64,000 nt of DNA from Halanaerobiales bacterium (GTDB lineage Bacteria > Bacillota > Halanaerobiia > Halanaerobiales > Halanaerobiaceae): NCBI GenBank assembly GCA_016278485.1, contig JADQBT010000002.1, positions 322,570 to 386,569 on the forward strand, written 5' to 3'. The translations under genes were made by a program, and so were the position numbers. Shown piece by piece: positions 1 to 64,000 of the stretch. The notes below the pieces were generated by a model that worked only from the letters and a program-made list of their open reading frames with translations, had not been told where the DNA came from and searched no databases. Within the stretch, counting starts at the first letter, position 1, and each line of letters starts with the position of its first letter.

Positions 1-206
1 TCATGATAAGTAAACTCAAGTCCTAGTTTTTTTTCTAATAAATCAATAAGCATATTAAAATCAGTTGCAACCATTAAATCAAAATCTTGGTTAGTTTTAT
101 TTAAGAATGAATCTCTAACTTGCCCACCAACCAAATAAAGGTTAACATCTTTATTATTTAGGATTTCAATGATTGGTTTTAGCACCTGGTTTATTTGATA
201 ACTCAT
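1..206 (-). CDS. CCA-adding enzyme/poly(A) polymerase-like nucleotidyltransferase, N-terminal part only
   Basis: Only the first 68 codons lie in the window; the gene runs off the left edge. The reading begins MSYQINQVLKPIIEIL and contains YLVGGQVRDSFL followed by DFDLMV. This is the signature of class II CCA-adding enzymes and poly(A) polymerases: a GG-type glycine motif followed by the metal-binding DxD-like motif (here DFD). The family adds or repairs the CCA end of tRNAs. The ATG is preceded by GGAGGC at the right distance, and a near-consensus promoter stands upstream. Which family member this is (CCA-adding, A-adding or another nucleotidyltransferase) cannot be told from the fragment. 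Confidence 0.75.
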   Translation of the reverse strand, partial: MSYQINQVLKPIIEILNNKDVNLYLVGGQVRDSFLNKTNQDFDLMVATDFNMLIDLLEKKLGLEFTYH

Positions 207-225
207 TTTTGCCTCCTGTCTACTA

Positions 226-254
226 ATTATACAGAATAACAGTCAAACAGGCAA
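226..254 (-). promoter_or_regulatory. SigA-type promoter for the nucleotidyltransferase gene
   Basis: On the minus strand TTGCCT (249-254) is followed by a 17-base spacer and TATAAT (226-231). The predicted start of transcription, near 219, leaves a short leader carrying the ribosome binding site for the gene that starts at 206. Confidence 0.6.
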
Positions 255-275
255 GTTAATTAACTAAACAAAAGG

Positions 276-1229
276 TTAAAACTGCCAACGAGAACATTTT
301 CCACCCCATCTAGCCATTAAGTCTCCATCTGCAAAGATATTGATGATCTCACAATTATTAGCACAAGCATCGCAGTTAAAACCAGCTGACTTATAATCAA
401 CATCCAACATAGAAAAACCTTTAAACTTAGTTGTTAAATTATTATCATTTACACTATTTGCTGCAAGTATTGCTGCACCAATTGCACCCATTACATCATA
501 ATTTTCTGGTACAAAAACTTCTTCGCCAACTTCTTCTTGAAATGACTTTCTAATACCTTGATTTGCAGCTACTCCTCCTTGAAAGACATAAGGAGCAGCT
601 AATTTTTTTCCCCTTGCTAAATTATTCATATAATTTCTAACAAGAGCATTACAAAGACCAGCCAGAATATTTTCTTGACTATAACCTAATTGTTGTTTAT
701 GAATCATATCCGATTCAGCAAAGACCGAACAACGACCGGCTATTTCTACTGGTTGATCAGCTTTTAATGCCTTTTTTCCAAAATCCTCAATTGCAATTCC
801 TAATCTACTTGCCTGTTGGTCTAAAAATGAACCTGTACCAGCCGCACATACAGTATTCATCGCAAAATCAATAGCAACTCCGTTTCGAATAATTATTATT
901 TTAGAATCCTGTCCACCAATTTCAAAAACTGTTCTTACTTCTGGCATCTTAAAAGCTGCTGCGACCGCATGAGCAGTTATTTCATTTTTAATTAAATCTG
1001 CTCCTACAATTACACCAGCAAGTTTCCTTCCACTTCCTGTTGTACCAATTCCCTTAATTTCAAAATCTGAGTTTATTTTATTCTTTAAATCTGAAATACC
1101 TTTTTTAATAACATTGATTGGATCTCCCGCGGTCCGCAAATATATTTTTTCTCTTAAATTATAATCACTATCTAATAATGCTAAATCTGTACTTACAGAG
1201 CCAAGATCAATCCCTAAATAGCAGTCCAT
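276..1229 (-). CDS. 2-hydroxyacyl-CoA dehydratase activase (HgdC/BcrA/BadF ATPase family)
   Basis: This is an ASKHA-fold ATPase that, in this family, drives an electron into a 2-hydroxyacyl-CoA dehydratase or related reductase. Visible features are the phosphate loop GIDLGSVSTD near the N-terminus, FEIGGQDSK, and two conserved cysteines in NTVCAAGTGS and GRCSVFAESD that would bind the [4Fe-4S] cluster shared by the homodimer. The C-terminus carries CDACANNCE and GGKCSR, a Cys motif typical of activase domains that partner DUF2229 proteins. The ATG at 1229 is chosen over the GTG at 1238 because AGGTGA stands 5 bases before it. It is the last gene of an operon with two DUF2229-like proteins. 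The substrate is unknown; the genes look like a split form of the large activase/DUF2229 fusion proteins. Confidence 0.85.
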   Translation of the reverse strand: MDCYLGIDLGSVSTDLALLDSDYNLREKIYLRTAGDPINVIKKGISDLKNKINSDFEIKGIGTTGSGRKLAGVIVGADLIKNEITAHAVAAAFKMPEVRTVFEIGGQDSKIIIIRNGVAIDFAMNTVCAAGTGSFLDQQASRLGIAIEDFGKKALKADQPVEIAGRCSVFAESDMIHKQQLGYSQENILAGLCNALVRNYMNNLARGKKLAAPYVFQGGVAANQGIRKSFQEEVGEEVFVPENYDVMGAIGAAILAANSVNDNNLTTKFKGFSMLDVDYKSAGFNCDACANNCEIINIFADGDLMARWGGKCSRWQF

Positions 1230-1234
1230 TTCAC

Positions 1235-2287
1235 TCACCTAGCTTTATTATATTTAATCAAATCGATAAATGCTTCTAACCTAGTTTTAACACCTGCTTC
1301 TGCAGTATGTTCATCAAAAATTAAAGATAAAACAGGTATGTTTTCATTTTCAATAACTTCTGGAATAATTGCTCTAGCCACAATTTCAGGCATACATGTA
1401 AAAGGCATGATATGCACTACTCCATCCACCTTATCCTTTAAACTATAAATATCACTAATGCTATTTAAACCATGTCCTCCCACAAACGAATTTATATAAC
1501 CAGCTGCTTTATTTACCAATTTCTTTTGGCCACTTCCAGGCGTAAAAAAATTTTTTAGCCAGTGAGAAAGTGTTAATGTTTGATAGACACTAACATCAAG
1601 GTAATTTAATTTGCGAGCTAAATCAATGTTAGTAAATGGTTCTAGCACTGTATATATTTCCCCAACAAGAGCAATAGTTAGCTTCTTTTCTACTGCATTA
1701 TCTATTTGTAAGAAATTATCAATTTCTTGCTCAATTAAATCAATTTCCCGATAAGTTTCAGCTTCATCTAGCTTTTTTAATAATTTATTGTAATCATTTT
1801 CTACCTTTTCTTTATTAACTACCTGACCACGTAGGTTATATAATTTTTCTGTTAATTTATCCATAACTTTTATTTTAGACCAGGTAAAGTGAAAAGATCT
1901 CGTCATTTTAGTTAAAGAAAAATTTCCTGATAATTCTTTTATAATATCTTTAATATGAAAGATATTCTTCTCCAAAATATACATCTCCATCTCGTAACCC
2001 GCTTCCTGGAGCAAATATTTTTGTAATTCACCATAAAAACCGAATCTACATGGTCCAAATCCTCCACCCATTAAAATACTATCAGCACCTAGTTCAGCTG
2101 CTTCCATATAATTACCAAGATTTATTTTAAAAGGCAGACAGGCAAATTCAGGTGCATATTCTTTTCCTTTTTTAAGTGTTTTTTGAGAAGATTGTGGAGG
2201 TGGAATTACTGAAATATCCATTTCACGCAAAAAAGTTTTTACAGGTAGTTCCATCTTACCCATATGTGGAAATGTTACTACTGGCAA
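1235..2287 (-). CDS. DUF2229/HgdB-like 2-hydroxyacyl-CoA dehydratase-related protein
   Basis: The protein belongs to the group of activase-associated proteins related to the beta subunit of 2-hydroxyglutaryl-CoA dehydratase. It starts with the family's VTFPHMG motif and has conserved cysteines in FACLPFKINLGN, GFGPCRFG and PFTCMPE, candidates for Fe-S ligands. It ends with the DEHTAEAGVKTRLEAF motif, which the next gene upstream shares, so the two are paralogues. A longer TTG start exists at 2305, but it would place the AGGTGGTGA ribosome binding site inside the coding region. The TTG at 2287, 5 bases after that site, fits better. The gene overlaps the 3' end of its upstream neighbour, suggesting translational coupling. 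Catalysis is unproven. Confidence 0.8.
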   Translation of the reverse strand: MPVVTFPHMGKMELPVKTFLREMDISVIPPPQSSQKTLKKGKEYAPEFACLPFKINLGNYMEAAELGADSILMGGGFGPCRFGFYGELQKYLLQEAGYEMEMYILEKNIFHIKDIIKELSGNFSLTKMTRSFHFTWSKIKVMDKLTEKLYNLRGQVVNKEKVENDYNKLLKKLDEAETYREIDLIEQEIDNFLQIDNAVEKKLTIALVGEIYTVLEPFTNIDLARKLNYLDVSVYQTLTLSHWLKNFFTPGSGQKKLVNKAAGYINSFVGGHGLNSISDIYSLKDKVDGVVHIMPFTCMPEIVARAIIPEVIENENIPVLSLIFDEHTAEAGVKTRLEAFIDLIKYNKAR

Positions 2288-3218
2288 ATCTATCACCACC
2301 TTCAACTAAATCAAAGAATGCTGCAAGCCTTGTATTTATGCCAGCTTCAGCTGTATGTTCATCAAAATAGAGTTCAAGGAGTGGAACATTATCATATTTT
2401 TCTTTTTCTATTTTTATCATTTTATTTACAAGGGAATCAGGTCCACAACCAAATGAAGAGACTAATATTAAACCATCAATTAAATCTTTTTCTAACCAGT
2501 ACAAGAGCACAGAAAAATACTTTCGATGATAATACCAAAACGGTATCTTTCTATCCAGTTTTTGATATTTAATTATTATTTGGTCAGAAAACATAGCTGG
2601 CCGATAATATTGAAAATTTTTATTCTTAATCTGTTTTAATAAATTCATAGATAGATGTGGATCATCTAAAATATAACTATGTCCTATTACGCCTATAACT
2701 TTTCCCTTCTGTACTTGCTTGGATTGAGTAATTTCTTTATTGCTTAACGAAATATTTTTTTGCTTTGCTATATTCTTTAGAGTAGAAAAATTGTTCATTT
2801 TTAAATCACTAGTTATTTCTTTTAATTCACGCATTTTTTGGTAAATATTCCTTTTCCCTTTAATAGTTGGTGTAATCATTTCAACATTATTTTGAGCAAT
2901 TTTTCCGGCAAAGGTTGATTTAATAATATCTGGTAGCCCCATAAATTTTGGACAAAAACATTTTTTAGGACCAAAATCAATAAAACGAGGTATAAACAAA
3001 TAATCTACTTCATTGATGATCGCATCAACATGCCCTAAATAGATTTTACAAGGAAAGCATAATTCATTTTCTGAAATTTTCAGAGACCTATTCACTATTT
3101 TTTGATTTGTAGGTGGCGATACTAATACTTCAAAATCTTCTTTTTCAAAAAATGCCTGCCAGTGTTCATAAAAATCATAGTAAAACAAAGCACGCGGAAA
3201 TCCAATTGTTTTTTTCAT
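2256..3218 (-). CDS. Second DUF2229/HgdB-like protein, paralogue of the downstream gene
   Basis: A 320-residue protein with the same architecture as its neighbour: KKTIGFPRALFYYDF at the N-terminus, ELCFPCKIYLGH, a cysteine pair in GPKKCFCPKF, SSFGCGPDSL, and a C-terminal DEHTAEAGINTRLAAFFDL. Proteins of this kind accompany HgdC-type activases and are thought to form the cluster-binding acceptor component. It begins one base after the stop of the GerA-like gene and overlaps the following paralogue, so all four genes appear co-transcribed. The enzymatic reaction cannot be inferred from sequence alone. Confidence 0.8.
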   Translation of the reverse strand: MKKTIGFPRALFYYDFYEHWQAFFEKEDFEVLVSPPTNQKIVNRSLKISENELCFPCKIYLGHVDAIINEVDYLFIPRFIDFGPKKCFCPKFMGLPDIIKSTFAGKIAQNNVEMITPTIKGKRNIYQKMRELKEITSDLKMNNFSTLKNIAKQKNISLSNKEITQSKQVQKGKVIGVIGHSYILDDPHLSMNLLKQIKNKNFQYYRPAMFSDQIIIKYQKLDRKIPFWYYHRKYFSVLLYWLEKDLIDGLILVSSFGCGPDSLVNKMIKIEKEKYDNVPLLELYFDEHTAEAGINTRLAAFFDLVEGGDRFASSNISTYG

Positions 3219-3219
3219 A

Positions 3220-4680
3220 TCACTTTTCCTTATTCATTCTTGATTTATTTTTTTTATTACTAAATGGACGTTTTTTTGTAAGACTATAAATATTTTGTCT
3301 GAAAATATAAGCTTTTAAAGCCGAATAATTAAATGGAATTATTGGCCATAAATAATGAGTGTCAAATGATTTAGTCATTACAAACCAGATAAATACAAAA
3401 GCTATGACAATTAAAAATCCTTTTATGTTAAATAAAACCACTGCAATTAATAAAAGAAACCTTACCATCTTTAAAACTAAAGCAAGCTCATAGCCAGGAA
3501 TAGAAAAATTACTAATAGCCGAAATAGCTAAATATAAAATAACTTCAGGCGTAAAAAGACCAACTTTTACTGCAAAATCACCTAGAATCAAAGCACCAAT
3601 TAAACTAAGTGAGGTAGATAAAGTATTAGGAGTTTGCGTAGAAGCCATTCTGATTAAATCAATACCAAAACTTGCTAAAATAAACTGAATACCTAAGCCT
3701 ATTGAACTCTCCTGTTTAGTACCAATAAAACTTAGAGATTCTGGTAGAAGCTCTGGATTAGTAGCTAGAATCAACCAGACAGCTGGTAAAAAAACTGAAA
3801 ACAAAATTGCTATAAGACGGACAAAAGAAAGATAAGTTCCAATTAAAGCCCCCTGTCGAAAAACCTCTAGTGTTTGTATATGAGATAAAAATGGGGCTGG
3901 CAAAACCAGAGCAGTTGGAGAGTTATCTACAATAATAGCAAGATGCCCCTCAAGAATATGGGCTGCCACATTATCAGGTCTCTCTGTATAACGAACTTTA
4001 GGTAATGGATTAATTGTTTTTCCAATGATAATTTCTTCAATTGTTTTATCAGCCAAAGGCAGACCATCTATCTTAATAGTATTAATTTTTTCTTTGACTT
4101 TATTTAACAAATCGTGTTCAATAATATCATCAATATATACCAGCGCTACATCATTTTTAGACCGGGTTCCAACTTCCAGAACTTCAGCTCTGAAATTGGG
4201 ATCTCTAATTCTTCTTCTAACAGCATTTACATTAAATAACATTGTCTCCACAAAACCATCACTAGGCCCTCTAGTTGATTTTTCCAATTCAGGTTCTTCA
4301 GGAGACCTACTTGTCCAACTCCTCCCATCTATAACTATCGCTTTATTAATTCCATCAATTAATAAAACCTGTGGTCCTTTAAGTATTTGATCAATTACCT
4401 TATCTATAGAATCTACAATTTCAATCTCATGGTATGGTAATTTTTTATCAAGGATTTTTTCAATAAAATCTACTGACATTTCTTCTTCTTTAGCTTCCAT
4501 TAAAGATGTCAAAACTAACATTAACTTATCCTTTATAAAACCATCAATAAATACTAAAGTAGCTTCATGTCTAGCTATTTTGAAATCTCTATTTATAACA
4601 TCAAAACTTTTATCTTTACCGAGTCTTTTATAAATTTCTGCCCTATTTTCTTCTATTTTTTTTGAAAGTAATTTTTGCAA
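3220..4680 (-). CDS. GerA/SpoVAF-family spore germination membrane protein
   Basis: A protein of about 486 residues with a soluble N-terminal domain of roughly 280 residues (LVFIDGFIKDKLM; later YTERPDNVAAHILEGHLAII and DNSPTALVLP). Several membrane segments follow, and the tail contains SFDTHYLWPIIPFN. This matches the A-subunit/SpoVAF family of the germinant receptor, which sits in the inner spore membrane. No B or C receptor subunit is adjacent, so a SpoVAF-like accessory role is as likely as a nutrient receptor. GTG at 4689 is possible, but GGGGTGA overlaps it; TTG at 4680, 5 bases after that site, is preferred. It opens an operon with the 2-hydroxyacyl-CoA-dehydratase-type genes, which is unusual company. 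Confidence 0.85.
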   Translation of the reverse strand: MQKLLSKKIEENRAEIYKRLGKDKSFDVINRDFKIARHEATLVFIDGFIKDKLMLVLTSLMEAKEEEMSVDFIEKILDKKLPYHEIEIVDSIDKVIDQILKGPQVLLIDGINKAIVIDGRSWTSRSPEEPELEKSTRGPSDGFVETMLFNVNAVRRRIRDPNFRAEVLEVGTRSKNDVALVYIDDIIEHDLLNKVKEKINTIKIDGLPLADKTIEEIIIGKTINPLPKVRYTERPDNVAAHILEGHLAIIVDNSPTALVLPAPFLSHIQTLEVFRQGALIGTYLSFVRLIAILFSVFLPAVWLILATNPELLPESLSFIGTKQESSIGLGIQFILASFGIDLIRMASTQTPNTLSTSLSLIGALILGDFAVKVGLFTPEVILYLAISAISNFSIPGYELALVLKMVRFLLLIAVVLFNIKGFLIVIAFVFIWFVMTKSFDTHYLWPIIPFNYSALKAYIFRQNIYSLTKKRPFSNKKNKSRMNKEK

Positions 4681-4717
4681 TACATTCACCCCGGTTTAAA
4701 CTATAATAACAAACTGG

Positions 4718-4739
4718 AGAGCCTGTTCACACAGGCTCT
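4718..4739 (-). terminator. Hairpin terminator after dodecin
   Basis: A 9-base-pair perfect stem (AGAGCCTGT/ACAGGCTCT) with a 4-base loop lies just after the dodecin stop. On the minus strand only a poor T stretch (TTTGTTATT) follows, so termination may be partial. Confidence 0.55.
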
Positions 4740-4745
4740 TATCCA

Positions 4746-4955
4746 TTAATGATCATTTTTTACTGGAAATGCAAGTTGGACAGTTGCTTTATAATCAAAT
4801 ACTTTGCCATCTTTTACATCTGCTGTCATATTAAGTACTTCAACACCAGTCACTCCATCAATAGTTTCACAAGCCTGTTCTACTGCATTATTGACTGCAT
4901 CATCCCAACTACGCTGTGACTCACCCAGTACTTTTACAATCTTTACTGCACTCAA
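4746..4955 (-). CDS. Dodecin family flavin-binding protein
   Basis: A 69-residue protein of usual dodecin length. MSAVKIVKVLGESQRSWDDA with the conserved SW motif is followed by a helix (VEQACETIDGV) and beta strands ending in VQLAFPVKN. Dodecins form hollow dodecamers that store or buffer flavins such as riboflavin or FMN. Its ribosome binding site (AGGAGG) is clear. It follows a 36-residue membrane peptide after 17 bases and is probably co-transcribed with it from a forespore-type promoter. A role in spores is inference. Confidence 0.9.
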   Translation of the reverse strand: MSAVKIVKVLGESQRSWDDAVNNAVEQACETIDGVTGVEVLNMTADVKDGKVFDYKATVQLAFPVKNDH

Positions 4956-4972
4956 ATAACATCCTCCTTTAT

Positions 4973-5083
4973 TTAAATTCTAATTGCATCTGCCGGAATA
5001 TTTTGTCCAGGTTGAATTCCATTTAACAAGAATATACCAGCTACAATGCCAATGATCAACAAAAACAATATTAATAATTTAAT
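4973..5083 (-). CDS. Small single-span membrane peptide with an ATT start codon
   Basis: A 36-codon reading frame beginning ATT AAA TTA, giving (M)KLLILFLLIIGIVAG, then FLLNGIQPGQNIPADAIRI. The first 20 residues form one hydrophobic span; the tail is polar. AGGAGGG lies 6-7 bases before the ATT, and there is no ATG, GTG or TTG in frame near it upstream. The first TTG inside the frame is at codon 6, too far from the site. The peptide lies between the sigF terminator and dodecin, with a SigF/SigG-like promoter in front. I do not recognise the family. Coding status rests on the ribosome binding site, hydrophobic pattern and context. Confidence 0.55.
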   Translation of the reverse strand: MKLLILFLLIIGIVAGIFLLNGIQPGQNIPADAIRI

Positions 5084-5114
5084 GTTGATCCCTCCTTCAA
5101 CTAATTACTGTTCA

Positions 5115-5145
5115 TAGTATGTAATTAATTAGCTATTAATATGCA
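5115..5145 (-). promoter_or_regulatory. SigF/SigG-like forespore promoter
   Basis: On the minus strand TGCATA (5140-5145) is followed by 18 bases and CATACTA (5115-5121). This resembles the forespore sigma consensus (-35 near GHATR, 17-18 bases, -10 CATNNTA). Transcription would begin near 5108, about 25 bases before the ATT-start peptide. It is a consensus match only. Confidence 0.45.
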
Positions 5146-5168
5146 AAAAAAATACCCCATCAGGGGTA
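5145..5168 (-). terminator. Intrinsic terminator of the spoIIA operon
   Basis: On the minus strand TACCCC-TGAT-GGGGTA is followed by eight T. The loop contains the sigF stop codon, so the gene's last codons form the stem. Confidence 0.85.
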
Positions 5169-5930
5169 ATTTGAAAGTTTTTGATGGAGTTTATTAATAA
5201 TTTTCTTTTCTAAACGAGATATTTGCACTTGAGAAAGTTGCAACTCTTGGCCAATTTCTTGTTGAGTCAGGTCTTTAAAATATCTTAAGTAAATAATTTT
5301 TCGTTCTCTAAATGAAAGATTTTTTAGTTGAGTAAAAAGTGTCATCTTTTCCACTTCCTGCTCTGCATCATTAACTTTACTTTCAATAAAATCTGATAAA
5401 TAGCAAGAATCTTCTTCATTATTAGTAATTGTTTGATCTAAAGAAGCAGGCTGTTGCATAGCATTTAAGGCTGTAAATATTTCTTCTTTGGATAAACCCG
5501 TAATTTCTATAATCTCATCCAGTTCAGGTTCTCTATTATATTTTTTTCTAATTTCTTCACTTAATTTTTTTATTTTTTTAGCATTATTTTTGAGTGTTCT
5601 ACTGATATGAATTGTATCATCATCTCTCATAAATACTCTGATTTCTCCAATTATACGAGAAAAAGCATAAGTTGATAATTTAACCTCTCTGGTTAAATCA
5701 AAGTTATTAATTGCCTTTATAAGTCCAATCACTCCTGTTTGAAAAAGATCCTGAAGTTCAAAACTAGTATTTTTAAACCTATAAACTATCTTCATGACTA
5801 ATTTTAAATTATGTTTGACTAATAATTCAAGAGCCTGATTATCTCCAGCTTGAGCATTTTCAATTAAATTTCTACATTCTTCATCTGAGAGAGTGGGTAG
5901 GTCTGGAAGATCCTTTAACAATTCAGCCAT
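5160..5930 (-). CDS. sigF: Forespore RNA polymerase sigma factor SigF
   Basis: A 256-residue sigma-70 family protein. Region 2 has LVMKIVYRFKN, DLFQTGVIGLIKAI and KLSTYAFSRIIGEIR; region 3 has ISRTLKNNAKKIK; the C-terminal helix-turn-helix contains LTQQEIGQELQLSQVQISRLEKK. SigF is the first compartment-specific sigma factor in the forespore and is held inactive by SpoIIAB. The sequence alone could also fit SigG, but the position directly after spoIIAA and spoIIAB, overlapping spoIIAB by 8 bases, identifies it. It is the last gene of the operon, with a terminator at its stop codon. Confidence 0.95.
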   Translation of the reverse strand: MAELLKDLPDLPTLSDEECRNLIENAQAGDNQALELLVKHNLKLVMKIVYRFKNTSFELQDLFQTGVIGLIKAINNFDLTREVKLSTYAFSRIIGEIRVFMRDDDTIHISRTLKNNAKKIKKLSEEIRKKYNREPELDEIIEITGLSKEEIFTALNAMQQPASLDQTITNNEEDSCYLSDFIESKVNDAEQEVEKMTLFTQLKNLSFRERKIIYLRYFKDLTQQEIGQELQLSQVQISRLEKKIINKLHQKLSNYP

Positions 5931-6369
5931 TACTATTATCCTGTTGTCTTTTTTTAATGCGCTCAGGTTTTTTATACATTTCTATAGTTGTACCTTCACC
6001 TGCTTCGGACAGTAATGTGAAATCATCCATAAATGAATCAATAAATGCCAGCCCTAGTCCCATATGACCTTCTCTAGTTGAATAAGAGGGTTCTAATACA
6101 GCATCAATATCTTCAATGCCAACCCCTGTATCTTCAATTTTAATAAACAATGCCTGATCTATCTCTTTCATCTCTATCATAATTTTACCTTCATTAAATG
6201 GATAGGCATGAATTACACAATTAGTAACTGCTTCTGAAACAGCTACCTTTATTTCCTCTAATTCACTTAAATTAAAATTTAGTTCAGCCGCAAATGTAAC
6301 TACTGATATTCGTGCTAGACCAACATTTTTACTTTTACTTATTAATTCCATTTTAGCCCAGTTATTCAT
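5923..6369 (-). CDS. spoIIAB: Anti-sigma F factor/serine kinase SpoIIAB
   Basis: A 148-residue GHKL-fold ATPase. The N box is visible in EAVTNCVIHAY, the G1 box in IEDTGVGIED and the G2 box in GHMGLGLAFIDSFMD. SpoIIAB binds SigF and phosphorylates SpoIIAA, so it controls when SigF becomes active in the forespore. Its start overlaps the spoIIAA stop by one base and its end overlaps sigF by eight, indicating tight translational coupling. Confidence 0.96.
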   Translation of the reverse strand: MNNWAKMELISKSKNVGLARISVVTFAAELNFNLSELEEIKVAVSEAVTNCVIHAYPFNEGKIMIEMKEIDQALFIKIEDTGVGIEDIDAVLEPSYSTREGHMGLGLAFIDSFMDDFTLLSEAGEGTTIEMYKKPERIKKRQQDNSNG

Positions 6370-6731
6370 TATTTTTGACCCCCTATTTTTGCTTTTTTTA
6401 CTGCTTTTATTGCTTCTTTCTCACTAGGATATTCCTTCATTATTTTTAGTAAGCCAGAAATTGAGAAAACTCTTTTTACAACTGGATTAAGACCAACCAG
6501 GAGTATTTTCCCATTATCTTTTTCTAAATTTCGATATCTCCCCAATATTGCTCCCAATCCTGTACTATCTATAAACTTCATTTCTCTTAAATTCAAAATT
6601 AAATGGTTTAACTCAAGTTCATCCATTTTACTTGTTACAAAATCTCTAAATTTACCAGCTGAATTCATGTCTAATTCTCCGTTTATTCTTGCAACTAGAA
6701 TATCTGAAACTACATTTTCAGAGATATGCAT
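6369..6731 (-). CDS. spoIIAA: Anti-anti-sigma factor SpoIIAA (STAS domain)
   Basis: A 120-residue STAS-domain protein. The motif MKFIDSTGLGAILGRY contains the serine that SpoIIAB phosphorylates in this family. Dephosphorylated SpoIIAA displaces SigF from SpoIIAB. It is the first gene of spoIIAA-spoIIAB-sigF. An ATG with a GGGGAGG ribosome binding site gives the start. A terminator separates the operon from the upstream nicotinate phosphoribosyltransferase-like gene, so it must have its own promoter. Confidence 0.95.
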   Translation of the reverse strand: MHISENVVSDILVARINGELDMNSAGKFRDFVTSKMDELELNHLILNLREMKFIDSTGLGAILGRYRNLEKDNGKILLVGLNPVVKRVFSISGLLKIMKEYPSEKEAIKAVKKAKIGGQK

Positions 6732-6774
6732 ATTTATTCCTCCCCTATAAAGAAAATAGATTGTTACTATATTA

Positions 6775-6803
6775 AAGTTCTCTTATTGTAAAAATATTCC
6801 TTC
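6775..6803 (-). promoter_or_regulatory. spoIIAA: Possible SigH-type promoter of the spoIIA operon
   Basis: On the minus strand GAAGGAATA (6795-6803) resembles the SigH -35 element RWAGGAXXT. About 13-14 bases later AGAAC resembles the HGAAT -10 element, with one mismatch. In Bacillus spoIIA is transcribed by SigH. The match here is imperfect. Confidence 0.35.
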
Positions 6804-6811
6804 ATAAAATT

Positions 6812-6842
6812 AAAAAAAGCTACCTTCTTTTTGGAAGATAGC
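6812..6842 (-). terminator. Intrinsic terminator after the nicotinate phosphoribosyltransferase-like gene
   Basis: On the minus strand a 9-base-pair stem (GCTATCTTC/GAAGGTAGC, one G-U pair) with a 6-base loop is followed by seven T. It separates this gene from spoIIAA. Confidence 0.9.
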
Positions 6843-6864
6843 CTAATTTATGCTATATTTGTTA

Positions 6865-8157
6865 TTATATTTTAGAAAAGTCAATCTTTTTTAGTTTATC
6901 ACTACTACAAGGAGTTCTTCCAACTTTAGCCATATCCAACCATTTACCATCAACTTTAACTCTAACTACATCTGCAGTATAATCATTACTAGTTCCCTCT
7001 TTAGAACTATTTGAAAGAAGCCAGCTACCAACACCATACACATCTACAGGTACCTGTGATTTTTCAAAATCATTAATTTTATCTGGATTAAATCCACCAG
7101 TTACAATAATTTTTACATTCTCACAGTATTTTTGAGCAATCTCAATATCTTCATTAGCCAAATTCCAATTAAGATAAGCTTGGTCAACATAGTTACGTAG
7201 TTTAAAAACAAGTCTGGCATTAACTCCATTATCTAATTTTTTATTGCCGAGTGGTTCAATCCTCTTATCACGTAAACTAGAAGAAGTATCAGGTCGCACT
7301 CCAAACAATTTATATCTTTGTGCTTCTTTTTGTTTTCCTTCTTTCAATAATTTTAAATATTTATTAAACATCATTTTAAGTATTTTGAGGCTTGTCCCAA
7401 CACAATCATTATCAAAATCTACTAAAGCAATCCGATTAACTTCAAGTGGCATTAATCTACAAAACTGTAACATTGCCTCAACAGTATCACCCATAAATGA
7501 GGCAATATAAGAATGGCTAATTGTACCTCCACCCTTTCCACCCCACCAAGCTCCCTGTTCATCTGTTGAAACATACCTTTGACTATTTGTTCCATAATCT
7601 TCATTATATGCATTAACACCAAGTGAATAAGCATAACCATGTAAAGCCTGTAACTTATAGTGAGCGAATCGGGCTGGAAAAAAAAGAATATCTTTACCCC
7701 TGGCCGCCTCCATAACTCGATATACATTAGTTGCAATTCTAGAAGCTTCAGTTAATGAACCCAAAATTGGGGTTTCAAGCGTAGAAAAATCACGATAGCG
7801 TCCTCGAATTTTCATAACTGGTTCTATCAGTGCTGGGTTTCCCCGATAATAAGCTTTTTCACCATCCTGACATGCCTCTACCTCAAATTTATCTGATCCG
7901 CTCGTTGATTTTAAGATTGCCAAAGCCTCATCAACTCCACCAACAATACAAAATGGTCTTCTTCTAGGAAAGATCTGCATCTCAACTTCTATATTACCAA
8001 TATCTTTCCCTTTAAAAGTATAATTTTCTTCAGATAATTTTTCTAAAATCTCGTTTATATTTCTAAAATAAACATCTGAATACCAACCATTTTTCATGCG
8101 TTCTTTATCTACTTGGAAAACTTTTGCAGATATTCTTTCTCCGTTAAAAATTGTCAC
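6865..8157 (-). CDS. Nicotinate phosphoribosyltransferase-like protein
   Basis: About 430 residues with the nicotinate/quinolinate phosphoribosyltransferase barrel. Recognisable parts are FPARFAHYKLQALHGYAYSL, YGTNSQRYVST, GTISHSYIASFMGDTVEA, ALVDFDNDCVGTSL and, near the C-terminus, VTGGFNPDKIND with YGVGSWLL. The family joins nicotinate to PRPP to start NAD salvage. GTG at 8157, 4 bases after GAGGTGA, is favoured over the overlapping TTG at 8160. The gene sits between dacF and the spoIIA operon, which are adjacent in Bacillus, and has its own terminator. Substrate specificity is not established. Confidence 0.8.
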   Translation of the reverse strand: MTIFNGERISAKVFQVDKERMKNGWYSDVYFRNINEILEKLSEENYTFKGKDIGNIEVEMQIFPRRRPFCIVGGVDEALAILKSTSGSDKFEVEACQDGEKAYYRGNPALIEPVMKIRGRYRDFSTLETPILGSLTEASRIATNVYRVMEAARGKDILFFPARFAHYKLQALHGYAYSLGVNAYNEDYGTNSQRYVSTDEQGAWWGGKGGGTISHSYIASFMGDTVEAMLQFCRLMPLEVNRIALVDFDNDCVGTSLKILKMMFNKYLKLLKEGKQKEAQRYKLFGVRPDTSSSLRDKRIEPLGNKKLDNGVNARLVFKLRNYVDQAYLNWNLANEDIEIAQKYCENVKIIVTGGFNPDKINDFEKSQVPVDVYGVGSWLLSNSSKEGTSNDYTADVVRVKVDGKWLDMAKVGRTPCSSDKLKKIDFSKI

Positions 8158-8191
8158 CAAATCACCTCTTCAAATACAATACTATTATCTA

Positions 8192-9358
8192 TTATAATAT
8201 ATTTAGTAAGACTTTGAAATATCTATTTGCTAATCTTTTAAAAATTAGTCGATAAGAGGCTTTTTCTATATCTCTATCAACAATAATATCGGTAGCAAGT
8301 AGTACCTTTTTATCCTTTAAAATCTTTAGATCTCCGACCTTTTGTCCCTTCTTTAAAGGGGCATGCAATTCTTCAGGGAGAAACATTTGCTTAGTAAGTT
8401 TCTTTTCTCCACCTTTGCGCACTGGAAGAATTAAATCCTCTGCAGCTATTAGACCTACATCAGTAGTGGTACCATTCCAGACCTGATAACTTCTAATTAT
8501 TTCATCTTTATTGGCAAGTTCTAATTTCTCATAACTATTAAAGCCATAATTTAGTAACCGAGCTGCTTGACGAAAACGCTTTTCACTCTGATCAGCGCCC
8601 ATTATTACTGCAATAAATCTAATACCATCCCTTTTAGCAGTAGCAGTTACACAATGTTTAGCAGCATCGGTATATCCTGTTTTAAAACCATCTGCCCCAC
8701 GATAATGCCTAATTAACCAATTAGTATTATTTAAAACGAATTCTCCATCCCGTAGATAATCTATCCAAGTAGATGTCCATTCAAGTATAGTTTCATGTTT
8801 TAGCAATTCACGAGCAAGTAAGGCAAGATCATATGCAGTTGTCAAATTTTCTTCTTCCTCACTCTGACCCGGCAATCCATTGGTATTACAATAAACTGTA
8901 TTTTTCATACCAATTTCTTCCGCTCTTTCGTTCATTTTTTCTACAAAAGCAGTTTCACTTCCATAAAGATATTCTGCTACTGCTACAGTCGAATCATTTG
9001 CCGAAGAAATTGCAATAGATTTCATAAGATCAGCTAAGGTCATCTCTTCTCCCGGTTCTAAATATACCTGGGAACCTCCCATACTGGCAGCTCTTTCGCT
9101 AATTACGATTTTATCTTCTAAATCCGCTTTACCTGCTGCAAGTGCTTCCATAACTAGTAACATAGTCATCATCTTAGTCATACTAGCAGGTGGATACTGC
9201 TGATGTTCATTTTTAGCATAGATAACTTCAGCAGTTAGTGGTTCAATTAAAATAGCGGCATTAGCAGTAATTTCTAAATCTGGTGATTCAGCAGATACCA
9301 GAGAAGGTATTAATAGAGATAAAATGATAATCATAATAAATAACTTTTTATAAATCAT
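8192..9358 (-). CDS. dacF: D-alanyl-D-alanine carboxypeptidase (DacF-type, penicillin-binding protein)
   Basis: A 388-residue exported serine peptidase. A signal peptide (KKLFIMIIILSLLIPSLVSA) is followed by the three peptidase S11 motifs: SMTK (Ser59, Lys62), SAN near residue 120 and KTG in FKTGYTDA. The C-terminal beta-rich domain and final hydrophobic/amphipathic stretch anchor it on the outside of the membrane. It trims the last D-Ala from peptidoglycan stem peptides. In Bacillus dacF immediately precedes spoIIAA and is forespore expressed; here one gene lies between them. The name dacF rests on that context. Confidence 0.9.
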   Translation of the reverse strand: MIYKKLFIMIIILSLLIPSLVSAESPDLEITANAAILIEPLTAEVIYAKNEHQQYPPASMTKMMTMLLVMEALAAGKADLEDKIVISERAASMGGSQVYLEPGEEMTLADLMKSIAISSANDSTVAVAEYLYGSETAFVEKMNERAEEIGMKNTVYCNTNGLPGQSEEEENLTTAYDLALLARELLKHETILEWTSTWIDYLRDGEFVLNNTNWLIRHYRGADGFKTGYTDAAKHCVTATAKRDGIRFIAVIMGADQSEKRFRQAARLLNYGFNSYEKLELANKDEIIRSYQVWNGTTTDVGLIAAEDLILPVRKGGEKKLTKQMFLPEELHAPLKKGQKVGDLKILKDKKVLLATDIIVDRDIEKASYRLIFKRLANRYFKVLLNIL

Positions 9359-9444
9359 GATAACCTCCCCAATTTAAATAAACTAAAAGAATTCTCTTTT
9401 AATATTTATGAGGAGATCAACCAGATATGCTGGATAAAATAATT

Positions 9445-10749
9445 TTAATCAATTATTTCATAAATTAAAGGCCTCTTAACCTGTTTCTCATCTGTTATTG
9501 AAAATGAATTACGTAAACGCTCTTTTGCTTGATCTACTATTTCATTATTATCCAGATGTAAAGTTGCCAATACTTCTCCTGCTTTTACCTGATCACCATA
9601 TTTTTTATTGAGCATAATACCAACATCCATCTTAATATTATCGTCTTTCGTCTCTCTTCCTGCACCAAGAAGCATTGCTGTTAAACCAACTTCGAGTGCA
9701 TTTATTTCACTTATATAGCCAGCCTTTTCACTTTTTAACTCTATTTGAAGGTCTGCTGTTGCTAAGAGTTCTGGATTATCTATCACAGCAGCATCTCCAC
9801 CCTGAGCTATTATTAATTCTTTAAACTTATTTAAAGCAGAACCATCGTTAAGTTTTTTTTCGAGTATTGTTCTAGCTTTTTCTGTACTCTGTTCATTTCC
9901 TGCTAAATATAACATATTCGCTCCTAATGTTAAACAAAGCTCAGTCAAATCAGCCGGACCCTTACCTTGAAGTGTGGCAATAGCTTCTTTTACTTCTAGA
10001 GCATTTCCCACTGCAAAACCAAGTGGTTGATTCATATCGGTTATTACTGCCCTTGTTTTTCTTCCTACCTCATTACCTATATCCACCATAGTTCTAGCTA
10101 ACTCTCTTGCACCCGAAATTTCTTTCATAAATGCGCCACTACCAATTTTTACATCAAGTACAATACCATCTGCTCCACCAGCAATTTTTTTACTCATAAT
10201 ACTACTAGCTATTAAAGGAATTGAATCAACTGTTGCAGTTACATCCCGGAGACTATATAATTTTTTATCAGCAGGAGTCAAATTACCAGTTTGACCAACA
10301 ACAGCCACTCCATATTGATTAACATTGTTAATAAAATCCTCGCGTGATAGGGATGTATTAAAATTAGAAATTGCTTCTAATTTGTCAATTGTTCCTCCAG
10401 TATGTCCTAACCCTCTTCCCGACATTTTAGCAACAGGTATTCCCGCTGCTGCCACAAGAGGAGCTAAAACTAATGTCGTTGTATCACCTACACCACCCGT
10501 ACTATGTTTATCTACTTTCACTCCCTTGATAGGAGAAAGATCTATCATGTCACCAGAACGGGCCATACTCATTGTCAGGTGAGCCGTCTCTTCTGCATCC
10601 ATACCTTGAAAAAAAACAGCCATTGCCCAGGCAGAAAGTTGATAATCAGGGATTTCGTTATTTACATAACCCTTAATTAAAAAACTAATCTCTTCTTCTG
10701 AAAGTTTTTTGCCTTCTCTTTTTTTATAAATAATATCATATGCTCTCAT
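9445..10749 (-). CDS. pdp: Pyrimidine-nucleoside phosphorylase
   Basis: A 434-residue member of the thymidine/pyrimidine nucleoside phosphorylase family. It has the signature [18 protein letters not shown], the phosphate-binding [13 protein letters not shown] and a C-terminal alpha/beta domain of the type seen in this family. It splits uridine, thymidine or deoxyuridine with phosphate into the base and (deoxy)ribose-1-phosphate. It follows punA after 13 bases and, with deoB, forms a nucleoside salvage operon that delivers pentose phosphates to central metabolism. Confidence 0.93.
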
Positions 10750-10762
10750 AAAATCACCTCAA

Positions 10763-11575
10763 TTATATATTATGTAAAACTCCTTTTACTAATTTTTTAA
10801 ATTCTGGCTTTACTTGCTCAGCATTTTCAACTACTTCACTGTGGTCAAGCGGTTGGGAGAGAATTCCCGCAGCCATATTAGTAATACAAGAAATACCCAA
10901 TACATCGATACCCATATGATTAGCAACAATAACTTCTGGTACAGTTGACATTCCAACTGCATCAGCTCCACTATTTCTAGCACTTCTAACTTCAGCCGGG
11001 GTTTCATAGGTAGGACCACTCACAGCCGCATAAACACCTTTTCTCAATAATAATCCTTTTTCCTTTGCTACAGTTTCAGCTAATTCAATCAAATCTTTAT
11101 TATAAGCTGAAGACATATCAGGAAAGCGTGGTCCATATTTATCAAGATTTGCTCCTCTAAGTGGGTTAACCCCCATCAGGTTAATATGATCAGCTATTAG
11201 CATCAAGTCTCCTGGATCAAATAATCTATTAACTCCACCTGCTGCATTTGTAATAATTAACTTATCAATACCCATTTCTCCCATTACTCTGATTGGCAGA
11301 GTAACTTCCTGCATAGAATAACCTTCATAATAATGAAATCTTCCCTGCATTGCAAGAACTTTTTTTCCTGAAAGCAGACCGGCTACAAACCTATTGACAT
11401 GACCCTCTACAGTTGAGAGAGGAAATCCAGGTACATCTTCATAATTAATTTTAATACTATTTTCAATCTCTTCAGCCAGAACTCCTAAGCCTGAACCAAG
11501 GATTAAGGCGACTTCAGGCTTAAAATCTAATCTATTTTGTAGATAATTTGCTGCATTATTTATTTTTTCTAACAA
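10763..11575 (-). CDS. punA: Purine-nucleoside phosphorylase
   Basis: A 270-residue trimeric-type purine nucleoside phosphorylase. It has LILGSGLGVLAEEI at the N-terminus, MQGRFHYYEGYSM, the phosphate/ribose loop ITNAAGGVN, and GPTYETPAEVR with DAVGMSTVPEVIVANH. It cleaves inosine, guanosine and their deoxy forms. The start is TTG, with GGAGGTGGAATAA before it. It directly follows deoB with no gap, as in the Bacillus drm-pupG pair. Confidence 0.94.
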   Translation of the reverse strand: MLEKINNAANYLQNRLDFKPEVALILGSGLGVLAEEIENSIKINYEDVPGFPLSTVEGHVNRFVAGLLSGKKVLAMQGRFHYYEGYSMQEVTLPIRVMGEMGIDKLIITNAAGGVNRLFDPGDLMLIADHINLMGVNPLRGANLDKYGPRFPDMSSAYNKDLIELAETVAKEKGLLLRKGVYAAVSGPTYETPAEVRSARNSGADAVGMSTVPEVIVANHMGIDVLGISCITNMAAGILSQPLDHSEVVENAEQVKPEFKKLVKGVLHNI

Positions 11576-12772
11576 TTATTCCACCTCCAAAATTTCATCA
11601 ACAAAACTTTTACCATTTTCAACGGAATTTACTCCCAGTAGTTCAGTTATTGTTACTGCCATATCTGAATAACTTTCTCTAATACCAAGATTATAGTTTT
11701 TCTTTATTTGTTCACCATAGACTAAAAGTGGAACATATTCTCTAGTATGATCGGTTCCAGAAAAAGTCGGGTCACAACCATGATCAGCTGTAATCATAAG
11801 TACATCGGACTCTTGCAAATTACTTAGTATTTCAGGTAAACGCAGATCAAATGCTTCTAGTTCAGCTGCATAGCCTTTTGGATTCCTGCGATGTCCATAA
11901 TTCATATCAAATTCAACCAGGTTAACAAATAATAAGCCAGGTTTTTCTGTCTCCATATAAGCAAGCATAGCATCAACACTTTCCATATTGTCAACAGTAT
12001 GATTTGATTCGGTAACACCTTGACCAGCAAAAATATCAATTATTTTGCCAACAGCCTGTACACTTTGACCTGCCTTTTTAACCTTGTCAAGCATGGTAGG
12101 TTGGGGAGGAAGTAAAGAAAAATCTTCTCTCCTATCTGTTCTGTTAAAATTACCTGGTTCACCAATAAATGGTCTGGCAATTACTCGACCAACGGCATGC
12201 TTTCCAGTTAAAATACTTCTAGCAATTTTACAGATCTCATACAACCTTTCAATTGGAATTACCTTTTCATGAGCTGCAATTTGAAAAACACTATCTGCTG
12301 ATGTATAGACAATCGGTTTGCCAGTTTTAAGATGTACTTCACCTAATTCTCCTATTATTTTAGTACCAGAAGCAGGCTTATTACCAAGAATTCCGCAACC
12401 AATTAGATCTGTAAATTTATCTATTATCTCATCTGGGAAACCATTAGGATAGGTAGGAAAAGGTTCTTCAGTGACGATGCCTGCTAGTTCCCAGTGACCT
12501 GTGGTTGTATCTTTTCCCTTAGATTTTTCAGCCATCTTACCATAAGCTCCCATTGCAGTAATCTCTGTTGTTAAACCTTCGATGCTTTCTATTTTACCTA
12601 ACCCCAACTTTTCTAAGTGAGGTAGTTTAAGTCCATTTATTACACGACTTAGATTACCAAGTGTATTAGCACCTTCATCACCATATTCATCTGCATCTGG
12701 TAAAGCGCCAATACCAACGCTATCAAGTACAATTACGATTACTCGTTTTATATCTGTTGCTGCTATTGCCAC
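11576..12772 (-). CDS. deoB: Phosphopentomutase
   Basis: A 398-residue alkaline-phosphatase-superfamily metalloenzyme converting (deoxy)ribose-1-phosphate to the 5-phosphate. Visible metal/active-site motifs are [22 protein letters not shown] and [23 protein letters not shown]. The GTG start lies behind GGAGGTAATA. It heads deoB-punA-pdp. The xerD (ripX) gene that precedes it in Bacillus is not here; about 150 bases separate it from spoIIM. Confidence 0.95.
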
Positions 12773-12925
12773 ACTATTACCTCCTCTATATTCTTGTCAG
12801 TCATCTAACAACTACTGTTAAAATTCTACATAAATTATTAAAACCCTTTTTAATAATAAACTATTTTCATAATCCTGATCTGAATGACTTAATAATTTTG
12901 ATTAGCATACTTAAATTAATAGCAT

Positions 12926-13534
12926 TTAAAAAGGAAATATTCTAATTAGTACAGGATAAACATATGCTTCCAAAAGAGCAGAAACAAAGATAATAAGCAA
13001 GCCTAATAAATGAAATAGAGCTAAATCAACATAAGAATAGATGGGCAATGCCTTTTTTTTAACATACAAAGGTAAAGCCTGAGCGGCAAATTTTAATGAT
13101 AATATACCTAATACAATACTTAAAGGAATAAATATCAAATTATTAATGAATATTGTTACACTTGCCAGCAAAATACCTGTAAGTCCATGTTGCATAAATA
13201 AAAATGCAACACAGAAACCTGTTACAAAACTTTGTAGAAAGATTAATAGTGGAATTAATGGTAATAAAATAGCAGTTATACCAGCTAAAAAATTCAAGCC
13301 AATTTGGATAGATTTCCATCTCATATTATATATGATTACATTTGTTTCAACATTATTAATCTCTTCTATATTTTTTAAGAACCCATCAAAATAATTAAAT
13401 AAATCATTTTTTATACCAAAATCAAGTGTTTTTACAGCAAGTGCACCTGTCATCACACCGGCAATTACAATAATTATTAAAAAGACTGTAATCGGTAAAT
13501 ATTCTCTTAGTTTATAACGCTTTTCTGGATGCAC
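12926..13534 (-). CDS. spoIIM: Stage II sporulation protein M
   Basis: An integral membrane protein of about 202 residues with several hydrophobic segments (VFLIIIVIAGVMTGALAV, FLAGITAILLPLIPLLIFL, FHLLGLLIIFVSALLEAY) and the family's FLQSFVTGF. SpoIIM is part of the SpoIIDMP peptidoglycan machine needed for engulfment. GTG at 13534 stands 6 bases after GGAGGG, while the ATG at 13540 directly abuts that site; the GTG is preferred. A perfect palindrome lies just upstream of the ribosome binding site. Confidence 0.92.
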   Translation of the reverse strand: MHPEKRYKLREYLPITVFLIIIVIAGVMTGALAVKTLDFGIKNDLFNYFDGFLKNIEEINNVETNVIIYNMRWKSIQIGLNFLAGITAILLPLIPLLIFLQSFVTGFCVAFLFMQHGLTGILLASVTIFINNLIFIPLSIVLGILSLKFAAQALPLYVKKKALPIYSYVDLALFHLLGLLIIFVSALLEAYVYPVLIRIFPF

Positions 13535-13593
13535 GGTCATCCCTCCTGAAGATATTAATATCTATGCTTCAGAAGAGACTCTTATCACCAATC

Positions 13594-14778
13594 TTAAAAT
13601 TTTACTTTTCCATATTTTCCTCCACCACCAGGTTTGATCATAAAAGAACCGTTTCTAACTTTCAAAATTTTCTCAGTAAGTTTTGCCCCCAAACGGTCTT
13701 TTAATTCATCTGCACTTAAATTATGTAAAATATCCATTTCTGTTCCGCATTTTTTTAACATTTTGTCCAAAGTTTTTTTACCAATCCCTGGTATATCTAA
13801 AAGTGGGATCTGATAATTATATTCTGATCTAAAAGAAGGTGAATTTGTCGTTTCTTGATCAGATATTGATAAGACACGATCTTTAACACCTCTAATGATA
13901 TTATCAGAACCACATTCTTGACAAGTTAAAACTGGCTTAGCTACGGTCATAATAAGTTCACATCTTTCACAATATGAACGATGGTATTTACCTAATGCAG
14001 GATCAAGTCCAAAATTTTGTTTAATCTTTCTACCATTTTCAGAAGAAAGTGCCATTTTGAATTCATTAAAGTTAAGCCTTTTTAATTTTAATTCATTATA
14101 TTCTCTCGCTATTTTTGGCAGTGAATGGGCATCTGAATTGCTTAAATAAGACTTGTTTGATAATTCACTTAAATGATCTGCTAACCAGGTATCTGCACTT
14201 AGACCAAGCTCAATTGCCGGAATCAAGTCCCATTCTTTATTAGTAAATATCTCTTTATAACTTGTAAACGCCCGCCCATAAAAACTTTTATGTGGTGTAA
14301 AGGCATGAGCAGGAATTAAAATCCCGTTATGTTTATTTGTAATCTCTAATATCTGGCTTCCATTGAGAAAAGTTGTTTGAGAACTAAGCGTAATATTTGT
14401 AATATGTTTAGACATTTCTTGACTAAATGCTTCTATATTTTTTAAATATGGAAAATAGGCCAGATAGTGCACTTGGCCACCATTTTCTTCCCTACTTTCA
14501 ATTTCAGCTCCCAAAATTACAAATAAATCATCTTGGTAAATAATACCACCTGTTTCTAATTCTTTCATCTCTCCACTCTGTAACAACTTTTTTATATCAT
14601 TTAACACAACAGGTGAGGCAGAATCAATGATGCCTACAATATCAAGTCCTTTTCTTAAGTGCGCTTCTTTTAATATATTTGCAAAATTAAGGGAACGCGA
14701 AGCAGTAATTTTTACAGGCCTGCCGTCCTCACCTGCGCCGATATGAATGTGTAAATCAGCATAATAACTTTTAAGCAT
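13594..14778 (-). CDS. Endonuclease Q-like PHP-domain DNA repair protein
   Basis: A 394-residue protein. The N-terminal PHP metal-binding domain has YYADLHIHIGAG, VGIIDSAS, PAHAFTPHKS and LSNSDAHSLPKI. A four-cysteine zinc site follows (CERCELIM, CQECGSDN), and the C-terminus has a helix-hairpin-helix (LLDIPGIGKKTLDKML). This matches endonuclease Q, known in Thermococcales and in a few bacilli as YqxK-type proteins, which nicks DNA 5' of deaminated bases such as uracil and hypoxanthine. It overlaps nudF by 8 bases, so damaged-nucleotide control and repair appear coupled. Confidence 0.82.
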   Translation of the reverse strand: MLKSYYADLHIHIGAGEDGRPVKITASRSLNFANILKEAHLRKGLDIVGIIDSASPVVLNDIKKLLQSGEMKELETGGIIYQDDLFVILGAEIESREENGGQVHYLAYFPYLKNIEAFSQEMSKHITNITLSSQTTFLNGSQILEITNKHNGILIPAHAFTPHKSFYGRAFTSYKEIFTNKEWDLIPAIELGLSADTWLADHLSELSNKSYLSNSDAHSLPKIAREYNELKLKRLNFNEFKMALSSENGRKIKQNFGLDPALGKYHRSYCERCELIMTVAKPVLTCQECGSDNIIRGVKDRVLSISDQETTNSPSFRSEYNYQIPLLDIPGIGKKTLDKMLKKCGTEMDILHNLSADELKDRLGAKLTEKILKVRNGSFMIKPGGGGKYGKVKF

Positions 14779-15319
14779 TTTTATCGCTCAAGTTATTTAA
14801 ATAATGTAATACACCTATTAAAGTTTTGCTGTCATTAAATTGTTTATTCTGCATCATTTCTACAATCTTATCTCTATTAAATTTTTCAACTTCAATAAAT
14901 TCTCCCGGATCAAGTCTCCGTCCTACAAACTTTAAATTCTTTGCTAAGTATAAGTGAATCTTCTCTGTACTATAACCTGGTGAAGTATAAAAAGAAAAAA
15001 TGTGTTCAAGTTCTTTTGCTTGATAACCTGTCTCTTCTTGCAGTTCACGCATCCCACATTCCTCTGGATTTTCATTCTCCTCAAGTTTACCAGCTGGTAA
15101 TTCATAAATAGTTTCACCAACTGAATAACGATGTTGTTTAATTAAAACCAACTGATCATACTCATCAACTGCTAACACTGCTACACCACCAGAATGACTA
15201 ACAACTTCTCGGTTGGTTTCATTTCCATCTGGAAGTGTAACCCGGTCTTTACTTACCTCCATTATTTCACCTGAATATATTTTTTCACTACTAACTCTTT
15301 TTTCTGCAAAAGGATCCAT
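14771..15319 (-). CDS. nudF: ADP-ribose pyrophosphatase (Nudix hydrolase)
   Basis: A 182-residue Nudix protein. The Nudix box begins at GKLEENENPEECG and continues RELQEETGY, with all Arg/Glu ligands present. The upstream GGVAVLAVDEYDQLVLIKQHRYSVGETIYELPAG segment and the downstream FSFYTSPGYSTEKIHLYLA are typical of ADP-ribose pyrophosphatases, which split ADP-ribose to AMP and ribose-5-phosphate. In Bacillus nudF also lies upstream of spoIIM. AGGAGG precedes the ATG. Confidence 0.92.
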   Translation of the reverse strand: MDPFAEKRVSSEKIYSGEIMEVSKDRVTLPDGNETNREVVSHSGGVAVLAVDEYDQLVLIKQHRYSVGETIYELPAGKLEENENPEECGMRELQEETGYQAKELEHIFSFYTSPGYSTEKIHLYLAKNLKFVGRRLDPGEFIEVEKFNRDKIVEMMQNKQFNDSKTLIGVLHYLNNLSDKNA

Positions 15320-15330
15320 TAATATTCCTC

Positions 15331-16440
15331 CTATTGAAATATAATTTCTTTGACAAAATCAGCAATTAAAACAATATTTTTTAATTTAATCTTTTCATTT
15401 TTAGTATGAGCAGCTTCGATACCACAACCCAGATTAAAAGCAAGTAGGCCATTTTCATTGAAGTGATTAGCATCACTTCCACCACCACTTTTGCTTGTCT
15501 TAAAACTTAGCCCAATTTTTTCTGCGGATATTTTTAAATTATTAAGAAATTCGTTATTATGTTCGATGTGATAACCATTATAAAGTCTTCTGATCTCTAA
15601 ATTGGCTTGACCATTATAATAAGTTGCAGCTTCATTTAACACTTTCTCTATATTATTTAAAACATTCTTTAGCTTTGTTAAATTTTGACTACGGACTTCC
15701 CCAGAAAAAACTGCTTTTTCGGGAACTATATTTAAAGCTTTTCCGCCTTCAATTAAAGCAATATTTGCTGTTGTTTCAGCATCAATGCGACCTAATTGTA
15801 GGTTATTAATAGCCCTGCTAGCAACTTTTATGGCGTTAATTCCAGCTTCAGGTTCAGCGCCAGCATGTGCTGCTTTTCCAGTAATTTCAGCTTTAATTGC
15901 AGCCCGATACGGTGAGTCTGTAATTATTTGGCCAACATCACCACCGCCATCTAAAACAAGCGCAAAATCTGCCTCTTTATAATATTTTGGATCTAAATAC
16001 CTGGAGCCCTGCAATCCTTGTTCTTCAGCAACTGTAAATATCACTTTTATCTTACCATGCTCATTCTGATTTTCCTGTAAACTATTTAATAATAATATAA
16101 TTGTAACAACTCCAACCAAATCATCAACTGCCAATATTGTTTCACCTTTACTAATTAGATATTCTCCAGATATTACTGGTTCAATATTATCTGCCGGGCT
16201 TACTCGATCTAGGTGAGCTGATAATACTATTTCAGGAAGTTTGTCATTGCCAGGAAGTTCTGCAATAATATTACCTGTATTACCACCAATTTTTTCTCCT
16301 GTATTGTCTTCAATAACTCTTAGACCATTGGCTACTAATTCAGCCTTTAGAAAATCAGCCAGTTCTCTTTCTTGAAAAGAATAACTATCAATGCTTACTA
16401 ATTCTTTAAATTTTTCTATAAATTCAGCCTGATAATTTAT
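15331..16440 (-). CDS. M20-family metallopeptidase (PepT-like), apparent ATA start
   Basis: About 370 residues of the di-zinc M20 peptidase family. Ligand motifs are LSAHLDRVSP, AVDDLVGVV, TVAEEQGLQGSRYLD, LVLDGGGDVGQ and GGGSDANHF, with EAAHTKNEKI near the end; the central dimerisation domain is present. It probably trims di- or tripeptides in the cytoplasm. GGAGGTGA is followed by 5 bases and then ATA AAT TAT CAG. The TTG at 16455 overlaps the ribosome binding site itself, and a GTG abuts it, so ATA at 16440 is the best-placed start. It is followed 11 bases later by nudF. A strong terminator stands just upstream. Confidence 0.83.
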   Translation of the reverse strand: MNYQAEFIEKFKELVSIDSYSFQERELADFLKAELVANGLRVIEDNTGEKIGGNTGNIIAELPGNDKLPEIVLSAHLDRVSPADNIEPVISGEYLISKGETILAVDDLVGVVTIILLLNSLQENQNEHGKIKVIFTVAEEQGLQGSRYLDPKYYKEADFALVLDGGGDVGQIITDSPYRAAIKAEITGKAAHAGAEPEAGINAIKVASRAINNLQLGRIDAETTANIALIEGGKALNIVPEKAVFSGEVRSQNLTKLKNVLNNIEKVLNEAATYYNGQANLEIRRLYNGYHIEHNNEFLNNLKISAEKIGLSFKTSKSGGGSDANHFNENGLLAFNLGCGIEAAHTKNEKIKLKNIVLIADFVKEIIFQ

Positions 16441-16453
16441 TAAAATCACCTCC

Positions 16454-16485
16454 AAAAAAAATCCACCCCTAGCATGGGATGGATT
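16454..16485 (-). terminator. Intrinsic terminator of the 2-oxoacid fermentation operon
   Basis: On the minus strand a 10-base-pair stem (AATCCATCCC/GGGGTGGATT, one G-U pair) with a 6-base loop runs into eight T. The T run abuts the ribosome binding site of the M20 peptidase. Confidence 0.92.
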
Positions 16486-16504
16486 TTAACTCTTACTTTA
16501 TATT

Positions 16505-17041
16505 TTAAACCAGTTTTGCTCCATTATCAAGCGCTTGTTTATTTACTTCTAACAAATCATGGTTTCTTTTTGAAAGAACATCACTTAATGAGCTTTTTAT
16601 TGTATCCATTTTTACAATACCAACTTTATTAATGAGAGCTCCCAGCATCACCATATTTGCAACTCTACCTTCGCCAACCTCAAGTGCAATATCATTTGCA
16701 TTAACTTCAATTACTTCTATATCATCTCTGGCAACATCTTCCTCAATTAAGGAAGTGTTTATAAATAACTTGCCACCTGGCTTAACTTTATCTAGAAACT
16801 TTAGCAAGGAAGGTAGATTCATAGCTACAACAATATCAGCTTTTGATGTTAATGGTGAAGGTATTTCCTTATCAGATACAATCACTGTACAATTAGCAGT
16901 ACCTCCCCGCATTTCAGGACCATAGGAAGGCATCCAGGAAACATGACGGTCTTCCTTCATCCCAGCATAAGCAAGCAAACGGCCCATCAACATTACACCT
17001 TGACCACCAAAGCCTGCAAATATAATATCTTCTTTCACCAT
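16505..17041 (-). CDS. 2-oxoacid:ferredoxin oxidoreductase, gamma subunit
   Basis: A 178-residue subunit with the family's GFGGQGVMLMGRLLAYAGM start, SYGPEMRGGTANCTVIVSD and AMNLPSLLKF. With the alpha, beta and ferredoxin subunits encoded upstream it forms a four-part enzyme that oxidatively decarboxylates 2-oxoacids to acyl-CoA and reduces ferredoxin. The company of bcd, ptb and buk points to branched-chain 2-oxoacids (a VOR-type enzyme), though this subunit alone cannot tell VOR from KOR. It abuts the beta gene and ends the operon before a strong terminator. Confidence 0.9.
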   Translation of the reverse strand: MVKEDIIFAGFGGQGVMLMGRLLAYAGMKEDRHVSWMPSYGPEMRGGTANCTVIVSDKEIPSPLTSKADIVVAMNLPSLLKFLDKVKPGGKLFINTSLIEEDVARDDIEVIEVNANDIALEVGEGRVANMVMLGALINKVGIVKMDTIKSSLSDVLSKRNHDLLEVNKQALDNGAKLV

Positions 17042-17787
17042 TATTCACCATCCTCTATATCTTTCAAAACACCTGGTTTATAGATCGGTATCATGTTTTC
17101 CTCTAACCATTTCATCGCTTCAATTGGTGTCATACCCCAATTAGTAGGACAAGTTGAAAGTACTTCCACCATAGCAAAACCTTTACCTGCCAGTTGAATT
17201 TCAAATGCTTTTTTAATTGCCTTTTTGGCCTTAATGATATGTTTTGTATCATGCACAGAAACTCTTTCTAAATACGTTACTCCATCCAATACACTCAGCA
17301 TTTCAGAAATTTTTAATGGTGAACCAGTTAATTCTCTACTACGACCCGCAGGAGATGTCTTTGTTTTCTGATCAATCAAAGTAGTTGGAGCCATCTGGCC
17401 ACCAGTCATACCATAGATTGCATTATTAACAAAAATAGTTGTTATATTTTCTCCTCTATTAGCCGCATGCACAATTTCAGCGGTTCCAATCGAAGCTAAG
17501 TCTCCATCACCTTGATAGGTAAAAACTACTTTATCAGGATGGACTCTTTTTACCCCGGTTGCCACTGCTGGTGCGCGTCCATGTGATGCTTCATGCATAT
17601 CACAGTCAAAATATTCATATGCAAGCACTGAACAACCTACAGGAGCAATACCGATAGTTTCTTCTCTAATCCCAAGTTCATCAATTACTTCTGCTGTTAG
17701 ACGATGAATAATACCATGGGTACATCCAGGACAATAATGAAATGGTTTATCAGTAAGTGCAGCTGGTTTTCCGGCTACTTCTTTCAT
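17041..17787 (-). CDS. 2-oxoacid:ferredoxin oxidoreductase, beta subunit (thiamine diphosphate-binding)
   Basis: A 248-residue subunit. [14 protein letters not shown] is the conserved N-terminal Cys motif, IAPVGCSV and [20 protein letters not shown] form the thiamine diphosphate/Mg site (GDG...N), and [13 protein letters not shown] is typical of the KOR/VOR branch. It carries the catalytic cofactor of the complex. It overlaps the alpha gene by 4 bases and shares a one-base junction with gamma. Confidence 0.93.
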
Positions 17788-18848
17788 TCTTTAGCACCTC
17801 CGATAATTTTAATCTGTTCAAAAATCTCTTCCGGTGATGGAATCATTCCACCTGTACGCCCATAAAAATGAACTGGTTTTTTCCCGTTGACAGCAAGTCG
17901 TACATCTTCTATCATTTGACCAGTACTCATCTCAATAGTTAGAAAGTTAGCAACTTTATCGGCTGTCTGATTAATAATTTCTTCTGGAAATGGGAAGAGG
18001 GTAATTGGTCTAATTAATCCTACTTTATAGCCTACTTGCCTGGCCAGCTCAATTGCACTGGCTGCTATCCTTGCTGCTGTACCATAAGCAACAATTACAG
18101 TCTCAGCATCATCTAAACCTTTACTGGCAAATCTAACTTCCTCTTCTTTCATTTGATCATATTTTGCTTTCAATTTTAAATTATGTTTCTCTAGTTCAGC
18201 AGGATCAAGCGCAAGTGAATTAATTATATTTTTTTCTCTTCCTTTAGCTCCATTAGTAGCCCAAGGTTTATCGGGAAGAGTTTCCGGATCAATTTCACGG
18301 GTAAACTCAACTGGTTCCATCATTTGACCGATCATTCCATCTGCCAAAAGCATAACAGGATTACGATATTTATCAGCTAATGCAAAAGCATCAATTGTTA
18401 GATCAACAGCTTCCTGAACAGATGAAGGTGCTAGGACTAATAAGTGAAAATCACCATGTGCCATACCTTTAGTCGCTTGAAAATAATCAGACTGTGCCGG
18501 TTGGATTCCGCCTAAGCCAGGTCCACCTCGCATCATATTGACAATAACTGCTGGTAATTCTGCTCCAGCTATATATGAAATACCTTCTGCTTTCAAACTG
18601 ATGCCTGGACTTGAAGAAGAAGTTAAGACTCTTGCCCCAGCACCAGCAGCACCATAAACCATATTACTAGCCGCTACTTCACTTTCAGCCTGAAGAAATA
18701 CTCCACCTACTTCTGGAAGACGCCAGGAAAGATAGGCAGGTATTTCATTTTGAGGTGTAATCGGATAACCAAAGAAATAACGACAACCTGCTTTAACAGC
18801 AGCCTCAGCTATCGCTTCATTTCCTTTCATTAAAACTTTTTCACCCAT
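17784..18848 (-). CDS. 2-oxoacid:ferredoxin oxidoreductase, alpha subunit
   Basis: A 354-residue subunit. The N-terminal pyrimidine-binding domain has [40 protein letters not shown] and [14 protein letters not shown]; the C-terminal transketolase-like domain has [12 protein letters not shown] and [12 protein letters not shown]. The name vorB or korA is used for this subunit in different organisms. The clear AGGAGG site and ATG fix the start. It lies 31 bases after the ferredoxin subunit. Confidence 0.93.
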
Positions 18849-18879
18849 ATATTTTAAACCTCCTAAATAATTAAAAATT

Positions 18880-19098
18880 TTACTCTGGCTTCATAACTTT
18901 AATTACTACATCAGGACAGATTATTGCACATTGTCCACAGGCAAGACAAGCCTCTTGATCTTTTACCTCGGCAGGATGATAACCATGACTGTTTATGCGC
19001 TCTGACATAGAGATAATTTTTACCGGACAGACAGTTGTACATAACTGACATCCTTTACATTTCTCTTCAGAAAATATTACCTTCTTCTCTTTAGACAC
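18880..19098 (-). CDS. 2-oxoacid:ferredoxin oxidoreductase, ferredoxin-type delta subunit
   Basis: A 72-residue protein with two complete [4Fe-4S] motifs, CKGCQLCTTVCP and CLACGQCAIICP. As part of the four-subunit oxidoreductase it passes electrons from the thiamine site to free ferredoxin. The start is GTG behind GGAGG. It links the buk side of the operon to the oxidoreductase genes. Confidence 0.93.
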   Translation of the reverse strand: MSKEKKVIFSEEKCKGCQLCTTVCPVKIISMSERINSHGYHPAEVKDQEACLACGQCAIICPDVVIKVMKPE

Positions 19099-19125
19099 AA
19101 AACGGCCTCCTTTCAGTAAATCATA

Positions 19126-20196
19126 TTATTCATATTCCAGACTCTTTTCTTCTTTTCTTAATACACGTAATGCGCCTGCTGCCAGTGCAGAAAGTTCTTC
19201 CTCACCTGGATAAATACTTACAGGAGCAATAAACGATACTCTTTTACTAATTGATGCTGTTAATTTATCTGAATAAGCCATTCCACCTGTTAAAATAACT
19301 GCATCAATATTACCATTAGCCGCTGCCGTTAACGAACCAATCTCTTTGCTAATTTGATAAGCCATTGCTTTAAAGATAAGTTTGGCTTTTTTATCACCTG
19401 ATTCAATTTGAGCTTCAACTTCTCTAAGATCTGTTGTGCCAAGATAGGCTAGTAAACCACCTTCGCCAACCAATTTTTTAATCAATTGATCTTTTGTATA
19501 TTTTTCAGAATAAGCAAGTGCAACCACATCTTTAACAGGAACTGAGCCAGCTCTATTTGGTGAAAATGGACCATTACCACCCAGGGCGTCGTTAACATCA
19601 ACAACCTGACCCTGCCGGTGAAGAGCAACAGATATACCTCCACCAAGATGGGCAACAATCAAATTCAAATCTTGATACTCACAGCCAACTTTTTCCGCAT
19701 ATTTTCTGGCCACTGCTTTTTGATTTAAAGCATGGAAAATACTCTTATGCTCAAGTTCAGGTAGCCCAGTAATTCGAACATGTGATGCAAGTTCATCAAC
19801 TACAACAGGATCAACGATATAAGCTGGACAATCTGCCTGATGAGCTATTTCATACGCAAGAATAGCCCCTAGATTACTTGCATGATTACCATATTTGCCT
19901 GATTTAAGGGTAGTTAACATTTTACCATTTATAGCATAAGTTCCCCCAGTAATTGGTTTTAATAAACCGCCTCTTCCAACAACTGCAGAAAAATCATCCA
20001 ATGAAAAACCTGCTTCTGTCAAAATGTTTATAATATAATTATATCTCATCTGATCCTGGTCTACAACCTTATTGAAACGAGCCAGTTCTTCTCTTTGATG
20101 ATCAATCGTTTTTATAAGCACCTGTTTATCATCACAAAAAACACCTATTTTAGTTGATGTAGAACCCGGATTAATTGCAAGAATTAGTTTTTCCAT
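19126..20196 (-). CDS. buk: Butyrate kinase (branched-chain acyl kinase)
   Basis: A 356-residue ASKHA kinase. It has ILAINPGSTSTKIGVF at the N-terminus, VGRGGLLKPITGGTYAIN, IVAHLGGGISVALHRQGQ and AVILTGGMAYSDKL. It converts acyl-phosphate and ADP to the free acid and ATP. Next to bcd, ptb and a VOR-type oxidoreductase it most likely handles isobutyryl-, isovaleryl- and 2-methylbutyryl-phosphate, so it is the ATP-yielding step. Confidence 0.94.
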   Translation of the reverse strand: MEKLILAINPGSTSTKIGVFCDDKQVLIKTIDHQREELARFNKVVDQDQMRYNYIINILTEAGFSLDDFSAVVGRGGLLKPITGGTYAINGKMLTTLKSGKYGNHASNLGAILAYEIAHQADCPAYIVDPVVVDELASHVRITGLPELEHKSIFHALNQKAVARKYAEKVGCEYQDLNLIVAHLGGGISVALHRQGQVVDVNDALGGNGPFSPNRAGSVPVKDVVALAYSEKYTKDQLIKKLVGEGGLLAYLGTTDLREVEAQIESGDKKAKLIFKAMAYQISKEIGSLTAAANGNIDAVILTGGMAYSDKLTASISKRVSFIAPVSIYPGEEELSALAAGALRVLRKEEKSLEYE

Positions 20197-20207
20197 TTAT
20201 AAACTCC

Positions 20208-21275
20208 TTAATTCCTCGGAATGTAATTTCTTCTTACTCTGGCGATTTTTTCTATTCTTTCTTCTGCCATAATATCAGCTGCTTGATAAGTTGAAATATT
20301 ATCTCTTTTACTTATTTCAAATACTCTTTTACAGTTATCAAATATCTTTTCTGCTTTAGCCATAGCCCGCTCTTTATTATAACCAAGTAATTCATCATAG
20401 ACATTAATAACTCCACCTGCATTAATAACATAATCAGGTGTATAGAGTATCCCTTTATCTTCTAACATGTCGCCATGACGTGGTTCAGCTAGAATATTAT
20501 TTGCAGCTCCAGCAACTACATCACACTTTAAACGATCAATTGTTTTATCATTGATTACTGCTCCAAGTGCACAAGGCGCAAATATATCACAATCTACGTC
20601 ATAAATTTCATCAGGGGCAACAACTTTTACATCCTCAATAGTTTCTGTTACATGATCAATATTTTCTTGTTTAATATCTGTTATTATTAATTTACCACCT
20701 TCATCTGCAATATGTTTAGCTAGATAATAACCTACATGACCGACTCCTTGTAAAGCAACTACTTTACCATCTAAATCAGGAGAACCATAAAATTCTTCCG
20801 CAGCTGCTTTCATACCTCTCCAGACTCCAAAGGCAGTTACTGGAGACGGATCCCCAGAGGTACCAGGTAAACCTGTTACAAATTCAGTTTCTTCTGCTAC
20901 AATCTTCATATCTTCAACACAGGTATTTACATCTTCAGCAGTAATATATCTCCCATGTAAGCTCTGAATAAAACGACCATAAGCACGCATTAATTCTTCA
21001 CTTTTTATTTTATCAGGATCTCCAATTATGACAGCTTTCCCACCGCCAAGATTCAAGCCAGCTGCTGCTGATTTATAAGTCATACCTCTAGCCAGCCTTA
21101 AAACATCATTTAACGCTTCTTCTTCAGATTTATAATTCCAAATTCTTGTTCCACCAAGCGCAGGACCTAACGTAGTATCATGAATACAAATAATTGCCTT
21201 CAAACCCGATTCTTGATCATGATTAAAAACCACCTGTTCATAACCAAACTTTTCCATTCTTTCGAATAATTCCAT
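20208..21275 (-). CDS. bcd: Branched-chain amino acid (leucine-type) dehydrogenase
   Basis: A 355-residue Glu/Leu/Phe/Val dehydrogenase. The catalytic domain has [27 protein letters not shown] and [12 protein letters not shown]. The NAD-binding domain has [17 protein letters not shown], and [12 protein letters not shown] with [10 protein letters not shown] follows. It deaminates Leu, Val and Ile to 2-oxoacids and NADH. It lies between ptb and buk, the same partnership as in the Bacillus bkd operon, and feeds the oxidoreductase encoded downstream. Confidence 0.94.
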
Positions 21276-21290
21276 TGATAATCCTCCTCT

Positions 21291-22205
21291 TTAATTTAAG
21301 ATCTTTTGACCAGCTTCAAATAAAATACTTAAAGCCATTGAATTTACCTTAGTCTCCACACTATCAGAACGAGAACTAATAATTAAGGGGATAGAAGCAC
21401 CCATAATAATACTTGCTGCTGGTTCTTTACCATAAATAATCAAAGACTTATACAGCATATTTCCCGATTCTATATCAGGGACTACGAGAATATCAGCTTC
21501 TCCAGCTACTTGACTTTTAATTCTCTTATGCTCTGCCGCTTTTTTACTGACTGCATTATCAAAAGCAAGTGGACCATCAACTATTACTTCACCCAACTGG
21601 CCTCTCTGACTCATTTTAGAAATAATAGCTGCATCAGTAGTAGCTTTCATAGAACTATTAACTGTTTCTACAGCAGCCAAGATTGCCACTTTTGGTTGTT
21701 TAATACCCAACGCCTGGCCAAGAGTTACGGAATTTTTTACGATCTGAACTTTTTCTTCTAAATTAGGAGCGATATTCATACCTGAATCTGTCAATATAAT
21801 AAATCTCTTTTCGCGAGTAAGGTAGATTAGAGTTAACAGACTTAATAACCCTTCTTTTTTGAAAGAATACTTTTTGTCTAGCATAGCCTTCAAAATAGTA
21901 CCCGTACTTAACATACCTTTCATGGGTAAATCTGCTTCCTGATTAACAATCAATTCCATCGCCCGATGAGCAGCAGCCTGATTGTCTTGCGTAATTTCAA
22001 TTCTTCCCTTGAAATCATAATCAACTTTTTTAAGAGCACCATCTATTTTCCTCTTATCACCGATCAAAATAGGCTCAATTAAATCAATTTCACTCGCCTT
22101 TTTGATACTCTTTAAGACTGTTGCATCACCTGCTGCAGCAACGCATATTCTCTTCTTTTCTTTTTTTAGAGCTGCTTTTACAAGACTATCCATATCTTTA
22201 AACAT
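21291..22205 (-). CDS. ptb: Phosphate butyryltransferase
   Basis: A 304-residue phosphotransacylase: RICVAAAGDATVLKSI, a central KGMLSTGTILKAML, LTDSGMNIAPNLEEKVQIV, VDGPLAFDNAVS and VPDIESGNMLYKSL. It exchanges CoA for phosphate on short and branched acyl-CoA, giving acyl-phosphate for Buk. It is the first gene of the operon. A -24/-12 promoter lies about 28 bases beyond the predicted transcription start, indicating sigma-54 control. Confidence 0.94.
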   Translation of the reverse strand: MFKDMDSLVKAALKKEKKRICVAAAGDATVLKSIKKASEIDLIEPILIGDKRKIDGALKKVDYDFKGRIEITQDNQAAAHRAMELIVNQEADLPMKGMLSTGTILKAMLDKKYSFKKEGLLSLLTLIYLTREKRFIILTDSGMNIAPNLEEKVQIVKNSVTLGQALGIKQPKVAILAAVETVNSSMKATTDAAIISKMSQRGQLGEVIVDGPLAFDNAVSKKAAEHKRIKSQVAGEADILVVPDIESGNMLYKSLIIYGKEPAASIIMGASIPLIISSRSDSVETKVNSMALSILFEAGQKILN

Positions 22206-22242
22206 TCAATTCCACCTCACTTTTGTTTCCAATAATATTATA

Positions 22243-22260
22243 TTGCAATAATTATGCCAA
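22243..22260 (-). promoter_or_regulatory. Sigma-54 (-24/-12) promoter of ptb-bcd-buk-oxidoreductase operon
   Basis: On the minus strand TTGGCATAATTATTGCAA has the invariant GG and GC separated by exactly 10 bases, matching TTGGCAC-N5-TTGCA except for one base. Transcription would begin near 22233, 28 bases before the ptb ATG. The gene for a sigma-54 activator lies directly upstream. Confidence 0.88.
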
Positions 22261-22336
22261 GTTATTGAATTGTGCAAAAATTATCATAACTGATATAACA
22301 GTAATCTATTTAACACTTAAATAATAATAAATAATA

Positions 22337-22392
22337 AATACTGCAAAATAAAGCGCGCCTGCAAAAAATTGCAGGAAAAAAATTGCAGTATT
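22337..22392 (-). promoter_or_regulatory. Nested inverted repeats, probable activator binding region
   Basis: An outer 10-base inverted repeat AATACTGCAA (22337-22346)/TTGCAGTATT (22383-22392) encloses an inner one, CCTGCAA-AAAA-TTGCAGG (22358-22375). All four arms carry TGCAA/TTGCA. The block lies about 100-160 bases upstream of the predicted ptb transcription start, the normal distance for sigma-54 enhancer sites. It also sits immediately after the activator gene's stop codon, so it might form a hairpin in that transcript, but no clean T run follows it. Confidence 0.65.
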
Positions 22393-22394
22393 TA

Positions 22395-24110
22395 TCACAG
22401 ACCATACTTTTTTAATTTGTAATATAGACTTCTGACAGCTATGCCTAGCATTTTTGCTGCTTCAGTCCGATTACCATCCGTTTTTTCCAAAGCATTTAAA
22501 ATCGCTTCTTGCTCAGTTTTAGCAACAGTTTCAGCAAGAGTCATCTCCATATTTGCTCTTAATTTTTCTTGCTGATTACTTAGATCCAAATTATTATCAT
22601 TTTTTAAATTTGGCAAATGATTTATAGTAATGATTGACTCATCAATGCCAAGATAGATCATTGCTCTACCTATTACGTTTTCCAGTTCTCGCACATTTCC
22701 AGGCCAATCATAGTCAATTAATAAATTTAATCCCTCTGGCGAAATACCAGTAACAGAACGTCCATATTCCTGATTTAATTTTCTAATAATATGATCAACT
22801 AAAAGGGAAATATCTTCTTTTCTATTTCTAAGTGGCGGTATATTTAAAGGAAAAACATTAAGTCTATAATAAAGGTCTTCCCGAAAATCACCCTGTTGAA
22901 TTGCCTTTTCAAGATCTGTATTAGAAGCAACTATAATTCTAACATCAATATCAATAGTTCTAGAACCACCTACACGCATAATCTCTCTTTCTTGAAGAAC
23001 CCTTAATAATTTAGGTTGTAGACTAAGACTTATTTTACCAATTTCATCTAAAAAGATAGTCCCTCCCTCTGCTTCTTCAAAAAGACCTTTTTTCCCTTCT
23101 TTTTTAGCTCCTGTAAATGCTCCTTCAACATAACCAAACAGTTCACTTTCAATTAAATTATCTGATAAAGCTGCACAATTGACTCTAATAAATTTTTGCC
23201 CACTCCTGTCACTTTCATTATGAATAGCATGAGCAAATAGTTCCTTACCTGTCCCACTTTCTCCTCTTAGCAAAACTGTAACTGGTGTATGTGATGCTCT
23301 TCGTGCAAGTCCAGTAATATTTTTTATAGACTTACTTTTACCAACAATATCATTAAAATTGTATTTTGCATCAATATGCCGGATTATTCTTTTAACCTGG
23401 TCCAATTCTTCTGTGAGTTTTTTTATCTCAGAAACATCTTTTATGACACCAACACTACCTTTTAAATTTCCATTAACTAAGATTGGAGCAACATCAACAA
23501 TAACATCTTTTTTCTTGGGACCCACTCTCATTCTTACATTGTGAACAGGTTCTTGTGTTTTGATTACTTGATAATGCATGCTTCTTCCTTCGGCTATATC
23601 TACAGTAGCAGGTTTTCCTAAAACATCTTTTTCCGTTAATCCGGTTAAACGTGTATAAGCTGGATTAATTAATAAACCTCTTCCATTTTCATCTACCACG
23701 GAAATTGCATCCTGGGTTGAATTAATAATTGCTTCTAAAAGAGCTTGCATCTCTTTTAAATTTATTACTTCTTTCGCAAAATTTTTAACTTCTTCTATAT
23801 CTCTAAAAACAGCTACTGCCCCAATAACTTTACCAGCATCATTTCTGACCGGCATTCGATTTGTAATAATTGTTTTATCGCCAAGGTATTGGGTCTGATT
23901 TAATTCCATTTGGCCTGTATTCATCACAATATGCAATCTAGTATTTGGAATTACTTCTCTCACTTCACGGCCGATTACATTTTCTTTTTTGCGATTTAGT
24001 ATTTTTTCAGCTGCCTTATTAAATAACTCAACTTGCCCAGCTCGATCAATAGACAAAATACCGTCATGTGTAGCATCTAAGATTACATCTTTTTTTTGGT
24101 AGTTATCCAT
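22395..24110 (-). CDS. Sigma-54-dependent PAS-domain transcriptional activator (BkdR-like)
   Basis: About 571 residues: two PAS domains (roughly 10-110 and 120-225), then a sigma-54 AAA+ domain with Walker A GESGTGKE, the sigma-54-contacting GAFTGA loop, GGTIFLDEIG and RLNVFPLNIPPLRNRKEDI. A C-terminal Fis-type helix-turn-helix ends in NRTEAAKMLGIAVRSLYYKLKKYG. The PAS domains would sense a small ligand or redox cue. It lies directly upstream of the sigma-54 promoter of ptb, the arrangement of bkdR and the Bacillus bkd operon. ATG at 24110, 7 bases after GGGAG, is preferred over the adjacent TTG. It follows arcA by 15 bases. Confidence 0.92.
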   Translation of the reverse strand: MDNYQKKDVILDATHDGILSIDRAGQVELFNKAAEKILNRKKENVIGREVREVIPNTRLHIVMNTGQMELNQTQYLGDKTIITNRMPVRNDAGKVIGAVAVFRDIEEVKNFAKEVINLKEMQALLEAIINSTQDAISVVDENGRGLLINPAYTRLTGLTEKDVLGKPATVDIAEGRSMHYQVIKTQEPVHNVRMRVGPKKKDVIVDVAPILVNGNLKGSVGVIKDVSEIKKLTEELDQVKRIIRHIDAKYNFNDIVGKSKSIKNITGLARRASHTPVTVLLRGESGTGKELFAHAIHNESDRSGQKFIRVNCAALSDNLIESELFGYVEGAFTGAKKEGKKGLFEEAEGGTIFLDEIGKISLSLQPKLLRVLQEREIMRVGGSRTIDIDVRIIVASNTDLEKAIQQGDFREDLYYRLNVFPLNIPPLRNRKEDISLLVDHIIRKLNQEYGRSVTGISPEGLNLLIDYDWPGNVRELENVIGRAMIYLGIDESIITINHLPNLKNDNNLDLSNQQEKLRANMEMTLAETVAKTEQEAILNALEKTDGNRTEAAKMLGIAVRSLYYKLKKYGL

Positions 24111-24125
24111 CAATTAACTCCCTTC

Positions 24126-25346
24126 TTATTCTCTATATAACGGCATACTCATACAACGTGGTCCTCCCCGTCCTCTTGAAAGTTCTGAACTTGATATTTT
24201 ATGAGTTTTGACTCCTTTTTCTTGCAATAATTGATTTGTAACATAATTGCGAGAATATACGACAACCTCACCAGGAGCAATAGCAAGAGTGTTAGAACCG
24301 TCATTCCATTGTTCTCGTCCTGCATCAATTAGATCTCCACCAGCACATCTAATTAAATGAACTTTATCTATTGAAAGATATTTTTTTAAAATATTTTTCA
24401 GAGTATCTTTCTCTTCTCGAATTTTTAGATTGTCAGAAGATCCAGCAGTAATAGAAAAAACACGCAGAGGGTCTTCAATAGCAGCATGTATTGTGAACTT
24501 ATCATAGTCAACCATCGTAAAGACAGTATCAAGATGCATAAAAGCCCTTTTTTTTGGAATATTAAAGGCAAGTATTGTTGTAAATGTCTGATCACCGAAA
24601 AGTATATTTTTGGCAACTTTTTCAACTGCTTCTGCCCGAGTCCGTTGAGAAATTCCTATTGCTAATACTTCATTATTTAATACTAAAATATCTCCACCTT
24701 CAATAAAAGCTTTTTCATAGCGATTATAAAAGTGAGGAATATCTGCCTCAACAAAATCTGGATGGTAACGAAATATATATTCAGAGAATATTGTTTCTCT
24801 ATTTCTAGTTGGAGCAAACATTTTATTTAAAGTAATACCATTTCCAATTGATGCAAAAGGATCTCTTGTAAAATATAGATTTGGCATCGGTTCTAAAATA
24901 AAGGGATAATTTCGATAAGCCATATCTCCTAAGGACTTTTCACCTAACTGATCTAAATCTGATTTTTTTAATCCTTCCATAGTTATCTTGACTAATTCTT
25001 TTTTATCCAAACCAGCAAAATAATTTTTAATATGATAAATTTTCGTTTCACTTCTAATTCCAGCTTCTGCAAGAAATTGATCAATAAATTTTTCTCTGAT
25101 TTCTGGATTAACAATAGTTTCTGCCAGCAGATCTTCTAAATATAATACTTCTGCTCCATTCTGTTTTAAAACGTTAGCAAACTCGTCATGTTCCTGCTGT
25201 GCTATTTCTAAAAAAGGTATGTCATCAAATAAAAGCCTTGCCATCAGATCAGGTGTCAATCTTTCTATCTCTTTGCCAGGCCTATGTAATAAAACTTTTT
25301 TTAAGCGAGCAATCTCAGAACTAATATTAATCATATTTTCTGTCAT
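24126..25346 (-). CDS. arcA: Arginine deiminase
   Basis: A 406-residue guanidino-group hydrolase converting arginine to citrulline and ammonia. The active-site motifs are complete: [45 protein letters not shown] and the catalytic cysteine in [12 protein letters not shown] at the C-terminus. No ornithine carbamoyltransferase, carbamate kinase or arginine/ornithine antiporter is adjacent, so the rest of the pathway must lie elsewhere. It shares a transcription unit with the sigma-54 activator. A palindrome identical to the core of the activator's presumed site lies 20 bases before its ATG. Confidence 0.95.
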
Positions 25347-25366
25347 TATTTCACTCCTATTTCATA

Positions 25367-25380
25367 TGCAATTTTTTGCA
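25367..25380 (-). promoter_or_regulatory. TGCAAAAAATTGCA palindrome in front of arcA
   Basis: The minus strand reads TGCAAAAAATTGCA between the predicted arcA promoter and its ATG. The identical 14 bases form the core of the inner inverted repeat at 22360-22373 upstream of ptb. Its position just after the predicted transcription start suits repression, for instance autoregulation of arcA and the activator gene. Confidence 0.55.
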
Positions 25381-25389
25381 GTCAAATTT

Positions 25390-25418
25390 ATTATATAATA
25401 TTTTAACTAAATTATAAA
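25390..25418 (-). promoter_or_regulatory. arcA: Possible SigA promoter of arcA
   Basis: On the minus strand TATAAT (25390-25395) lies 17 bases after a weak -35, TTTATA. It sits between the spo0A terminator and arcA, where a promoter is needed. The -35 match is poor. Confidence 0.4.
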
Positions 25419-25420
25419 GA

Positions 25421-25456
25421 AAAAAAGACTCTGTCCCTATTATAGGGTTTACAGAG
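25421..25456 (-). terminator. Intrinsic terminator of spo0A
   Basis: On the minus strand CTCTGT-AAA-CCCTAT-A-ATAGGG-ACAGAG forms a long, slightly interrupted stem. It is followed by TCTTTTTTTCTTT, ending the recN-spoIVB-spo0A side of the chromosome run. Confidence 0.88.
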
Positions 25457-25477
25457 CCATTATTATAAAATATATTT

Positions 25478-26278
25478 TTATGATCTTACTTTTGTAGCTG
25501 ATTGTAATTCTAAACGTAATTTATCAGCTATTTTAGCAATAAATTGTGAATTAGTTGGTTTACCACTTGTAGAAGAAACGGTATTTCCAAAATACTTATT
25601 TAAAGCGTTAATATTACCTCTTTCCCAAGCAACCTCGATAGCATGCCTAATTGCTCTTTCTACTCTACTTGAGGTCGTGTTGAATGTCTCTGCAACTTTA
25701 GGATATAATTCTTTTGTTACAGCTCCAAGTAATTCCACCTCATTAATAACTAATTCAATTGCTTCCCTAATATAAAGATAACCCTTGATATGTGCTGGTA
25801 CACCTAACTGGTGCATAATTTCAGTTATCTTGACATTGAGATCAACCTCACGTTTATTATTATTTCCAGCAAATACAAAACCTCTTGTACCTCCAGATGG
25901 AGGATTCATCATCTGTTCGATTCTTTCAACTAGCTTGTCTAGGTCAAAAGGTTTCATAATATAATAATTGGCACCAAGTTCAACAACGCGTTGTGTTACT
26001 TCTTCTTGTCCAAAAGCAGTTAAAATAATTGTCTTAACATCATCTGCCATTTCAAGCCGATTCATCTCTTCCATAACACCAATACCATCAAGATGGGGCA
26101 TAATCAAATCTAGCACCAATACGTCGGGTTCTTTTTCTTGTAGTAACTCTAAACCATCTTGTCCATTATAAGCAATGCCAACAACCTCAAAATTATCTTG
26201 TTCGTTAAGATACTCACTTAAAAGCTGACAAAATTCTTTGTTATCGTCGATAAGCATGATTCTAACATTGTCATTCAT
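25478..26278 (-). CDS. spo0A: Sporulation master regulator Spo0A
   Basis: About 266 residues. The receiver domain has [10 protein letters not shown], the phosphorylated Asp in [13 protein letters not shown], and [10 protein letters not shown] with [11 protein letters not shown] linker and the C-terminal Spo0A DNA-binding domain follow ([43 protein letters not shown]). Phosphorylated Spo0A starts sporulation. ATG at 26278 is preferred over the ATG at 26293 because GGGGGT stands 8 bases before it and nothing useful precedes the longer start. It follows spoIVB, as in Bacillus. Confidence 0.97.
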
Positions 26279-26378
26279 AGAAATAACCCCCATAAAGTAT
26301 ATTTAGTTATATAATTATACATAAATATAAAATATACCTTTTTTATTATGGAATTTTTTTACTAATTAGCATATTTTA

Positions 26379-27689
26379 TTAATTTGCAGCCTTAAACTGT
26401 CGATTATTATAGATGTTTGTTTCCATCAACATCCATTCTGCAAAAATTCCATATCCACGTAAAGGGTTATTTATAAAGACATGAGTTACTGCCCCTATTA
26501 GTTTACCATTTTGAACAATTGGACTACCACTCATACCTTGTATTATGCCACCAGTTTTACTTTTTAATTCCTTATCAACTATTGATATAATCATTCCTTT
26601 ACTAGAAGGATAACCTTGTTGATAAACACGATCTATATTAATTTTATATTTTTCAATATCGCCGCCTTCAATAACTGTATAAATACTTGCTGGACCTTTA
26701 TTTACCTCAGATATTGCTGCAATAGGTATTTCTTCTTTAAAATAATTATTAACCGGTGGTCTTTCTAATTTACCATAAATTCCAAAATCACAATTTTTTT
26801 TGATGTTCCCTAAAATATTAGCTTCAGGATAAAATGCACCTAATTTTTCCCCAGGAATACCATTCCTGCCACTCTGAATACCAGTTATACTTGCTTCAAT
26901 AATTCGACCATCTTTTAGTTTGATTTTTGATTTACTGTGACTTTCAATAATTACATGGCCTAATGCACCATATTCTTTTGTCTTTTTATCGTAAAATGTT
27001 AATGTTCCTACTCCAGCAATGCCATCATCAATATATAAGCCAATTAAATACTGATTATCCTTATTCTTGACTGCATTTACTGATATTTCCTTAAGTGCAC
27101 CACTTTTTTTGCGAATAATAAAATTTAAGTTTTCCGCTTGCTTCCCAAATTGTTGAATAAGATCTGCTAAATGACCTTTACTCTTAATTTTTGTTCCATT
27201 TACACTCAATAAAATATCACCAGGCTCAATTCCTTGTTTACGAGCCGGTGAATAGCGATTTCCTTTAGTTCCATAGACAACTGCTCTACCGACAACTATC
27301 ACGCCTTCAGTACGCATCAATACTCCAATAGCCTGACCGCCAGGCATCACACTTACAGAAGGTAACACATTTAATTTCACTCTTCTTAATGGAATGAGAC
27401 CAAAAAGTTTAAAATATAGATCTGTTTCGCCTGTATTCTTTCCTTTTAATGTTATCCTGGAAGAATCTACTGTAATTAATTTTTCATTTAATGATTCACC
27501 ATTTATCTCAATCAAATCAGTTTTATCTATTAATAAATGAAGCGCACCTGGAAATGAAAGATTAAAAATTGATGAATCATTTTCAATAATTGATAATCTT
27601 TCTGGTAATTCTTGTAAAGCCTGTCCACCAATAAAATTAAAAATAAATAAGAATATAAGACCAACAAAAATGATGTTTTTTCTTATCAA
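26379..27689 (-). CDS. spoIVB: SpoIVB signalling serine peptidase
   Basis: A 436-residue protein. One N-terminal membrane segment (NIIFVGLIFLFIFNFIGG) is followed by a PDZ domain (GIEPGDILLSVNGTKI) and an S55 peptidase domain with GALGHVIIE (His) and IQGMSGSPIVQNGKLIGAV (Ser). In Bacillus it is secreted from the forespore and triggers pro-SigK processing in the mother cell. The TTG start lies behind GGGGGAG. It sits between recN and spo0A, its usual place. Confidence 0.95.
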   Translation of the reverse strand: MIRKNIIFVGLIFLFIFNFIGGQALQELPERLSIIENDSSIFNLSFPGALHLLIDKTDLIEINGESLNEKLITVDSSRITLKGKNTGETDLYFKLFGLIPLRRVKLNVLPSVSVMPGGQAIGVLMRTEGVIVVGRAVVYGTKGNRYSPARKQGIEPGDILLSVNGTKIKSKGHLADLIQQFGKQAENLNFIIRKKSGALKEISVNAVKNKDNQYLIGLYIDDGIAGVGTLTFYDKKTKEYGALGHVIIESHSKSKIKLKDGRIIEASITGIQSGRNGIPGEKLGAFYPEANILGNIKKNCDFGIYGKLERPPVNNYFKEEIPIAAISEVNKGPASIYTVIEGGDIEKYKINIDRVYQQGYPSSKGMIISIVDKELKSKTGGIIQGMSGSPIVQNGKLIGAVTHVFINNPLRGYGIFAEWMLMETNIYNNRQFKAAN

Positions 27690-27712
27690 TCTAACTCCCC
27701 CTGATATAATAT

Positions 27713-27742
27713 AAAAAGATATCTCTATTAACTAGAGATACC
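27713..27742 (-). terminator. Hairpin terminator after recN
   Basis: On the minus strand an 8-base-pair perfect stem TATCTCTA/TAGAGATA with a 5-base loop is followed by TCTTTTTA. It lies just before the spoIVB start. Confidence 0.75.
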
Positions 27743-27792
27743 CTAAGTGACAAAAAGTATTCAGTTATTAAATGGAAGTATAAATTGATAGT

Positions 27793-29487
27793 CTAAAATT
27801 TTTCTCTTCTTAGCTTTGCTAAATTAAACATTTCATTAGCATGTGCTATTGTCTTATCAGTTAGATCAACACCACCAAGCATTCTAGCTAATTCATCAAT
27901 TCGCTCGTCAATATTCAAACAATCAATATTGGTATATGTTCTTACTTGATTTGATTTTTTTGAGATATAATAATGATGATCGGCCATACTTGCAATCTGG
28001 GGCAAATGAGATATACAGATTATCTGTCTGCATTGACCAATTTTAGATAGTTTATCAGCCATCTTAACTGCTATCTTGCCACCAACTCCACTATCTACTT
28101 CATCAAAAATAAGTGTGTCTACTTCATCCAAACTAGCTGTAATTGTTTTTAAAGCGAGCATAATTCGGGATAATTCACCACCAGAAGCAACTTTTTCTAG
28201 CGCCTTAAGCTCTTCACCTTTATTAGTTGATATTAAAAATTCAACTTTATCATTACCATTTACCGAAGCTTTTATACTGGAAAAATCAACAGAAAAGTTC
28301 GCATCATGCATTGCTAAATCTTTAAATTCTTCCTCTAATTTTTTAACTAATTTTTTAGCACTATTCTGTCTGATATCAGTCATCTTAGTAGCAATTTTAT
28401 TATATTCTTCTAAAATTTTATTTTTTTCCTGACTAAGTTTTTCTATTAAAGCTTCTTGATTTTCTAACTCTTCTTTTTTTTGATAAAGATTATTTAAATA
28501 ATCTTTTATCTCAACAATTGAATCACCATATTTTCTTTTTAAACTATTAATTAAATCAATACGTTCTATTATTTTAAGCAATTTTTCTTGATCAAATTCA
28601 AGATTTTCATGATAATCTCTTAATTGAAAAGAAAGATCCTCAAGTTGATAAAAAAGATCTGACATTTTATTCTGAAACTCTTCAATTTCTTCAGCAAACT
28701 GCTTAATTTCTGCTAAATCTTTGCCAATTATTCTTAACTGATCAAGTATTCCTTGCTCTGTATAGTCTTCTCCCTCTAACTTTTGATAACTGATACCAAC
28801 TGTTTCATATACTTGTTCCATATTATTCAGTAATTTATATTCTTTTTTTAATTTATCATCTTCATTTTCAACAAGATGTGCTGCTTCAATTTCATTTATT
28901 TGAAATTCTAGCATATCCAATTCTCTTGCTCTTTCCCCATCATCTAACTTCATATCTTGTAATTGATTATTTATTTGCTTGATTCTCTGATATTTTTCTG
29001 CTAACTCATTTTTTAAAGGTATAATTTTCTCTCCAATAAAAGCATCCAATATTTCTAAATGTCTTTTAGAATCCAGCAAAAGTTGATGTTCATGTTGGCC
29101 ATGAATATCAACTAAATAACGGCTAATTTCTCTAATCATTTTCAAGGTAGCCAGTTGACCATTAATTAGACTTCTATTACGACCATTACGTCTAATTTCT
29201 CTAGCTAATAACAGTCCAGATTGATCTTTTTCAATACCAAATTCATTTAACAAATTATTTATTTTTTCTAATTCATCAGGATTAAAATAGGCTGAAATAA
29301 AAGCAGCATCACTACCACTTCTAATCACTTCTATACTGGCTCTTGCTCCCAATAAAAGATCCAGTGCCCCAATAATAATGGATTTACCTGCTCCTGTTTC
29401 ACCAGTTAGAACATTTAATCCATGCTTAAAGTTAATACTGATTTCATCAATTAAGGCAATATTTTTTACCTGTAAGTCAACCAGCAT
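27793..29487 (-). CDS. recN: DNA repair protein RecN
   Basis: A 564-residue SMC-like ATPase. Walker A GETGAGKSIIIGAL lies at the N-terminus and a long coiled coil fills residues about 150-390. The ABC signature ASGGELSRIMLALK, Walker B LIFDEVDSGVGGKIA and HLPQIAS form the C-terminal head. RecN acts early at DNA double-strand breaks. It follows argR by 14 bases, as in many Firmicutes. Confidence 0.96.
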   Translation of the reverse strand: MLVDLQVKNIALIDEISINFKHGLNVLTGETGAGKSIIIGALDLLLGARASIEVIRSGSDAAFISAYFNPDELEKINNLLNEFGIEKDQSGLLLAREIRRNGRNRSLINGQLATLKMIREISRYLVDIHGQHEHQLLLDSKRHLEILDAFIGEKIIPLKNELAEKYQRIKQINNQLQDMKLDDGERARELDMLEFQINEIEAAHLVENEDDKLKKEYKLLNNMEQVYETVGISYQKLEGEDYTEQGILDQLRIIGKDLAEIKQFAEEIEEFQNKMSDLFYQLEDLSFQLRDYHENLEFDQEKLLKIIERIDLINSLKRKYGDSIVEIKDYLNNLYQKKEELENQEALIEKLSQEKNKILEEYNKIATKMTDIRQNSAKKLVKKLEEEFKDLAMHDANFSVDFSSIKASVNGNDKVEFLISTNKGEELKALEKVASGGELSRIMLALKTITASLDEVDTLIFDEVDSGVGGKIAVKMADKLSKIGQCRQIICISHLPQIASMADHHYYISKKSNQVRTYTNIDCLNIDERIDELARMLGGVDLTDKTIAHANEMFNLAKLRREKF

Positions 29488-29501
29488 CTCATATCCTCCC
29501 T

Positions 29502-29954
29502 CTAATTAAAAAGGTCTTCTAACTTTTTAAAAACCACATCAGTTTTATCTATTGGCTTGGTAATAATCATAATAGTATCATCACCAGCAATCGTTCCCAT
29601 TACATAACTCCAGTTTGCATTATCTAGTGCCGCACCTAAACCTCCAGCTGTACCAGGCACAGTTTTTATTAAAATTAAATTTTCACTATAATCAAGATCA
29701 ATTACAAAATCCTGTACCATCTTTTTTAACCAATCATTTAAATCAGCATCTCGTCTTTTGGATGGCAAAGAATATTTATAACCTCCCTTACCATCAGGAA
29801 TTTTAATTAATCCTAATTTTTTTATATCTCGGGAAACAGTCGCTTGTGTAACATCTATTCCTGCTTCTTCTAATGCAGCAACTAATTCTTCTTGAGTGCC
29901 TATATTATTATTTTTAATTAATTTAATGATCTCAAGATGTCTCTTATTTTTCAA
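29502..29954 (-). CDS. argR: Arginine repressor
   Basis: A 150-residue regulator: an N-terminal winged helix (IKNNNIGTQEELVAALEEAGIDVTQATVSRDIKKLG) and a C-terminal arginine-binding hexamerisation domain (TVPGTAGGLGAALDN, GTIAGDDTIMII). It controls arginine synthesis and breakdown genes and might therefore act on arcA in this window, though I found no clear ARG box there. The TTG start follows GGAGGTTATTTT. Confidence 0.95.
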   Translation of the reverse strand: MKNKRHLEIIKLIKNNNIGTQEELVAALEEAGIDVTQATVSRDIKKLGLIKIPDGKGGYKYSLPSKRRDADLNDWLKKMVQDFVIDLDYSENLILIKTVPGTAGGLGAALDNANWSYVMGTIAGDDTIMIITKPIDKTDVVFKKLEDLFN

Positions 29955-29972
29955 AAAATAACCTCCTCTACC

Positions 29973-30827
29973 TCAAGATAAACTCATTTTTTCCTTTAAA
30001 ATACTATAAAAAGTTCGGTTAGCAAATTTAATAATGGAGATTTCTCGATCAGCTGCCGTTATTATTATTTGATCATCTTCCTGCAATTCCACGCCATGTT
30101 TTCCGTCAGAAGTGGTAGTTACACAGCCAGACTTATCAGCTACTTCAATTCTAATTTTCTCATTTTCAGAAATTACCATAGGACGCAAATATAAATTATG
30201 CGGACAAATTGGTGTAATTAAAATAGCTCTTACCTGTCTAGGATTAATAATCGGACCACCTGCTGATAAAGAATATGCTGTAGAACCTGTCGGTGTAGAA
30301 ATAATTAAACCATCTGCGCGAAAGCTACTTACTCTTTCCGCATTAATAAATAAATTAATTTTAATCATCCTTGAGTTAGCACCACGGTTAACTACTAAAT
30401 CATTCAGTGCATAACTAGCAGATATTTCCTTGCCACGCCTGATTATCTTAATCCTAAGCATCATCCTACTTTCAATAGAATAATCACCTGCAACAAGCAT
30501 TTGCAGAGTTTTTGCAAGTTCTTCAGTTTCAATATCTGTTAAAAACCCCAACTTGCCAATATTTATACCAACTAAAGGTATTTCACTCCCAATAAAATAA
30601 TGAGAAGTATGCAGAAATGTTCCATCCCCACCAAACAGAATTATGTAATCAACCTGTTGTCGCAAACCTGCATAGTTTAAACCAAGGTCAGGTCTGCCAA
30701 TTTTTGCTGCAGCTTCTTTTTCAATAAAAAATTTTATCTGCTTTTTTTCGAACCAGGCAATTGCCTGTCGTGCAGTTTTAAAAGCATCATCTTTTCTTAA
30801 ATTAATTACTAATCCTGGTATATCCAT
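29973..30827 (-). CDS. nadK: NAD kinase
   Basis: A 284-residue kinase making NADP from NAD. The GGDGT motif appears in ILFGGDGTFLHTSHYF, followed by GINIGKLGFLTDIE, the ALNDLVVNRG segment and the glycine-rich STPTGSTAYSLSAGGPII. It stands between tlyA and argR, its common place in Firmicutes, and supplies the NADP used by NfnAB among others. Confidence 0.95.
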   Translation of the reverse strand: MDIPGLVINLRKDDAFKTARQAIAWFEKKQIKFFIEKEAAAKIGRPDLGLNYAGLRQQVDYIILFGGDGTFLHTSHYFIGSEIPLVGINIGKLGFLTDIETEELAKTLQMLVAGDYSIESRMMLRIKIIRRGKEISASYALNDLVVNRGANSRMIKINLFINAERVSSFRADGLIISTPTGSTAYSLSAGGPIINPRQVRAILITPICPHNLYLRPMVISENEKIRIEVADKSGCVTTTSDGKHGVELQEDDQIIITAADREISIIKFANRTFYSILKEKMSLS

Positions 30828-30829
30828 AT

Positions 30830-31651
30830 TTATCCTCCATGTTGTTGATGAGCTGTTTTAACAGTGTTTTTAATGATTTGCTGCCATTTTGCAAGATTAT
30901 TTTTAAGCGAATTGTTCTTTTTTAGATGTACTAAAAACTCAATATTATTGCTATTAGCTCCAGTAATTGGTGAAAAATTAAGATCAATAAGTCCTAAACC
31001 AAGGTCAGAAAAAAACTCACTAAGTTCACATAAAACCTGTTCATGAATAGCTGGATCTCTGACTACACCATTTTTACCAACTCGAGCTTTACCAGCTTCA
31101 AATTGAGGTTTAATAAGTCCAATAAAATCACTATTATCCTGCATGAATTTTAAAGCCTGAGGTAGAATTAATCTTAAGGATATAAAGGAAACATCTGTTA
31201 CTATCAGTTCTACAGAAATTGGTAGTTCAGTTGGACTAAGATAACGAAAATTAGTTCTTTCCTTAACAACTACTCTATTATCCTGTCTCAATTTCCAGGC
31301 CAATTGTCCATAGCCAACATCTATTGCATAAACCTTTTTTGCTCCATGTTGTAACAAACAATCTGTAAACCCACCTGTCGAAGCGCCAATATCAATAGCT
31401 TCTAAATCTGTGGGATCAACTTCAAAAACTTGCAGTGCTTTCTCAAGTTTGAAACCACCCCTACTAACATAGGGATTTCTATCTCCTTTAATTTTAATAT
31501 TAGCAGTAGTTTTAATTTTGGTTCCGGCTTTATCAACCAGTTCTCCATCAACTAAAATTAGACCAGCCATAATAGCTCGTTTAGCTTTACTGCGTGAAGA
31601 AAAATAATTTTGCTCTGCCAAAAAAATATCTAATCGCTCTTTGCTGGCCAT
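30830..31651 (-). CDS. tlyA: TlyA-family rRNA (cytidine-2'-O)-methyltransferase
   Basis: A 273-residue protein. An N-terminal S4 RNA-binding domain (RLDIFLAEQNYFSSRSKAKRA, VDGELVDKAG) is followed by a FtsJ/RrmJ-type methyltransferase domain with AIDIGASTGGFTDCLLQHGA, AIDVGYGQL and VTDVSFISLR. TlyA methylates ribosomal RNA; the Bacillus homologue YqxC is uncharacterised in detail. It overlaps the end of dxs by 22 bases. Confidence 0.92.
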   Translation of the reverse strand: MASKERLDIFLAEQNYFSSRSKAKRAIMAGLILVDGELVDKAGTKIKTTANIKIKGDRNPYVSRGGFKLEKALQVFEVDPTDLEAIDIGASTGGFTDCLLQHGAKKVYAIDVGYGQLAWKLRQDNRVVVKERTNFRYLSPTELPISVELIVTDVSFISLRLILPQALKFMQDNSDFIGLIKPQFEAGKARVGKNGVVRDPAIHEQVLCELSEFFSDLGLGLIDLNFSPITGANSNNIEFLVHLKKNNSLKNNLAKWQQIIKNTVKTAHQQHGG

Positions 31652-33543
31652 AAACTTTCAACCTCCAGGCCGGCTGCAAAAATTTCATTTGCTTTCTGTA
31701 AAATTCCTTTTGTATCAAGTTGATAATCTGCTCTCATCTCTCCCATATCTCCATGACGGACAAATTCATCACTAATACCAAGTAAATAAATATTAGTTGT
31801 ATTTAAATTATTTTTATTTGCCAGTTCTAATACTGCTGAGCCAAAACCACCGGCTAAAGCTTGTTCTTCAACAATCAAAACCTTTTTATAATTATTAAGA
31901 GCATCTAATATCAACTCTTCATCTAGTGGTTTTACAAACCTTGCATCAATTACACCAGTATTTATACCATTTTTATCTAGTATCTCTGCTGCTTCTAAAG
32001 CTGGATAAACAGTTGAACCAATAGCCAAAACAAGTAATTCTTCACCTTTTTTGAGAGTTTCTGCCTTAGCAATTTCCATATTTATTAACTGATCATCAAG
32101 TGAAACTCCTTTTACCTCTCCACGAGGATACCTTACTGCTGCCGGACCAGGATGATTAAGTGCTGTATATAACATATGCTGCTGCTCATTTTCATCGCGT
32201 GGAGCCATAATTACCATATTTGGGATAGCCCTCAGAAAAGAAAAATCAAATACTCCTTGATGAGTTTCTCCATCATTTCCTACTATTCCAGCCCTATCAA
32301 TAGCAAGTGTTACAGGCAATTTTTGGATACAAAGATCATGGATTACTTGATCATAAGCTCTTTGCAAAAATGTAGAATAGAGAGCCACAACAGGACGCAA
32401 TCCACCACGAGCTAAACCAGCTGCCAGAGTGACTGCATGTTGTTCAGCAATTCCAACATCATAGGTTCGCTCAGGATATTTATCGGCAAAAATTTGCAAA
32501 CCAGTTCCAGCCGGCATTGCTGCTGTAATACCAACAAGGTCGGATCTTTCTTCCGCCATTTTTAACATAGTCTGTCCAAAAATTTGACTATAAGTAGGTT
32601 TTTGCTTTTTCGCTATACTTTCACCAGATTTAATATCAAACTGGCTAACACCATGATATTTACTGGGTTGATCTTCTGCAGGTTGATAACCTTTGCCTTT
32701 TTTGGTAATTGTATGAATTAAAACTGGGCCGTCTAAATTTCCTGCTTTCTCAAATGTACTTACTAATTCCTGTATATTGTGACCATCAATAGGTCCTAGA
32801 TATTTAAAGCCCATTTCTTCGAAAAGAATACCTGAAATAAAAACATATTTAAGACCATTTTTGATGCGTTCTATTGTTTTAGAAACAGATGAACCAATTT
32901 TAGGAATACGATTAATAATAAATTCAATATCTTCTTTCAAACGATTCACAGTTGGATCTGAGCGTAAATTTGATAGATAGTGTGATAATGCTCCTACATT
33001 ACCCGAAATCGACATTTCATTATCATTTAGTACAACTTTCATATTTGTCTTTAAATGACCAGCATGATTAAGCGCTTCAAAGGCCATTCCACCAGTCATT
33101 GCTCCATCACCAATAACTGCATATATTTCATTATTAACGTGCTGATGGTCCCGGGCCAGAGCCAATCCCAAAGCGGAAGAAATAGATGTTCCACTATGGC
33201 CTGTTTCTATAATATCATGTTCACTTTCTGAACATTTAGGATAACCACTAATTCCACCTTTTTGGCGTAAAGAACCAAAACAATCTTTACGTCCAGTTAC
33301 AATTTTATGCGTATATGCCTGATGACCTACATCCCAGACAATCTTATCCTCTGGGCTATTTAAATAATAATGTAGCGCCAACGACAATTCAACAGCACCT
33401 AAATTAGAAGCAAGATGACCGCCTGTCTTCGCAAGACTTTCGACCAAAAACTGTCTAATTTCAAGAGCCAGATTATTCATTTCATTAATATTTAACTTTT
33501 TTAAATCTTCAGGACTATCTATGTTAGGCAATATTTTTTGCAC
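31630..33543 (-). CDS. dxs: 1-deoxy-D-xylulose-5-phosphate synthase
   Basis: A 637-residue thiamine enzyme for the first step of the non-mevalonate isoprenoid pathway. Motifs: GHLASNLGAVELSLALHYYL, DVGHQAYTHKI, thiamine site GDGAMTGGMAFEALNHAG with NDNEMSIS, then DVGIAEQHAVTLAAG and DRAGIVGNDGETHQG. GTG start behind GAGGTGA. With ispA upstream it brackets the OLE RNA/oapA pair, as in other OLE-bearing genomes. Confidence 0.97.
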   Translation of the reverse strand: MQKILPNIDSPEDLKKLNINEMNNLALEIRQFLVESLAKTGGHLASNLGAVELSLALHYYLNSPEDKIVWDVGHQAYTHKIVTGRKDCFGSLRQKGGISGYPKCSESEHDIIETGHSGTSISSALGLALARDHQHVNNEIYAVIGDGAMTGGMAFEALNHAGHLKTNMKVVLNDNEMSISGNVGALSHYLSNLRSDPTVNRLKEDIEFIINRIPKIGSSVSKTIERIKNGLKYVFISGILFEEMGFKYLGPIDGHNIQELVSTFEKAGNLDGPVLIHTITKKGKGYQPAEDQPSKYHGVSQFDIKSGESIAKKQKPTYSQIFGQTMLKMAEERSDLVGITAAMPAGTGLQIFADKYPERTYDVGIAEQHAVTLAAGLARGGLRPVVALYSTFLQRAYDQVIHDLCIQKLPVTLAIDRAGIVGNDGETHQGVFDFSFLRAIPNMVIMAPRDENEQQHMLYTALNHPGPAAVRYPRGEVKGVSLDDQLINMEIAKAETLKKGEELLVLAIGSTVYPALEAAEILDKNGINTGVIDARFVKPLDEELILDALNNYKKVLIVEEQALAGGFGSAVLELANKNNLNTTNIYLLGISDEFVRHGDMGEMRADYQLDTKGILQKANEIFAAGLEVESLWPAKSD

Positions 33544-33559
33544 TTATCTGTCACCTCTT

Positions 33560-34096
33560 TTAACTTTTACGAAAATAATTAAGAAAAATGTTTAAACTAG
33601 CAATTATTCTACCAACAAAAAAAATTATTTCATCTGCTTTTTTGATACCATAACTTTTAAAAAATGCTTTTCCGCCTACGGTTATTGCCGAAGTAATACC
33701 AATTACAATTAAAGAAATAATTACCGAAGAAATATTCCAGTAATTGATTATTCTGATAACAATTACAGCGCCAATTGCACCACTAACTGTACCACAAATA
33801 TCTCCTACAATATCACACATTAAACTTGCCACTTTATCTCCATGTTTAACTAAATACAGGCCGTATTTTGCTCCACTAATTTTTTTAGATGCCTTTGCAT
33901 TAAATGGCTCAGGCCTAGCGACTGTTGCCGCAACACCAATCATGTCAGAAATAATACCGGTTATAATGATAATTAACAGTATTAATATTGCGACAGGCAT
34001 TGATACAAACTGAACTCTGGTCTGAGAAGCAAATGTCACCAAAATTGCAATAAAAAATGTTGCCAGTGCAATAAATAAACTGTTACGTAAATTTTT
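33560..34096 (-). CDS. oapA: OLE RNA-associated membrane protein (OapA-like)
   Basis: A membrane protein of about 178 residues with four or more hydrophobic segments (NSLFIALATFFIAILVTFA, VSMPVAILILLIIIITGII, SGAIGAVIVIRII, ISLIVIGITSAITVGG) and a conserved-looking acidic stretch MCDIVGDICGTVSG. Directly downstream of an OLE-type RNA and upstream of dxs, this is the position of OapA, which binds OLE RNA and holds it at the membrane. The open frame continues upstream into the RNA, but GAGGTGA followed 8 bases later by TTG (34096) gives the natural start. GTG at 34111 is an alternative. Assignment rests mainly on context and topology. Confidence 0.75.
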   Translation of the reverse strand, partial: KNLRNSLFIALATFFIAILVTFASQTRVQFVSMPVAILILLIIIITGIISDMIGVAATVARPEPFNAKASKKISGAKYGLYLVKHGDKVASLMCDIVGDICGTVSGAIGAVIVIRIINYWNISSVIISLIVIGITSAITVGGKAFFKSYGIKKADEIIFFVGRIIASLNIFLNYFRKS

Positions 34097-34124
34097 CAAA
34101 CTAATTTTCACCTCATAAATAATC

Positions 34125-34708
34125 AGTGTAAGTGGCAATATAACAAGTAAATGCTGTGTCTTAGGTCCAGTAGGTTTTCCCCCGGAATACCCTGCCGTCA
34201 CCAGCGGGGAGATTTCTCTTTAAACTCCGGCCACAAGGTTACCCTATTGTAGAACTGGATTACCACTTAGTGCACACTTTAATCCCTGTTATATTCACAA
34301 TGGACAGTCTAGAAGTTTTCCTTAGCAATACAAAACTGCTTCCTAGCTTCTTTTGCAGTAGAGGTTTCCAGCAGGTTCCACAAAAAATTAGGATCCATAA
34401 CTTTCTGTTTTGCTACTGTCCCCTGTACCACTCAAAGCAAGCTACACTACTTATTCCATTAGAAATAAATAGGTTAACCCGGTTTAAATTTATGTTAGAT
34501 TAATAATTTTAATTACCAGGCCTCCACGGGAAAGGGGTCAACGCCCACATGCCATTGTAGATCGCCCCAAACCCTTAACTTCCTGCACCAACCCCCGACT
34601 GGGCGTCAGTAGCCAGCACAAGAAACTTCATCGATATGCCCGTTGACGGATTTTTAGGCCCGCCTTCAAAAACAGAGTATCGACTAGAATACTGCGCCAC
34701 TTACATTT
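34125..34708 (-). ncRNA. OLE RNA (ornate, large, extremophilic)
   Basis: A stretch of about 580 bases without a credible gene between ispA and oapA/dxs, with many GC-rich segments in an AT-rich genome. Its own TTGAAC-17-TATAAT promoter lies just upstream. The predicted 5' end (TGTAAGTGGC, 34696-34705) and 3' end (GCCACTTACA on the RNA, 34127-34136) are exact 10-base complements, so they would close the molecule into one domain. Size (OLE RNAs are around 600 bases), gene order ispA-RNA-membrane protein-dxs and anaerobe setting match OLE. No T-rich terminator follows, so the transcript probably continues into oapA. I identify it by context and architecture, not by covariance-model search. Confidence 0.85.
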
Positions 34709-34714
34709 TATAAC

Positions 34715-34743
34715 ATTATAACATAATAAAGATAGTCGTTCAA
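34715..34743 (-). promoter_or_regulatory. Near-consensus SigA promoter of the OLE RNA
   Basis: TTGAAC (34738-34743), a 17-base spacer and a perfect TATAAT (34715-34720) on the minus strand. It lies between the ispA stop and the RNA's predicted first base near 34708, so the RNA can be made strongly without readthrough from ispA. Confidence 0.88.
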
Positions 34744-34756
34744 TTTAACTTTTTTT

Positions 34757-35641
34757 CTAATTATTCCTATCTAATAAATAATCAACTAAATTGCTTAATA
34801 CTTGGGCCCTCTCACCAAATATAGCTAACGCCTTTTTGGCTTGATTTGCCACTTTCTCTGCTTCATTTTTTGCTCCCTCAACACCAAGTAGAGCTGGATA
34901 TGTTGATTTTTCTAATGCTTGATCACGGCCCACTGTTTTACCTAATGTTTCTGTATCTCCTGTAATATCAAGTAAATCATCAACAATTTGAAAAACTAAC
35001 CCAATATTATCTGCATATTTTATTAAAGCATGCTTGTTTTCTTGCTTAGATTCACTTACATAGTAACCTATCAGAACTGCCGTTTTGAGTAATGAGCCTG
35101 TTTTAGCACGGTGAATTTTTTTCATTTCAGATAAATTAAGTTTTCTCTGTTCAGCCTTTAGATCAAGTACCTGTCCTCCCACCATACCTGCATATCCAGC
35201 AGAACTTGCAAAAAGATTAATAAGTTTGATTTTGTTTTCTGCAGAAATAGCTAAATTTGCCAGTATTTCAAAAGCATATGTCAATAAAGCATCTCCAGCT
35301 AAAGTCGCTGTCCCCGTTCCAAATACAAGATGATTAGTTGCTTTACCCCTACGCAGTTTATCATCATCCATACATGGTAAATCATCGTGAATTAAAGAAT
35401 AAGTATGAATCAACTCAAGTGCTGCCCCTGCTTTTTTAGCTGCTTTTAAATCACCCTCTAACATTTCAGCAGTTAAAAGTGATAAGACGGGCCTAATTCT
35501 TTTTCCTCCAGAAAAAGTTGTATACTGCATTGCTTTAGTAAGTGTTGGGGCTATTTCTTTATCTGTTAAATCCATTATTTCAGTTAATGTTTTTTCTACT
35601 TCTTCAGCTCTATTATTTAATATTTCTTTAATGTTATTCAA
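34757..35641 (-). CDS. ispA: Farnesyl/geranyl diphosphate synthase (polyprenyl synthetase)
   Basis: About 295 residues with both Asp-rich motifs, DDLPCMDDDKLRRG and IVDDLLDITGD, plus GGKRIRPVLSLL and GGQVLDLKAE. It condenses IPP with allylic diphosphates to make farnesyl or geranylgeranyl diphosphate. The start is uncertain: GGAGG ends 9 bases before TTG at 35641, whereas ATG at 35650 abuts the site. The TTG would start just past the xseB stop. Confidence 0.94.
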   Translation of the reverse strand: MNNIKEILNNRAEEVEKTLTEIMDLTDKEIAPTLTKAMQYTTFSGGKRIRPVLSLLTAEMLEGDLKAAKKAGAALELIHTYSLIHDDLPCMDDDKLRRGKATNHLVFGTGTATLAGDALLTYAFEILANLAISAENKIKLINLFASSAGYAGMVGGQVLDLKAEQRKLNLSEMKKIHRAKTGSLLKTAVLIGYYVSESKQENKHALIKYADNIGLVFQIVDDLLDITGDTETLGKTVGRDQALEKSTYPALLGVEGAKNEAEKVANQAKKALAIFGERAQVLSNLVDYLLDRNN

Positions 35642-35642
35642 C

Positions 35643-35897
35643 TTATTCATCCTCCGCAAAAGGCACTATCTCTTTGAATTCATCATTTTCTTTAATAACC
35701 TGTTCTATTTTCTGCTCAGCCTGATTTAACTCTTGCTGACAAAAACGGATCAGTTTCATCCCATTAGTGAATTTTTCAATTGATTGATCTAATGTCAGGC
35801 CACCATCTTCAAGTTCATTAACTACTAATTCTAATTTACCAATTGCTTCCTCAAACTTTATTTCTTCACTTTTCAACTTCTCCTTTTTCTTTCCCAT
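35643..35897 (-). CDS. xseB: Exodeoxyribonuclease VII small subunit
   Basis: An 84-residue coiled-coil protein with the family core FEEAIGKLELVVNELEDGGLTLDQ and a C-terminal helix rich in Glu/Gln. Several XseB chains bind the XseA large subunit. ATG at 35897, 5 bases after AGGTGA, is preferred to the GTG at 35906. The gene overlaps the 3' end of xseA. Confidence 0.93.
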   Translation of the reverse strand: MGKKKEKLKSEEIKFEEAIGKLELVVNELEDGGLTLDQSIEKFTNGMKLIRFCQQELNQAEQKIEQVIKENDEFKEIVPFAEDE

Positions 35898-37119
35898 CAG
35901 ATTCACCTGCCTTCTTAATCTCTGTCACTTTCGTTAAAATATGTCCATCTGATAATTTAACTTGCAAATTATCATTTACTTCAATTTGACTCACTTGTGA
36001 AACTAACTCATTATTTTTACTTACCAGACTATAGCCTCGCTGCAAAGTTTTCAGAGGACTTAATTTATCTAAACTTGTTGCCAAATTTTCATATTGACCA
36101 GCTAGTTGCTGAAATTTTTGTTTGATTAAATAAATTAATTCTTTTTCAATCTGGTCCAAATATTGCCAGTTACCAGACCAGATTTCTTCAGGCCTAGTAA
36201 AAATCCTTCTTTCGGCCAGGGAATTTAATTTATCCCTTCGCGCTGTTAACTGATTATTTATTGTATTAAAGATCCGTGCTGCAAGATTATTAAGATCTTT
36301 TAATAATTCTTCTCTACTAGCTGTGGCAAGTTCAGCTGCAGCTGATGGTGTTGGCGCACGTAAATCTGCAACAAAATCACTAATTGTAAAATCAGTTTCA
36401 TGCCCGACCCCACTAATTACTGGAATATCTGAATTGAAAATAGCTCGGGCCACAATTTCTTCGTTAAATGGCCAAAGATCCTCAATGGAGCCGCCACCAC
36501 GACTAACAATTATCAAATCAATATCATCTCTTTGATTAAGGTAGTCAATACCAGATTTGATCTCACCTGCTGCTTTATCACCCTGAACATGAGAAGGAAC
36601 AATAAGTAGTGAAAATTGACTTGATCTTCTTTTTATTACAGAGATAATATCTCTAATAGCAGCACCTGTCGGAGAAGTAACAATCCCAATCCTGACAGGC
36701 AGAATTGGGATCTGTTTTTTATGTTCAGTCGCAAAAAGACCTTCTTTTTCAAGCCGAGCTTTTAATTGTTCATAGGCCAAATATAATGAGCCTTTACCTT
36801 CAGGCTCTAATCTATCAACATATAATTGATATTCGCCGCGTTGCTGATAAATACCGAGATAACCTTTAGCAGTTACTTTCAGTCCATCTTCTGGTTTAAA
36901 CTTTAAACCTTGATTCTTGCTTTTAAACATAACTGCTTTAATCTGGGCTGCATCATCTTTAAGCGTAAAATACATATGGCCTGAACCATGGTGATAAAAA
37001 TTTGATATCTCACCATTAAGCCAGATATCTTTTAAATTATTATCTGACTTGATTAAAAACTCAAGATATTTTGTAAGCTCCTGAACAGTATATATTTTTT
37101 GAGAAATACTTTTACTCAT
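35866..37119 (-). CDS. xseA: Exodeoxyribonuclease VII large subunit
   Basis: A 417-residue protein: N-terminal OB fold (VQELTKYLEFLIKSD, DIWLNGEISNFYHHGSGHMYFTLKD), catalytic domain (GIVTSPTGAAIRDIISVIKRR, VSRGGGSIEDLWPFNEE, SGVGHETDFTISDFVADLRAPTPSAAAEL), then a long coiled coil and the C-terminal LQRGYSLV segment. With XseB it degrades single-stranded DNA from both ends. It overlaps nfnB by 8 bases, an unusual upstream partner; nusB-folD is the usual one. Confidence 0.96.
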   Translation of the reverse strand: MSKSISQKIYTVQELTKYLEFLIKSDNNLKDIWLNGEISNFYHHGSGHMYFTLKDDAAQIKAVMFKSKNQGLKFKPEDGLKVTAKGYLGIYQQRGEYQLYVDRLEPEGKGSLYLAYEQLKARLEKEGLFATEHKKQIPILPVRIGIVTSPTGAAIRDIISVIKRRSSQFSLLIVPSHVQGDKAAGEIKSGIDYLNQRDDIDLIIVSRGGGSIEDLWPFNEEIVARAIFNSDIPVISGVGHETDFTISDFVADLRAPTPSAAAELATASREELLKDLNNLAARIFNTINNQLTARRDKLNSLAERRIFTRPEEIWSGNWQYLDQIEKELIYLIKQKFQQLAGQYENLATSLDKLSPLKTLQRGYSLVSKNNELVSQVSQIEVNDNLQVKLSDGHILTKVTEIKKAGESDGKEKGEVEK

Positions 37120-38530
37120 TTTTCTTTCCTTCTGAAATTAGATAGTCTTTAATGTTAGCTGCTGCATCTTTGCCAGCACCCATTGCTTTAATGACAGTTG
37201 CCGCACCAGTTACAACATCGCCACCAGCATATACACCTTCGCGACTAGTCTGCAAATTATCATCAACCGTAATCCCACCCCAGAATTCAGTTTTTAAGTT
37301 TTTAGTATTTCTGGTTAACAATGGGTTCGGACTCTGACCAATCGCAATAATTACTGTTCCAAGTTCTAACTCCCATTTGGAACCTTCAATTGGTACTGGT
37401 CTTCTTCTACCTGAATCATCTTTTTCGCCTAATTCCATTTCTTGCACTTCCATACTTGCCACTCTACCATCTTTTCCATGAATGGCTATTGGATTATTGA
37501 GTAATTTAAAAATAATACCTTCTTCTTTGGCATGCTCAATCTCTTCATCACGGGCCGGCATCTGTTCTTCTGCGCGCCGGTAAACAATATATACTTCTTC
37601 TGCTCCTAATCTCTTCGCAGTTCTTGCTGCATCCATAGCTACATTACCTGCACCTACCACAGCAACTTTATCAGAAATAATGACAGGAGTTTTGTACTCA
37701 GGATACTTATAAGCTTTCATTAAGTTAACTCTAGTCAAAAACTCATTAGCCGAATAAACTCCATTCAAATTTTCTCCTGGAATATTTAAGAATCTAGGAA
37801 GACCTGCTCCTGTACCAATAAACATTGCTTCAAAACCATCAGCGAAAAGTTCATCAACTGTGATTGTCTTTCCAACTACTGTATTTAACTTAATATCTAC
37901 ACCAAGTTCTCTTATTGCATTTACTTCCTTATCAACAATATTTTTTGGCAATCTAAATTCTGGAATTCCATATCTCAAAACTCCACCTGTTTCATGCAAG
38001 GCTTCAAAAATAGTCACATCAAAGCCATATTTCGCTAGGTCTGCTGCAGCTGTTAAACCAGCAGGACCTGCACCCACAACTGCTACTTTTCTACCCTTAG
38101 CTTCAGGATAAGTCGTAACCATATCTTTATCCTCTACTGGTTCACATTCTCTTTCTAAATTATAATCAGCCACATAACGTTCTAATCGGCCAATTGCAAC
38201 CGGTTCATTTTTAATACCCATCACACAAACTTCTTCACATTGTTCTTCCTGTGGACAAACCCTGCCACAGACAGCAGGTAGATTATTTTTCGATTTAATA
38301 ATTCTATCTGCCTTTTCCACATCACCTGCCAATACTGCATCTATAAACTCAGGGATGGGGACTTCAACAGGACAGCCTTTCACACAGGGCTGATGTTTAC
38401 ACTGCAGACAGCGTTCTGCTTCTACTAAAGCTTCTTCTTCACTATAACCATATGGAACCTCATTAAAGTTATGAATCCGTTCTTCTGGTTTCTGATTACG
38501 CATCGGTGTTTTGTTCGGATTTTTTGCCAC
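37112..38530 (-). CDS. nfnB: NfnAB transhydrogenase large subunit (NADPH-binding, glutamate-synthase beta-like)
   Basis: A 472-residue flavoprotein. The N-terminal domain has two cysteine clusters, CLQCKHQPCVKGCP and CGRVCPQEEQCEEVC, for [4Fe-4S] centres. FAD- and NADPH-binding folds follow (VAVVGAGPAGLTAAADLAK; VAVVGAGNVAMDAART with VYRRAEEQMPARDEEIEHA). Alone it would be called a glutamate synthase small-chain-like protein. Next to nfnA it is the large subunit of the electron-bifurcating NADH-dependent reduced ferredoxin:NADP oxidoreductase. Confidence 0.92.
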   Translation of the reverse strand: MAKNPNKTPMRNQKPEERIHNFNEVPYGYSEEEALVEAERCLQCKHQPCVKGCPVEVPIPEFIDAVLAGDVEKADRIIKSKNNLPAVCGRVCPQEEQCEEVCVMGIKNEPVAIGRLERYVADYNLERECEPVEDKDMVTTYPEAKGRKVAVVGAGPAGLTAAADLAKYGFDVTIFEALHETGGVLRYGIPEFRLPKNIVDKEVNAIRELGVDIKLNTVVGKTITVDELFADGFEAMFIGTGAGLPRFLNIPGENLNGVYSANEFLTRVNLMKAYKYPEYKTPVIISDKVAVVGAGNVAMDAARTAKRLGAEEVYIVYRRAEEQMPARDEEIEHAKEEGIIFKLLNNPIAIHGKDGRVASMEVQEMELGEKDDSGRRRPVPIEGSKWELELGTVIIAIGQSPNPLLTRNTKNLKTEFWGGITVDDNLQTSREGVYAGGDVVTGAATVIKAMGAGKDAAANIKDYLISEGKKNE

Positions 38531-38532
38531 TA

Positions 38533-39351
38533 CTAATCTACCTCCATTTCTTCTGCCATATTTTCTTCATTTTGATAAAACGTTAATCTATTCATTAATT
38601 CTTCAAAATCAACCTGATGAGCATCAAATGCAGGTCCATCCACACAAGTGAACTTTGTTTCCCCACCAATTGTAACTCGACACGCACCACACATGCCTGT
38701 CCCATCAACCATGATAGAATTCAAACTAACAATAGTTTCTATTCCTTCTGGCTCAGTCATATTAGCCACAGCTCTCATCATTGGAACTGGACCAATGGCT
38801 ACCACAAGGTCAACTTCTTCATTTTCTAATATATCTTTTAAAACATCTGTAACAAAGCCGTGATGGCCATAACTCCCATCATCAGTGCTTATATATAAGC
38901 GATCACTTTTTTTTCTTAATTCTTCTTCAAGAATAACAAGATTTTTAGTCCTTGCACCTGTAATAGTAATTACTTCAGCATCAGACTCAGCAAAACCCTT
39001 AACCTTTGGATATAATAATGCGGTACCAGAACCTCCTCCCAATAGGACAACCTTTTTGTAGCCTTCCATCTCTAAATGATGTCCTAATGGACCAACCAGA
39101 TCATGTATATGATCTCCTTTATCCAAACTACCCAGCAATTTTGTTGAATAACCTACTTCTTGAAATATAATAGCTACTTGCCCAGTTTCTTTATCATAGT
39201 CAGCAACAGTAAGTGGAATTCTTTCCCCTTTTTCATTTACTCTCAAAATTATAAAATTCCCAGGTCTCGTTTTCTCAGCAATTAACGGTGCTTTGACTGT
39301 AATTTTTTTAATAGTTGGTGCTAATTCTTCTTTTGCTAAAATTTCGTACAT
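38533..39351 (-). CDS. nfnA: NfnAB transhydrogenase small subunit (NAD-binding, ferredoxin-NADP reductase-like)
   Basis: About 272 residues: FAD domain (PGNFIILRVNEKGERIPLTVAD), NAD-binding domain (VVLLGGGSGTALLYPKVKGFAE, DLVVAIGPVPMMRAVA) and a C-terminal [2Fe-2S] loop in GTGMCGACRVTIGG with FTCVDGPAFDAHQVD. It binds NADH and hands electrons to nfnB, letting the cell balance NADH, NADPH and ferredoxin. ATG at 39351 follows GGGAGG; a longer start at 39369 has no site. The two nfn genes are 2 bases apart. Confidence 0.92.
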   Translation of the reverse strand: MYEILAKEELAPTIKKITVKAPLIAEKTRPGNFIILRVNEKGERIPLTVADYDKETGQVAIIFQEVGYSTKLLGSLDKGDHIHDLVGPLGHHLEMEGYKKVVLLGGGSGTALLYPKVKGFAESDAEVITITGARTKNLVILEEELRKKSDRLYISTDDGSYGHHGFVTDVLKDILENEEVDLVVAIGPVPMMRAVANMTEPEGIETIVSLNSIMVDGTGMCGACRVTIGGETKFTCVDGPAFDAHQVDFEELMNRLTFYQNEENMAEEMEVD

Positions 39352-39604
39352 TATAAACCTCCCTCTCACTTTCTACTATCCTCACAATATTAATTATTCG
39401 GGATATATAATAGAATATCCTTCAATAAATGATAAATTATTTTATCTAATAGAAAATTAGTATAATTCAGCTGTTTAATTGTCAAATTAAGGATATATTT
39501 AATAATAAACGAAATACTGTATTATCTGAGGATATTTGCAGTAAAATAACTTAAGATAGACAAAAAAATTAAGGATGATTATATGCAAAAAAAGCTGGCT
39601 TAAA
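39352..39604. other. AT-rich intergenic stretch without a recognised gene
   Basis: About 250 bases upstream of nfnA. It must contain the nfnA promoter on the minus strand. GGATAT occurs several times, including an imperfect palindrome (GGATATTCTATTATATATCC, on the minus strand near 39400-39420). I see no credible coding sequence or structured RNA here. Confidence 0.5.
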
Positions 39605-39922
39605 GACTGCCAAAAAGAAAAAATAGTTGGAAAACATGATGGTTTGATGTATTATACACTTAGGCAGCGTAAAGGATTTGGCATCGGTGGTGGAAAAGGT
39701 GATGGTTCAAGGTAAACCATGGAAGGAACTCCTCCAGCCAAAGAGTTTAGTTGCACTGCAAAATTTAGGTACAGAATGGTTGATCAGAAAGTTAATGTTA
39801 TTATAACTGAAAAAGACAAATGCAAGGTTAACTTTGCCCAAAAACAACGGGCGGTTACTCCTGGTCAATTTGTAGTTTTTTACCAAGAAGATAATCTTAT
39901 CCCAGAAAGGAGTAATTTTTAC
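39605..39922 (+). pseudogene. Remnant of the 3' part of mnmA (tRNA 2-thiouridylase)
   Basis: Reading from 39605, DCQKEKIVGKHDGLMYYTLRQRKGFGIGG matches the conserved MnmA segment (usual form HDGL.YYTIGQRKGLGIGG, here G changed to R). A TAA stop follows at 39713. After it, in the same frame, [22 protein letters not shown] and [18 protein letters not shown] match the MnmA C-terminal beta-barrel domain. Roughly 45 codons expected between the two parts are missing, and the catalytic N-terminal two thirds of the protein are absent. It is therefore a decayed fragment. An intact mnmA presumably exists elsewhere in the genome. Confidence 0.82.
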
Positions 39923-40480
39923 ATGATATCAGAAAAATCAGTCCAAGAACTTTGCTCAATAATTGGTGACGAAAAACATCCAGTGCCAGCTGGTGGTACA
40001 ACTATTGCTTTAAATGGTCTTTTGGGTACAGCATTATTAAAACTAGTAATTGAAGTAACAACTAAAAAAAACACTCAAAAAATAAAGTGCATTATAGATA
40101 ATTATCATATTTTAAAAAATATATTAGAAGCAGAAAATATCTTTACAAGTGCTATGGATGAGGATATTGAAGCTTTTCTGGAAAATCAGAAAGATCATTT
40201 TAAGAATAAAGATAATCTCCAAAAAATTATTGATGTACCTCTAAAAATAGGCATGACTGCAGATAAAATATTAAATTTAGCAAATTATCTGGAAGATGAT
40301 ATCAAAAAAACAGTTGCAGCAGATTATGATATTGCACGCTTTAATCTCTTAAGTAGTATCAAAGGCTCTGTCTCAATTATTGAAAGTAATTATCAATTCT
40401 TTTCACCTGAAAGTAAATATATTCAGGATGTTAAAAAGGAAGTTGCAAGTTTAAATAATACAATAAAAAAATGGTGCTGA
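39923..40480 (+). CDS. Cyclodeaminase/cyclohydrolase (FchA-like) family protein
   Basis: A 185-residue helical protein beginning [30 protein letters not shown], matching the N-terminal signature of the formiminotetrahydrofolate cyclodeaminase/methenyl-THF cyclohydrolase family (usual form PVPGGGSVAAL). AMDEDIEAF and a long helical C-terminus follow. AAGGAG precedes the ATG by about 10 bases. The same open frame extends back through the mnmA remnant to 39719, so an mnmA-fragment fusion is possible but less likely. It is slightly shorter than the roughly 205-residue family norm, quite divergent, and its stop codon lies inside the convergent tRNA-Leu gene. Confidence 0.65.
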
Positions 40481-40558
40481 AGGTGGGATTCGAACCCACA
40501 CGGCCTTGCGACCACTAGACCCTGAACCTAGCGCGTCTGCCAATTCCGCCACTTCAGC
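40472..40558 (-). tRNA. tRNA-Leu (anticodon CAG), CCA end encoded
   Basis: On the minus strand GCTGAAG begins the acceptor stem, with D-arm GGCGGAATTGGCAGACGC, anticodon stem/loop CTAGG-TTCAGGG-TCTAG (anticodon CAG at 40522-40524), the long variable arm of class II tRNAs (TGGTCGCAAGGCCG) and T-arm GTGGGTTCGAATCCCAC. The acceptor closes with CTTCAGC, discriminator A and an encoded CCA (40472-40474). The overlapping end of the FchA-like gene runs convergently. Confidence 0.96.
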
Positions 40559-40570
40559 ACAACATAATAT

Positions 40571-40598
40571 ATTATACCACAATCCTTGTTAGTGTCAA
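40571..40598 (-). promoter_or_regulatory. Consensus promoter of tRNA-Leu
   Basis: TTGACA (40593-40598), 16 bases and TATAAT (40571-40576) on the minus strand, both perfect hexamers, ending 13 bases before the tRNA. Confidence 0.88.
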
Positions 40599-40658
40599 GC
40601 TACTTTTGGATTTTGTATGCTTTGGATTTTGTGTTTACAATTTTTTGTTTTTTAATAT

Positions 40659-42344
40659 TTATTTGACCCGATAAACTCTTGCTTCATAAGGTCTTAAAGA
40701 AAAGTTTGTATCTTTTTTGTTAATTTGCACTTCATAGTTGGAAATAATTAGTTCCAGATGATTATAATCTATGATACCTTCTTCAAGATTATGCTCCCAG
40801 TTATAACCGAAGAAGTTTAAAATTACAAATATTTTTTCACCATTATATTTTCTAAGATAAGAAAAAACCTGCTTATCATCTTCTAATACAGGCTGATAAT
40901 TTCCATAAATCAGAGCTTTATTATCCTTCTTTTTCCTTAGTTTTATTATATCTTGATAATATTTTAACACAGAAGCTGGATCTTCTTGCTGGCTAGCTGC
41001 ATTTATCTTTTTATAATTCGGGTTAACCTTAATCCACGGTTCACCATTACTAAAACCAGCATTTTCCGAATCATCCCATTGTACTGGTGTGCGGGCATTA
41101 TCCCTACTTGCCCAGTAAATTTCTTCCATGATTTCTTTTTGTTCACGACCTTTTTCTATTTCTTTTTGATACCTGTTTAATGTCTCAATATCTCTGTAAT
41201 CATCAATACTCTCAAATTGAACATTGCACATTCCAATCTCTTCACCCTGATATATATAAGGAGTACCAGGTAAGGTCATATTAAAAGTTATCAACATTTT
41301 AGCAGATTCCCGGCGGTATTTTTCATCATCACCAAAACGAGAGACCATCCTCGGCCGGTCATGATTATTTAAATATATACTATTCCAGCCCTGTTTTTTA
41401 AAAGTTTCATACCATTTATTGATTATATCTTTCATTTTGAAAAGATCAAGCCTATCTTTTTCCCACTTATCTGAAACTACATCAACGGTATCCATTATAT
41501 CAAAGTGAAAGACCATGTTCAGTTCATTACGTGCCTCATCAACATATTTTAGACCTTCAGCCGGTGTCACTCCAGGTGTTTCTCCTACTGTCATAATATC
41601 ATATTTTGAGAGAACTATCTCATTCATCTCCTGCAAAAATTCATGTACCCGGGGACCATTTATAAAATAAGGGGCGCCATTTCCATATTTTTCTCCTTTT
41701 TCTTTTTTACCATCAGGATAACTTTGATCTTTGGAAATATAATTGATAACATCCATTCTGAAACCATCTATCCCTTTGTTTAACCACCATTTCATCATCT
41801 CATAGACAGTTTCTCTGACCGCTGGATTTTCCCAGTTCAAATCAGGTTGCTTGACTGAAAATAAATGAAGATAATACTGGTTACGCTCTTCATTATACTC
41901 CCAGACTGAACCTCCGAACATTGCTCCCCAGTTATTAGGAGGAGCTCCTTTTTTCCCATCTTTCCAGATATAATAATCCTGGTAAGGTTCTATTTTTTTT
42001 ATTGATTTTTCAAACCATTCATGTTCATCAGATGTATGATTGACTACCAGATCCATGATAATTTTAATATCTCTCTGATGGGCTTCTACCAGTAACTTTT
42101 CCATATCCTCCATAGAACCAAATTCATCCATAATATCATAATAATCACTGATATCGTAACCGTTATCATCATTTGGAGACTGATAGACAGGTGAAAGCCA
42201 GATTACATCAATACCCAGTTTTTTTAAATAATCCAGTTTATTTATAATCCCCTGAAGATCACCAATGCCGTCGCCGTTACTATCATTAAAACTTCGCGGA
42301 TATATTTGATATACTACTGCTTCTTTCCACCAATGTTCTTTCAA
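40659..42344 (-). CDS. GH13 alpha-glucosidase (oligo-1,6-glucosidase type)
   Basis: A 561-residue cytoplasmic glycoside hydrolase with no signal peptide. GH13 regions are complete: DLVVNHTSDEHEWF (region I, about residue 98), GFRMDVINYI with the nucleophile Asp (about 200), VGETPG with the acid/base Glu (about 255) and YLNNHDRPRMVSRFGDD (about 325). It hydrolyses alpha-glucosidic bonds at the non-reducing end of isomalto- or other short oligosaccharides, possibly trehalose derivatives. Last gene of the LacI-controlled uptake operon, so it processes the imported sugar. Confidence 0.9.
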   Translation of the reverse strand: MKEHWWKEAVVYQIYPRSFNDSNGDGIGDLQGIINKLDYLKKLGIDVIWLSPVYQSPNDDNGYDISDYYDIMDEFGSMEDMEKLLVEAHQRDIKIIMDLVVNHTSDEHEWFEKSIKKIEPYQDYYIWKDGKKGAPPNNWGAMFGGSVWEYNEERNQYYLHLFSVKQPDLNWENPAVRETVYEMMKWWLNKGIDGFRMDVINYISKDQSYPDGKKEKGEKYGNGAPYFINGPRVHEFLQEMNEIVLSKYDIMTVGETPGVTPAEGLKYVDEARNELNMVFHFDIMDTVDVVSDKWEKDRLDLFKMKDIINKWYETFKKQGWNSIYLNNHDRPRMVSRFGDDEKYRRESAKMLITFNMTLPGTPYIYQGEEIGMCNVQFESIDDYRDIETLNRYQKEIEKGREQKEIMEEIYWASRDNARTPVQWDDSENAGFSNGEPWIKVNPNYKKINAASQQEDPASVLKYYQDIIKLRKKKDNKALIYGNYQPVLEDDKQVFSYLRKYNGEKIFVILNFFGYNWEHNLEEGIIDYNHLELIISNYEVQINKKDTNFSLRPYEARVYRVK

Positions 42345-42365
42345 TTAGCTTACCTCCTGTTGGTA

Positions 42366-43190
42366 TTATTGCTTAATTGAGCCTCTTAACACACCACTTA
42401 TGATCCACTTCTGAGCCACAAGATAAACAAAAATCAATGGCAACATAACCATCAAATAAGAGGCAAAAGCCAGATTGTAATCTGTACTGAATTGTGACTG
42501 AAAGACAAACTGTACAAGTGGTAAAGTCATATCTTCTCGTTCACTCAAGATGACCAGTGGTAACATAAAATCATTCCAGACCCACAAGGTAGATAAAATA
42601 GCTACCGTTGCATTGATAGGTGCCATTAAAGGAAAGATAATTTTCCAGAAAAGTGTCCAGACTCCACAACCATCAATAATGGCAGCTTCTTCAAGTGAAC
42701 GTGGTATTGATTTAATATAACCTACATAAAGAAAAATATTAAATGCCAGACCATATACTACATAAAGGAAAATTAATCCCCACTGGTTATCAATTCCCAT
42801 CTTACTTGTCTGTTTTACAATCGGCAGCATAATAATCGGAAAAGGGATAAACATGGCACTAATAAAATAATAATACAGAAATTTAAAAAATTTTTTATCT
42901 AAATTTCTGGCAATGGCATAAGCGACCATCGAATTTGTCAAAAGTGTCAAACTTACAGCCCCAAACGTAATGATAAAACTATTTTTAAAACTACGCCAAT
43001 AATTTGTCATTTTAGCAGCTTTGATAAAGTTTTCAAAATGAAAACCTGTTGGTAGAGATAAAACTGATTGGCCCAATTCCTGAGGTGTTTTCAAGGCAAC
43101 TGAGATGGTAAGATATAGCGGAAATAAAATTACTATTGAACCAATGATTAAAAAAAATAATGCAAACCAGTTAACTCTATCTCTAAACAT
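42366..43190 (-). CDS. Sugar ABC transporter permease (MalG-type)
   Basis: A 274-residue protein with six hydrophobic spans and the permease EAA loop EEAAIIDGCGVWTLFWKIIFPL, which contacts the ATPase. It belongs to the carbohydrate uptake transporter family 1. It abuts the MalF-type gene. No ATPase gene lies in this operon, so a shared MsmX-type ATPase encoded elsewhere is likely. Confidence 0.92.
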   Translation of the reverse strand: MFRDRVNWFALFFLIIGSIVILFPLYLTISVALKTPQELGQSVLSLPTGFHFENFIKAAKMTNYWRSFKNSFIITFGAVSLTLLTNSMVAYAIARNLDKKFFKFLYYYFISAMFIPFPIIMLPIVKQTSKMGIDNQWGLIFLYVVYGLAFNIFLYVGYIKSIPRSLEEAAIIDGCGVWTLFWKIIFPLMAPINATVAILSTLWVWNDFMLPLVILSEREDMTLPLVQFVFQSQFSTDYNLAFASYLMVMLPLIFVYLVAQKWIISGVLRGSIKQ

Positions 43191-44056
43191 TATAATTCCA
43201 CCTCGCGTTTTTGCAGATATTTAATCTGAATAAAGGAAACTATGGTGATTACAACAAAGTATAAGACAGCATTTGCTGACTGATAGGCAAATTCTCCCCC
43301 CTGAAAACCACCGCGATAGATAAGCAAAGAGATGGACTCTGTTGCTCTACCTGGTCCTCCACCTGTTAAGCCCATAATATGGTCAAATACCATTAAGAAA
43401 TCTTTCATCGCCAGGACAATATTAATTGTAAAAAATGGTGCTATTAAAGGAAAGGTTATATGTAAAAAGTTTTGCCAGCTATTTGCTCCATCAATGCTGG
43501 AAGCTTCATAAAGATTCTGTGGTATTGTCTGGAGACCAGAAAGATAAATTAAAGTAGTAAAAGCAGACTTCTGCCAGACAGCAACTACCATCACTCCTAC
43601 CCAAGCCAGATCAGGTTGACCGAGTATATTTCTAGTTAAAACTTCAATATTAGCTGCTGTTCCGAAGTTAGTTAAAAGATGAGTAAAAATAAAATTGAAA
43701 ATAAATGCTACAATCAAAATACTTAAAACATTTGGAAGAAAATAGATTGCTCTCAGTGTTTTTCTAATCACAATTTTAGTATTTAAGGCTATAGCAAAAG
43801 CCAGACTTATGATGTTAGTAAGTATTGTTGATACAATTGCAAATTTAAATGTAAATAAATATGCATCCAGAGCTCGACCATCTTTAAATAGATTAAAATA
43901 ATTTTTTAAACCAACAAAATCGTAACTACCATAACCCCTCCAGTTGGTAAAACTATAAAAAACACCTTTTATGGCAGGGTAAGTATGAAAAATAAAAAAG
44001 AGAGCGAGTGCAGGAATAGTCATATATAAATACGTTCGAGAAAACTTTTTATTCAT
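43190..44056 (-). CDS. Sugar ABC transporter permease (MalF-type)
   Basis: A 288-residue protein with six membrane spans and the EAA loop YEASSIDGANSWQNFLHITFPLI. The N-terminal span and FHTYPAIKGVFYSFTNW are typical of MalF-like permeases of uptake family 1. It pairs with the downstream MalG-type permease and the lipoprotein-like binding protein encoded upstream; the two permease genes share one base. Confidence 0.92.
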   Translation of the reverse strand: MNKKFSRTYLYMTIPALALFFIFHTYPAIKGVFYSFTNWRGYGSYDFVGLKNYFNLFKDGRALDAYLFTFKFAIVSTILTNIISLAFAIALNTKIVIRKTLRAIYFLPNVLSILIVAFIFNFIFTHLLTNFGTAANIEVLTRNILGQPDLAWVGVMVVAVWQKSAFTTLIYLSGLQTIPQNLYEASSIDGANSWQNFLHITFPLIAPFFTINIVLAMKDFLMVFDHIMGLTGGGPGRATESISLLIYRGGFQGGEFAYQSANAVLYFVVITIVSFIQIKYLQKREVEL

Positions 44057-44086
44057 CTACTATAACCTCCTGATAATAAGGAATAA

Positions 44087-44123
44087 ACAGACAGACCTGC
44101 AAATTAGCTACAAACCTGTCTGT
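44087..44123 (-). promoter_or_regulatory. Intercistronic hairpin between binding protein and permease genes
   Basis: ACAGACAG (44087-44094) and CTGTCTGT (44116-44123) form an 8-base-pair stem with a 21-base loop just after the binding protein stop. Only TTTATT follows on the minus strand. Such stems commonly protect or attenuate the transcript, so that binding protein is made in excess over permeases. Confidence 0.5.
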
Positions 44124-44135
44124 CTTAAATCTGTG

Positions 44136-45356
44136 TTAACGAGAAGAAACTTTATTCCATTCATTGTCTAGAGTATTTAGGAATGCATCTATATCTTTTT
44201 TAATTAAGAATTCCTGGACAAGATTTGGTACCTGCATACCTGCTGGATAGTAGTGGTCGGGGAAGCTTGTAATTCTGCCAGTTTCGAAATATTTCCTAAT
44301 ACCGACTAATTTAGAATCTTCCTGATATACACCTTTGACAGCTGAATATAATTTTTCCTGATCAATATAATATTTAGCATTTTCTTCTTTAAGTAAAAAT
44401 TTAATGAATTTCAGGGCGGCATCTTTATTCTTTGTACTCTCAGATACAGCAAGTACACTATCTACACCTGAAACAAGCAAATTCTTAGATGGTTCATTAT
44501 GCACAGGTAGATTAAATACGCCCAAGTTCAAATCAGGATTAATCTCTTTGATAGGACCGATTGCCCAGATTCCCTGAATCAACATAAAAGATTCACCTTT
44601 AGCAAAAGATCTGTTACCATCATTATAGCCAACACCGAAGTTGTCAACATGGCCGTACTCAAGTATTTTAAGCATCTTTTCTGCTACTTCCCGGTATTGA
44701 GCGGCAAATGTAGTTTCACCATCTTTTTTCTTTTCAATGAAGTTTTCACCCTGTAAATTTGCAGCTAAAGTATTAAAGGGCACCATTGCAGTCCAAGCAT
44801 CTTTAAAAGTCAAATAAATTGGAGTACCACCATTAGCTTTAATCTGATCACAATTTTCTATAAATTCGTCCCAAGTTTCTGGAATCTCTAAACCAAGTTC
44901 AGCAAATTTATCTTTATTATAAAGAACTGTATTTGCATTTGCTGAGAAAGGCACACCATAGATGCCATCCATATTTCCTTCTAAATCATTTATCATTTTT
45001 CGATAGGCATCCTGAATATTATCTATAAACGCCTTGGAACTTAAGTCTGTTAATACTCCTGCTCTGGCCAGTTCACCATAAGTATAATTACCACCGATTG
45101 CCATGATATCAGGAATATCATTTTTAACCAATCTTGTCTTAAGTACAGTTTCAGCTTCAGGAACATAATTTTGCACGATGTCAATATCAGGATTCTCTGC
45201 CTCAAACTTCTCAATTAAAGCATCATAGGTCTCCACAGCCTCTTGCTTGTTCTGGAACAATTCTAATTCAACCTGCGCACTGACCAGACCAGTTGCTCCC
45301 ATTAATAATAACGCACACAATGAAATTGAAAGAATAAAACTAAGTTTCTTTTTCAT
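44136..45356 (-). CDS. Extracellular sugar-binding protein of ABC transporter (family 1)
   Basis: About 406 residues. The start at 45356 (GGAGGAG upstream) gives a signal peptide, KKKLSFILSISLCALLLMGATGLVSAQ; an open frame extends further upstream but crosses the end of the regulator gene. No lipobox cysteine is evident after the hydrophobic stretch. The mature part resembles maltose/oligosaccharide-binding proteins (AVETYDALIEKFEAENPDI, GDRSFAKG-like NRSFAKGESFMLIQGIWA). The exact ligand is unknown; the GH13 enzyme downstream suggests alpha-glucosides. Confidence 0.9.
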   Translation of the reverse strand: MKKKLSFILSISLCALLLMGATGLVSAQVELELFQNKQEAVETYDALIEKFEAENPDIDIVQNYVPEAETVLKTRLVKNDIPDIMAIGGNYTYGELARAGVLTDLSSKAFIDNIQDAYRKMINDLEGNMDGIYGVPFSANANTVLYNKDKFAELGLEIPETWDEFIENCDQIKANGGTPIYLTFKDAWTAMVPFNTLAANLQGENFIEKKKDGETTFAAQYREVAEKMLKILEYGHVDNFGVGYNDGNRSFAKGESFMLIQGIWAIGPIKEINPDLNLGVFNLPVHNEPSKNLLVSGVDSVLAVSESTKNKDAALKFIKFLLKEENAKYYIDQEKLYSAVKGVYQEDSKLVGIRKYFETGRITSFPDHYYPAGMQVPNLVQEFLIKKDIDAFLNTLDNEWNKVSSR

Positions 45357-45426
45357 AAAATTTCTCCTCCTTAAAATTTTTAAATAATTTAAGAAACAAA
45401 AGAATATATTTTTTTCCCCCCCTTCC

Positions 45427-46422
45427 TTAACTAAGCCTTTTAATTGATTCTCTTTCAATAATTGAATATGGAATATCTCTACTCACAACTTTCTGACCAT
45501 TTATGTTATCAATAAGCATATTCAATCCATCAAAACCCATCTTATAAAATGGTTGATTTAAAACTGTCAAAGGTGGTGTAGACATTTCACTAAGTTTTGT
45601 GCCGTCATAAGAAATAATTGAAAGTTCTGCTGGTATTTTTAATCCATGATTATATGCTATATTTAAAGCCCCAACTGCCATTTCATCACTTGCTGCAAAT
45701 ACTGAAGTAAAATCAAGTTTCTTTTCTAAAGCACGTTTCATATTAACTTTACCGCTCTCATAATCAAAATCACCATAAATAATAAGTTCCGGCTTAACCT
45801 TAAATCCATGGTCTTTGAGAGCCTGTTGATACCCAAAAACTCTAGGTAGTCCTGCTATAGGATCACTTTTAGTACCTGATAAAAACAGAATCTTTTCATG
45901 ACCTTTTTCGATTAAATATTTTGTGGCATCATAACTTGCAGCATAGTCGTTTACTTTGATATGTTTGAAATTTTCATTAGCAGTAGAAATTAACAAGATC
46001 GGTATCTTCATTTTTTTTAAAAATATAACTTCTTCTTCAGATAACTGCTGACTGACTATAATAAGTCCTTCAATTTGTCTTTGTCTGAGAACTTGCAAAT
46101 ATTTGGTTGTTCTTTTACCATCATTATCTGTATTACAGATTATCACACTGTGTTCTTTTTTATGCGCTGCATCTTCAAGCCCATTTAAGATTGTTGAAGC
46201 AACCATACTAGATAACTTAGGGATTAAAACTCCTATGGTCTGAGTTCTTTTCCCGGCCAGTCCTTGAGCAAGAGCATTTGGTTGATAACCCATTTCTTTC
46301 ATTATTTTTAAAACTTTTAAACGAGTATCTTCTGAATAACCTTCTTTTTGATTTAAAACTCTAGAAACTGTTGCTACAGAAACCCCTGCTTTTTCAGCTA
46401 CACTATTTATTGTTATTTTCAT
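45427..46422 (-). CDS. LacI-family transcriptional regulator
   Basis: A 331-residue repressor: N-terminal helix-turn-helix INSVAEKAGVSVATVSRVLNQKEGYSEDTR with hinge MKEMGYQPNALAQGLAGKRTQTIGVLIP, and a periplasmic-binding-protein-like sugar-sensing domain. It is the first gene of the uptake operon. Two strong LacI-type dyads lie between its promoter and its start, so it very likely represses itself and the transporter/GH13 genes until the sugar is present. Confidence 0.93.
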   Translation of the reverse strand: MKITINSVAEKAGVSVATVSRVLNQKEGYSEDTRLKVLKIMKEMGYQPNALAQGLAGKRTQTIGVLIPKLSSMVASTILNGLEDAAHKKEHSVIICNTDNDGKRTTKYLQVLRQRQIEGLIIVSQQLSEEEVIFLKKMKIPILLISTANENFKHIKVNDYAASYDATKYLIEKGHEKILFLSGTKSDPIAGLPRVFGYQQALKDHGFKVKPELIIYGDFDYESGKVNMKRALEKKLDFTSVFAASDEMAVGALNIAYNHGLKIPAELSIISYDGTKLSEMSTPPLTVLNQPFYKMGFDGLNMLIDNINGQKVVSRDIPYSIIERESIKRLS

Positions 46423-46442
46423 TAAAATCTACTCCTGTTCAA

Positions 46443-46463
46443 CTTACGTAAGCGTTTACTTAA
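46443..46463 (-). promoter_or_regulatory. LacI-type operator 1
   Basis: Contains GTAAGCGTTTAC, a pseudo-palindrome with the central CG typical of LacI-family sites. It shares 16 identical bases (TTACGTAAGCGTTTAC) with the second copy 32 bases away and lies about 20 bases before the regulator's start codon. Confidence 0.8.
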
Positions 46464-46475
46464 ATACAAAAAAAA

Positions 46476-46496
46476 TTACGTAAGCGTTTACGTAAG
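46476..46496 (-). promoter_or_regulatory. LacI-type operator 2
   Basis: TTACGTAAGCGTTTACGTAA is a nearly perfect 20-base palindrome, the more symmetric of the two copies. The 32-base offset from operator 1 is about three helical turns, so both face the same side of the DNA. Confidence 0.85.
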
Positions 46497-46528
46497 AAAT
46501 AAACTAATATTTTGAAAATTATATTTTT

Positions 46529-46557
46529 ATTATAACTTGCTTTTTCATAATTGTCAA
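46529..46557 (-). promoter_or_regulatory. Consensus SigA promoter of the sugar uptake operon
   Basis: TTGACA (46552-46557), 17 bases and TATAAT (46529-46534) on the minus strand, both perfect. Transcription should start near 46522, upstream of both operators, so the repressor would act by blocking the early transcript or the polymerase. Confidence 0.9.
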
Positions 46558-46597
46558 ATTTATCTTTATTAAATTTAGAGAAAACTACCATTTAAAG

Positions 46598-46622
46598 TTT
46601 ATTAAGAAAACTTCCTAATAAA
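46598..46622 (-). terminator. Weak hairpin after the superoxide-dismutase-like gene
   Basis: TTTATTA/TAATAAA form a 7-base-pair stem directly after the stop codon on the minus strand. No T run follows, so termination here is doubtful. Confidence 0.35.
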
Positions 46623-47192
46623 TCATCTAAAAAGATAGGAAAATCTTTCGTTAACTACTGACCAATCAATATTATCTGCAAATACTTGCAAATATTCTTT
46701 TTTATCTATCCCAAACTCTATCAGATATGCGTGTTCATAAACATCTAAAACTAATAAGGGTTCAGCCTGCCATAAATCTCCTTGATTATGTGCATCTTGC
46801 ATAATATTATGCAGTCTGCCATCTCTGAAATCATAAGCTAAAATAGCCCAACCTCTTGCAATTCGACCTACCCTAAGAAAATCATCAAACCAGTTTTGAT
46901 AGCTACCAAAATCTCTCTCCATCATCCTAATTAACGATGAGGAAGGCTTCTGATCAGATAGACCCAAATTTTCAAAATAATACTCATGCAAAACAATCCC
47001 ATTCAGTGCATAGGTCTCTCCCTCTTTAAGTCCTCTTAATTCATAATCAGTCTGTCTCTCTGTATCCATGGTATTCATTATATTTTCAATTAAATCTATA
47101 TAACCTAAATAAAGTTGATAATGTGCTTCTAACTGATGCTGTGAAATACCGCGAACATCTCTAAAGTTAAACCTTTTTGGCCTAATATGCAT
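46623..47192 (-). CDS. Fe/Mn superoxide dismutase-family protein
   Basis: A 189-residue protein of the Fe/Mn SOD fold. All four metal ligands appear: a His in SQHQLEAHYQLYLGY, a His in VLHEYYFENLG, and the Asp and His in VLDVYEHAYLIEFG. GRIARGWAILAYD is also typical. It belongs to a divergent subgroup found in anaerobes and in some spore-formers, so true dismutase activity is probable but not certain. It follows the SIR2-like gene by 38 bases and may be co-transcribed with it. Confidence 0.82.
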   Translation of the reverse strand: MHIRPKRFNFRDVRGISQHQLEAHYQLYLGYIDLIENIMNTMDTERQTDYELRGLKEGETYALNGIVLHEYYFENLGLSDQKPSSSLIRMMERDFGSYQNWFDDFLRVGRIARGWAILAYDFRDGRLHNIMQDAHNQGDLWQAEPLLVLDVYEHAYLIEFGIDKKEYLQVFADNIDWSVVNERFSYLFR

Positions 47193-47230
47193 ATCACAAA
47201 CCCCTTTTTTTATAATTTACTTTATTATAT

Positions 47231-48166
47231 TTAGACCATATTTTCTATGTGAAATATAAATTTATTTTTTACTTTAGAGATTAATGCTTCAGTTGGATTG
47301 GGATTTAAAATAATCAAGGCAAGATCAGGGTTTAGGTGATCCAGTATAAAGTCTACTTCTGGTCGATCACACTTACTATAAGAATGACCTAACATATAAA
47401 AATGGGTAAATTTAATTTTATTAAACTTAAAATAATCATAACCAGGTTTAACCCAACAATAGTTGATCTGTTTTGAATGTTCATCAGGTAAAACAATATC
47501 AACTTCTTTTCTTGGTTTTAGTAAATTATTAACTGCTAAACTTTTTACCGGTAAATTATTTCTAGTAATTGCTTCATTGATAGGATAATGGATATATACT
47601 TTTTTATTATTCTGATCAATAATCTCATAATCAATAGAACCATGGGGCTTAAAAATATATTTCCCCGACCTTTCATTTCTAACACCAATCCTTTGATAAT
47701 CAATATTGCAATAATCAAGCAAATTTTCTAGTACCAGATCATAATTAAATGAGATTATAAATTCTATCTCATCTTTATGTTTTAAAAACCAATTTGTCCA
47801 ATACCAGTTTTGCAAATTACAATTTATAAATTTTTGTTGAAAGGTAGAAAATGCAATTGCTATAAAGTGTTGCAATTCTGTAAGTAAAATATAGGGATCC
47901 TCTTTGTTTTTATTATTATTTATATGTTTTATAATGTTTTTTACTTTAGCAAAATCATCTTGCCAATTTTCATTTAAACTCTCTAAATAGAGTAAATATT
48001 TTTGTAAATATGGTAATCTATTTAAAAATAAAACATCACTTTCACCAGGTGTATATACTTCCCAATCAAAAAAATGATGTGTGTTATAATCTTTTAATTT
48101 ATTGCTAAAATGTTGACAAGCAGCAATAGTCAGGCCATTTCCAATTAACATTCCTATTCTTTGCAT
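47231..48166 (-). CDS. SIR2-like domain protein of unknown function
   Basis: About 311 residues. SIR2-type landmarks are an N-terminal nucleotide-binding turn MLIGNGLTIAACQHF, IISFNYDLVLENLLDY (the NYD motif), KPHGSIDY (the HGS motif with the candidate catalytic His) and FYMLGHSYSKCDRPEVDFIL (the C-terminal GYS-D motif). Proteins of this SIR2-like group include NAD-consuming anti-phage effectors, but no partner gene (TIR, Argonaute, helicase) is next to it. ATG at 48166 behind GGGAG is preferred to TTG at 48181. Function here is open. Confidence 0.7.
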   Translation of the reverse strand: MQRIGMLIGNGLTIAACQHFSNKLKDYNTHHFFDWEVYTPGESDVLFLNRLPYLQKYLLYLESLNENWQDDFAKVKNIIKHINNNKNKEDPYILLTELQHFIAIAFSTFQQKFINCNLQNWYWTNWFLKHKDEIEFIISFNYDLVLENLLDYCNIDYQRIGVRNERSGKYIFKPHGSIDYEIIDQNNKKVYIHYPINEAITRNNLPVKSLAVNNLLKPRKEVDIVLPDEHSKQINYCWVKPGYDYFKFNKIKFTHFYMLGHSYSKCDRPEVDFILDHLNPDLALIILNPNPTEALISKVKNKFIFHIENMV

Positions 48167-48254
48167 AACTAATACTCCCAATCTAGAATTTTACTGATTT
48201 AATTTTTCTAATTTAACAAATAATATAATTATCACAGTTAAGAAAGGTGGTTTT

Positions 48255-48422
48255 ATGTCAGATAACAAATTCAAACAAAAGAAAAATCAAGAACCAATTG
48301 AAAACCAGGGAACAGCAGCCTGGGCTAATATTGAAAAATTAAGAGGCGCTGAACGTGTCCCAATCCCTAGTGAATTTAATGTAGAAGAAGCGAAAGAATA
48401 TGTTGATGAAAATGAAAAATAA
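48255..48422 (+). CDS. Small DUF3787-type protein (possible spore surface protein)
   Basis: A 55-residue hydrophilic protein, MSDNKFKQKKNQEPIENQGT then AAWANIEKLRGAERVPIPSE and VEEAKEYVDENEK. The central AAWANI and VPIPSE pattern matches a small family found in spore-forming Clostridia (DUF3787), one member of which is reported as a spore surface protein. AAAGGTGG precedes the ATG. One of the few plus-strand genes; a two-way terminator separates it from nifJ. Confidence 0.75.
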   Translation: MSDNKFKQKKNQEPIENQGTAAWANIEKLRGAERVPIPSEFNVEEAKEYVDENEK

Positions 48423-48429
48423 GTATTAA

Positions 48430-48453
48430 AATAGCGGCTAAAAAGCCGCTATT
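48430..48453. terminator. Bidirectional terminator between the DUF3787-type gene and nifJ
   Basis: AATAGCGGC-TAAAAA-GCCGCTATT: a 9-base-pair perfect stem. The plus strand continues CTTTTCTT and the minus strand TTAATACTT, so it probably works best for the plus-strand gene and partly for nifJ. Confidence 0.8.
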
Positions 48454-48467
48454 CTTTTCTTATTATT

Positions 48468-51400
48468 TTATTCAGTTGCTAATCTTTTGTAATTTTGATA
48501 TCTTTCTTTCGCATCAGCTTCAGCTTTATTAAATAATTTTTCGGCAATTTGAGGGAAAGTGTTTTTTAGTTGAGAAAAACGAATCTCTGATAACATGAAA
48601 TCTCGAACTGTACCCTGAGGTTCTTTAGAATCCATGCTAAAGGGATTCTTGCCCTCCTCTTTCAAGGCTGGATTATAGCGATAGAGATGCCAGAAACCTG
48701 TTTCAACAGCTTTCTTCTCTTGGGCTACTGATTTACCCATTCCATCCTTAATACCGTGGCTTATACATGGAGAATAAGCAATTATCAAAGAAGGGCCAGG
48801 GTAGTTTTCTGCTTCTTTGAAAGCCTTAAGTGTTTGTTGCATATTAGCTCCCATTGCTACTTGAGCCACATATATATATCCATAACTTATCGCTATTAAA
48901 CCAAGGTCTTTTTTCTTTATTTTTTTACCAGAAGCTGCAAACTTAGCTGTTGCGGCTGTTGGAGTTGCTTTAGAAGCCTGTCCTCCAGTATTAGAATAAA
49001 CTTCTGTATCAAAAACCAGTAAATTGACATCTTCACCACTAGCAAGTACATGATCTACTCCTCCATAGCCGATGTCATAAGCCCAACCATCTCCACCAAC
49101 AATCCAATGTGACTTTTTCGCCAAAAAATCTTTTTTTGCAATTAATTCTTGGATAAGATTATTATTCTTAGCATCAGTTTGATTAAGCAAGGTAGTTAAT
49201 TTCTGGGAAGCTATTTTATTTTCTTCAGTATTATCTTTCGTACTCAACCATTCTTTAAAGAGTGCTTTATAATCATCAGCAAGATCTGAATTTAGACCAC
49301 TCTCTATTAATCCGGCTAGTTTTTTTCTTATTTGCTTAACAGCAAGATAAATACCAAAACCAAATTCAGCATTATCTTCAAAAAGTGAATTAGCCCAAGC
49401 AGGTCCTTTTCCAGCATGATTTGTTGTATAAGGAATTGAGGTTTCACTAGCACCCCATATTGATGAACAACCAGTTGCATTAGCAATAATCATACTCTCT
49501 CCAAATAACTGAGTAGCTAAGATTAAATAAGCAGATTCACCACAACCTGGACAAGCGCCGTGAAACTCAAGTAATGGTTTAGCAAATTGGCTACCTTTAA
49601 CATTATACTTATCCATAATATTATCTTTATAACTAACATTCTCAGCAGCAAATTCCCAGTTTTCGCTTTGGCGCAAAATAGCTTTTTCTGCCTCTACCAT
49701 AACAAGCGCTTTTTCTGGGGCTGGACAAATATCTGCACAATTTGAACAACCTGTACAATCCAAAGGACTAACTTGAATGCGATAAGCTAAATCTTCAAAA
49801 CCTTTGCCTCTAGCTTCTTTAGTTTCAAAAGTAGCAGGGGCCTGCTTTTGCTCTTCTTCATTAAGTAAAAAAGGTCTAATAACAGCATGTGGACAAATAT
49901 ATGAACATTGATTACATTGGATACAATTTTCTGTCTGCCACTGAGGAATCATCACAGCAATACCTCTTTTTTCATAGGCAGTTGTCCCAAGAGGAAATGT
50001 ACCATCTTCCCGGCCCTGGAATACACTAACCGGTAGTTCGTCACCTTCTCTTCTAGCCGCTGGACGTTTAATATTTTTCATAAAATCAGGTTCATCTTTA
50101 ACTAAATAGTCTATTTTTTCTGCAACAGCTTCCTGCCAGTCATTAGGTATATTTACTTTTTTAAGTTTACCTTCCGCCAGGGCGATGGCCCGATAGTTCA
50201 TCTCAACAATTTTGTCACCTTTTTTACCATAAGTCTTTTTGATATATTCTTTTAAATATTCTCTAGCCGCATCAGTTGGTAGGATATCCGTTAATTTAAA
50301 GAAAACCATCTGCATAACCATATTGATTCTATTCCCTAAGCCTACTTCTTGTGCAACTTCTAAAGCATCAATAATGTAAAATTGTATATTATTTTCTACT
50401 AGATATTTTTTAATAGAAGCTGGTATTTTTTCGGCTAATTCTGATTCATTCCAAGGACAGTTTAGAACAAAAATTCCGTTTTCTTTTAAACCTTTTAAAA
50501 TATCATAATGATAGATAAATGACTTGTTATGACATGAGACATAATCTGCCTCATAAACAAGATAAGATGATCTTATTGGTTTTGGTCCAAATCTTAAATG
50601 AGAAATAGTTGTCCCACCAGATTTTTTGCTATCATAAGAAAAATAACCTTGTACATAGTTGTCGGTATTTTCTCCAATGATTTTGATTGCTATTTTATTA
50701 GCACCAACAGTCCCATCTGAACCAAGGCCCCAAAGCCGACAATTGATCGTTTCAGCCGGTGTTGTTGAAATAATATCTTCTTCAGGCAGTGAGGTATTGG
50801 TCAAATCGTCCACAATACCTATTGTAAATTGATTACTAGGATTTTCTCTTTTTAAATTATCAATCACTGCAAATATCTGAGAAGGTCTAACATCTTTTTG
50901 GCCTAAACCATATCTTCCTCCAACTATTAAAGGAGCATTTTGTTCATGATTAAAAATACTTACTAGATCTTGATAGAGTGGTTCTCCCGCTGCTCCTGGT
51001 TCTTTTGTCCGATCCAAAACTGCTATTTTCTTAACTGTATCAGGCAGTTTTTCCATAAAATGTTTCTTAGAAAAAGGTCTATATAAATGAACTTTAATTA
51101 AGCCTATTTTTTCTCCTTTATTAGCCAGATAATCTATAACTTCTTCTATCGTATTACAGACTGAACCCATAGCTACAATCACAAATTCAGCATCTTTTGC
51201 TCCATAATAATCAAATAGACCATAGTTGCGACCGGTTAATTGATTAATTTTTTCCATGTAATTTAAGACAATAGCTGGTAATTCATTATAAAATGAATTA
51301 CTTGACTCTCGTTGTTGAAAAAATAGATCTGGATTTTGGGCAGTCCCTCTTAGAACTGGTCTTTCTGGATTTAATGATCTATTTCTAAAGTCATCCAAAG

Positions 51401-51995
51401 CTTGATAATCGAACATTTTTGCAAAATCAGCATAATCTATTAATTCAACTTTATTAATCTCATGAGAAGTTCGGAATCCATCAAAAAAATGTAAAAACGG
51501 CAATCTACTCTTAATAGAAGCCAGATGAGCAATTCCAGCTAGATCAATAATTTCCTGAACATTACTGGTTGCCAACATTGCAAAACCAGCTTCTCTGGTA
51601 CTCATTACATCTTGATGATCGCCAAATATTGATAAGGCATGTGTTGCAATAGTTCTAGAACTAACATGAAATACCCCTGGCAAAAGTTCACCAGCAATTT
51701 TATACATATTGGGTAACATTAACAATAGACCTTGTGAAGCCGTAAAAGTAGAAGTTAATGCTCCACCTTGTAATGATCCATGTACAGCACCCGCTGCTCC
51801 TGCTTCAGACTGCATTTCTGTCACAGCTACTCTTTGCCCAAAAATATTTTTTTTGCCTTGAGCTGACCAGAGATCAATTAATTCAGCCATCGGTGATGAA
51901 GGAGTAATTGGATAAATTGCTGCTACTTCTGTAAATGCATAAGCAACATATGCAGCTGCTTCATTTCCATCCATTGTTTTCTTTTTAACTGTCAT
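48468..51995 (-). CDS. nifJ: Pyruvate:ferredoxin (flavodoxin) oxidoreductase
   Basis: A single-chain enzyme of about 1175 residues converting pyruvate and CoA to acetyl-CoA, CO2 and reduced ferredoxin. Order: pyrimidine-binding domain (DGNEAAAYVAYAFTEVAAIYPITPSSP), gamma-like domain (GLGSDGTVGANKIAIKIIGE), two [4Fe-4S] motifs (CIQCNQCSYICP, CTGCSNCADICP), then the thiamine-binding domain (FHGACPGCGESAYL, GGDGWAYDIGYGGVDHVLASG, NTGGQASKATPT) with a C-terminal cysteine (YSPCISHGI). ATG at 51995 follows GAAAGGA; the TTG at 52004 overlaps that region. It is the core catabolic enzyme of the anaerobe. Confidence 0.97.
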   Translation of the reverse strand: MTVKKKTMDGNEAAAYVAYAFTEVAAIYPITPSSPMAELIDLWSAQGKKNIFGQRVAVTEMQSEAGAAGAVHGSLQGGALTSTFTASQGLLLMLPNMYKIAGELLPGVFHVSSRTIATHALSIFGDHQDVMSTREAGFAMLATSNVQEIIDLAGIAHLASIKSRLPFLHFFDGFRTSHEINKVELIDYADFAKMFDYQALDDFRNRSLNPERPVLRGTAQNPDLFFQQRESSNSFYNELPAIVLNYMEKINQLTGRNYGLFDYYGAKDAEFVIVAMGSVCNTIEEVIDYLANKGEKIGLIKVHLYRPFSKKHFMEKLPDTVKKIAVLDRTKEPGAAGEPLYQDLVSIFNHEQNAPLIVGGRYGLGQKDVRPSQIFAVIDNLKRENPSNQFTIGIVDDLTNTSLPEEDIISTTPAETINCRLWGLGSDGTVGANKIAIKIIGENTDNYVQGYFSYDSKKSGGTTISHLRFGPKPIRSSYLVYEADYVSCHNKSFIYHYDILKGLKENGIFVLNCPWNESELAEKIPASIKKYLVENNIQFYIIDALEVAQEVGLGNRINMVMQMVFFKLTDILPTDAAREYLKEYIKKTYGKKGDKIVEMNYRAIALAEGKLKKVNIPNDWQEAVAEKIDYLVKDEPDFMKNIKRPAARREGDELPVSVFQGREDGTFPLGTTAYEKRGIAVMIPQWQTENCIQCNQCSYICPHAVIRPFLLNEEEQKQAPATFETKEARGKGFEDLAYRIQVSPLDCTGCSNCADICPAPEKALVMVEAEKAILRQSENWEFAAENVSYKDNIMDKYNVKGSQFAKPLLEFHGACPGCGESAYLILATQLFGESMIIANATGCSSIWGASETSIPYTTNHAGKGPAWANSLFEDNAEFGFGIYLAVKQIRKKLAGLIESGLNSDLADDYKALFKEWLSTKDNTEENKIASQKLTTLLNQTDAKNNNLIQELIAKKDFLAKKSHWIVGGDGWAYDIGYGGVDHVLASGEDVNLLVFDTEVYSNTGGQASKATPTAATAKFAASGKKIKKKDLGLIAISYGYIYVAQVAMGANMQQTLKAFKEAENYPGPSLIIAYSPCISHGIKDGMGKSVAQEKKAVETGFWHLYRYNPALKEEGKNPFSMDSKEPQGTVRDFMLSEIRFSQLKNTFPQIAEKLFNKAEADAKERYQNYKRLATE

Positions 51996-52059
51996 TTTAA
52001 TCAATCCTTTCTCTACTATTCATAACTTAGTATGAACTGAAAAAGGATACTGAATACTT

Positions 52060-53262
52060 TTATACAGATATTTTTTTAATAAATCGTTCAATTCTTTCAA
52101 GTCCAACATTAATATCTTCTCTACTACTTGCGAATGTTAGTCTCACATATCCATCCATACCAAAAGCTATGCCCGGCACAACAGCTACTCCGGCACCTTC
52201 CAATAAAGCTTTTGCAAATGAAAGCGAATCATTAATAAGATAGTCTTGATACTTTAGATTATAAGTCTCTTTAATATTAAGAAAAACATAAAACGCCCCC
52301 ACTGGCTTAACTGCATTTAAAAGGGGGATCTTATTAATCTTATTGATCATTATGTCACATCTTTCTTTGTATTCATCTGCTCGCCTTTTAATTTCAAGGT
52401 CCAATTTGCGGTTAGCTAATCCCTTCCAGGAGGCATATTGAGCAATTGAATTAGCATTGGAAGTTGAGTGTCCTTGAATAATGCCCATTTTCCTAATTAT
52501 ATTTTCTGGTCCTGCCGCAAAGCCAATCCGCCAACCTGTCATAGCATATGTCTTTGACATAGCATTAACTACAATAGTTCTTGCTTTTATCTGCTCTCCC
52601 AAAGTCGCGATACTTATATATTTGTTATCATTAAATTGAAATTTTTCATATATTTCATCACTTATCATTAATAAATTATTATCAACTACTAGATTAGAAA
52701 TTTCACTTAATTGATTTTTAGTATATACCCCACCACCTGGATTACCAGGACTATTTAAAATGATTGCCTTTACTTTTTTAGATATTTTACTTTTAATATC
52801 CTGAACTTTTGCTTTTAAATCATTTTCTTCTTTAGTATGTACAACTACAGGTTTACCACCAGCTAATTTAATCATTTCTGGATAGGAAACCCAGTAAGGT
52901 GCTATGATTATTACTTCATCTCCAGGATTTATGATTGTTTGTAAAACATTATACAAAATCTGTTTTGCCCCATTGGAGACAATGACCTGTTCTGGCGAAT
53001 ATAATAAATTATATTCTCTTTTATATTTATTACATATCTCCTCTCGCAATTGAAGTAGTCCACTAACATTGGTATAACTAGTATATCCTTTTTCCATACC
53101 TTCAATTGCTTTCATTTTTATAAACTCAGGCGTGTCAAAATCTGGCTCCCCCAAATTAAAACCTATAATATTCTTCCCTTGTGCCCTTAATAAATTAGCT
53201 TTATCGTTGATGGCCATAGTCTGGGAAGCTTCAACATTTAGTATCCGATCTGATAATTCCAT
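52060..53262 (-). CDS. Class I/II PLP-dependent aminotransferase (aspartate aminotransferase family)
   Basis: A 400-residue fold-type I aminotransferase. N-terminal IIGFNLGEPDFDTPEFIK, NSPGNPGGGVYTK, the PLP lysine in AMSKTYAMTGWRIGFAAG and the C-terminal GVAVVPGIAFGMDGYVRLTFA with the carboxylate-binding Arg are present. Family members transfer amino groups among aspartate, alanine or aromatic acids. It lies upstream of nifJ, and alanine/pyruvate or aspartate metabolism is a plausible setting. Confidence 0.9.
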   Translation of the reverse strand: MELSDRILNVEASQTMAINDKANLLRAQGKNIIGFNLGEPDFDTPEFIKMKAIEGMEKGYTSYTNVSGLLQLREEICNKYKREYNLLYSPEQVIVSNGAKQILYNVLQTIINPGDEVIIIAPYWVSYPEMIKLAGGKPVVVHTKEENDLKAKVQDIKSKISKKVKAIILNSPGNPGGGVYTKNQLSEISNLVVDNNLLMISDEIYEKFQFNDNKYISIATLGEQIKARTIVVNAMSKTYAMTGWRIGFAAGPENIIRKMGIIQGHSTSNANSIAQYASWKGLANRKLDLEIKRRADEYKERCDIMINKINKIPLLNAVKPVGAFYVFLNIKETYNLKYQDYLINDSLSFAKALLEGAGVAVVPGIAFGMDGYVRLTFASSREDINVGLERIERFIKKISV

Positions 53263-53319
53263 TTTCTCACCTCTTCAATAATATATATGTAAATATATCA
53301 TAAAAAAATATATATATAA

Positions 53320-53345
53320 AGAAAAATAGAGGGAAACCCCTCTAT
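53320..53345 (-). terminator. Intrinsic terminator after the zinc-ribbon gene
   Basis: On the minus strand ATAGAGGG-GTTT-CCCTCTAT followed by TTTTTCTTT: an 8-base-pair stem running into a T stretch. Confidence 0.88.
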
Positions 53346-53384
53346 CCAGTAAGTGAATTTCATCACATTAATATTTAAAATTTT

Positions 53385-53552
53385 TTAATTAGCTACTTTT
53401 TCTCTAGTGAAGAAACGATGATCATCAAAATCAAGATTAATCTTTCCTCTATTTTCCGTATACCGGGTGGAAAGAAGTTCAATTTCTTGATGACAATCAT
53501 AACAAAGTGTTTTATCATTTTTTGTTTCAGTGCCGCAAATTTTACACTTCAT
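53385..53552 (-). CDS. Small zinc-ribbon protein of unknown function
   Basis: A 55-residue protein: MKCKICGTETKNDKTLCYDC then HQEIELLSTRYTENRGKINL, with two CxxC pairs (Cys3, Cys6, Cys17, Cys20) that would bind one zinc. The rest is charged. GGAGGTG precedes the ATG by about 6-7 bases. A promoter with a leader hairpin stands upstream and a good terminator downstream, so it is a single-gene unit. I do not recognise the family. Confidence 0.75.
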   Translation of the reverse strand: MKCKICGTETKNDKTLCYDCHQEIELLSTRYTENRGKINLDFDDHRFFTREKVAN

Positions 53553-53579
53553 CCCGGACACCTCCTTTAAATTATATGG

Positions 53580-53613
53580 TAAAAGTGACCACTTGTGAAA
53601 TCAATCACTTTTA
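53580..53613 (-). promoter_or_regulatory. Inverted repeat in the leader of the zinc-ribbon gene
   Basis: TAAAAGTGA (53580-53588) and TCACTTTTA (53605-53613) are perfect 9-base complements with a 16-base spacer. The repeat lies between the predicted transcription start and the ribosome binding site. It could be a repressor site or a regulatory hairpin. Confidence 0.5.
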
Positions 53614-53624
53614 AGCTTAAATTA

Positions 53625-53653
53625 ATGATATATTAAATATATACAAAAGTCAA
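53625..53653 (-). promoter_or_regulatory. SigA-type promoter of the zinc-ribbon gene
   Basis: TTGACT (53648-53653), 17 bases and TATCAT (53625-53630) on the minus strand, just after the nusB stop codon. Confidence 0.6.
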
Positions 53654-53661
53654 GCAATTTT

Positions 53662-54060
53662 TTAAATTTTACCTAGTATACCATTTATAAATGAAGAAGC
53701 ACCTTCATCACCGTATTTTTTAGCTATTCTCACTGCTTCATCTATAGCTACTCCTATGGGGATTTCATGTCTAATTTCATATATTGCAATCCGCAGAATA
53801 TTTCTTTCTATAAAAGCTATACGAGCAACTTCCCAGTCAATTGCATGCTTATCAATTAAACTATCAATTATTTCTATTTCATTGATAACACCCTGCACGA
53901 TTTTGTTAAAATAATAATCATCATCTAATAAGGCTTCTCTTTCAATTAATTCCTGAGAGGCAATTTCTGCAGCTTCTTCTGTAATTTTATTCCGTATATC
54001 TAAACTATATAGTATTTGTAGTGCCCATTGTCTTTGTTTATGTCTGCCCACTTTACTCAT
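53662..54060 (-). CDS. nusB: Transcription antitermination factor NusB
   Basis: A 132-residue all-helical protein: RHKQRQWALQILYSLDI at the N-terminus and RNILRIAIYEIRHEIPIGVAIDEAVRIAKKYGDEGASSFINGILGKI at the C-terminus, the family's best conserved part. It binds boxA RNA with S10 during rRNA transcription. It ends the spoIIIA/asp23/nusB run; folD, which commonly follows, is missing. Confidence 0.96.
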   Translation of the reverse strand: MSKVGRHKQRQWALQILYSLDIRNKITEEAAEIASQELIEREALLDDDYYFNKIVQGVINEIEIIDSLIDKHAIDWEVARIAFIERNILRIAIYEIRHEIPIGVAIDEAVRIAKKYGDEGASSFINGILGKI

Positions 54061-54078
54061 CTAAAAACCTCTCCTCAT

Positions 54079-54357
54079 TTATTTGAATCTATTCGGTATT
54101 AATCTTTCTATTAATTTACGCAAGTCTTCCTCAACACTCCAACGCGAGCCTATTATATAACCAATTAATGTACAAATTAGAATAACAAAAGTCTTAAAAA
54201 AGCCTAATATTAAAAATAGTATTCCAAAAAGAAAGCCAATTAGACTACCAAGTATTTTTTTTCTATAAGTAAAAAAATACTTCACAAATTCTTCTTTTAG
54301 TATATATTTTTTATCTTCAATCTCCTGTTGCAATTCACTATTGTTATTATTTTCCAT
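54079..54357 (-). CDS. DUF2273 small membrane protein
   Basis: A 92-residue protein with two adjacent hydrophobic segments (KKILGSLIGFLFGILFLILGF and FFKTFVILICTLIGYIIGS) and a charged C-terminus (EEDLRKLIERLIPNRF). DUF2273 proteins accompany Asp23 and AmaP in envelope stress clusters. It sits between amaP and nusB; function is unknown. Confidence 0.85.
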   Translation of the reverse strand: MENNNNSELQQEIEDKKYILKEEFVKYFFTYRKKILGSLIGFLFGILFLILGFFKTFVILICTLIGYIIGSRWSVEEDLRKLIERLIPNRFK

Positions 54358-54364
54358 TTGCTAA

Positions 54365-54907
54365 TCACTCCTCTTCAAGATTTATCGGGAGTTGATTTTT
54401 ATCAATATCTTCGATCAATATTTGAATACGATATACCTGTACCCCTGTTGTAATCTCAATATAATCTTTAAGTTCAACCTGAATCTTTTCTGTTAAGTGT
54501 GGAATATCCGTAGATACCTTAACTTTTCCTCGCAGATTAATCTTTAATCCGTCAGGAACTGGTGCTAATTTCAATTTAACGTCTATTATATCATCTTCTT
54601 CTAATACCCGTTCTTTAATAAGGTTTGACATGGCAGCTAAAGTAATATTCACATCGCCAAGCTCAGAATCCCTAATGAGGGTTGTCCTTTTTGCTGTACT
54701 CACAAAATATGGATACAATCCCAATGCTCCTACTACAAATAAGGCCAGAAAAATAAAGCCTGCCTGCCAATTTAGATAAATGATTGTTAATAAGTTAGGT
54801 AATATTGTCTTTGCTGTCAGTCCAAAACTATAAATTGACAGAAAAAGAGCAGCAACCATAAATAGCAATGAAATAATAAATGCAATGATGTGATTAAACA
54901 ATTTCAT
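54365..54907 (-). CDS. amaP: Alkaline shock response membrane anchor protein AmaP
   Basis: About 180 residues: two N-terminal membrane spans (HIIAFIISLLFMVAALFLSIYSF and AGFIFLALFVVGALGLYPYF), followed by a soluble domain with GDVNITLAAMSNLI and VQVYRIQILIEDI. AmaP anchors Asp23 at the membrane in Staphylococcus. ATG at 54907, 5 bases after AGGTGA, is preferred to GTG at 54916. Confidence 0.88.
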   Translation of the reverse strand: MKLFNHIIAFIISLLFMVAALFLSIYSFGLTAKTILPNLLTIIYLNWQAGFIFLALFVVGALGLYPYFVSTAKRTTLIRDSELGDVNITLAAMSNLIKERVLEEDDIIDVKLKLAPVPDGLKINLRGKVKVSTDIPHLTEKIQVELKDYIEITTGVQVYRIQILIEDIDKNQLPINLEEE

Positions 54908-54922
54908 CTTCTTCACCTACCT

Positions 54923-55321
54923 TTAATTAGTCTCTGTCTCTTCTTCTTCTTCCTCTATAACTTCAACTGCTTCTTGATTGGGGAAATTAACACCTTGTAC
55001 ATGTACATTAATTTCTCCAACATGTAAACCAGTCATACCTTCAATTGCTTGTTTTACATTATCTTGAATTTTCCAGGCAACATCAGGTATTGAATTACCG
55101 TAATCAATTGTTACATAAATATCTACTGATGCATTTTCATCAGTTACTTCAACTTTTACACCTTTAGTAAAATTTTTGCGTCCTAGCATGTCAGAAAGAC
55201 CACCAGTTATTCCACCACTCATACCGGCTACTCCTTCTACTTCTGTTGCGGCTAGACCCGTTATTATACTAACTACTTCGTCAGCTATCTTAATCTTTCC
55301 ATATTCTTCTTCTTTAGTCAT
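54923..55321 (-). CDS. Asp23/Gls24 family envelope stress protein
   Basis: About 132 residues with the family pattern GKIKIADEVVSIITGLAATEVEGVAGMSGG, VDIYVTIDYGNSIPDVAWKIQDNVKQAIEGMTGL and VGEINVHVQGVNF. The C-terminus is a run of acidic residues. The ATG at 55321 lies 9 bases after AAGGAG. It heads asp23-amaP-DUF2273-nusB and has its own candidate promoter downstream of spoIIIAH. Confidence 0.92.
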   Translation of the reverse strand: MTKEEEYGKIKIADEVVSIITGLAATEVEGVAGMSGGITGGLSDMLGRKNFTKGVKVEVTDENASVDIYVTIDYGNSIPDVAWKIQDNVKQAIEGMTGLHVGEINVHVQGVNFPNQEAVEVIEEEEEETETN

Positions 55322-55373
55322 ATTAATCATCTCCTTAACTATTTTAAACGAAAATTACATCTATTACGAGTCT

Positions 55374-55402
55374 ATTTTATCCAAAATGTATCAATAATGC
55401 AA
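55374..55402 (-). promoter_or_regulatory. Possible SigA promoter for asp23-amaP-DUF2273-nusB
   Basis: TTGCAT (55397-55402), 17 bases and TAAAAT (55374-55379) on the minus strand in the gap after spoIIIAH. It would let vegetative nusB expression be independent of the sporulation operon. Confidence 0.5.
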
Positions 55403-55408
55403 GCAACG

Positions 55409-55978
55409 TTAGTTCTGAACCGGAACTTTCTTTTCAATTATTGTTACATCATCAAATCCTAGACCTGTTGTTTTGACAATAATATCTCCAATTCGGGCCA
55501 CATCTTCTTCATTAAGACCAGATGACCTTACTATTACATCAACGGAATTTTCATGTAAATAGGCCAATGCATCCTCATATCCCCTAGCTCTAATCAAACT
55601 TTCAATTTCTACTTCTTTCTCCATTTTTTCTGTTAGATCCATCATCTTTTCCTGAGTCTTGTTGCGGGCTTCTTCTGTAATATTTGGATTATTAATCATT
55701 TCCCTATAGATAGCAATTTGCTCACTGCGAGCTCGTTCACGTTGGAGACGATATTCAACAAAAAAGTTTTCCTGACTAGTATCTGTTCCAGGTCCTTCAT
55801 TTGAATTCTCATTAGTTGGTAAAGATTCATTACTTGGCAAAGATTCAATAGAGATATTTGGACTATCTACCTCCCTTATTTCAAAACGCCCATTATTATG
55901 TTCCACAATAACTGCTGATACCATACCAACCCAGATCATTAATACCATTAACCAGACAAATTTTCTTTTTAGATACAT
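55409..55978 (-). CDS. spoIIIAH: Stage III sporulation protein AH
   Basis: A 189-residue protein with one N-terminal membrane span (KFVWLMVLMIWVGMVSAVIV), a low-complexity Asn/Ser/Glu linker, a helical region rich in charges (LQRERARSEQIAIYREMIN) and the YscJ/FliF-like ring-building domain at the C-terminus (ARGYEDALAYLHENSVDVIVR, IVKTTGLGFDDVTII). In Bacillus it binds forespore SpoIIQ to form the feeding channel across the two membranes. Confidence 0.94.
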   Translation of the reverse strand: MYLKRKFVWLMVLMIWVGMVSAVIVEHNNGRFEIREVDSPNISIESLPSNESLPTNENSNEGPGTDTSQENFFVEYRLQRERARSEQIAIYREMINNPNITEEARNKTQEKMMDLTEKMEKEVEIESLIRARGYEDALAYLHENSVDVIVRSSGLNEEDVARIGDIIVKTTGLGFDDVTIIEKKVPVQN

Positions 55979-55982
55979 AATT

Positions 55983-56525
55983 TCACCTTCCCCGATGTGG
56001 CATTACTGTTACTTTATAAAGCGGTAAATCTAAATAACTACTTAAAGCTTTGGCCAGATCATATTTAATAGTGACATTCTCTGCACCTTCTGCAACAACT
56101 AAAGCACTTGTAAGTCGTGGATAAATAGTTTGAGCTATCACTGGTTCTTCCCCACCATTAGATTCCCTCAAAACTGCTAATTCCTTATTTATATCTTTAT
56201 TATTTTCTCTTTCATTATATACATAATTATTTTCTGGTTTTCCATTTGCCCTAAGATCAACTTTAACTGTTCCAACACCTTCTATTTGACTTAAAATATT
56301 TTCTAAATCTAATTCTAACTGTGTCAAGTAAGGTTTTTCCACTTCTATTTCTTTCTCTTTTGGCTCACTCATCATAGGTTCTACAGGATCAGTCTGCATA
56401 AAGTTATTACTATAAAGAATCAATAATATACCGATCAATCCTAGAATTGCAAGATTTCTTAATAATGGTAACTCTTCTTCATCCTGAGAAAAATAGTTTT
56501 TAATTTTTTCAATAATTTCACTCAT
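55983..56525 (-). CDS. spoIIIAG: Stage III sporulation protein AG
   Basis: A 180-residue protein: a short cytoplasmic N-terminus, one membrane span (LLRNLAILGLIGILLILYS) and a soluble ring-building domain (LENILSQIEGVGTVKVDLRA, TSALVVAEGAENVTIKYDLAKALSSYLDLPLYKVTVMPHR). SpoIIIAG forms large rings in the mother-cell part of the channel. It is 4 bases from spoIIIAH and 2 from spoIIIAF. Confidence 0.94.
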   Translation of the reverse strand: MSEIIEKIKNYFSQDEEELPLLRNLAILGLIGILLILYSNNFMQTDPVEPMMSEPKEKEIEVEKPYLTQLELDLENILSQIEGVGTVKVDLRANGKPENNYVYNERENNKDINKELAVLRESNGGEEPVIAQTIYPRLTSALVVAEGAENVTIKYDLAKALSSYLDLPLYKVTVMPHRGR

Positions 56526-56527
56526 TA

Positions 56528-57007
56528 CTAACCTCCTGTTGTGATAATAATATTATCTATTGGAACTTGAAACATTTCCGCCATTTCATTGATTAAATCC
56601 TGTTGATTAATCTTTGTTGCAGACGCTTTATTTATTTTAATTACTATCTTCTTTATCAATAGACCATCTTCTAATTTTAAACTAACTTCTTCAACAACAT
56701 CTTTACCATATTTAAACTCAATAATATCATCAAATCTTTTATTAATATCAACAAACATCTCTTCTCCATCACTTTTAATTTTTTGCCATTCTTGTTCTCT
56801 ATTTATTTTTGGTAATACTGCCATCATCTCTTCTTCATCTAGAGAAAATAAAACAAGTATTGGATTTAAAAGAGTAAACAGAATAAATAACCCCATAATT
56901 ACTCTAACTGTTTTTTGTAAATTTTTATTCGGTAATATTACTTCCAATAAAGACGTGATAATCATAATTGTAATTAATTTTTTTACCCAATTTTGGATAA
57001 AATCCAT
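56528..57007 (-). CDS. spoIIIAF: Stage III sporulation protein AF
   Basis: A 159-residue protein with two N-terminal hydrophobic segments (KKLITIMIITSLLEVILPN, VIMGLFILFTLLNPILVLF) and a soluble C-terminal domain (LKLEDGLLIKKIVIKIN). It is a channel component of the SpoIIIA complex; the ring-building-like fold of the C-terminal part is inferred from the family. Confidence 0.93.
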   Translation of the reverse strand: MDFIQNWVKKLITIMIITSLLEVILPNKNLQKTVRVIMGLFILFTLLNPILVLFSLDEEEMMAVLPKINREQEWQKIKSDGEEMFVDINKRFDDIIEFKYGKDVVEEVSLKLEDGLLIKKIVIKINKASATKINQQDLINEMAEMFQVPIDNIIITTGG

Positions 57008-57019
57008 AAGTCCACCCCA

Positions 57020-58210
57020 TTACCTCATCATAACTGTGAAATTTGCTGTACCAACTACTATTGTTAAGGCAATAAAGAACATAAATGCCACACTCATCAG
57101 GGCTAATATTAATAGAACTAAGTTCCCAGCTAATTTATTCAAAAGAATTACCCCTCGATGATCTGTCACAGGTTCTAAAAAAGCCCCGGCAAGTTTATAA
57201 ACAAATAATAGAGCTAAAATTTTAAGGATCGGATAGGCTGTGATAAAGATAATTACTATAATGCCTGCCAGATTCAAAGCATTTTTTAATAAAAGCACGC
57301 AGTTGACCATTATATCTACTGTATCTGCAAATAAACCTCCTAGAAAGGGTATTGCCATACCGGTTACATATTTAGCCGTTCTTAAAGTTAAGCTATCTCC
57401 TATTGCAGCTGCACCGCCCTGTAAGAACATTCCACCTGTAAAAACCATTAACAGCACACCAGTTAGTCCAATACTGAATTCTTTAAACAATGAAGTCAAT
57501 CTAGAAAATGAAAAATCTCTGCTAATTAGATTAACAAACTCAAGTACTGCAGATATTAGCAGTAAGGGTAAAACTACTGTTTTAATTATTGTTGAAAATA
57601 GAGTAATTACCAAATATGTTAAAGGGTGAAATACAGCCGCTGAGGCAAGTGCACCTGTGCCCACTAACAAAGTTAATATTACGGGAATTAATGATTGCAT
57701 AAAAGTAACCATATTTGTGATAGCATCTGATGCTTCTATAACTACATCTTGAAAATTACTTAATAATAAATAGGCAATAATAAATAGAATAATTTTACCG
57801 GCAAGTTCACTAATGCTACTTCTTTCTGGTATAAAGAGATTAAGTAAAGTTGTAATAATCATTAATATAAATATTTGTCCTAATAATCTTCCATGCAAAA
57901 GAAACTCTTGTAATAAGCCACTTACAATTCCTTTCATAAGTTGCTTACTATCAACAATTGTTCCTCCTGAAAAAAAACTATTAATGATTTTACCAATAGT
58001 AACATCTGGAAATAATTTATCACTTCTGTTATTTAATTTATTAATTTCCTTCTCTAAATCATCAATATTTAACTTATCTAATTCCCTCTGAATTAACTCT
58101 CTATTTAGACCTGGTTCACTTAACTCACTTATGTTTTGAGCTTCTGCAAGATTACTAATTATAATAGCTAAAAAAACTACTATTATTATTAACATAAATT
58201 TTTGCTTCAT
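57020..58210 (-). CDS. spoIIIAE: Stage III sporulation protein AE
   Basis: A 396-residue membrane protein with a signal-like N-terminus (FMLIIIVVFLAIIISNLAEA), a soluble region of about 90 residues and seven or so hydrophobic segments. GGTIVDSKQLMKGIVSGLLQEF and GGLFADTVDIMVNCVLLLKNALNLAG match the family. It is the large integral membrane part of the SpoIIIA complex, thought to resemble export-apparatus proteins. Confidence 0.94.
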   Translation of the reverse strand: MKQKFMLIIIVVFLAIIISNLAEAQNISELSEPGLNRELIQRELDKLNIDDLEKEINKLNNRSDKLFPDVTIGKIINSFFSGGTIVDSKQLMKGIVSGLLQEFLLHGRLLGQIFILMIITTLLNLFIPERSSISELAGKIILFIIAYLLLSNFQDVVIEASDAITNMVTFMQSLIPVILTLLVGTGALASAAVFHPLTYLVITLFSTIIKTVVLPLLLISAVLEFVNLISRDFSFSRLTSLFKEFSIGLTGVLLMVFTGGMFLQGGAAAIGDSLTLRTAKYVTGMAIPFLGGLFADTVDIMVNCVLLLKNALNLAGIIVIIFITAYPILKILALLFVYKLAGAFLEPVTDHRGVILLNKLAGNLVLLILALMSVAFMFFIALTIVVGTANFTVMMR

Positions 58211-58225
58211 ATTTTCACTTCCAGC

Positions 58226-58615
58226 TTAAAAAGTAATTAATACAAGTATTTTTTCAAGTAAATTGATAATAACTGGTAATGCTAGGAATATAATTATTAC
58301 TCTAGTTGCCAGTTCAATCTTGCTGGATAAAGTACTCTGTCCAGCATCTTTTGTAATTGTTGCACCGAATTCTCCTAGATATGCAATAGCAATTATTTTG
58401 ATAATAATATTAAAGTAGATTAAATCTAGATCTGCTTTTTCAGCCAGTTGATAGATATAGTCAATAATAACTTTAAATTGACCTAAAATTAATATTAAGA
58501 TAATCAAACCGGTAGCCAGTGTTAGCAGAAAAGCTATTTCAGGACTTTTTTCCTTAATAATGATAACCAGTAAAGCAGCTACAATCGCTAAGCCAATAAT
58601 TTTAAGTATTAGCAT
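58226..58615 (-). CDS. spoIIIAD: Stage III sporulation protein AD
   Basis: A 129-residue membrane protein with three to four hydrophobic segments (IIGLAIVAALLVIIIKE, AFLLTLATGLIILILILG, IIKIIAIAYLGEFGATITKDAG, VIIIFLALPVIINLLEKIL). It follows spoIIIAC by one base; the two are homologous and act as membrane parts of the channel. Confidence 0.94.
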   Translation of the reverse strand: MLILKIIGLAIVAALLVIIIKEKSPEIAFLLTLATGLIILILILGQFKVIIDYIYQLAEKADLDLIYFNIIIKIIAIAYLGEFGATITKDAGQSTLSSKIELATRVIIIFLALPVIINLLEKILVLITF

Positions 58616-58616
58616 C

Positions 58617-58811
58617 TTAGAATCTAAATACTGTCTTTACATCCTGAAACAACTCATTGATTAATTGAATAACTACCATCAGAACTATTATGACCCCAAC
58701 TAGTGTTAACATCTGTGCCTGTTCTTCTTTACCAGCTTGTTTTAGCACAATATTTATTACTGAAATAAATATACCTATTCCTGCTATTTTAAATATCAAA
58801 TTAATCTCCAT
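58617..58811 (-). CDS. spoIIIAC: Stage III sporulation protein AC
   Basis: A 64-residue membrane protein with two hydrophobic segments (IFKIAGIGIFISVINIVLKQAGKEEQAQMLTLVGVI is the family core, split here by the polar KQAGKEEQ turn). ATG at 58811, 7 bases after GGAGG, is preferred to a TTG at 58826 that overlaps that site. Confidence 0.94.
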   Translation of the reverse strand: MEINLIFKIAGIGIFISVINIVLKQAGKEEQAQMLTLVGVIIVLMVVIQLINELFQDVKTVFRF

Positions 58812-58828
58812 GTTTAGTACCTCCAATA

Positions 58829-59365
58829 TTAATAAAGTAAAATAATTAATAATAAACCAGACAAAAAACCACCATATTGATAAAGTTTTTTCTTATCATC
58901 TAGTTCAATTTGGGCATGTTCTTTTAAAATCAGTAGATCATTAATTACTTTATCATGTAAGTCAGCTTGGCTACTAAGCTCTTCTAGTGTAATTTTTCTA
59001 GCCCAATCTTTTAATAAAGATATTTCATTATTGTTTAAGGCCATTTTACTTTTTTTTCTTCTTAATTCTGCATCTATAATCTCATAGAAAGTTTGGGTAT
59101 AATGACTATTTAATTTCTGGCCGATACTCTTTAACAATTGATAAATATCTTCATTTGAGTTAAAAATTAATTTGGCATGATTAATAACTTCAGTTATTGG
59201 ATTTTGTTGATTAACTACTTCTCTTTTTGAAAACTGTACCAATGAAATAAATTTTTCTAAACTTGTCACCCTCTTTTTAAGACGAAAGTAAAAAACAAAT
59301 CCACAACCTGTTGAAGTAAAAATTATGATTAATGACCCCAGTAATTTAATTTCAAACACGCTCAT
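58829..59365 (-). CDS. spoIIIAB: Stage III sporulation protein AB
   Basis: A 178-residue protein with an N-terminal membrane span (LLGSLIIIFTSTGCGFVFYF), a helical soluble domain and a C-terminal hydrophobic stretch (GGFLSGLLLIILLY). The soluble domain resembles GspF-type helices in the family. It overlaps spoIIIAA by 14 bases, indicating translational coupling. Confidence 0.93.
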   Translation of the reverse strand: MSVFEIKLLGSLIIIFTSTGCGFVFYFRLKKRVTSLEKFISLVQFSKREVVNQQNPITEVINHAKLIFNSNEDIYQLLKSIGQKLNSHYTQTFYEIIDAELRRKKSKMALNNNEISLLKDWARKITLEELSSQADLHDKVINDLLILKEHAQIELDDKKKLYQYGGFLSGLLLIILLY

Positions 59366-60287
59366 ATAGATCTTCTTTCTTTTTGATAGCTACAACCTGA
59401 CCTGGTTTTATTTTATTTTCAAGAAAAATATACCTATCAAATATTTTAATTAATTCCTGCTGATAGGGAAATTTAGTTTTATTTTTACCTGCTTTACCAT
59501 GAATTGTAGCAATTATCTTCACCCCAGACGCAATAGCTCTCCTAACTGCTAATAAATCTGCCTTGGCTCCCAGCTCATCTACCGCAATAATTTGCGGTGA
59601 CATTGATCTGATCAAAAGTAATATTCCTTCTGGTTTATTGGCTTTATCGAGCAAGTCTGTTCTTAGTCCAATTTGGTTTTGGGCGACACCTTGATATGCT
59701 GCAGCTATTTCAGATCTTTCATCAATTAAACCAATCTTTTTACCTTGATATTGAGAAGTTGCATTGCCATTACTTAATACTCTAACTAAATCTCTCAACA
59801 AGGTAGTCTTACCACTTAAAGGAGGTCCAATAATTAGGGTATTATATATATCATTTTTATTAATTATTTTTTCAACTACCTGATTAGCAATTCCTTTGAT
59901 TTCTCTTGCCAGACGAAAATTTAGACTATTAATATTTTTGATTTTGACTATTTTATTATCTTCTAGCACAGCTTCACCAGTAAAACCAACTCGATGTCCA
60001 CCTGCTAAAGTAATAAAACCTTGTTGTAATTCTTTTTTTAATGCATAAAGTGAGTAGTCACTGATTAACAACAATGTCTTATCAATATCTTCACTAGAAA
60101 CCAGGTAAGGGTGATTATTATCTATTTCACCTGACCTGTTAATAAAAAATGATCTATTAATAGTGACTATTTCTAAAGGCCTTTTTTTTCTTAATCTTAT
60201 TTCTGTTAGATCTGTCTCAGGTAGCCATCTAAATAAATTTTCTATACTTTGTTTTACGTTTTTTGCTAGGTATTTTAAATAATTCAT
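59352..60287 (-). CDS. spoIIIAA: Stage III sporulation protein AA (secretion-type ATPase)
   Basis: About 311 residues. An N-terminal region with LTEIRLRKKRPLEIVT and FITLAGGHRVGFTGEAV is followed by a P-loop ATPase: Walker A IIGPPLSGKTTLLRDL, LIDERSEIAAAYQG, Walker B-like IIAVDELGAKADLLAVRRAIASGVKIIATIHG. It is the presumed ATPase of the SpoIIIA channel. ATG at 60287 follows GGAGGTAATT; the upstream TTG at 60299 overlaps the site. First gene of the eight-gene operon. Confidence 0.95.
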   Translation of the reverse strand: MNYLKYLAKNVKQSIENLFRWLPETDLTEIRLRKKRPLEIVTINRSFFINRSGEIDNNHPYLVSSEDIDKTLLLISDYSLYALKKELQQGFITLAGGHRVGFTGEAVLEDNKIVKIKNINSLNFRLAREIKGIANQVVEKIINKNDIYNTLIIGPPLSGKTTLLRDLVRVLSNGNATSQYQGKKIGLIDERSEIAAAYQGVAQNQIGLRTDLLDKANKPEGILLLIRSMSPQIIAVDELGAKADLLAVRRAIASGVKIIATIHGKAGKNKTKFPYQQELIKIFDRYIFLENKIKPGQVVAIKKKEDLYERV

Positions 60288-60397
60288 AATTACCTCCAAC
60301 TTGTCCAGTGGTCTTTATAATAAATTTTATTAGGCTAATCATTAAACTATGCATAAGAAAAAAAAAATAAACCATCCTATTTATTGGAGGTGGGTTT

Positions 60398-60574
60398 ATG
60401 TTTAGAAGCCGGCGGAAACCAAAGTACACAATAGCAGGTCTTGGTGTTGCTGTTACAGCCTTAGGTTGGAAGATGCTCCCCTCATCCATTGGTGCAGGTG
60501 TCCTGGGATTTGGAACAGCACACATCTTATTAGGTCTGCTTGATTCTGTCAGGCCTTCATTACTTGAGAGTTAA
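60398..60574 (+). CDS. Small glycine-rich membrane protein, divergent from spoIIIAA
   Basis: A 58-residue protein, MFRSRRKPKYTIAGLGVAVT followed by ALGWKMLPSSIGAGVLGFGT and AHILLGLLDSVRPSLLES. A basic N-terminus precedes a long hydrophobic Gly/Ala-rich region able to span the membrane once or twice. GGAGGTGG lies 6 bases before the ATG. It shares a gap of about 110 bases with spoIIIAA, transcribed the other way. Similar short proteins occur beside this locus in Clostridia as far as I recall; function is unknown. Confidence 0.7.
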   Translation: MFRSRRKPKYTIAGLGVAVTALGWKMLPSSIGAGVLGFGTAHILLGLLDSVRPSLLES

Positions 60575-60586
60575 ATCTATACCTCT

Positions 60587-60617
60587 AAAAAAAAAGAGGA
60601 GGGCAACTGCCCTCCTC
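60587..60617 (-). terminator. Strong terminator of the efp/FAD oxidoreductase run
   Basis: On the minus strand GAGGAGGGCA-GT-TGCCCTCCTC is followed by nine T. It ends transcription of the FAD oxidoreductase and faces the plus-strand small gene. Confidence 0.93.
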
Positions 60618-60655
60618 GCTTAATTATCTATTTATAATTTTGTCTAAGCTTTAAA

Positions 60656-61786
60656 TTAATTTCTTAGCTCAGCAATTAATTGATTTTGTTCTTCATAGTC
60701 ACCTACTATTATTGCGCCAATAATTTTATCATTATCCTTAATTACCTTCACATAGGTAGTACCATTGAGTAAAATTTCTTCTGTGAATTCTTCTGATTCA
60801 TTTAATTCGCCTATGGAAACGACATTAATACCAGCTACTTTGAGTGTATGTGATGTTAGGAAACCAGTAAACTCAACTTCTTTGCCCGCCATATTTTGAC
60901 CAGCTAATTTTCCTTGTTCCATTGAAGGAGGCCAAATACCATAAACTCTTCCCTCATGCTCAGCAACATCACCTGCCGCATAAATATCATTTACCGTAGT
61001 TCTAAGCTGATTGTCCACTATAATACCACGATTAGTTTCAATAGCTAAACCATCAACTAGGGCAAGATTTGATCTCACACCTGTTGAAAGAAGCACAAAA
61101 TCAGTTTCAATTTCTGTTCCATCACCTAAAACTACCTTTTGCACCTCATTATCCCCGGAAAACTCCTGGGTCTGAGCATCTGTATAAAAATTAATCCCTT
61201 TTTCTTCAAGTTTCCTTTGCAATAATTGACCACCTTTTTCATCTAACTGACGTACTAGCAGATGTTCGCCCATTTCAATTACATTAACTTCCAAACCAGT
61301 TTTAGCCATATTGTAAGCAGACTCAAGGCCAAGTAGGCCTCCTCCGACCACTACTGCTTTTTTAGCAGTCTCTACTTTACTATAAATGTTCTTTGCATCA
61401 TATGCAGTTCTTAAAGTCAATACATTTTTGAGGTTATGGCCAGGAATAGGTGGCACAAAACAAGATGCGCCATGGGCAAGTAATAATTTATCATAATGAT
61501 AAGTTGATTTTTTTGTTTTAACAAGTTTCTTTTCTGGAAACAGTTCTATAACTTCCTCTTCTAAGTGGAGATCAATATTATGATCTGCAAACCATTCCTC
61601 ATCATTAACGATAATATCTTCTACCTCTACCTCACCTGAAAGACACTCAATCAGACGAGGACGATAATAAAAAGGATATGCTTCGTTTGTTAGGACTGTT
61701 ATTTTATCGTCAGCATCAATGAATTTAAGTAACTCTTTTACAGCAGATGTTCCTGCTACTCCTGCTCCTATCACTAGATATTTCAT
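60656..61786 (-). CDS. NAD(P)H/FAD-dependent oxidoreductase (rubredoxin reductase/NADH oxidase-like)
   Basis: A 376-residue pyridine nucleotide-disulphide-type flavoprotein without a redox-active Cys pair: FAD site YLVIGAGVAGTSAVKEL, YPFYYRPRLIECLSG, NAD site AVVVGGGLLGLESAYNMAKTGLEVNVIE, and the second FAD motif DIYAAGDVAEHEG. A C-terminal domain of nitrite/rubredoxin reductase type follows. Such enzymes in anaerobes reduce rubredoxin or oxygen-detoxifying partners. It follows efp by 16 bases. The acceptor is unknown. Confidence 0.87.
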   Translation of the reverse strand: MKYLVIGAGVAGTSAVKELLKFIDADDKITVLTNEAYPFYYRPRLIECLSGEVEVEDIIVNDEEWFADHNIDLHLEEEVIELFPEKKLVKTKKSTYHYDKLLLAHGASCFVPPIPGHNLKNVLTLRTAYDAKNIYSKVETAKKAVVVGGGLLGLESAYNMAKTGLEVNVIEMGEHLLVRQLDEKGGQLLQRKLEEKGINFYTDAQTQEFSGDNEVQKVVLGDGTEIETDFVLLSTGVRSNLALVDGLAIETNRGIIVDNQLRTTVNDIYAAGDVAEHEGRVYGIWPPSMEQGKLAGQNMAGKEVEFTGFLTSHTLKVAGINVVSIGELNESEEFTEEILLNGTTYVKVIKDNDKIIGAIIVGDYEEQNQLIAELRN

Positions 61787-61802
61787 TTAAGTAGCCTCCT
61801 TA

Positions 61803-62366
61803 TTATTTAGACACTCTTTCTATATATTCATCTGTCCTAGTATCAATTTTAATAAAATCACCTTCGTTAATAAATAAAGGTACTTGAATAACTAAATCAG
61901 TTGACATAGTAGCTGGTTTACTACCACCAGATACAGTATTACCTTTAATCCCAGGCTGTGTTTTAGCTACTTCCAGTTCAACAAAAGTTGGTAAATCAAT
62001 ATCGATAGGCCGTTTTTGATACATTGATATTTCAAGATTCATATTTTCTTTAAGATACTTTACTTTATCTCCTAATTGTTCATCAGATAAAGCAATCTGA
62101 TCATAAGTTTCATTATCCATAAATATATAATCACTACCATCCCAGTAAAGGAATTGCATCATCTTTTTTTCGATATGTGCACGCGGTATTTTTTCTCCCG
62201 CCCGGAATGTTTTTTCCACAACATAATCTTCTTCAATATTACGAAGTTTTGTCCTAACAAAAGCACCACCGCGACCAGATTTTGAATGTTGAAAATCTAT
62301 GACTGTATAAACTGCTCCATCAAGTTCAATAGTTAGACCTGTGTTAAAATCATTTGTTGATATCAA
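61803..62366 (-). CDS. efp: Elongation factor P
   Basis: A 187-residue protein with the three KOW/OB-type domains of EF-P: (M)[36 protein letters not shown] (hypusine-like loop region, here SGRGGA), and the C-terminal domain beginning [30 protein letters not shown] at 62366, 5 bases after GGAGGTGA, gives the classical MISTNDF start; the ATG at 62381 would encode that binding site. EF-P rescues ribosomes stalled on polyproline. Confidence 0.96.
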
Positions 62367-62447
62367 CAATATCACCTCCATTAAAAATTACGTATATCAT
62401 CTATATTATAGCAAATTATCACATTATAAACAAATATCAAACAGTTA

Positions 62448-63515
62448 TCAAACTACGATCAACTCTTTTGGAGCCTTATTTAATACCTGGCAACCATTAG
62501 CTGTTATTAATAGGTCATCTTCAATGCGAACTCCACCCCAATTTGAAAGGTAGATGCCAGGTTCATCAGTAACGACCATTCCTTTTTCTAATTTATCATC
62601 AGATGTATAAGATAACCTTGGACCTTCATGAACATTTAATCCCAGACCATGGCCTAGTCCATGGCCAAAATTCTCTGCATAGCCATTTTCTTTAATTATA
62701 TCTCTGGCAATAGCATCTACTTCTTTGCAAGTTAGTCCTGCTTTTATTTTGCTAATAACTTTCTTTTGTGCTTTTAATACTAACTGATATATTTCTTTCT
62801 GTTTTTCATTTGCTTCTCCAACCACTATTGTGCGGGTAATATCAGAACAATAACCGTTCACAATTGTTCCATAATCCATCGTAACAAAGTCTCCATATTC
62901 AATTACTTTATCGGTTGCCACCCCATGTGGTAAGGCTGACCTTTCTCCAGAGGCAACTATAAAATCAAAAGCATTATCTTCTCCCCCTGCTTTTTTCATA
63001 AAAAATTCAAGCTCTAAGGCAACTTCTTTTTCAGTTTTACCTACTTTAATAAAATCAATAATATGCGCAAAAGCTAGATCAGCAATCTCAACAGCTTTTT
63101 TAATATTGCTTATTTCAGATTCGTCTTTATATAATCTCAGTTCTTCTGTTAAACCAGCAACTGGAGCAAGCTCAATTCCTTTAAAAGTGTCACGATATTT
63201 TGTGAAATCATGATAAGTAATTTGATCACTTTCTAAGCCTAATTTTTCAATATTATTTTTTGCAAGTAATTCACCTATCCCAGCAATAATTTTACTACTT
63301 ATCTCTACTATTTTACAGTGTGGCACCTGTTTTTTTGCTTGATCTTTATATCTAAAATCTGTTATAAAAATATTTTCTTCTGGTAATAAGAGTAAATATC
63401 CTGCTGTACCAGTAAAGCCTGTTAGATACCTTCTGTTTGCAGCTGAGCTAATTAAAAAAGCTTCTAATTCTTTTTCCTCCATTTTTTCTCTTAATTTCAT
63501 TATTCTATTTTCCAT
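62448..63515 (-). CDS. Xaa-Pro aminopeptidase/dipeptidase (M24 family)
   Basis: A 355-residue creatinase-fold metallopeptidase. The N-terminal domain (LISSAANRRYLTGFTGTAGYLL) precedes the pita-bread domain with all five metal ligands: DYGTIVNGYCSDITRT (two Asp), GHGLGHGLGLNVHEGP (His), VVTDEPGIYL (Glu) and GVRIEDDLLIT (Glu). It releases residues before proline. Its partners aroQ upstream and efp downstream match the usual Firmicute order. Confidence 0.94.
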   Translation of the reverse strand: MENRIMKLREKMEEKELEAFLISSAANRRYLTGFTGTAGYLLLLPEENIFITDFRYKDQAKKQVPHCKIVEISSKIIAGIGELLAKNNIEKLGLESDQITYHDFTKYRDTFKGIELAPVAGLTEELRLYKDESEISNIKKAVEIADLAFAHIIDFIKVGKTEKEVALELEFFMKKAGGEDNAFDFIVASGERSALPHGVATDKVIEYGDFVTMDYGTIVNGYCSDITRTIVVGEANEKQKEIYQLVLKAQKKVISKIKAGLTCKEVDAIARDIIKENGYAENFGHGLGHGLGLNVHEGPRLSYTSDDKLEKGMVVTDEPGIYLSNWGGVRIEDDLLITANGCQVLNKAPKELIVV

Positions 63516-63962
63516 TTAATATTTCTCCTTTCGAATTATACTAATAATGCCTGTCAATGCGAGTAAATAACCATCTGCACCAAGACCAGTAATTTGACCC
63601 ATTACTATTGGTGCTATTATAGATTTATGTCTAAACTTTTCTCGCTGAAAAATATTACTAAGATGCACTTCAATAATAGGTATCCGCGCTATAACCAACG
63701 CATCTCGCAAAGAGATACTATTATGAGTTAATCCAGCTGGATTTATAATTAAACCTGACCATTCTCCTATACCATTGTGAATAAAATCAATTATTTCTCC
63801 TTCATGATTACTTTGCAGAATATCTAATTTGATATCTTCTTGTTTTGCCTTATCTTTCAGTCCTTCATTTATATCTTCTAAACTTGCTGTTCCATAAACT
63901 TCTGGTTCTCTTTTACCTAGCAAATTTAAATTTGGACCATGTATCACACCAATTTCAAACAT
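63516..63962 (-). CDS. aroQ: 3-dehydroquinate dehydratase, type II
   Basis: A 148-residue flavodoxin-fold enzyme of the shikimate pathway. Motifs: IHGPNLNLLGKREPEVYGTASL (catalytic Arg and Tyr), LQSNHEGEIIDFIH, INPAGLTHNSISLRDAL, EVHLSNIFQREKFRHKS. GGAGG precedes the ATG. It abuts the peptidase gene with no gap. Whatever gene lies upstream is cut by the window edge. Confidence 0.95.
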   Translation of the reverse strand: MFEIGVIHGPNLNLLGKREPEVYGTASLEDINEGLKDKAKQEDIKLDILQSNHEGEIIDFIHNGIGEWSGLIINPAGLTHNSISLRDALVIARIPIIEVHLSNIFQREKFRHKSIIAPIVMGQITGLGADGYLLALTGIISIIRKEKY

Positions 63963-64000
63963 TTTAAATCCTCCAGATAGTCAGATATTTTTTCTTCTGT

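Follow-up and report, generated by a model that had tools for sequence, protein, structure and literature searches.

The OLE locus and its genes

The window, the whole stretch of 64,000 nucleotides analysed here, carries on its minus strand the gene order xseA, xseB, ispA, OLE, oapA, dxs and a gene for an FtsJ/S4 protein, where OLE is a large noncoding RNA. Its features are the following, from upstream to downstream.

34757..35650, minus strand: ispA (farnesyl diphosphate synthase family), from its ATG; PF00348 at 207.8 bits and FPPsyn at 357.2 bits, cut-off 275 (stretch searched with Pfam and NCBIfam, 34757-35653)
34715..34743, minus strand: predicted extended -10 promoter of OLE, TTGAAC-17-TATAAT, with TGT before the -10 (promoter scan and comparison)
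34125..34708, minus strand: OLE RNA in its predicted mature extent, the start placed about 7 nt after the -10 and the end placed by stem P1
34696..34705, minus strand: 5' strand of stem P1, TGTAAGTGGC (sequence, covariation)
34391..34396, minus strand: self-complementary GGAUCC loop of the P9.3 arm, a predicted GAUC-type dimer kissing loop (L9.3 by its place in the alignment)
34127..34136, minus strand: 3' strand of stem P1, GCCACTTACA (sequence, covariation)
34109..34114, minus strand: predicted ribosome-binding site of oapA, GAGGTG (from the sequence, with a similar element in most Halanaerobium rows)
33560..34099, minus strand: oapA, TTG start at 34099, 179 aa (identity to OapA, CNNM match, alignment)
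31630..33543, minus strand: dxs, the downstream neighbour; NCBIfam TIGR00204 at 858 bits, cut-off 465.95

An earlier note on this DNA had read the segment between ispA and oapA as a full-length OLE RNA and had proposed a covariance-model search. An Rfam scan of the whole window bore this reading out: RF01071 (OLE) matched at 34716-34116 on the minus strand with 467.5 bits (E 4.6e-134, gathering score 50), and the match spans positions 1-616 of the 616 in the model. In Rfam searches it was the sole OLE match in the whole genome, and OLE was absent from all 14 well-known control genomes. The length of the RNA is predicted to be about 580-600 nt. The segment had also been described as free of any credible protein gene, and the longest listed ORF inside it is indeed a 77-aa antisense frame (the list covers ORFs of at least 50 aa); a protein-coding reading was thus ruled out. 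In the alignment of the whole RNA, the region of the putative kink turn for OapC lines up with conserved letters. The window has a complete OLE system of the ordinary sort, and its RNA belongs to a known class as a regular member; the finding extends this class without adding a new kind.

The order ispA-OLE-oapA-dxs places the RNA between isoprenoid genes and adjoining oapA, as had been expected. The identity of the next gene as oapA also held: its product is 58-73% identical to OapA of 14 named Halanaerobiales loci, all of which have OLE, the closest being Halanaerobium sp. MA284 (73%) and the other Halanaerobiales lying at 58-66%. Against the CNNM domain it scored 26.5 bits, just below the Pfam cut-off of 28.4, and passages of PMC11332333 describe a weak CNNM resemblance for OapA. 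The ORF list begins this gene at a GTG at 34201. We rejected that start, which lies inside OLE, since homology begins at the TTG at 34099 behind GAGGTG; the apparent N-terminal extension of the downstream gene is RNA, as the earlier note had suspected.

By their sequence matches, OapB and OapC are encoded outside the OLE locus in the same genome. One 93-aa protein, whose gene lies between map and infA, matches OLE-associated protein B (PDB 7k9b; 38.7 bits, E 9.6e-9), and another 93-aa protein, encoded between rpoC and rpsL, matches YbxF (48.4 bits, E 1.2e-11). While infA was identified by its Pfam family, the names map, rpoC and rpsL are our reading of the listed ORFs, and we take the map-infA and rpoC-rpsL gaps to be places for OapB and OapC genes. 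Among the 15 Halanaerobiales genomes, the OapB search missed two; according to passages of PMC11332333, OapB and OapC do not occur in every OLE species. The genome also encodes one further CNNM protein, of 435 aa.

Stem P1 and the dimer elements

The complementarity of 10 bases between the two predicted ends of the RNA (34705-34696 with 34136-34127), which the earlier note had pointed out, is exact and covaries in relatives. Across 30 aligned OLE sequences and 11 tested pairs, P1 pairs were formed in 87.5% of 329 cells, and both sides had changed in 8 of the 11 pairs. Covariation reached 0.534; the 500 shuffles averaged 0.248 without once attaining that value, and slid controls did not exceed 0.177. 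Two of the five measures were weaker: 19 of 500 shuffles had at least as many double-change pairs, and 142 of 500 had at least as many pair types. The structure line of the Rfam model RF01071 leaves the P1 ends unpaired, and P1 is named as belonging to domain 2 in passages of PMC12265935. From the end of P1 to the oapA start codon there are 27 nt.

At the level of sequence, both dimer contacts are represented in the window RNA, by an A-rich loop that we take for L4 and by the L9.3 palindrome. GGATCC stands at the P9.3 loop in 14 of the 15 Halanaerobiales OLE rows, which suggests that this lineage uses the GAUC form; GGCC occupies that region in 11 of the 14 printed clostridial rows, L018, L022 and L032 being the exceptions. 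Passages of PMC12286853 describe the kissing loop as switching from GGCC to GAUC or AGCU in OLE. One Halanaerobiales OLE of 544 nt (L005, 5369-5912; 489 bits) is without the P9.3 arm and its kissing loop, and the P9.3 contact therefore appears dispensable. We know of no structure for the window OLE RNA.

A predicted promoter before OLE

The motif TTGAAC-17-TATAAT is present as the earlier note claimed, with the -35 TTGAAC at 34743-34738, a spacer of 17 bases, the -10 TATAAT at 34720-34715 and the TG of an extended -10. It is the top-scoring of seven promoter-like sites at 33400-36000. This number is no excess over shuffled sequence (mean 9.4), so the raw count was dropped as evidence and a position-specific comparison was used instead. 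The comparison took in 62 loci with 51 distinct 90-nt OLE upstream regions; promoters were called by consensus score only, a score of at least 11 counting as strong, and best site, distance and shuffles were computed one by one for 33 OLE upstream regions.

A score of at least 11 was found before OLE in 48 of the 51 distinct regions (the other three being L021, L026 and L046) and TGnTATAAT in 41 of the 51. The -10 of the best site ends 13-25 nt before a conserved anchor, CAGTAT in the window, in 46 regions and outside this range in five. Control regions upstream of oapA, ispA and dxs reached a score of at least 11 in 1 of 37, 0 of 36 and 2 of 34 distinct cases, respectively; as all of these sets include near relatives, their members are not independent of one another, and part of the oapA control falls within OLE. 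Only 1 of 200 shuffles of the window's own 90-nt upstream region scored as high as the window promoter, which, together with the recurrence of such a site before nearly every related OLE, makes it special by its place. Among the 29 phylum loci, that of genome G090 (L046) is the sole one with a best promoter score below 11.

By this comparison, transcription of OLE independent of ispA is well supported as a prediction. Passages of PMC9723947 state that ole of Halalkalibacterium halodurans has its own promoter besides an operon transcript. The OLE promoter is thus known in kind, that of H. halodurans having been reported already, and what is new here is its breadth. We further infer readthrough from the OLE promoter into oapA and dxs, because a site scan of the minus strand lists nothing terminator-like from OLE to oapA and because few strong promoters precede oapA and dxs.

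Four clostridial genomes hold OLEs of 488-492 nt (231-239 bits) that look like short variants, each behind TTGACA-17-TATAAT with 12 of 12 consensus positions.

L033: short OLE, clostridial genome
L034, 5336-5825: short OLE, clostridial genome
L035, 3573-4064: short OLE, clostridial genome
L036, 5340-5827: short OLE, clostridial genome

Co-occurrence, loss and descent of OLE and OapA

We surveyed 61 genomes of the phylum, the window's own and 60 relatives, a set of more than 40 genomes for which stricter filters applied, so that weak or short OLEs could escape. OLE was found in 34 of the 61, and full-length OapA (219.8-269.6 bits) in the same 34. None of the 27 genomes without OLE gave an intact OapA, and 25 of them gave no match at all. 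G061 and G067 hold OapA fragments only, of 57 and 43 positions; they belong to the same genus as G058, whose locus (L048) is intact with OLE. In G061 and G067, two species, the OLE body and most of oapA are gone between an intact ispA and an intact dxs.

L074, minus strand: deletion scar, from the ispA end near 4461 to the dxs start near 4166
L075, 3479-3781: deletion scar

Neither scar locus gave an Rfam match, even at E 1, and both still hold the OLE promoter with TGGTATAAT. From these sequences, OLE RNA and OapA were lost together in the two species, and the loss of OLE may be recent. The survival of the promoter suggests that the downstream dxs uses it.

All three of ispA, oapA and dxs flank OLE in 28 of the 29 phylum loci, and the exception lies at a contig end. 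Of the 36 OapA loci, 33 have OLE, including all 14 of the Halanaerobiales; a contig end truncates L031, one of the three without it. In two loci from outside the phylum (L020 and L023), oapA lies close behind ispA and no OLE above the Rfam cut-off was found in the locus. These genomes may have oapA without OLE, an OLE located elsewhere or one that is too divergent.

In a tree of 53 distinct OapA rows, the 34 rows of the window's phylum lie on one side of a branch with support of 98/89 that is present in 99% of 200 bootstrap trees, and the nearest rows to the window belong to its own family. Since all 34 rows are on one side, no transfer across this branch is needed. We accordingly set aside lateral transfer into the lineage, though the tree has several long end branches and no known root, and the members of family f7 do not group together but sit apart on branches of weak support. 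The OapA sequences, so arranged, fit inheritance within the phylum.

OLE in a lineage with lipopolysaccharide genes

The window genome encodes Omp85 (182.1 bits) and LpxC (303.8 bits). Among the 31 OLE genomes reached through loci, LpxC was found in 15 of 15 Halanaerobiales, the window's included; the remaining 16, most of them clostridia by name, gave no LpxC. In the 61-genome set, LpxC was present in 31 of the 34 genomes with OLE and in 25 of the 27 without it, which indicates that LPS has no bearing on whether a genome of the phylum keeps or loses OLE. The link between OLE and LPS is not universal there either, since no LpxC was detected in three of the 34 OLE genomes (G056 and G073, 94-95% complete, and G090, 99% complete). 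Passages of PMC5007114 report an outer membrane seen by electron microscopy in Halanaerobium saccharolyticum DSM 6643; other strains filed as H. saccharolyticum (L004, L007 and L008) carry OLE, oapA and LpxC. Sporulation as a trait tracking OLE was dropped, since Spo0A occurs in 15 of 15 Halanaerobiales OLE genomes and 10 of 16 others and thus decides nothing. The LPS-carrying window genome itself has a Spo0A C-terminal domain at 25517-25828 on the minus strand (151 bits).

Published accounts of OLE concern mostly Gram-positive hosts and suggest contacts with the cell wall. The 2024 survey singles out the Negativicutes, which stain Gram-negative, as lacking OLE, alone among the major Firmicute classes, and reads this absence as a hint at Gram-positive wall biology (PMC11332333); a passage of the 2025 review has domain 2 as a possible contact of Gram-positive peptidoglycan (PMC12265935). 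The main text of the 2024 survey contains no Halan- names (PMC11332333), and in the open-licence literature we found no paper joining OLE RNA with Halanaerobiales or Halothermothrix, an earlier print listing being possible.

We compared the domains of the RNA by taking the columns 90% conserved in 15 LpxC-negative rows and counting how many of them agree in letter with 80% or more of 15 diderm rows, with domain borders in the count that are our own approximation. In domain 1, the diderms kept 71 of 85 such columns; in domain 2 they kept 57 of 64 in its 3' part and 14 of 15 in P1-P2. When the three short variants were left out, the counts became 124 of 160 for domain 1, and 70 of 87 (3' part) and 15 of 16 (P1-P2) for domain 2. 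By these counts, domain 2 is about as well kept in the diderms as domain 1.

A model of the window OLE and its alternatives

We consider it very probable that the window encodes a full-length OLE RNA with its own promoter, closed by P1, that is predicted to work with OapA as a membrane-bound stress-response ribonucleoprotein. According to passages of PMC12265935 and PMC11332333, the OLE ribonucleoprotein of H. halodurans is associated with the membrane and aids cells that face ethanol, cold, high magnesium or poor carbon sources. In the window genome, OLE transcription would start near 34708 from its own promoter, an RNA of about 580 nt would be freed by processing within the 27-nt stretch from P1 to the oapA start codon, and the same promoter would read through into oapA and dxs. 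The RNA would dimerise via the GGAUCC loop and the A-rich loop taken for L4, and OapA, the predicted product of the next gene, would anchor it in the membrane. Given the LPS genes of the host lineage, the particle would likely be situated in the inner of two envelope membranes, and on the published transmembrane model, provided that it is right, domain 2 would be turned towards a periplasm instead of a thick Gram-positive wall. In a host genome with outer-membrane (LPS) genes, the predicted particle is thus likely not tied to Gram-positive cell walls.

Several features of the locus could be read differently. The end of ispA and the -35 are separated by 13 nt, for which the scan lists no terminator-like site, and the H. 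halodurans cluster is described in passages of PMC12265935 as transcribed into one polycistronic RNA, so that OLE might be cut solely from a long ispA operon transcript while the promoter-like sequence goes unused. This is unlikely in view of the strong promoter before OLE in 48 of 51 regions and the placing of the best site 13-25 nt before the anchor in 46 of them, and the promoter is moreover kept in the two species that lost OLE and reported for H. halodurans ole itself (passages of PMC9723947). We regard it as quite improbable that OLE is a cis-acting leader controlling oapA (and dxs) instead of a trans-acting particle. Its position directly upstream of oapA in 29 of 29 phylum loci and the short distance from P1 to the oapA start would suit such a leader, but the self-complementary P9.3 loop is kept in 14 of 15 Halanaerobiales rows, the 3' region of reported OapB binding is conserved in sequence, and H. 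halodurans has OLE as a separate, abundant RNA that forms part of a protein complex (passages of PMC12265935 and PMC9723947). As for decay, it is known in the phylum from L074 and L075, which lack OLE and most of oapA; for the window locus to be a decayed, unexpressed copy is scarcely credible, given that the full-length match, P1, oapA and the promoter are all intact and that OapB and OapC genes are present.

A wider reading can be put forward tentatively: OLE may have been an envelope machine already in two-membrane Firmicutes ancestors, its ancestral task being the membrane and its ions and unrelated to the thick Gram-positive wall. We hold this to be possible and rather doubtful, and the OapA tree, lacking a known root, does not prove that OLE predates the loss of the outer membrane. 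If true, OLE would cross the inner membrane of the LPS-bearing Halanaerobiales, and its domain 2 would do its work in a genuine periplasm. The Halanaerobiales are a second LPS-diderm Firmicute lineage and so provide a counter-case to the idea of Gram-positive wall biology and a natural setting for locating domain 2. The promoter sequence that survives in the scar species shows where OLE is predicted to start. Two aspects of the setting deserve a second look: an LPS-diderm lineage has a complete OLE system, and a promoter sequence outlives its RNA.

Comparison with known OLE systems

With the OLE of H. halodurans, the window RNA shares its family, matched along the full model, an oapA gene immediately downstream and adjoining isoprenoid genes, as well as OapB and OapC genes in the genome and a promoter of its own, reported there and predicted here. 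It differs in its host, which comes from an LPS-carrying lineage, and in its P9.3 loop of GAUC type; the additional 435-aa CNNM protein of the window genome, MpfA-like by score and length alone, is a further difference. Short OLE variants 1 and 2 share many conserved nucleotides with it, but passages of PMC11332333 report them with P7, P8 or P9 shortened or missing, whereas the window RNA is full length. The Clostridium acetobutylicum OLE dimer, known by cryo-EM and described in passages of PMC12286853, shares with the window RNA the A-rich loop taken for L4, the conserved joining regions and a P9.3 arm with a self-complementary loop, and it is in the letters of this loop that the window stands apart from the clostridia, with GGAUCC in place of the GGCC of 11 of the 14 printed clostridial rows.
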